Source: Desulfobacterales bacterium (GTDB lineage Bacteria; Desulfobacterota; Desulfobacteria; Desulfobacterales; JAHEIW01). Taken from it: DNA of 18,920 bases. Positions 1-18,920 of this stretch are shown here, piece after piece. Where the stretch lies: positions 1 to 18,920 of the forward strand of contig JAQYWI010000105.1 in the NCBI GenBank assembly GCA_030145015.1, read 5' to 3'. Position numbers and translations under genes: made by a program. The number at the start of each line of letters is the position of its first letter. Positions within the stretch are counted from its first letter, which is position 1. The notes below the pieces were generated by a model. It worked only from the letters and a program-made list of their open reading frames with translations. It did no database searches and had not been told where the DNA came from.

Positions 1-537
1 AAAAAAAGGGACTTATTTCTCAGGAATCATATATTTATGGACGTCCCCACCCTGTCTCTCCTCAATACTGCTGTTCAATAATTAAAAGGAGCACAAAGAT
101 TCTAATATTTATAGAATAATTCTAAATTCCCCTGATTTTTAGCTGCTCCCAAACGCAGTATTTTTGAGTTATATTTTATTAAAAATGGCGGTTTTTGGGG
201 ATTTGGTCCCCGCAAACGCAAGGTTTTTGAGTTACCCTCGGTTTTTTAGCATTACAACGTGCTGTAATAATGATATATAATAATATTGAACAGGCTCTAA
301 TTATCTAATCTGTGTAATCCGCGAAATCTGCGGATATTATTTTATCTGTGGATCTATCTGCTACCCGAAAATGTTCCTAAGTTTTTTATTTGTTTTCAGC
401 GAGGTTATGGGTTATGGAAAAAGCCAGCGAATCCGGAGCCGGTATCTTAAAAGGCTGAATTTGACTCCGATTCTTCCGAATAACGTCATATGAGATTAAA
501 CCGTTGAAATCTGTTTTAATTATTGCATATTGCACCG
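1..537. other. Gene-free left edge with short repeats
   Basis: I see no convincing gene here. The stretch is AT-rich. It holds a 21-nt direct repeat at 151-171 and 214-234 (18 of 21 bases equal, ending in TTTTTGAGTTA), a small hairpin at 197-211 (GGGGA, five-base loop, TCCCC), and one copy of the 39-nt repeat listed separately at 325-363. No clear -35/-10 pair could be chosen for the gene that follows. A 40-codon ATG frame at 371-493 has no ribosome binding site and no recognisable product. Confidence 0.6.
325..363. repeat. 39-nt dispersed repeat, left copy
   Basis: This 39-base block, built from ATCTGCGG and ATCTGTGG words, recurs at 1970-2008 in the same orientation with a single mismatch. 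The two copies lie on either side of the VKOR-DsbA gene. Further partial ATCTGTG/ATCTGCG words lie just upstream of both copies. It is probably a member of a degenerate intergenic repeat family; a role in moving the gene between them is only a possibility. Confidence 0.75.
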
Positions 538-1815
538 ATGGCTAAATCGCGTAAGGTCAAAAAGAAAATCGAAGCGAACCTAAAGAAACCCGGGGACAAA
601 CGGAGTGGGTGGTTTGTCATTATCCTTGGAGCAGCCGGACTTGGTATATGCTTTTATCTTTATTCCTTTCACATTGAGCTGCTCATGGGTGAGATCAAGA
701 GCGGGCCATTATGCGGCGCCGATAATGGGCTCGGATGCCATTCAGTGGCGTCCGGTCCATACAGCAGCATGCTGGGGCTTCCGCTGGCTTTGTGGGGAGC
801 TGTATTTTACAGCACACTGGTGCTGCTGGGATTTGGAGGGGTTATTTTTTGGCGGGACTGTGGCAGGGTGTTTCTGCGTTGGGCATTCTTCCTTGCTGTT
901 TTCGGTTTGGCCTTTGATCTATATCTTGGCTATACGATGATTTTTCGAATAAGGGCAGTCTGCTGGCTCTGCGCCGCAACGTATGCAATTAATTTTCTGA
1001 TCATCATTGTCCTTGTAAAAGAGGTCTGGAGGGAGCCCAAGCCCCGGATTTCTTTAGGCGCCATACTCCCCGGGACGAAAGATGCACAGGGGATCGATCT
1101 TTATTACCGCAATGTTATTAAAGGACTTCTTATCGGGGGTATCTTACTCGCAGCTGTCGTTGGTGTCGCAGGCTCTCAATTCCTTTCCAAATCACTGACA
1201 GAAGATGATCGTGAGCAGTTGGTAAAAATGAAAAAGAATTTGGCACAACAAAAGCCCATGGTCATTGAAGTGAAAAACCGGCCTGTTATGGGCTCCGATG
1301 ATGCAAACGTTACGGTCGTTGAATTCAGTGATTTCTTATGTCCTTTCTGCGCCAAGGGATCCAGGTATATTAAGCTTACAGAGTCCGGCACTCATGATAC
1401 CGCTCGTTTTGTTTTTCGGCACTACCCGCTGGATAAGTCCTGTAACAGGAAGCTGCGCTCAAATGTGCACCCGGGCGCCTGTTTGCTGGCTGAAGGGGCC
1501 GAATGCGCTTTTGAGCAGAACAAGTTTTGGGAATATCACGATATCGCTTTTGAAACCGAGGGGAGTATTTCCCGTTCGGTGGTGCTGGATAACGCTTCGA
1601 AAATAGGGCTGGATTTAGGTGAATTTAAAGGTTGCCTGGATTCCGGCCGTGGCCTTAAGGCCGTGCGCGAGGACATTGAAGCCGCATTCAATGCTGGGGT
1701 AAAAAGTACACCGACATTATTTATTAATGGCAGAAGACTTAGAGGTATTCCCAAGCCTTGGATGCTGAATGAAATTTTGCAATATAGTCAGAAACATCTT
1801 CCCCCGCCTAAATGA
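538..1815 (+). CDS. VKOR-DsbA fusion, disulfide bond formation protein
   Basis: Membrane enzyme that probably makes disulfide bonds in exported proteins by passing electrons from a thioredoxin-like domain through a VKOR domain to quinone. The frame opens at TTG 523, but ATG 538 gives a natural basic start (MAKSRKVKKK), so 425 residues are used here. Four helices at about 25-45, 78-100, 112-135 and 142-162 form the VKOR part. It has the loop cysteines C59 and C67 (PLCG, LGCHS) and the quinone-side pair CWLC (C142, C145). A fifth helix at 194-212 leads to a periplasmic DsbA/DsbG-like domain with CPFC (C268, C271) and the cis-proline loop TPT (P392). All redox cysteines expected for a working relay are present. 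The gene stands alone, bracketed by a 39-nt repeat. The family is certain; the exact substrates are unknown. Confidence 0.93.
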   Translation: MAKSRKVKKKIEANLKKPGDKRSGWFVIILGAAGLGICFYLYSFHIELLMGEIKSGPLCGADNGLGCHSVASGPYSSMLGLPLALWGAVFYSTLVLLGFGGVIFWRDCGRVFLRWAFFLAVFGLAFDLYLGYTMIFRIRAVCWLCAATYAINFLIIIVLVKEVWREPKPRISLGAILPGTKDAQGIDLYYRNVIKGLLIGGILLAAVVGVAGSQFLSKSLTEDDREQLVKMKKNLAQQKPMVIEVKNRPVMGSDDANVTVVEFSDFLCPFCAKGSRYIKLTESGTHDTARFVFRHYPLDKSCNRKLRSNVHPGACLLAEGAECAFEQNKFWEYHDIAFETEGSISRSVVLDNASKIGLDLGEFKGCLDSGRGLKAVREDIEAAFNAGVKSTPTLFINGRRLRGIPKPWMLNEILQYSQKHLPPPK

Positions 1816-1896
1816 TCCAAAACTTCTTACCCTTGCTGGCCGTTCATCCATGAAATAAAAAATGCGCCCCAAATCTTTTTCCGGGACACAGATCTG

Positions 1897-1940
1897 CACA
1901 GATGTTCACAGATTTATTCTTTTATCTGTGTTCATCTGCG
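1897..1940. repeat. Imperfect inverted repeat after the VKOR gene
   Basis: Two 17-nt arms, 1897-1913 and 1924-1940, match as an inverted repeat at 14 of 17 positions around a 10-nt AT-rich loop. The arms are made of the ATCTGTG/ATCTGCG words also found in the flanking 39-nt repeats. The element lies about 80 nt past the VKOR stop codon. It could act as a weak transcription end, but no T-run directly follows the right arm except TTTT about 6 nt later, so a terminator is not claimed. Confidence 0.55.
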
Positions 1941-1969
1941 TTCTAGTTTTTTTTATAAATAATCTGCGT

Positions 1970-2008
1970 AATCTGCGGATATTATTTAATCTGTGGATCT
2001 ATCTGCTA
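1970..2008. repeat. 39-nt dispersed repeat, right copy
   Basis: Direct partner of the block at 325-363, with one mismatch in 39 bases (an A for a T at the centre). A shorter fragment of the same words follows at 2010-2023. It lies in the gap between the VKOR-DsbA gene and the convergent lipoprotein gene. Confidence 0.75.
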
Positions 2009-2058
2009 TAATCTGCGGATATTTTATAAGCTGCAAATTGTTGGATGCTTCTGGCGCT

Positions 2059-2496
2059 TTAGCCAAAGATGGGCGATTCGAAATAATGCCCGATGATTTG
2101 AAAATCCCTATCCCAGAATCCTTTCATCAAGGTGATCTTTTCCTGACCGTTTCCGAGCTCATATTCCGTGTCATAGATCAAGACGACAAAGGTTCCCGAT
2201 AAATCGCCCATTTTGACGTTCTTCTGAATTTTCCAGTTTTTCAGTGTATAGGACTGCAGCTCACCCAAACGGGTCTCAACCATTTCTTTTATATAATTCC
2301 AGTCTTCCTGTCGTGTATAGTTCCAGAATAATTCCGAATAGTATTCTCCATTTCCAACACCGCCGGTTGTAAACCGATGGTCAAGAAATTCTTCCGCCAA
2401 AGCGCGGGCGCCCTCCGTACTGCTCATAAAGCCGCAGCCACCAGCAATCAAGGTGATCAGAGCTGCAAAACCGATTAAAGTCCGTTTGAAATTCAT
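2059..2496 (-). CDS. Small predicted lipoprotein, function unknown
   Basis: A 145-residue protein with a lipoprotein signal: MNFKR, a hydrophobic run at about 7-19, then a lipobox AGGC with the lipidated cysteine at C21. The mature part of about 125 residues is polar, with many aromatic residues, and looks like a small alpha/beta domain (motifs such as FWNYTRQEDW and TFVVLIYDTEYE). I do not recognise a family; the pattern (A..EFLDHRF, Y..F, TLKNW) recalls DUF4019/NTF2-like lipoproteins but this is not secure. A strong Shine-Dalgarno (GAGGAGG) about 10 nt before the ATG supports both the start and expression. Residue D after the cysteine, which would hold the protein at the inner membrane, is absent (GF follows), so an outer-membrane location is possible. 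It stands 373 nt downstream of the amidase and is likely its own unit. Confidence 0.8.
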   Translation of the reverse strand: MNFKRTLIGFAALITLIAGGCGFMSSTEGARALAEEFLDHRFTTGGVGNGEYYSELFWNYTRQEDWNYIKEMVETRLGELQSYTLKNWKIQKNVKMGDLSGTFVVLIYDTEYELGNGQEKITLMKGFWDRDFQIIGHYFESPIFG

Positions 2497-2869
2497 TTTT
2501 AGCTATCCTCCTCTACGATTCATGCCGTCGGGCACCAGGCAGATTTGTTTTCGGCGGGTGTGAAAGTTTATTTTTTTCATCGAGATGGTTACCTGTCTGC
2601 CGAGTTAACATTTTATGTTTTTATCTCCCGTTAAAACTGGTGGCGGCAATACCAGAACAATGTTTAAAATAAAAGGCGTCCGGTTCTATTTTCGGTTTTT
2701 TTAATTTAAATCTTTAGCAGAGATTAAGCGTGAGCTTTACGAAGTTTAAAAAGTCGCCTGCGGGCTTTAAGCTCACACCTTTAATCGTGGCTGAAACCCA
2801 CTCCCACTGGCTGTTTGGCATAAGTCAACTTTTATTCTATCTATGGGAAGAAAAAGGTAAGGCGCGTTC
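2497..2869. other. Gene-free gap with an inverted repeat
   Basis: No gene is seen in these 373 nt between the amidase and the lipoprotein. The promoter of the lipoprotein gene should lie at the left part. The main structure is an inverted repeat: 2722-2737 (GATTAAGCGTGAGCTT) pairs with 2769-2786 with a two-base bulge, around a loop of about 31 nt. No T-run follows in the minus direction, so it is not called a terminator. Confidence 0.5.
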
Positions 2870-4366
2870 TTAGGCAAATACAGGCGGACGCTTATCAAAC
2901 CACGGCTGCGCTTTTTCGAGCTGCGCTGCCAGCCGCAGCAAAGTGGCTTCATCTCCATAACGGCCCATAAAGTGCACGCCGCAGGGCAGCCCATCCGAGC
3001 TCCAATAAAGCGGCACAGACATCGCCGGTTGACCGGTGAAATTCGCCAGGGGTGTAAAGGGGGTTTTCGAAAGGTTTTGTACCGCCAGCTTGTCGATCGC
3101 TCCGGTAGCCAATAGGAAGCGGCCCAATCCTAACACATTGATAATCTTCAGTAAAGCAAGTTCGATTGGTTTGGGATCAAGTTCGCCGATTTTCACAGGC
3201 GGGTAAGCCAGCGTGGGGGTCAGGTAAATATCATATGCCTCGTGAAAACGGCCCGTGATTCGGGCAGCGCGTTCCCATTCTCGCCTGGCCTTTACGATAT
3301 GACCGGCAGAATACGTGCGGCCCAATAAACCGAGGGTCCAGGTAACGGCTTCTACGTCGGATGGTTTTGCTTTGCGACCCAGAAGGGGAACAAGATCGTC
3401 AATAAGTGCGGCGACTTCACCGGAATACAGGACGATAAGGCCTTTGGCCAGGGCTTGGCCGTCAACATCCGGTTGTGCTTCCTCGACCTCGTGGCCCAAT
3501 TCCTCCAGCAGGCGGGCGGTATGCTCCACCGCCTGGATGCATTCCGGATGAACTGCAGTATCAATTGGCGATTGTGTGTTAAATGCAATTCTGAGAGGCC
3601 CGGGACTTTGCTGGATTTCGTCTAAATAGGGTCGGTGTGGCTCAGGAATGACATAAGGTGCGCCGATATCAGGGCCCTGGGTTGCATCAAGGATAGCCGC
3701 ACTGTCCCGCACCGATCGACTGATGACATGTTCGACAACAGCGCCTTGCCAGGTCCTGCCATGGATCGGGCCATTCGGCGTGCGACCCCGGGTTACTTTC
3801 AAGCCAAACAGGCCGCAACACGCAGCCGGAATGCGTATAGACCCGGCACCATCATTTGCCGAGGCCATTGGCACCATGCCGCCGGCAACAGCAGCGGCAG
3901 ATCCACCGCTTGATCCGCCGGGTGTATGCTCCGTATTCCAGGGATTGCGGGTCGGCCCGTGTAACTCAGGCTCGGTGACTCCCTTCAATCCGAATTCCGG
4001 GATGTTGGTTTTGCCTAAAATCACGAGTCCGGCTTTTTTGTAACGCTTTACGAGTTCGCTGTCCCGTGCCGGAATATAATTTTTTAAGGCCCTGGATCCC
4101 ATGGTCTGGGGGACGCCGGCAAAATCTCCTAATAGATCTTTTAACAGAAAAGGCACACCGGCAAAGGGACCATCGGGCAGGTTGTTTTGGACCGTCTCGC
4201 GGGCCAGATCATACATGGTCGTGATGACGGCATTCAAAGCGGGATTGACGCGTTCGATTCGAGTTATGGCTTCTTCGCAGACTTCGGCAGGCGAAACTTC
4301 CCTTTTCTTAACCAGCTCCGCTAACCCCATGCCATCGTATTGAGCATACTCCTTAAAGCCACCCAT
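2870..4366 (-). CDS. Amidase-signature family hydrolase
   Basis: A 498-residue enzyme of the amidase-signature family, which cleaves amide bonds with a Ser-cisSer-Lys triad. The catalytic lysine is K76 (FLLKDL), the serine pair S152-S153 lies in PGGSSGGSA, and the nucleophile is S176 in GAGSIRIPA, followed by CCGLFGLK. The form [12 protein letters not shown] and the whole length resemble amidases related to 6-aminohexanoate cyclic-dimer hydrolase (NylA type) more than GatA. The natural substrate cannot be read from the sequence. No signal peptide is seen, so it is cytoplasmic. The start is supported by a GGAGG sequence about 8 nt upstream. It has no GatB or GatC neighbour, which argues against tRNA amidation. 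A second, different amidase of the family lies at the right end of the window. Confidence 0.92.
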
Positions 4367-4441
4367 ATAGGCCTCCGGAAAAATGGATTTAGATCAGGTG
4401 TATTCATAGCCAATGGGAACGGGTGGATCAAGTAAAAATAA

Positions 4442-4631
4442 GTGCCTAAAATGAACTAAAATGAGCTAAAGTGCCTAAAGTTGTGGTGTCGCTTCGCTCC
4501 ATCTTTTATAAAAGTGATCGTTCGACCCTGTCGTTAGACCCTGTCGTTAGACCCTGAGGCTCTCGAAGGGAGGCTCTCGAAGGGAGGCTCTCGACAGGCA
4601 GAATTTCCTAACTTTTGTCACTTTAGATCAC
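4442..4631. repeat. Repeat-built, MITE-like intergenic block
   Basis: This block fills most of the gap between the metallophosphoesterase and the amidase. Its left edge has four units of a 9-10 nt word, RTG-N(2-3)-CTAAA, at 4442-4479. Its right edge has the same word reversed (TTTAGATCAC, 4622-4631). Between them are two small tandem arrays: a 13-nt unit GACCCTGTCGTTA at 4524-4536 and 4537-4549 with a partial third copy, and a 14-nt unit AGGCTCTCGAAGGG at 4557-4570 and 4571-4584 with a variant third copy at 4585-4598. CCTGTCG (4527-4533) and CGACAGG (4592-4598) form an inverted pair. No ORF lies inside. Inverted ends suggest a small non-autonomous element, but no target duplication was established. 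Confidence 0.55.
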
Positions 4632-4659
4632 TCGCTTTGTTGGGCATTTTTGAGATCGT

Positions 4660-5415
4660 TTAGTTTTGATGGGAAACCGGGTGGGTGGCGTTCTGATGGT
4701 GGGCAGATGACACAGAGACCGTGTCAGTCCCCGGGGATTTTAGCGGTTCGGCTGAATCCGTTGTTTTTTTAAGCGACGTTTCATTATCGGTTACGTTTAC
4801 GTAATATGTCGGCAGTTCGGTCCAGGCGCCGGTGTTTAAGTACCTGATCCCATTAATAAACTGTTCTTCAGCAAAATGGGTATGGCCGCAGGCGACGGCT
4901 TCGAATCCGTTTTTTGCGGCGTAATTTACAGCATTCAGCATTACGTTTTTACGAAGATACCCGTAGAACCGCTTCCATTTTTTGGCATATTCTGCCACGT
5001 GAACCGGACGGGCGCCCAGTTTAACCCTCAGATCGTGCATCATTTTAAAGGTCTTTATAAAAACCCGGCTTTGGGGCATGACCTTATCAAAAAAATCTCC
5101 ATGGGTGATGAATACTCTTTTTTGGATGCGGTGATAAGGCTTTATCTGTATTTGGCCTAAATTCTGAGGGATGTAGCCATTGTCGTGATTTCCCCGCACC
5201 CAGACCACCTTTTGCCGATAGGACATCTGTTCGAAGCGGTTCAGTATCTGCTGGTCTGCCGGTTTCAATTTCGCATAAGGATTCTCAATAATATCTCCAT
5301 TCAAAATTAACTCAGCATCTTCAGAAATAGCATTAAGAAAACACTCGAAGTTCTGATATAAAAAATATTTGGATCCAATATGCAAATCGCTCACTATTAT
5401 CGCATTCATTTTCAT
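4660..5415 (-). CDS. Metallophosphoesterase (LpxH/calcineurin-like)
   Basis: A 251-residue phosphoesterase with the full set of metal ligands of the calcineurin-like fold: D10-x-H12 (SDLH), D41 (NGD), N76-H77 (RGNHD), H105 (THGDFF) and H178-x-H180 (CGHTH). The order and spacing resemble UDP-2,3-diacylglucosamine hydrolase (LpxH) of lipid A synthesis and its relatives, but the family includes other enzymes, so the substrate is left open. The core ends near residue 208; the last 43 residues are polar and rich in Ser, Thr and His, look disordered, and are unusual for the family. No signal peptide or membrane helix is seen. The first ATG lacks a clear ribosome binding site; a second ATG two codons later is equally possible. 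The gene stands 128 nt past the upstream histidine kinase. Confidence 0.88.
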   Translation of the reverse strand: MKMNAIIVSDLHIGSKYFLYQNFECFLNAISEDAELILNGDIIENPYAKLKPADQQILNRFEQMSYRQKVVWVRGNHDNGYIPQNLGQIQIKPYHRIQKRVFITHGDFFDKVMPQSRVFIKTFKMMHDLRVKLGARPVHVAEYAKKWKRFYGYLRKNVMLNAVNYAAKNGFEAVACGHTHFAEEQFINGIRYLNTGAWTELPTYYVNVTDNETSLKKTTDSAEPLKSPGTDTVSVSSAHHQNATHPVSHQN

Positions 5416-5515
5416 ATAGTTATAATAAAAACTAAAAGTTTGAAATCAAGATAAAACCCGGTTCCTTGAATTTATTATAGAACATTGCCAGAATAATTAA
5501 TATTCTTTAAAAAAT

Positions 5516-5534
5516 TTAAGGCATTTTAGCTCAC
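5516..5534. repeat. CTAAA-word repeat, minus orientation
   Basis: Read on the minus strand this is GTGAGCTAAA followed by ATGCCTTAA, two units of the same RTG-N(2-3)-CTAAA word that forms the clusters at 4442-4479 and 12258-12295. It sits just beyond the stop codon of the histidine kinase gene. Confidence 0.5.
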
Positions 5535-5543
5535 TTGCGTCTA

Positions 5544-7781
5544 TCATTTTTTCATTATTTGCGTGATCTTCCCCGACAGCTCTTCCAGGGTGAAGGGTTT
5601 CTGCATAAAGCCATCACAGCCGCGTTCTAAAAGCTCAATTGCCTGACCGTCCACGCTGTATCCGCTTGAAAGCAGGACTTTCACATCCGGATTAATTGCT
5701 TTGATTTTGTCATAGACTTCCCCACCGCCCATGTCCGGCATAATGATGTCCAAAACGACCATTTTGATTTTATCTTTGTTGGCTTCAAAAATATCAACTG
5801 CTTCTGTGCCGTTCTTAGCCGCAAGCACGGTGTATCCTAATTTTTCAAGCATGTTGACACCCACATTCAACACCAGTTCCTCATCGTCAACGATCAGCAA
5901 CGTCCCGCTGCCCTTTATTAATTTAGCGGTGGTGCCATCCACGCCTTCGACATCTTTTTCGGAGGCAGGCAAAAAAATGGTGAAGGTCGTCCCCCGACCT
6001 TTTTTAGACTCGACATCGATGTATCCATCATGGCTCTTAATAATGCCGTAAACCGAGGCCAATCCCAGACCGGTACCGCGGCCCATTTCTTTTGTGGTGA
6101 AAAACGGATCAAATATACGTTCCAGGATCTGATTATCCATGCCGGCACCGCTGTCGGTGATGGTTAATTGAAGATAGTTACCGGGCGTCGGGCTATAATG
6201 CTTGCTTTTGATATTCACATGGGTTTCATTTTTTGTTTTTAGAAAAAGCTTACCGCCGCCGGGCATCGCATCGGCTGCATTCACATAGAGGTTTAGCAGC
6301 ACCTGTTCGATTTGCCCCTGGTCGGCTTCTACTGGAAACAGGTCTTCATCAAATTCTCGCTGGATGGTTATTTCTTTGCGGGTGCGTCCAAAGGTTTCCG
6401 CGCTTTCATCCACGATCTGGTTTAAATCAACAGGCTTTACATTAAATTTTCCTTTGCGGGCATATCCCAGCATTTGCCGGGTGAGCAATGCGCCGCTTTT
6501 GACCTGTTTTTCAATTTTTTTCAAAGGCTCAAAAAATGGATGGTCGTTTTCAATTTCAAAAAGCATCAAAGATGTATTGCCCTGGATGTTCATCAGAAGA
6601 TTGTTAAAGTCATGGGCAATACCGCCGGCTAAAGTGCCGAGCGCTTCGAACCTCTGCGCTCGTAGAAACTGCACCTCCAGTTTTCTGCGTTCTTCCTCGG
6701 CCTTTTTGCGGGCGGTGATATCGACGATAAAGCCTCTCAAGCCCACCGGCTTACCCTCTTTAAAAATTGGAGCCGAATGAATCAAGACCGGGAAGGTTCC
6801 GCCATCTTTTCGCAGAGCCGTATACTCGTTGATGCCGCTTTTTTCACCACCCAATATTTTGGCGATGTTTTTCTGGGCGCGCTCCCGATCTTTCTGAATG
6901 ATCATGTCAATGCTTTTTAATCCCTTCTTAAGATCTTGCTGTGTATAACCGAAGTAGTTGAAGGCGTTGCGATTTGCAAATGTCAGTTTGCCTTCTAAAT
7001 CCGCCTCGAAAACAGTTTCCGGCATCATTTCAGCCAGCTCTCTGAATCTTTCTTCACTTTCCTTTAAAGCCGCTTCCGCCCGCCGGCGCTCTTTCATTTC
7101 ATCGTTTAGCTGTTCAAATGCTTCGCGATAGCGATTTTCCGATTCTTTCAACGTTTGCTGGTTTTTTATCAATTCCAGCTGATACCCTTTTTTCAAGCGC
7201 TCAAAAAAGAAAGACGTCACAATCACCAGCATGAAGGCGATATAAAACCGGACCTTGAACTCCTGAACAGACAGGTGGTCATTTCCGGAGATAACCAGCT
7301 CCAGAATTAACATGCTAAAAAATACAACCGATACCCAGATCAGGGCCCGTGTCGCCCCGAGGGCAAAAAACACGATCACCGTGAAAAGAAACGCCCACGG
7401 CATCCGGCTCAAATTGCCCTCGATGCCGATGGTATAGGCTAAAAAGAAGGCATATAGAGCAAATAAGCTGTTAACAAAATAGGAATAGATTTGACTTTCT
7501 TTTGATTTGTAACCGGGTTTGTTGATGACTACGAAAAGGCCGACAAGAAGCACAAACATGACAATTAAAACGAGTGCGACCAGGTAGCGTCCGATAATGA
7601 GGTCGTAGATCATAAAGTACCCGAGGACGGGGATTCCGACCAGCATGCATACCTTGACCAGATATCTCTGGTAGTCCAACTCAATAGAATCGGGGAGATT
7701 CATATCATCCTGGCTCTTTAGAAAAGCCATTTTAGTTAATTCTACCTCCTGACGGTAAATCGTAAACTTGTCTAAATGCAT
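5544..7781 (-). CDS. Membrane hybrid histidine kinase with PAS and receiver
   Basis: A 745-residue sensor kinase. The N-terminal 200 residues hold about six membrane helices (near 42-60, 66-86, 98-118, 126-142, 145-165, 179-194), with no recognised ligand domain. A coiled coil (200-245) leads to one PAS domain (about 246-360), then a HisKA domain with the phosphorylated H390 in GGIAHDFNN, and a HATPase_c domain with N501 (N box), D543-x-G-x-G and GTGLGLA. A C-terminal receiver has acidic D632-D633, phospho-acceptor D678 and K728. No HPt or DNA-binding output domain is present and no separate regulator gene is nearby, so its target is unknown. The first ATG has no ribosome binding site; an AGGAGG lies 14 nt before an internal ATG at 7730, which is a possible alternative start. 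It is a relative of the next upstream kinase. Confidence 0.93.
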   Translation of the reverse strand: MHLDKFTIYRQEVELTKMAFLKSQDDMNLPDSIELDYQRYLVKVCMLVGIPVLGYFMIYDLIIGRYLVALVLIVMFVLLVGLFVVINKPGYKSKESQIYSYFVNSLFALYAFFLAYTIGIEGNLSRMPWAFLFTVIVFFALGATRALIWVSVVFFSMLILELVISGNDHLSVQEFKVRFYIAFMLVIVTSFFFERLKKGYQLELIKNQQTLKESENRYREAFEQLNDEMKERRRAEAALKESEERFRELAEMMPETVFEADLEGKLTFANRNAFNYFGYTQQDLKKGLKSIDMIIQKDRERAQKNIAKILGGEKSGINEYTALRKDGGTFPVLIHSAPIFKEGKPVGLRGFIVDITARKKAEEERRKLEVQFLRAQRFEALGTLAGGIAHDFNNLLMNIQGNTSLMLFEIENDHPFFEPLKKIEKQVKSGALLTRQMLGYARKGKFNVKPVDLNQIVDESAETFGRTRKEITIQREFDEDLFPVEADQGQIEQVLLNLYVNAADAMPGGGKLFLKTKNETHVNIKSKHYSPTPGNYLQLTITDSGAGMDNQILERIFDPFFTTKEMGRGTGLGLASVYGIIKSHDGYIDVESKKGRGTTFTIFLPASEKDVEGVDGTTAKLIKGSGTLLIVDDEELVLNVGVNMLEKLGYTVLAAKNGTEAVDIFEANKDKIKMVVLDIIMPDMGGGEVYDKIKAINPDVKVLLSSGYSVDGQAIELLERGCDGFMQKPFTLEELSGKITQIMKK

Positions 7782-8021
7782 TCAAGCTAAAAGTGAATAC
7801 GATTACACGATTATATGATTATACCCTTAAAATGATTTAATGCCAAAATTTTCTTTGCAGAGGAGTTCTTGCCCGCAATTAATGCTATTCAGAAGGCCGT
7901 TTTTTGACAACCACTATAGAGGAAGGGAATATGTGCGGGACTTTTTACCTAAAGGCGCGTCTAATCTATACAGTCAACTCTCAGCTCTGTATTAACGTAA
8001 TAAAAAGATTCCGTTAATTTT

Positions 8022-10172
8022 CTAGTTTGCAGCAAGCGCCTGCCGAACGGTATTCGCCAGGTCCTGCATCAACAGCGGCTTCATAAGGAAGGATCGAACG
8101 CCCATTTCAGAGGCCTGCCGTCGGGTAAATTTTTCACTGTAGCCCGTGCAAAAAACGACCGGGATATCGGCCCGAATATCCATCAATTTTTCAGCCAGCG
8201 TTTCACCGGTCATATTCGGCATGACGATATCGGTTATCACCAGATCAAAGCGATCCGGCTGCGCTTTGAAAAGCTCCAGGGCCTCGACACTGCTTGTGCG
8301 TGCGGCCACGGTATATCCCAGGCGTTCCAGCATTTGTTTTCCAATTTCCACCAGGGGCTGCTCATCGTCCACCAGAAGAATGCGTTCATGCCCCATCGGC
8401 AACGGTGCTGAAACAACTTCATCCGTTGTTACGTTTCGTTGTATTATCGGCAGATACACATGAAATGTTGAACCTTGACCGACCTCGCTTTCTACAGTTA
8501 CGGCCCCGTTATGGGACTTGATAATGCCCTGGACCACAGCTAATCCCAGACCGGTTCCTTCACCTTTTTCCTTGGTTGTAAAATAAGGTTGAAAAATCTG
8601 CTCTCGAGTTTCCGGATGGATCCCGTCTCCGGTATCGCTGACGCTCAGTTTGAGATAAGGTCCCGGTTTGAGTTCCGGAGGCCGGGCGGCAGCATTTTGA
8701 TCCCAGTCAATGTTACTCAGGCTGATTTCCAGCACGCCGTCTTTTTCATGCATTGCATGCGCTGCATTGGTGCACAGGTTCATCAATACCTGATGGAATT
8801 GAGCTGGATCGGCCTCGATAACACCGGTATTTTTTTCAATTTTCTGTTGAATTTTAATCGTGGCGGGAAGAGAAGCGCGCAACATCTTTAAAGCTTCTTT
8901 GATGATATGACGGACCTGAATGGGCTTGCGCTCATGTTTGCTCTGGCGGCTAAAAGCCAGAATCTGCTTAACCATGTCGCGGGCATGTTTGCTGGCGTTA
9001 AAAATTTCTTTTAGATTTTGCTTGACCTCCGAATTCACGTTTCCGTTCATCAGTATCAGCTCCGTATAGCCGATAATGACGGAAAGAATATTATTAAAAT
9101 CATGGGCGATTCCGCCGGCCAGCGTTCCGACGGCTTCCATCTTCTGGGCTTGCTGGAGTTGATCCTCGAGTATTAATTTTTCTTCTTCGGCTTGCTTGCG
9201 GTCAGTGATGTCATGCGCCACAACCGTAGCACCGTTGGGCTTTCCGTTCTTATCATATTCATATCTCGCATCTAAAAAGATCCAGAACTCATGGCCGTCT
9301 TTAGCCTTGGCCTTGTACTCAACAGTCCTTGGAATTTGCTTGTCATTAAAAAGGTTGTCCAATCTATCAAGAAAACGCTTTTGACTTTCTTCCGTCAAAA
9401 AATCCAGGGCACTCATATTGAGAAGCTCTTCTTCGGTGTAACCGGTATATTCACACATAACATCATTTACGCTGACCAATTTTCCGGTATTAAAATCCAC
9501 TCTATAAATGCCGGTCGGCGCATGGTTGACCAGTTGTCTGTATTTCTCTTCACTCTCAATTAAGGCCTTTTCTGTCTGCTTGCGTCCGGTATTATCGTGC
9601 GCAATACCTCGAAAACCGATGCGGTTGCCATCTTCATCGGTAATTAAAGAAACCGAAGCATCCACCTGCCGTCTCGTGCCGTCTGCTTTGATAATCTCCC
9701 AATCAAATCCTTTGGCAGGCTTTCCGGTCTCGTATACGCGGTTAAATGTTTGAAATACCTTTTTCGCATTTTCTGCATCCATATATTCTCTGTGGTTCAT
9801 TCCTGCCATCGCAGAAGGAGAATAGCCGATCAATCTGCACATAGAACCGTTAAAGAAAGTGAAATCGCCGGCGATATCGACTTCGAAATACCCGTCTTCG
9901 ATATTTTCCAGAATCGTGCGGTATTTTTCTTCACTATGCTTAAGCGCCTGCTCGGAGATGTGCAGTTTGATCACAGCGCAGGCAAAAATATACCCCAATA
10001 CAGGGGCAATAATCGCTGGAATGATCAGGCTCATGAGAAAGCCTCGCATCTCTGCTTGCGCTAAAATATACGAACTCCCTGAATATAAGAAAAACGATGA
10101 AAAAATCGCCACCGCCGTAGTTGCCAGGGTGGTTTTTAAAATACCTAATTTTCTCATCCATTTAAGAATCAT
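8022..10172 (-). CDS. Hybrid histidine kinase with two PAS domains and receiver
   Basis: A 716-residue sensor kinase. Two membrane helices (about 12-36 and 46-68) with a very short outside loop suggest that sensing is inside the cell or the membrane. Two PAS domains follow (about 82-198 and 208-327). HisKA carries H357 in GGIAHDFNN, and HATPase_c shows N469, D513-x-G-x-G and GTGLGLA. The C-terminal receiver has D602-D603, phospho-acceptor D648, T676 and K698. The layout from PAS to receiver parallels the next gene downstream, and the H-box and ATP-lid regions are close, so the two are probably paralogues that diverged in the sensory part. No output domain, HPt or cognate regulator is visible in the window. 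The ATG at 10172 has no clear Shine-Dalgarno, so the start is less sure than the frame. Confidence 0.93.
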   Translation of the reverse strand: MILKWMRKLGILKTTLATTAVAIFSSFFLYSGSSYILAQAEMRGFLMSLIIPAIIAPVLGYIFACAVIKLHISEQALKHSEEKYRTILENIEDGYFEVDIAGDFTFFNGSMCRLIGYSPSAMAGMNHREYMDAENAKKVFQTFNRVYETGKPAKGFDWEIIKADGTRRQVDASVSLITDEDGNRIGFRGIAHDNTGRKQTEKALIESEEKYRQLVNHAPTGIYRVDFNTGKLVSVNDVMCEYTGYTEEELLNMSALDFLTEESQKRFLDRLDNLFNDKQIPRTVEYKAKAKDGHEFWIFLDARYEYDKNGKPNGATVVAHDITDRKQAEEEKLILEDQLQQAQKMEAVGTLAGGIAHDFNNILSVIIGYTELILMNGNVNSEVKQNLKEIFNASKHARDMVKQILAFSRQSKHERKPIQVRHIIKEALKMLRASLPATIKIQQKIEKNTGVIEADPAQFHQVLMNLCTNAAHAMHEKDGVLEISLSNIDWDQNAAARPPELKPGPYLKLSVSDTGDGIHPETREQIFQPYFTTKEKGEGTGLGLAVVQGIIKSHNGAVTVESEVGQGSTFHVYLPIIQRNVTTDEVVSAPLPMGHERILLVDDEQPLVEIGKQMLERLGYTVAARTSSVEALELFKAQPDRFDLVITDIVMPNMTGETLAEKLMDIRADIPVVFCTGYSEKFTRRQASEMGVRSFLMKPLLMQDLANTVRQALAAN

Positions 10173-10439
10173 TCATTCAGTCCGGTTTTCAGGGGTTGAT
10201 TTGATGCGAGGCTGCGAATTTTCAGCTTTTTTAGAGATGCAAAAAGTATGCTATCCGCGTATACTCAAAATTTTTTTTAAGCCAGCTTTAAGATACTGAA
10301 AAAATTCTAGTTAATCCAATTTCATGTATCGGCCCCCGGAGCCTTTTCCTTTAAAAATGTTTGGAAAATTGACGCCTGTGGAAAAAAGGGAGACGTAAGC
10401 GGCAAAAATAGGCCTGATGATTTATTGATCAAATGGAAT

Positions 10440-12239
10440 CTAAAGCCGTGGTTTGGACGACACCGGGTTTTCCGTATATTGGGTTCTAGCCGGACCTTTA
10501 CCCGGGGCTGAATCCATGTTTTGAGCAAAAATATGGCCGAGGGTGGCTTCTGACAGCGACGTTAAAAGCGCCTTGTCATGCTGCTCTTCCCAGTTGAGTT
10601 CCAGAGTCAGGCGATTATTTTTGTGCCCAATTTGGTGCCGATAGCGTGGATCGTTTAAAAGCGCGATCAGCTTTAAGGCAATACCGTCGACATTGAGATC
10701 ATCATGATTGCCGGATTTTAGCTGTTCAACTATTTTTTTACCATTCACGTTTTTGCGAAACTGCTGGGCATAACTCAGCACCCGGCCGTTTGCATTGTTC
10801 AGGCGGAAGCCCATCGCCAGGGCTTCGGTGCCCTTTAACGATTCGGATAATTGGGTCAGTACACTTCCCCCCATTGCGGCAATCATGGCTGCCTGGGGGT
10901 TTTGTTTCAAGGCCGGATTGCTCTGGATCTTTTCCTGCAAAACCGCGGCAAAATTTTCAGGAACGCTAACCGACAGCACCGCCAGATCCCGGGGTTTGGC
11001 GATGGCGGCAATCATTTTGGCGACCCGGGTTTTGTGAAGCCGGCCTTCGCCCTCTTTTAATACCCGAGCCAGATGTTCCGGGGCAAAAATTGCGGAATCA
11101 CCAATAAATTTAATACGATACAGATCAATCGGGAAATCATTCTGTTTGTCTTCGGGAAGGGCTTTTTTATTAATACGATAGGATCCGTCCGGCTGGCGTT
11201 CCAAAAATTGGTTATAATTATTTTGAGATTTCAAATGCCTTTCCAGGCTTTTTCCATCCTTACTGGCAGCCAAAATCACCGGTAAAAAGGTGTGTTCCGG
11301 GTCGGGATACAGGTATAATTGAATCTTGCCGAATCCAAAAGATTTGAAAATTCCGGTGGTCATTTTATATTTAAAGTCTTTTTTTTCCTCCGGTAAATTT
11401 CGGTCGATTGCCTCCAGCAGCAGGGGCACATTTAGTCGGGCAGCTATCAGAGGCTCTGCTGCGGTAATACTGCGGGCCCGGGCGCGGGGTTGGGGTTCTT
11501 CTTTATGAATGGCCGGTTTTTTCCCGATGACTTTATTGAGGCCAAAACGGCTGCCGGTCACCTGATTCCAATTGGTTTTCAGGAGATTGCCGGCGAGAAC
11601 AATAATGATGATTCCGGCCGCTGCTGCCAGTATCCAGGATTTTCGAAAGGCCGGCGTTGCCGGCCGCCCCATATCCGGGACCGTGGGGATATCCAGGGCG
11701 GGCTGTTTACCCCTTGATCCTTTGGATTGCTGCTGTAGCGCAATAACTTTTTGATCGATGTCGCTTTTCAATGCTGGAATTTCTGTAGGAGGCTTCAGTG
11801 ATATGGTATGGCCACAGGCCTTGCATTTTGTTGATGTCATTCCCGGCGGGATCTTGCCGGCATTGATATTGTATTTTTTGCTGCAATATAAGCAGGTAAT
11901 CTTTTTGTTACCCGTGTTTTGCGGCACGGTTTGCGCAGGTTCCGGTGTTGGCGGCGCGGCGTCTTTGGGTGCTAAGGAAATCGTGTGGCCGCAGGCTTTG
12001 CATTTGGTGCTCGTGACGCCTGCAGGGATCGATTTGGGATTGACACTGTATTTTTTGCTGCAGTACTGACAGGTAATTTGCATGACAGCCGGCTCAGGCG
12101 GAGCCGATGCCTGAGGGACACCTGGACGCAGAGATATTGAATTGCCGCAGGTTTTGCATTTGGTGCTGGTAATCCCGGATGGGATCTTGTTCAGGTTCAC
12201 ATTGTAGACTTTTTTACATTTTGAACAGGTGATTTGCAT
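10440..12239 (-). CDS. Membrane protein with three tandem MJ0042-type zinc ribbons
   Basis: A 599-residue protein. Three copies of a zinc-ribbon unit of about 36 residues open it, each with CxxC, then a V/I-N-x-x-x-I-P-x-G pattern, then TKCKxCG: C5/C8/C28/C31, C57/C60/C80/C83 and C116/C119/C139/C142. Pro/Ala-rich linkers separate them. This is the MJ0042 finger-like motif common in deltaproteobacterial membrane proteins. After a linker with basic residues comes one membrane helix (about 202-220), so the ribbons are cytoplasmic and the C-terminal 380 residues are probably periplasmic. That domain (from about 265) is not recognised; it contains a repeated layout of hydrophobic strands and LERHLK/LARVLKEGEG helices, and it ends in a polar tail. 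The ribbons could bind nucleic acid, protein or simply zinc; no enzyme motif is seen. The start has only a weak AAGGG upstream. Confidence 0.85.
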   Translation of the reverse strand: MQITCSKCKKVYNVNLNKIPSGITSTKCKTCGNSISLRPGVPQASAPPEPAVMQITCQYCSKKYSVNPKSIPAGVTSTKCKACGHTISLAPKDAAPPTPEPAQTVPQNTGNKKITCLYCSKKYNINAGKIPPGMTSTKCKACGHTISLKPPTEIPALKSDIDQKVIALQQQSKGSRGKQPALDIPTVPDMGRPATPAFRKSWILAAAAGIIIIVLAGNLLKTNWNQVTGSRFGLNKVIGKKPAIHKEEPQPRARARSITAAEPLIAARLNVPLLLEAIDRNLPEEKKDFKYKMTTGIFKSFGFGKIQLYLYPDPEHTFLPVILAASKDGKSLERHLKSQNNYNQFLERQPDGSYRINKKALPEDKQNDFPIDLYRIKFIGDSAIFAPEHLARVLKEGEGRLHKTRVAKMIAAIAKPRDLAVLSVSVPENFAAVLQEKIQSNPALKQNPQAAMIAAMGGSVLTQLSESLKGTEALAMGFRLNNANGRVLSYAQQFRKNVNGKKIVEQLKSGNHDDLNVDGIALKLIALLNDPRYRHQIGHKNNRLTLELNWEEQHDKALLTSLSEATLGHIFAQNMDSAPGKGPARTQYTENPVSSKPRL

Positions 12240-12257
12240 GGTCCCAACCCTTAATAA

Positions 12258-12295
12258 ATGATCTAAAATGATCTAAAATGCCTAAATTGCCTAAA
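12258..12295. repeat. CTAAA-word repeat cluster, plus orientation
   Basis: Four adjacent units, ATGATCTAAA twice then ATGCCTAAA and TTGCCTAAA (10, 10, 9 and 9 nt), lie just upstream of the zinc-ribbon gene, 18 nt from its start codon. The same unit forms the cluster at 4442-4479 upstream of the amidase, in the same orientation. It therefore overlaps the likely 5' untranslated or promoter region of two minus-strand genes. A hairpin TCTGAT-ACA-ATCAGA follows at 12357-12371. Confidence 0.6.
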
Positions 12296-12439
12296 ATTAA
12301 TAAACGGATAAAAAGGCTTTTAATTTAAGGTATTTTTGAGGCTGCTTTTAAAATTATCTGATACAATCAGAGTGTTCGCTAATTTTTCAGCTAAGTGCGC
12401 TAATAGATTATATCGGTAGGGGGCATCCAAACTTGAGAT

Positions 12440-12760
12440 TTAGGATAAATTTGAGGTGAATTGTTTGAGATAGTTTTCCCATTCCATGGGCAGGAGTTGT
12501 TTTTTGGCGGTGTTGCACGTCTTGCAGCACGGCACAACATTTCCTTTGGTGCTTTTTCCGCCGCGGGAAATCGGGACGACATGATCCATGGTGAGTTCTT
12601 TGGAAGGCGTTGAGCGCTTGCAGTAATGGCACTCTCCTTTTGCCACCCGGCGTTTCCACCACTGGGACCCTCTGATCTCCCGGGCTTTACGGCGTTCTCG
12701 TTTTAGATCTGTTTCTTCCAGATCATAGGCAAAAGGTTGGATGGTTTTTCTTTTTTTCAT
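12440..12760 (-). CDS. Small HNH endonuclease
   Basis: A 106-residue protein of the HNH family. A basic N-terminal half (RERRKAREIR, WWKRR) precedes the nuclease core: the zinc-binding CxxC at C44/C47, D59-H60 with the general-base histidine in MDHVVPISRGG, N74 in GNVVPCCKTCN, the second CxxC at C79/C82 and N83. This is an intact HNH (H-N-N type) with its zinc knuckle. It is the size of free-standing HNH proteins found in many bacterial chromosomes and phages, whose role (repair, restriction or homing) is mostly unknown. It is not IscB, Cas9 or McrA: no other domain is attached. It lies between the ATP-grasp gene (93 nt) and the zinc-ribbon gene (200 nt), with no methylase or phage gene near. 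Confidence 0.88.
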   Translation of the reverse strand: MKKRKTIQPFAYDLEETDLKRERRKAREIRGSQWWKRRVAKGECHYCKRSTPSKELTMDHVVPISRGGKSTKGNVVPCCKTCNTAKKQLLPMEWENYLKQFTSNLS

Positions 12761-12853
12761 TTTTAACTTGGTTAAATCGTTAAATAGTTACAAAAAAATA
12801 CGCATAATTTTTTAGATTTTTTCTTTTCACGATTTGACTATTTCTTGATTTAA

Positions 12854-13696
12854 CTATTTTTCTAAATCAAGCTGGTTTAGCCAGTTGTCGATCTCGTTTT
12901 TTAAAATTTCATAATATGCGTCGGATCCGCCCAGCCCCCTGCGGCCGAAAAAATAGTTTATTTCAAGCAAAAGCGGCTGGCTGTTTTGCGCTGCAGCCGG
13001 GAAGATCACATCAAATCCGGCCAGGTCGACGCCGGTTTTAACGCAAAAATCGTGTATAAAGGCCCTGGCGGCCTTCTGCAGCTCCGGTAATGACGCGGTA
13101 TCGATATGTGCCCCCCTGGAAACGCTGGACATAAACCCGTCGGAGCTCTGCTGTATTCGCCAGTATGAAATGATCGCCCGGCCGATGATGATAACTCGCA
13201 GGGTTCTGCCGTTGGTGGGGACATATTGCTGCAGCAAAAACCCCTTTTGACCTGAATTTTCAAAAACAGCTGCTTTTTCTAATACTTCTCTTAGCTCGTC
13301 CGGGGAATTTATCAGATAAACGGTTTCGCCTTCACCGCCCCAATCAAATTTAAAAACACATGGCAGTCCAAAGGAAATATCCCCGGGCGCTTCACCATAG
13401 TGTTGTTTAAATTCAGCGACCGAGGGATACAATTCAGCCGGTGGATGGGCCCAGCCGGTTTCTCGAAACAGCCTGATCTGGCCGATTTTTCCGGGAAAGT
13501 TAAATCGGACCCTGTAATTGGGAAATACATGCTTGCAGTTGTCGCTGGCCATTTCATACAGGGATTGACGGCATCCCTGGGGCAAGACCACTGCCGCCGC
13601 CGCTTTTATGGCTGCAAGGTCATCCGCGCCGGGTTCCCGCCCCGCGCAAATGATATTTTTATCGCCTTCAAATAAAGGATGAAAAGAAACAATCAT
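12854..13696 (-). CDS. ATP-grasp family protein, substrate unknown
   Basis: A 280-residue protein with the ATP-grasp fold, whose members join a carboxylate to an amine or thiol using ATP through an acyl-phosphate. Signs are the ATP-binding lysine K116 with a glycine-rich loop (FKFDWGGEGE), an LLQQYVP hinge strand at 154-160, an R-V-I-I-I-G-R strand, and the metal-binding acidic residues D229 and E245-x-N247 (LLEIN), followed by GRRGLGG. It resembles RimK/GshB-type ligases most, but the N-terminal 100 residues are not recognised. The frame opens at TTG 13735, but ATG 13696 (MIVSFHPLF) begins a typical hydrophobic first strand and is used here, though with only a weak ribosome site. A cupin gene lies 95 nt upstream on the same strand, so the two may be co-transcribed. 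Confidence 0.83.
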   Translation of the reverse strand: MIVSFHPLFEGDKNIICAGREPGADDLAAIKAAAAVVLPQGCRQSLYEMASDNCKHVFPNYRVRFNFPGKIGQIRLFRETGWAHPPAELYPSVAEFKQHYGEAPGDISFGLPCVFKFDWGGEGETVYLINSPDELREVLEKAAVFENSGQKGFLLQQYVPTNGRTLRVIIIGRAIISYWRIQQSSDGFMSSVSRGAHIDTASLPELQKAARAFIHDFCVKTGVDLAGFDVIFPAAAQNSQPLLLEINYFFGRRGLGGSDAYYEILKNEIDNWLNQLDLEK

Positions 13697-13791
13697 AAAT
13701 GATAAATTACCACAGAGAACATATAGTGCACCCAAAGAATTTCGAGCCTGTAAAGAATAGGTGACCCTTTTGTTTATCGTTAAAAAAGCGT

Positions 13792-14163
13792 TTACTCAAA
13801 TCTACCCTCGGCAAGCCTTGTGTGAACCTGGTTGTGGTCTTCCTCCGAAGGAGGTGGCTGAACCACGTGTAAGATGGTCAGCTCTGTCAGGGCCTTAATC
13901 CCCCTCTTGAGGCCTTTGGGGACGATGATTAAATCATCTTTTCGGGCCGTTAAACGTTCGTCCCCGGTCACAACCTCTGCTTCGCCTTCGAGAATGTACA
14001 AAACCAGATCTACCCCCGGCGTATGTACCGGAATAAACTGGCCGGTCTTAAAATAAGCCAGTACGACCTTCATCCCGGCGCTCTGGTACACAACGTTCGG
14101 GGCAAACATTTTATCACCAAATGACTTCAATTCTCCGGCATTGACCTTTACGATTTCTCCCAT
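13792..14163 (-). CDS. Cupin-domain protein with degenerate metal site
   Basis: A 123-residue single-domain cupin. ATG 14163 is chosen over the in-frame TTG two codons earlier because AAAGGAG lies at the right distance before the ATG. Motif 1 is present as GQFIPVHTPGVDLVLYILEG (41-60). The glycines and H47 fit, but the second histidine is proline (P49) and the usual glutamate is replaced by L53 or D52. Motif 2 is VPKGLKRGI (81-89), where the usual histidine is lysine or arginine. The protein may therefore bind metal poorly or not at all and may act as a binding protein instead of an oxygenase. It is the first of the minus-strand series and faces the divergent motA-like operon. Confidence 0.82.
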   Translation of the reverse strand: MGEIVKVNAGELKSFGDKMFAPNVVYQSAGMKVVLAYFKTGQFIPVHTPGVDLVLYILEGEAEVVTGDERLTARKDDLIIVPKGLKRGIKALTELTILHVVQPPPSEEDHNQVHTRLAEGRFE

Positions 14164-14313
14164 TTTCAACTCCTTTCATTAGCACGTTACACTTAGAGGA
14201 ATTTTGCGATCAGCTTCTTCTTATATACGTTAGTCATCATAATCCAAATTACCATACCTCAAGGGTGCACGCCCGGCCGGAAAACCAACGTGTTAGAATT
14301 TGGTGTTAGGCGG

Positions 14314-14466
14314 ATGCCGCCGATGCTGAAAAATATGATTCGGCCCCATGCGGTGCCTTCCGCTAAATTAGAGTTGCTAGGCAATTTCTGCACCGTGAAT
14401 CCAGATAATTATACCGAAGCCAAATTTAACCACCTGAAATTAATGCGAAAATATTTTGGCACATAA
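14314..14466 (+). CDS. Possible 50-codon ORF or gene remnant
   Basis: An ATG frame at 14314 (another ATG at 14323) encodes a 50-residue product containing MLKNMIRPHAVPSAK, LELLGNFCTVNPDN and HLKLMRKYFGT and ends at TAA 14464. The composition looks protein-like (balanced, with no run of rare residues), and the frame stays open upstream to about 14230 without a start. No good ribosome binding site is seen. The last codons overlap the sigma-54 promoter candidate. It could be a small gene or the 3' end of a decayed gene; I recognise no family. Confidence 0.3.
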   Translation: MPPMLKNMIRPHAVPSAKLELLGNFCTVNPDNYTEAKFNHLKLMRKYFGT

Positions 14467-14472
14467 TCTGCA
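14456..14472 (+). promoter_or_regulatory. Sigma-54 (-24/-12) promoter candidate
   Basis: TTGGCAC, five bases, then CTGCA: the invariant GG and GC are exactly 10 nt apart, as in sigma-54 promoters (consensus TGGCAC-N5-TTGCW), with one mismatch at the first base of the -12 box. A start about 12 nt after the GC would fall near 14483, exactly where the hairpin-rich leader begins, and transcription would run into the motA/motB-like pair. No upstream activator site was identified. Confidence 0.55.
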
Positions 14473-14476
14473 AATA

Positions 14477-14745
14477 GGGTGCAAGCGTTGAGTCAACGAC
14501 CACTCGCAAAGCGGGTGGCTTGGATTTTACCGCCATAGGCGGTAAAAGACAGGGGCGCGAAGTGACCCAATCGTTGCGGGTGGAACCGGGTGCGTATCAA
14601 TGACCATACCTCTCTGTGAGAGGGATGTTTGATTTTCCGGCCGTAGGACGGAAAAACAAGCGAACGTTAGTTCGCAATCATTGTGTTTGTGATCGGGTGC
14701 GTAGCGCCCGATCGGTATACAAACAACCACCCGGTTTGGAAAACC
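14477..14745 (+). ncRNA. Tandem cloverleaf-like structured RNA leader
   Basis: Two adjacent units of 107-111 nt, each starting with GGGTGC (14477, 14588; a third GGGTGC at 14695). Each unit has an outer stem closing three hairpins. Unit A: outer stem CAACGA 14494-14499 with TCGTTG 14571-14576; hairpins 14500-14518, 14525-14547 (ten perfect pairs, loop ATA) and 14552-14568. Unit B: outer stem CAATGA 14598-14603 with TCATTG 14678-14683; hairpins 14605-14627, 14633-14655 and 14660-14675. Linker lengths match between units (0/1, 6/5, 4/4, 2/2). Most stems differ in sequence yet still pair. After unit B, TGTTTGT 14684-14690 pairs with ACAAACA 14719-14725 around hairpin 14691-14713, and a last small hairpin lies at 14733-14745. 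It ends 9 nt before the AGGAGG of the motA-like gene. It may be a regulatory leader, a separate RNA, or an orphan HEARO/omega-type RNA; the family is not known. Confidence 0.65.
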
Positions 14746-14768
14746 CAATAAAACAGGAGGAATATCGC

Positions 14769-15581
14769 GTGCTGCAAAAATTAATTCTGCTCATGGGCAT
14801 CGTTCTATTTATGATCCTCTCCGGAAATGCCATCGAGAACACTTCAATAATGTTAAATCTAAAAAGTGCCCTGCTTGTTATGGCAGGCTCGCTTTTAAGC
14901 GCGTTTATCGCCTTTCCAATGAAAACATTTCGGGATCTTTTTAAAAGTCTGCTTGCGGTTTACAAACAGGAGGAGACCGATAATGAACCTTTGGTTCAAG
15001 AAATGGAAAAACTCGCCGTCATCTGGCGCCGGCATGGAATTATCGCGCTTGAGAACGCAAAAAATGCGGTCGAAAACGTTTTCCTGAACAAGGGCGTCGA
15101 GCTTGTTATTGACGGTTATAATCGGTATGACATTCGAAATATTATGGAAAAGGACTATGAACTCTACTTTTCTAGAAAAGAGTCTCAGGTAAATATTTTA
15201 AATACGCTTGCAAAGCTGGCCCCGGTTTTCGGCTTCGTAGGCACCATAATTGGCTTGATAAATGTGCTTAACAATGTGGAGGATCCGGCCCAGATCGGAA
15301 AAGGCATGGCCATGGCGCTTCTGACGACATTGTATGGTATTCTGCTTGCCAATTTTCTCTTCTTCCCGCTTGCAAAAAAACTTTCCGAACACGCAAAGGC
15401 CGAAGCCACCGTTTTAAACATTATATTAGAAGGGGTGATGGATATTGCTGATCAAAAAACGTCAAAATCCATTTCCCATCGGCTGAATTCCTATCTTGGC
15501 GTAAATCATCTCAGCCACATGAAAAAGGAAAGAGAGCACGTACACAGGGGACGACCGACGCCGCAGATGCAATCACCGTAA
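14769..15581 (+). CDS. MotA-like proton/sodium channel subunit
   Basis: A 270-residue membrane protein of the MotA/TolQ/ExbB family, which with a MotB-type partner turns ion flow into mechanical work. The start is GTG 14769, set by AGGAGG eight nt upstream; the frame is open earlier but runs through the structured leader. Two helices lie at about 3-19 and 33-50, then a cytoplasmic loop of about 100 residues with the MotA-type sequence RRHGIIALE (88-95), where charged residues touch the rotor in flagellar MotA. Helices at about 150-168 and 179-202 carry the pore sequences LAPVFGFVGTIIGL and IGKGMAMALLTTLYG and both conserved prolines (P152, P200). The polar C-terminus has His-rich residues. 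A MotB-like gene follows 25 nt later. Flagellar use is likely but not proven, since no other motility gene is in the window. Confidence 0.9.
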   Translation: MLQKLILLMGIVLFMILSGNAIENTSIMLNLKSALLVMAGSLLSAFIAFPMKTFRDLFKSLLAVYKQEETDNEPLVQEMEKLAVIWRRHGIIALENAKNAVENVFLNKGVELVIDGYNRYDIRNIMEKDYELYFSRKESQVNILNTLAKLAPVFGFVGTIIGLINVLNNVEDPAQIGKGMAMALLTTLYGILLANFLFFPLAKKLSEHAKAEATVLNIILEGVMDIADQKTSKSISHRLNSYLGVNHLSHMKKEREHVHRGRPTPQMQSP

Positions 15582-15606
15582 CTCACGCCAAAAGCGAGGG
15601 AATTAC

Positions 15607-16527
15607 ATGGCAAGGCCAGAATCAGAAGACCTTAAGAGACGGCTTGAGTTCTCCGAACACAAAAGGGTACTCCTGCAAAAGAGGTTATCGAAGGGCGGTA
15701 TCGAAGATGATTCCACGCTATGGAGCTTTGTCGATCTCATGACACTGCTTTTGATTCTGTTTATTCTTTTTTATTCACATGCTGTGACCCATAAGAGTTC
15801 CGAAAAGAATATAGCAAGTACACAGTCACAGACCTCTGCGGACCCATCCTTTCAGGTTCCTAAAACGGCAATTGCTTCTGAATCGACAGCTTCTGATCAG
15901 GATCAGCCCAAACAGGATGTATTCAAAACCGAGGCGGAAAACCAGGACGAATCTTTAGAGCAATTAGAACAACAGGTATTGCAAACTGTCCCTGAGAAGG
16001 TCAAAAAGGACTTTTCGACCCGTTGGAATCAAAAGCGTCTGGTACTGGTCTTGGGTGAAAAGGTTGCGTTCAATGTGGGGAATGCGGATCTGCTGCCTGA
16101 TTTTCGGCCGACATTAAAACGGATCTCTGAATTCATTTCACTGCAGAAGGGGTATAAAGTCGCCGTCGCCGGGCATACGGACGATGCGCCCATTCACACC
16201 ATCCAGTTCCCCACCAATTGGGAACTGTCGGCCATCCGAGCCGTGAATGTGGCTAAATTCATGATCTTACATGGCGTCAATCCCCATCGTATCGCGATAG
16301 AGGGATATTCAGCCTATCGGCCAATACACCCAAATACAACCTCTCATAATAGACACGCAAATCGGCGCGTGGAGATAACCTTGATCAAAGAGGGTGAAAA
16401 CGGAAAACCAGCTGAACAGATAGAGATTTCCTCTGCACGTGACGCATCCATGAAACCCCAAAAAGCCGCCAACCTTCCCACCTACCCTAATAAACGATAC
16501 CACAGCGCCCGGGGATATCCTTTTTAA
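15607..16527 (+). CDS. MotB/OmpA-like stator subunit
   Basis: A 306-residue partner of the preceding MotA-like protein. A basic cytoplasmic N-terminus leads to one membrane helix (about 39-57) with the ion-binding aspartate D43 in SFVDLMTLLL, the position of Asp32 of E. coli MotB. A linker of about 80 polar, Ser/Gln/Asp-rich residues follows, then an OmpA-type peptidoglycan-binding domain (about 148-262) with AVAGHTDD, NWELSAIRA, IAIEGYSAYRPI and NRRVEITLI, so the protein can be anchored to the cell wall. About 45 extra polar residues follow the domain. GAGGGAATTAC before the ATG gives a usable ribosome site. The two genes surely form one operon. A flagellar, gliding or other envelope motor is possible. 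Confidence 0.9.
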   Translation: MARPESEDLKRRLEFSEHKRVLLQKRLSKGGIEDDSTLWSFVDLMTLLLILFILFYSHAVTHKSSEKNIASTQSQTSADPSFQVPKTAIASESTASDQDQPKQDVFKTEAENQDESLEQLEQQVLQTVPEKVKKDFSTRWNQKRLVLVLGEKVAFNVGNADLLPDFRPTLKRISEFISLQKGYKVAVAGHTDDAPIHTIQFPTNWELSAIRAVNVAKFMILHGVNPHRIAIEGYSAYRPIHPNTTSHNRHANRRVEITLIKEGENGKPAEQIEISSARDASMKPQKAANLPTYPNKRYHSARGYPF

Positions 16528-16854
16528 AATCCGCAGCCGGGAACATGTCGAGGACGTTGTGGGCTCATTAGACTTATCGTTTCATCGGAGAAAGCGGAGG
16601 CAAAATCGTCTTTGCCGGCTCAGGCCGAAAAACGATCCGTCTTCGCTAAAGCTTCGCCGGACAGGCACATCTTCGCTCTGGCGAGCTTCGCCGCCCCGGA
16701 CGAGTCGTGTTCCCCTGTTCATTAAGGCGATTGGGTCGATTGGGTCGATTGGTTTGATGGATCCATAGAAACTTATAATTTTATGGCCCCCCTATTGGTC
16801 TATAACGGTCAGATTTTTTGTAAAGATTTAGGGTTAATCGACGATATTAAGTGT
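16528..16854. other. Gene-free gap with short repeats
   Basis: No supported gene. A 9-nt unit, GATTGGGTC, repeats three times at 16729-16755 (the last copy varies). A GC-rich part at about 16625-16705 has repeated CTTCGC/GCTTCG words and a small hairpin GGCGA-GCT-TCGCC. Short open frames cross the region but lack ribosome sites. No T-tailed terminator for the motA/motB-like operon was found. Confidence 0.5.
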
Positions 16855-17127
16855 ATGGAAATGTTTTTTAATACGGATCTGACGATCCCCATAAACCAGA
16901 TCATTTTACTGTTATTGCTCAGTACGCTGGCCCTTCTTTTTGGAAAGATAAAGATCGCTCTGATTATCAATTACATCTTTACCCTGACCTGGGGCTATGT
17001 ATTCAATCGCGATAAGCTGCTGGTCGCAGACTTTGAATTTCCGGAGGTTTTTACAGTATTGTACTTTTTGTTTGGTATCGGCGTAATTTTGATAGCAAGC
17101 TTCGCATTTCTCTTTCATCGAGATTAA
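16855..17127 (+). CDS. Small three-helix membrane protein, unknown
   Basis: A protein of about 90 residues that is nearly all membrane helices: about 12-31 (INQIILLLLLSTLALLFG), 33-49 (IALIINYIFTLTWGYVF) and 65-87. Between helices two and three lies a short loop NRDKLLVADFEFPE. No cysteine pair, charged pore residue or family motif is recognised. The open frame begins at ATG 16783, but the first 24 codons (MAPLLVYNGQ...) look unrelated and have no ribosome site, so the start is put at ATG 16855 (ATG 16861 is also possible). It has the look of a conserved small membrane protein: sensible amphipathic pattern and a basic end (FHRD). It lies 327 nt past the MotB-like gene and may or may not be co-transcribed. 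Confidence 0.6.
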   Translation: MEMFFNTDLTIPINQIILLLLLSTLALLFGKIKIALIINYIFTLTWGYVFNRDKLLVADFEFPEVFTVLYFLFGIGVILIASFAFLFHRD

Positions 17128-17392
17128 GGCAAATGCTGCCAGCCTTGATTGACATGCGGTCCGCTCCTCTTTTCTGCACGAACCATCTTATTTCATCAAT
17201 TTTCTCAAGATCACTGCGCCATTGCCCATATGACTTTTGATTTTTATGTCTTGTTTTTTAGCGGCTCTTGATGATAAAATTTTTTTAGCCCACGATGCCT
17301 GCTCTCTTTTTAGCTTGGTGTCCTGGTTAAGGCTATCTCGGTCGTTCCGTAATGGGCCACTGGGATAGCCTGTTTAATTATTTTAGACCTGA

Positions 17393-17426
17393 ATTTTTAT
17401 GGGTCAGTGTTGTATCCCATAAAAAT
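17393..17426. repeat. Perfect 11-bp hairpin
   Basis: ATTTTTATGGG (17393-17403) and CCCATAAAAAT (17416-17426) pair perfectly around a 12-nt loop. It lies between convergent genes and could work as a bidirectional stop, but the T-rich part is inside the stem and no T-run follows, so it is only recorded as a hairpin. Confidence 0.6.
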
Positions 17427-17493
17427 GTTACAGAAGGCGTGTGGTATATTTTAGTTCAGTTGCGTTCTTTAAACAACACACTGTCTATGGTTT

Positions 17494-17615
17494 CAGGTGT
17501 CTGGTGTCGGGTGTCAGCAAACAGATGACTGAGGGCAGAAAATAGTCTGGCTTTTGTCTGCTGTCATCTGTTTTCTGTGCGCTGGCCTCTATATCTTCCT
17601 GACACCCGACACCTG
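17494..17615. repeat. Long compound inverted repeat
   Basis: A perfect 15-bp outer pair, GGTGTCGGGTGTCAG at 17503-17517 with 17599-17613, encloses a perfect 11-bp inner pair, AAACAGATGAC at 17519-17529 with 17563-17573. A weaker GCAGA/TCTGC pairing lies at the centre. The left arm also has GGTGTC in three near-tandem copies. The strands would fold into a long stem with a bulge on one side. It may be a small dispersed palindromic element; no coding content or terminal duplication is seen. Confidence 0.65.
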
Positions 17616-17680
17616 TATTGTTGAAAAAGCAGATTGATAAAAGCAATCCGTACTTTGTAAATTGCCTGTGCGACGCAACA

Positions 17681-18920
17681 CTAGGCATCCCCCAACCATG
17701 ACAGATCCGGTGTGTTGCGGTGCCAGTCGGTGCTTTGCTGGAAGGCATATCCGATGTTCAAGATGACTTCTTCCTGAAACGGCTTGCCGTATATGAGGAG
17801 GCCGATGGGCAAGCCCGCTTTGGTGAATCCGCAGGGCACACTCAGACCGCAGAGATTTAAGGTGTTCCCGATGTTGGTGTTGCGGAGATACATCGTATTG
17901 TTGTTCAAGTAAGTATCTATGTCGGTATCCACCTCGGCTACCGGTTTGGCCGGCACACAGGTGGTGGGAACCAGTAAAGCATCGATGTCTTTCAGGACAT
18001 TGTACACTTTTGCCCGCAGGCGTTTGGATGCAAGCATATTACCCAAATAGTCGGCTGCGGTAATATCTTTGCCTTTGATCATGCGCTGGGCCACGACGGG
18101 ATCCAACTGGTCAAAGTTTTCCTCCAACCACTTTTTATTGAGCGTATAGCCTTCGGATGCAATAAATACCCCGCCCGGGTTCAATTGTATGGCTTGCGCA
18201 GCTTCCGAAAACTCGATACGGGTTACTTCGGCACCCAAGTCTTTAAATACATCACCGCAGGCGCGCACGGCGGTGTCCACTTCCGGATGAATGTCATCAA
18301 AAAAGATGGTTTCGGCAAATGCCAGCCGCATTCCTTTTACACTGCTTCTGAGGTTCTTGAGCACATCCTGGGGACCCCGACCTAATGTCGAATCGTCGTT
18401 AATGTCGGCGCCTTGCATACGCTGATACACCAGCGCTGCATCTTCCGCCGAACGGGCCAGAACGCCCACCGAATCCAGGCTCCAGCTCAGGGGATACACA
18501 CCGGCCCGGCTGACGCGCCCGACGGTGGTCTTGAGCCCTGTCGTGCCGCATAGCGCCGCCGGAACGCGCACAGAACCGCCGGTGTCGGTCCCCAGGGCCA
18601 TTGGCACCAACCCTGCGGCGACGGCCACCCCCGATCCGCTGCTGGAACCGCCCGGCAGGCAGTGGGTTTCGCTCCAGGGGTTGTGAGGCGTACCGTGGTC
18701 GTGATTGATCCCCACACCGCTGAAGGCAAACTGAACCGTATTTGTCTTGCCCAGCAGGATCATGCCAGCCTGCTCAAGCCTGCGGATCACGGCCGCATCT
18801 TCGGCGGCAATATGCTGCTCGAAAATCCTGGCCCCGGCGGTAGTCGCCAGACCTTTGACATCAATTAGATCCTTTACGGCATAAGGTATGCCCTGCAAAG
18901 GGCCGTGGTCACTGCCTTCC
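17681..18920 (-). CDS. Amidase-signature enzyme, 5' end outside window
   Basis: The visible 413 codons are the C-terminal part of an amidase-signature hydrolase; the frame runs off the right edge without a start, beginning EGSDHGPLQGIPYAVKD, so about 60-70 residues are missing compared with family members. The catalytic lysine lies in YAVKDL, the serine pair in PGGSSSGSG, and the nucleophile in DTGGSVRVPA, followed by LCGTTGLK. This is closer to the GatA/allophanate-hydrolase-like branch than the other amidase in the window. The C-terminal part (LNLCGLSVPCG, GLPIGLLIYG) is typical. The substrate cannot be deduced; GatB and GatC are not visible, but the upstream context is outside the window. 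The stop codon at 17681 is followed by the repeat-rich gap. Confidence 0.9.
   Translation of the reverse strand, partial: EGSDHGPLQGIPYAVKDLIDVKGLATTAGARIFEQHIAAEDAAVIRRLEQAGMILLGKTNTVQFAFSGVGINHDHGTPHNPWSETHCLPGGSSSGSGVAVAAGLVPMALGTDTGGSVRVPAALCGTTGLKTTVGRVSRAGVYPLSWSLDSVGVLARSAEDAALVYQRMQGADINDDSTLGRGPQDVLKNLRSSVKGMRLAFAETIFFDDIHPEVDTAVRACGDVFKDLGAEVTRIEFSEAAQAIQLNPGGVFIASEGYTLNKKWLEENFDQLDPVVAQRMIKGKDITAADYLGNMLASKRLRAKVYNVLKDIDALLVPTTCVPAKPVAEVDTDIDTYLNNNTMYLRNTNIGNTLNLCGLSVPCGFTKAGLPIGLLIYGKPFQEEVILNIGYAFQQSTDWHRNTPDLSWLGDA

What the first reader, a model, noticed from the sequence alone, without database searches (positions are those of the whole stretch)
14477..14745. Tandem, covarying cloverleaf-like RNA upstream of a motA/motB-like operon
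Two adjacent units share the same layout (outer stem closing three hairpins, nearly equal linkers, mostly 3-nt loops), yet their stems differ in sequence while still pairing. The outer stem is CAACGA/TCGTTG in one and CAATGA/TCATTG in the other, a compensatory C-G to T-A change. The second hairpin is TTTTACCGCC/GGCGGTAAAA against TTTTCCGGCC/GGACGGAAAA. Covariation inside a duplication indicates selection on structure. A third closed stem follows (14684-14725). No ORF explains it. It may be a new structured leader or a free RNA. The many short-loop hairpins also recall HEARO/IscB omega RNAs, in which case this would be an orphan copy, because no IscB gene is in the window.
Basis: partly seen in the sequence, partly recalled or inferred. 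Interest (0 to 1): 0.85.

Follow-up and report, generated by a model that had tools for sequence, protein, structure and literature searches.

The report
Nested jumping hairpin element beside motA
The two cloverleaf-shaped units are real, but they look like one small, repeated, apparently mobile DNA element sitting inside another copy of its kind, dropped into the leader of a motor-protein operon, rather than a dedicated RNA switch of that operon or an orphan omega RNA.

Summary
In detail: 14494-14576 and 14598-14683 each fold as matching cloverleafs (z -6.5 and -5.1). It is not a leader specific to motA. A model built from 21 Desulfobacterota copies, window excluded, hits the window at 94 bits and finds 7 to 78 dispersed copies in each of 6 genomes; 29 of 146 sampled genomes of the order have a match. 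Copies are about 128 nt with sharp ends (GAGTCAAC...CAAT), no terminal inverted repeat and no target duplication. Helices covary (20 of 36 pairs). The first hairpin and its TCA tag match an end of IS200-type elements in other phyla. The window holds element B (14597-14726) inside the terminal hairpin of element A (14491-14749); the same composite occurs at four other loci. It lies between a sigma54-like promoter and the motA ribosome-binding site; a 74%-identical motA orthologue has that promoter and a short leader without the element, an empty site. Best filing: a non-autonomous palindrome-associated transposable element (PATE/MITE-like). The mobilising enzyme was not identified. Rfam has no family for it.

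The parts
14457..14471 (+). sigma54-like -24/-12 site TGGCACATAATCTGC
   Evidence: script scan of both strands for TGGCA[CT]N6TGC finds 2 places in the window, this one and 18602; the site TGGCATAGTATCTGC is at the same place upstream of the motA orthologue in G001. Consensus recalled; function not tested
14491..14749 (+). composite element A(B): outer element A from AGTCAAC to CCCAAT, interrupted by element B
   Evidence: R1 model hit 14491-14608, 94.3 bits; composite copies in G001 (86%, two) and G002 (80-81%, two); ends by comparison with 50 copies
14494..14576 (+). cloverleaf of element A: outer stem 14494-14499/14571-14576; hairpins 14500-14518, 14525-14547 (extended by 14520-14522/14550-14552) and 14553-14568
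   Evidence: fold; covariation of the family
14584..14592 (+). left arm of A's terminal hairpin (AACCGGGTG)
   Evidence: pairs with 14728-14736; uninterrupted form AACCGGGTGC-nnn-GCACCCGGTT in single copies
14597..14726 (+). element B, nested in the loop of A's terminal hairpin
   Evidence: same kind of junctions in L130, L225, L345, L349; a copy aligning to exactly this stretch stands alone in G073 (L313)
14598..14683 (+). cloverleaf of element B
   Evidence: fold
   Evidence: fold
14728..14736 (+). right arm of A's terminal hairpin (CACCCGGTT)
14755..14760 (+). ribosome-binding site AGGAGG of motA, outside the element
   Evidence: sequence
14769..15581 (+). motA-like gene (MotA_ExbB), GTG start
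   Evidence: Pfam PF01618, E 7e-27
15607..16527 (+). motB-like gene (MotB_plug and OmpA)
   Evidence: Pfam PF00691 and PF13677

Best explanation
The feature is a small non-autonomous mobile DNA element of the PATE/MITE kind, about 128 nt, made of near-terminal palindromes and two inner hairpins that fold into a cloverleaf plus a terminal hairpin. One copy (A) lies in the 5' leader of a motAB operon, between a sigma54-like promoter and the ribosome-binding site. A copy of a second type (B) lies in the loop of A's terminal hairpin; such A(B) composites occur elsewhere, so the composite probably moved as a unit. Inferred mechanism: a Y1 (HUH) transposase of the IS200/IS605 superfamily, supplied in trans, recognises the folded single strand, cuts near the TGA[CT] tag and moves the element without target duplication. 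In the leader the element is probably transcribed as passive structured sequence. Shown by comparison: structure, covariation, dispersal, sharp ends, nesting, empty site, likeness of one end to IS200 ends. Inferred: the enzyme, single-strand transposition, neutrality for motA. The 0.85 is for a dispersed mobile element inserted here; for a Y1 enzyme as its mover I would say about 0.6.
For: A model without the window finds it at 94.3 bits. 40, 58, 78, 33, 23 and 7 copies in 6 genomes, at most 150 candidates scored per genome; 29 of 146 genomes of the order, patchy. In 50 copies information is at most 0.17 bit at positions -20 to -9 and 1.1-1.9 bits from -7; no direct flank repeat (observed mean 3.64, permuted 3.57, 58 of 200 permutations as high) and no clear terminal inverted repeat (3.56; shuffled mean 3.32, maximum 3.62). 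[AG]TCA stands 0-2 bases before GACCAC in 29 of 33 Desulfobacterota-type and 85 of 87 other matches, against 333 of 12000 random places. An IS200-type tnpA lies within 1.3 kb on the inner side of the hairpin in 17 of the 87 others (10 of the 21 with at least 900 nt there) and within 1 kb on the outer side in 0 of 87. Empty site in G001 (leader alignment score 34.0, 500 base shuffles mean 2.9, maximum 25). Four further composite copies. Mixed orientation to neighbouring genes: upstream gene 21 with, 20 against, 9 unknown; downstream 27 with, 17 against, 6 unknown.
Against: No autonomous copy was found: 0 of 33 Desulfobacterota-type loci has an IS200-type tnpA nearby (29 of them with at least 900 nt on the inner side). 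IS200-like TnpA is matched in 8 of 17 element-bearing genomes, in some only as fragments, and in none of copy-rich G001, G002, G003, G073 and G139. A copy at E up to 0.001 lies in the fetched flank of 1 of 24 Y1 genes. Y1 genes occur in 18 of 20 genomes without a model match as well as in 10 of 10 with one, so co-occurrence says nothing. One end only was shown to resemble IS200 ends. The empty-site comparison is between species (74% protein identity), and part of its score comes from the conserved promoter-side and start-codon bases. The model R1 does not score element B. Downstream genes read with the element somewhat more often than against it (27 to 17). Transposition was not observed.
Confidence: 0.85

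Rival explanations
1. REP-like element served by a domesticated RAYT/TIRYT Y1 enzyme rather than by an IS200-type TnpA.
For: RAYT-like Y1 genes, mostly 320-360 aa, are in 5 of the 6 first genomes, including copy-rich ones without a match to IS200-like TnpA. 41 of 50 copies do not overlap an ORF of 100 aa or more by over 40 nt, by a crude test.
Against: Several RAYT-like genes have their own GGGACGTCC/GGACGTCCC-like ends instead of cloverleafs (by eye); 1 of 24 Y1 loci has a copy in its fetched flank. The GTAG tag of REPs (PMC3733652, passages read) is not seen next to the hairpins (by eye). G005 has 23 copies but only two Y1 matches, both IS200-like.
Confidence: 0.25
2. Structured RNA with its own function (leader or free RNA) that is also repeated.
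For: Strong covariation. G-T cells outnumber A-C cells 45 to 13 on the strand read as in the window, so that strand appears to be the folding one. In the window it lies downstream of a promoter-like site. Downstream genes read with it in 27 of 44 known cases.
Against: Not tied to one gene: up to 78 copies per genome, mixed orientation. No model hit at 3 of 3 motA orthologues. A folded single DNA strand bound by a transposase would give the same covariation; the G-T excess is inflated by related copies and by the model-fitted alignment.
Confidence: 0.1
3. Orphan HEARO/IscB omega RNA.
Against: No HEARO match in the window at the gathering threshold, at E up to 10 in 14200-14800, or in 13 related loci. 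Of the 14 window ORFs scanned with Pfam or NCBIfam, the only one with HNH domains is a 106-aa protein (12443-12760) without another domain.
Confidence: 0.01

Closest known systems
PATEs (palindrome-associated transposable elements) of Haloquadratum, PMC3119063 (passages read)
   Same: No terminal inverted repeats, near-terminal palindromes similar to IS605-type ends, conserved terminal oligonucleotide, no target duplication, too short for a transposase, many divergent copies, frequent insertion of one element in another, movement inferred although nearly all IS200-type genes there are broken.
   Different: An archaeon. Here three hairpins are closed by an outer stem into a cloverleaf, plus a terminal hairpin, with covariation across genomes; likeness to IS200 was shown for one end only.
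IS200-type elements of other phyla (loci L133, L155, L164)
   Same: End hairpin CCACCCGC/GCGGGTGG followed, in the tnpA direction, by the TGA[CT] tag.
   Different: They carry tnpA; the Desulfobacterota element does not, and it usually has one more base between hairpin and tag.
REPs and RAYTs (PMC3733652 passages; PMC8266576 abstract and outline)
   Same: Extragenic palindromes in many copies, thought to be moved in trans by a Y1/HUH enzyme.
   Different: REPs are 20-40 bp with a GTAG or CGTC tag; this element is about 128 nt, multi-hairpin, with a TCA tag, and no RAYT gene examined was flanked by it on both sides.
HEARO / omega RNA (RF02033)
   Same: Several short hairpins; link to IS200/IS605-like mobility (recalled).
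   Different: No Rfam match and no linked nuclease gene found.

Membership tests
PATE | no terminal inverted repeats | tested here: met
   50 copies: longest inverted word 3.56 on average; shuffled mean 3.32, maximum 3.62
PATE | near-terminal palindromes | tested here: met
   hairpin 1 starts 9 nt from AGTC in the window; the terminal hairpin ends about 10-15 nt from the 3' end of most copies
PATE | palindromes related to IS200/IS605 ends | tested here: inconclusive
   one end matches IS200-type ends in other phyla; no match shown for the other end
PATE | no target duplication | tested here: met
   (58 of 200 permutations as high as observed); none seen at the motA site
PATE | too short to encode a transposase | tested here: met
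   125-132 nt in alignment A1; 259 nt for the window composite
PATE | mobilised by a transposase in trans | not testable with these tools
   no cognate gene identified
REP / REPtron | GTAG or CGTC tag at the palindrome | tested here: not met
   the conserved tag is [AG]TCA
REP / REPtron | RAYT gene flanked by the repeats | tested here: not met
   a copy in the fetched flank of 1 of 24 Y1 genes in 6 genomes
HEARO (RF02033) | covariance-model match | tested here: not met
motA leader RNA | conserved upstream of motA orthologues | tested here: not met
   no model hit in L295, L296, L297, L307, L309; L297 has 520 nt of upstream sequence only

The most novel reading that the evidence does not exclude
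A new family of strand-specific cloverleaf mobile elements in Desulfobacterota that nests into its own terminal hairpin and spreads as composites, moved in trans by a Y1 enzyme unlinked to it, with a second role as structured RNA in leaders such as that of motAB.
Probability: 0.12. Interest if true: 0.6.

Novelty: new member of a known kind. Interest (0 to 1): 0.35.

Why it matters
It accounts for a striking covarying structure as a mobile palindrome, a reminder that covariation inside a duplication does not by itself prove a functional RNA. It also offers a defined element, with ends, an empty site and nested copies, on which to test how IS200-like palindromes spread without a linked transposase.

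Tried and rejected
HEARO and every other Rfam family. tRNA or tmRNA (none). Phage and plasmid copies by blastn (none). MotA relatives in viral contigs (none). Intrinsic terminators: 4 terminator-like sites in 14200-14800 against a shuffled mean of 0.9; two of them overlap, and their T-rich tails overlap the next stem, so I did not read them as terminators, but termination was not excluded. No sigma70-like promoter. Linked RAYT genes as movers (one search used a faulty filter and was replaced). attC sites and retron RNAs were considered from memory only and not tested. Alignment A1 uses 21 of the 22 full-length copies listed (L186 left out as divergent); the 22 were picked by hand from the loci printed, leaving out truncated and nested ones. 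R1 does not score element B at E up to 1 except as a fragment; B was placed by eye and by BLAST. My first sigma54 pattern had the wrong spacing and was replaced by the scan. In one search one composite (L349) was cut at the wrong place and its row there is not used; it is printed correctly. In PMC6006769 the terms I looked for did not occur. Literature searches listed no paper that by title or abstract describes this element; only the papers named were opened, and the library lacks most subscription journals.

Full report
What is there. The region 14491-14749 lies between a cupin-like gene on the other strand (13792-14169) and a motA/motB-like pair (14769-15581, 15607-16527). Unit 1 (14494-14576) and unit 2 (14598-14683) fold alone into the described cloverleafs with z -6.5 and -5.1, and the stem that follows with z -5.7; 0 of 200 shuffles folds as well in each case. 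The stretch 14470-14745 has z -7.3 as RNA, and its complement -7.5 as DNA. The outer stem of unit 1 forms when the element is folded without upstream flank, but is replaced by pairing with upstream bases in the minimum-energy folds of 14470-14745 and 14485-14768; in the latter some bases of the ribosome-binding site are paired too. Rfam has no match at the gathering threshold in the window, and in 14200-14800 only two weak ones, MicF at E 9.7 and snoRNA sR46 at E 8.7.

It is a dispersed repeat. Some are Desulfobacterota copies with the whole cloverleaf and a terminal hairpin, about 128 nt. Others are ends of IS200-type elements in Clostridia, Coriobacteria, Anaerolineae and others. A covariance model, R1, from 21 Desulfobacterota copies and none from the window hits the window at 14491-14608 with 94.3 bits, E 1.6e-21. 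In the 6 genomes reached first it finds 40, 58, 78, 33, 23 and 7 matches at E up to 0.001, with at most 150 candidates scored per genome. In a sample of the order 29 of 146 genomes have a match, from single weak ones to the ceiling of 23 scored candidates. No genome is held for the window itself; names given to a few close MotA relatives point to Desulfobacterales.

Structure under selection. On 31 copies (the window, 10 loci of the training set and 20 from further genomes), 96.4% of cells form standard pairs against 37-51% with slid partners, and 20 of 36 pairs have changes on both sides; none of 500 shuffles reaches the observed values. This alignment was fitted to the model and so leans to it. 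On the sequence-only alignment of 21 copies 7 of 36 pairs have changes on both sides, hairpin 1 being fixed there by the search pattern. With helix 4 put in register by hand, 45 cells are G-T and 13 A-C of 1106, so the strand read as in the window appears to be the folding one; relatedness of copies and the model inflate this.

A mobile unit with defined ends. In 50 copies (30 of the best matches of 6 genomes and 20 chosen from 8 further genomes), information is 0.02-0.17 bit at positions -20 to -9 before the GACC core, then 0.6, 1.1, 1.7, 1.7, 1.6, 1.7, 1.3 and 1.9 bits over GAGTCAAC. The other end is CAAT in many copies, more varied in some genomes. There is no direct repeat of the flanks and no clear terminal inverted repeat. 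41 of 50 copies do not overlap an ORF of 100 aa or more by over 40 nt in a crude test. The upstream gene reads with the element in 21, against it in 20 and is unknown in 9; the downstream gene reads with it in 27, against it in 17 and is unknown in 6.

Link to IS200 ends. The tag [AG]TCA stands 0-2 bases before GACCAC in 29 of 33 Desulfobacterota-type and 85 of 87 other matches, against 333 of 12000 random places; it was not part of the search pattern. An IS200-type TnpA (query from L164) is encoded within 1.3 kb on the inner side of the hairpin in 17 of 87 others (10 of 21 with at least 900 nt there; most of the rest are cut off by contig ends) and within 1 kb on the outer side in 0 of 87. 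The classes were split by a motif; several loci counted as other are Desulfobacterota. None of the 33 Desulfobacterota-type loci has such a gene.

Nesting. In the window 14584-14592 and 14728-14736 pair as the arms of element A's terminal hairpin, and its loop holds element B with its own terminal hairpin. Single copies have this hairpin closed by a short loop. BLAST of 14480-14760 finds four composite copies, two in G001 at 86% and two in G002 at 80 and 81%, with the same kind of junctions. A match to exactly 14597-14726 stands alone in G073 at 74% (L313), and R1 scores that copy at 85 bits. L152 and L234 look like composites that lost the middle (by eye). R1 does not score the window's B at E up to 1 except as a fragment.

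Empty site. Three motA orthologues of 73-75% identity (G009, G001, G006) have no model hit in the loci held, though for G006 only 520 nt upstream are available. In G001 the upstream region keeps the sigma54-like site and has a short leader. With the window's flanks joined around the element the two leaders align end to end with a few short gaps, score 34.0 against a mean of 2.9 and a maximum of 25 in 500 base shuffles; the conserved ends of the leader contribute to that score. The insertion lies between promoter-like site and ribosome-binding site, leaving both in place; a neutral or mild effect on motA is inferred, not tested.

Which enzyme. Y1_Tnp genes are in 6 of 6 first genomes, mostly RAYT-like, in several cases with their own GGGACGTCC/GGACGTCCC-like ends. 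A copy at E up to 0.001 lies in the fetched flank of 1 of 24 Y1 genes. IS200-like TnpA is matched in 8 of 17 element-bearing genomes, in some only as fragments. Y1 genes are in 10 of 10 further genomes with a model match and 18 of 20 without. The enzyme therefore stays open; many of the genomes are in many contigs and may be incomplete.

Comparison. The features match PATEs as described for Haloquadratum, including one element inserted in another and movement although nearly all IS200-type genes there are broken (PMC3119063, passages read). A PATE-like sequence has been noted in Halanaerobium (PMC7290912, passages), and PATEs are mentioned for other bacteria (PMC4853749, passages). CGTC palindromes likewise seem to lack a dedicated transposase (PMC3733652, passages). 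Searches listed no paper that by title or abstract describes this element. I file it as a new member of a known kind.

Noticed in passing
window 14457-14471: sigma54-like site of the motA-like operon, conserved in place in a 74%-identical orthologue (L296).
   Followed up: partly
window 17503-17613: Another imperfect inverted repeat (18-nt arms, 94% complementary, and an inner 26-nt pair, 77%), MITE-like.
   Followed up: no
window 12443-12760 (-): Small stand-alone HNH protein (106 aa); Pfam gives HNH domains only.
   Followed up: no
G001 and G002 copies, e.g. L265, L266, L283, L289: Several copies sit inside a longer repeat with similar flanks on both sides (TACCGCTTTTCATAATAATGTTCCG on the left, GCGGCATAAGTGGTTGTAG on the right).
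   Followed up: no
L250, L256, L259, L260 and others: RAYT-like Y1 genes with inverted GGGACGTCC/GGACGTCCC-like ends, recalling the TIRYTs named in PMC3733652.
   Followed up: no
G009:C34:49893-50511: Two partial copies of the motA N-terminus directly upstream of the full gene.
   Followed up: no
window 1969-2034, 4518-4594, 16728-16752: Short tandem repeats with units of 9-18 nt.
   Followed up: no
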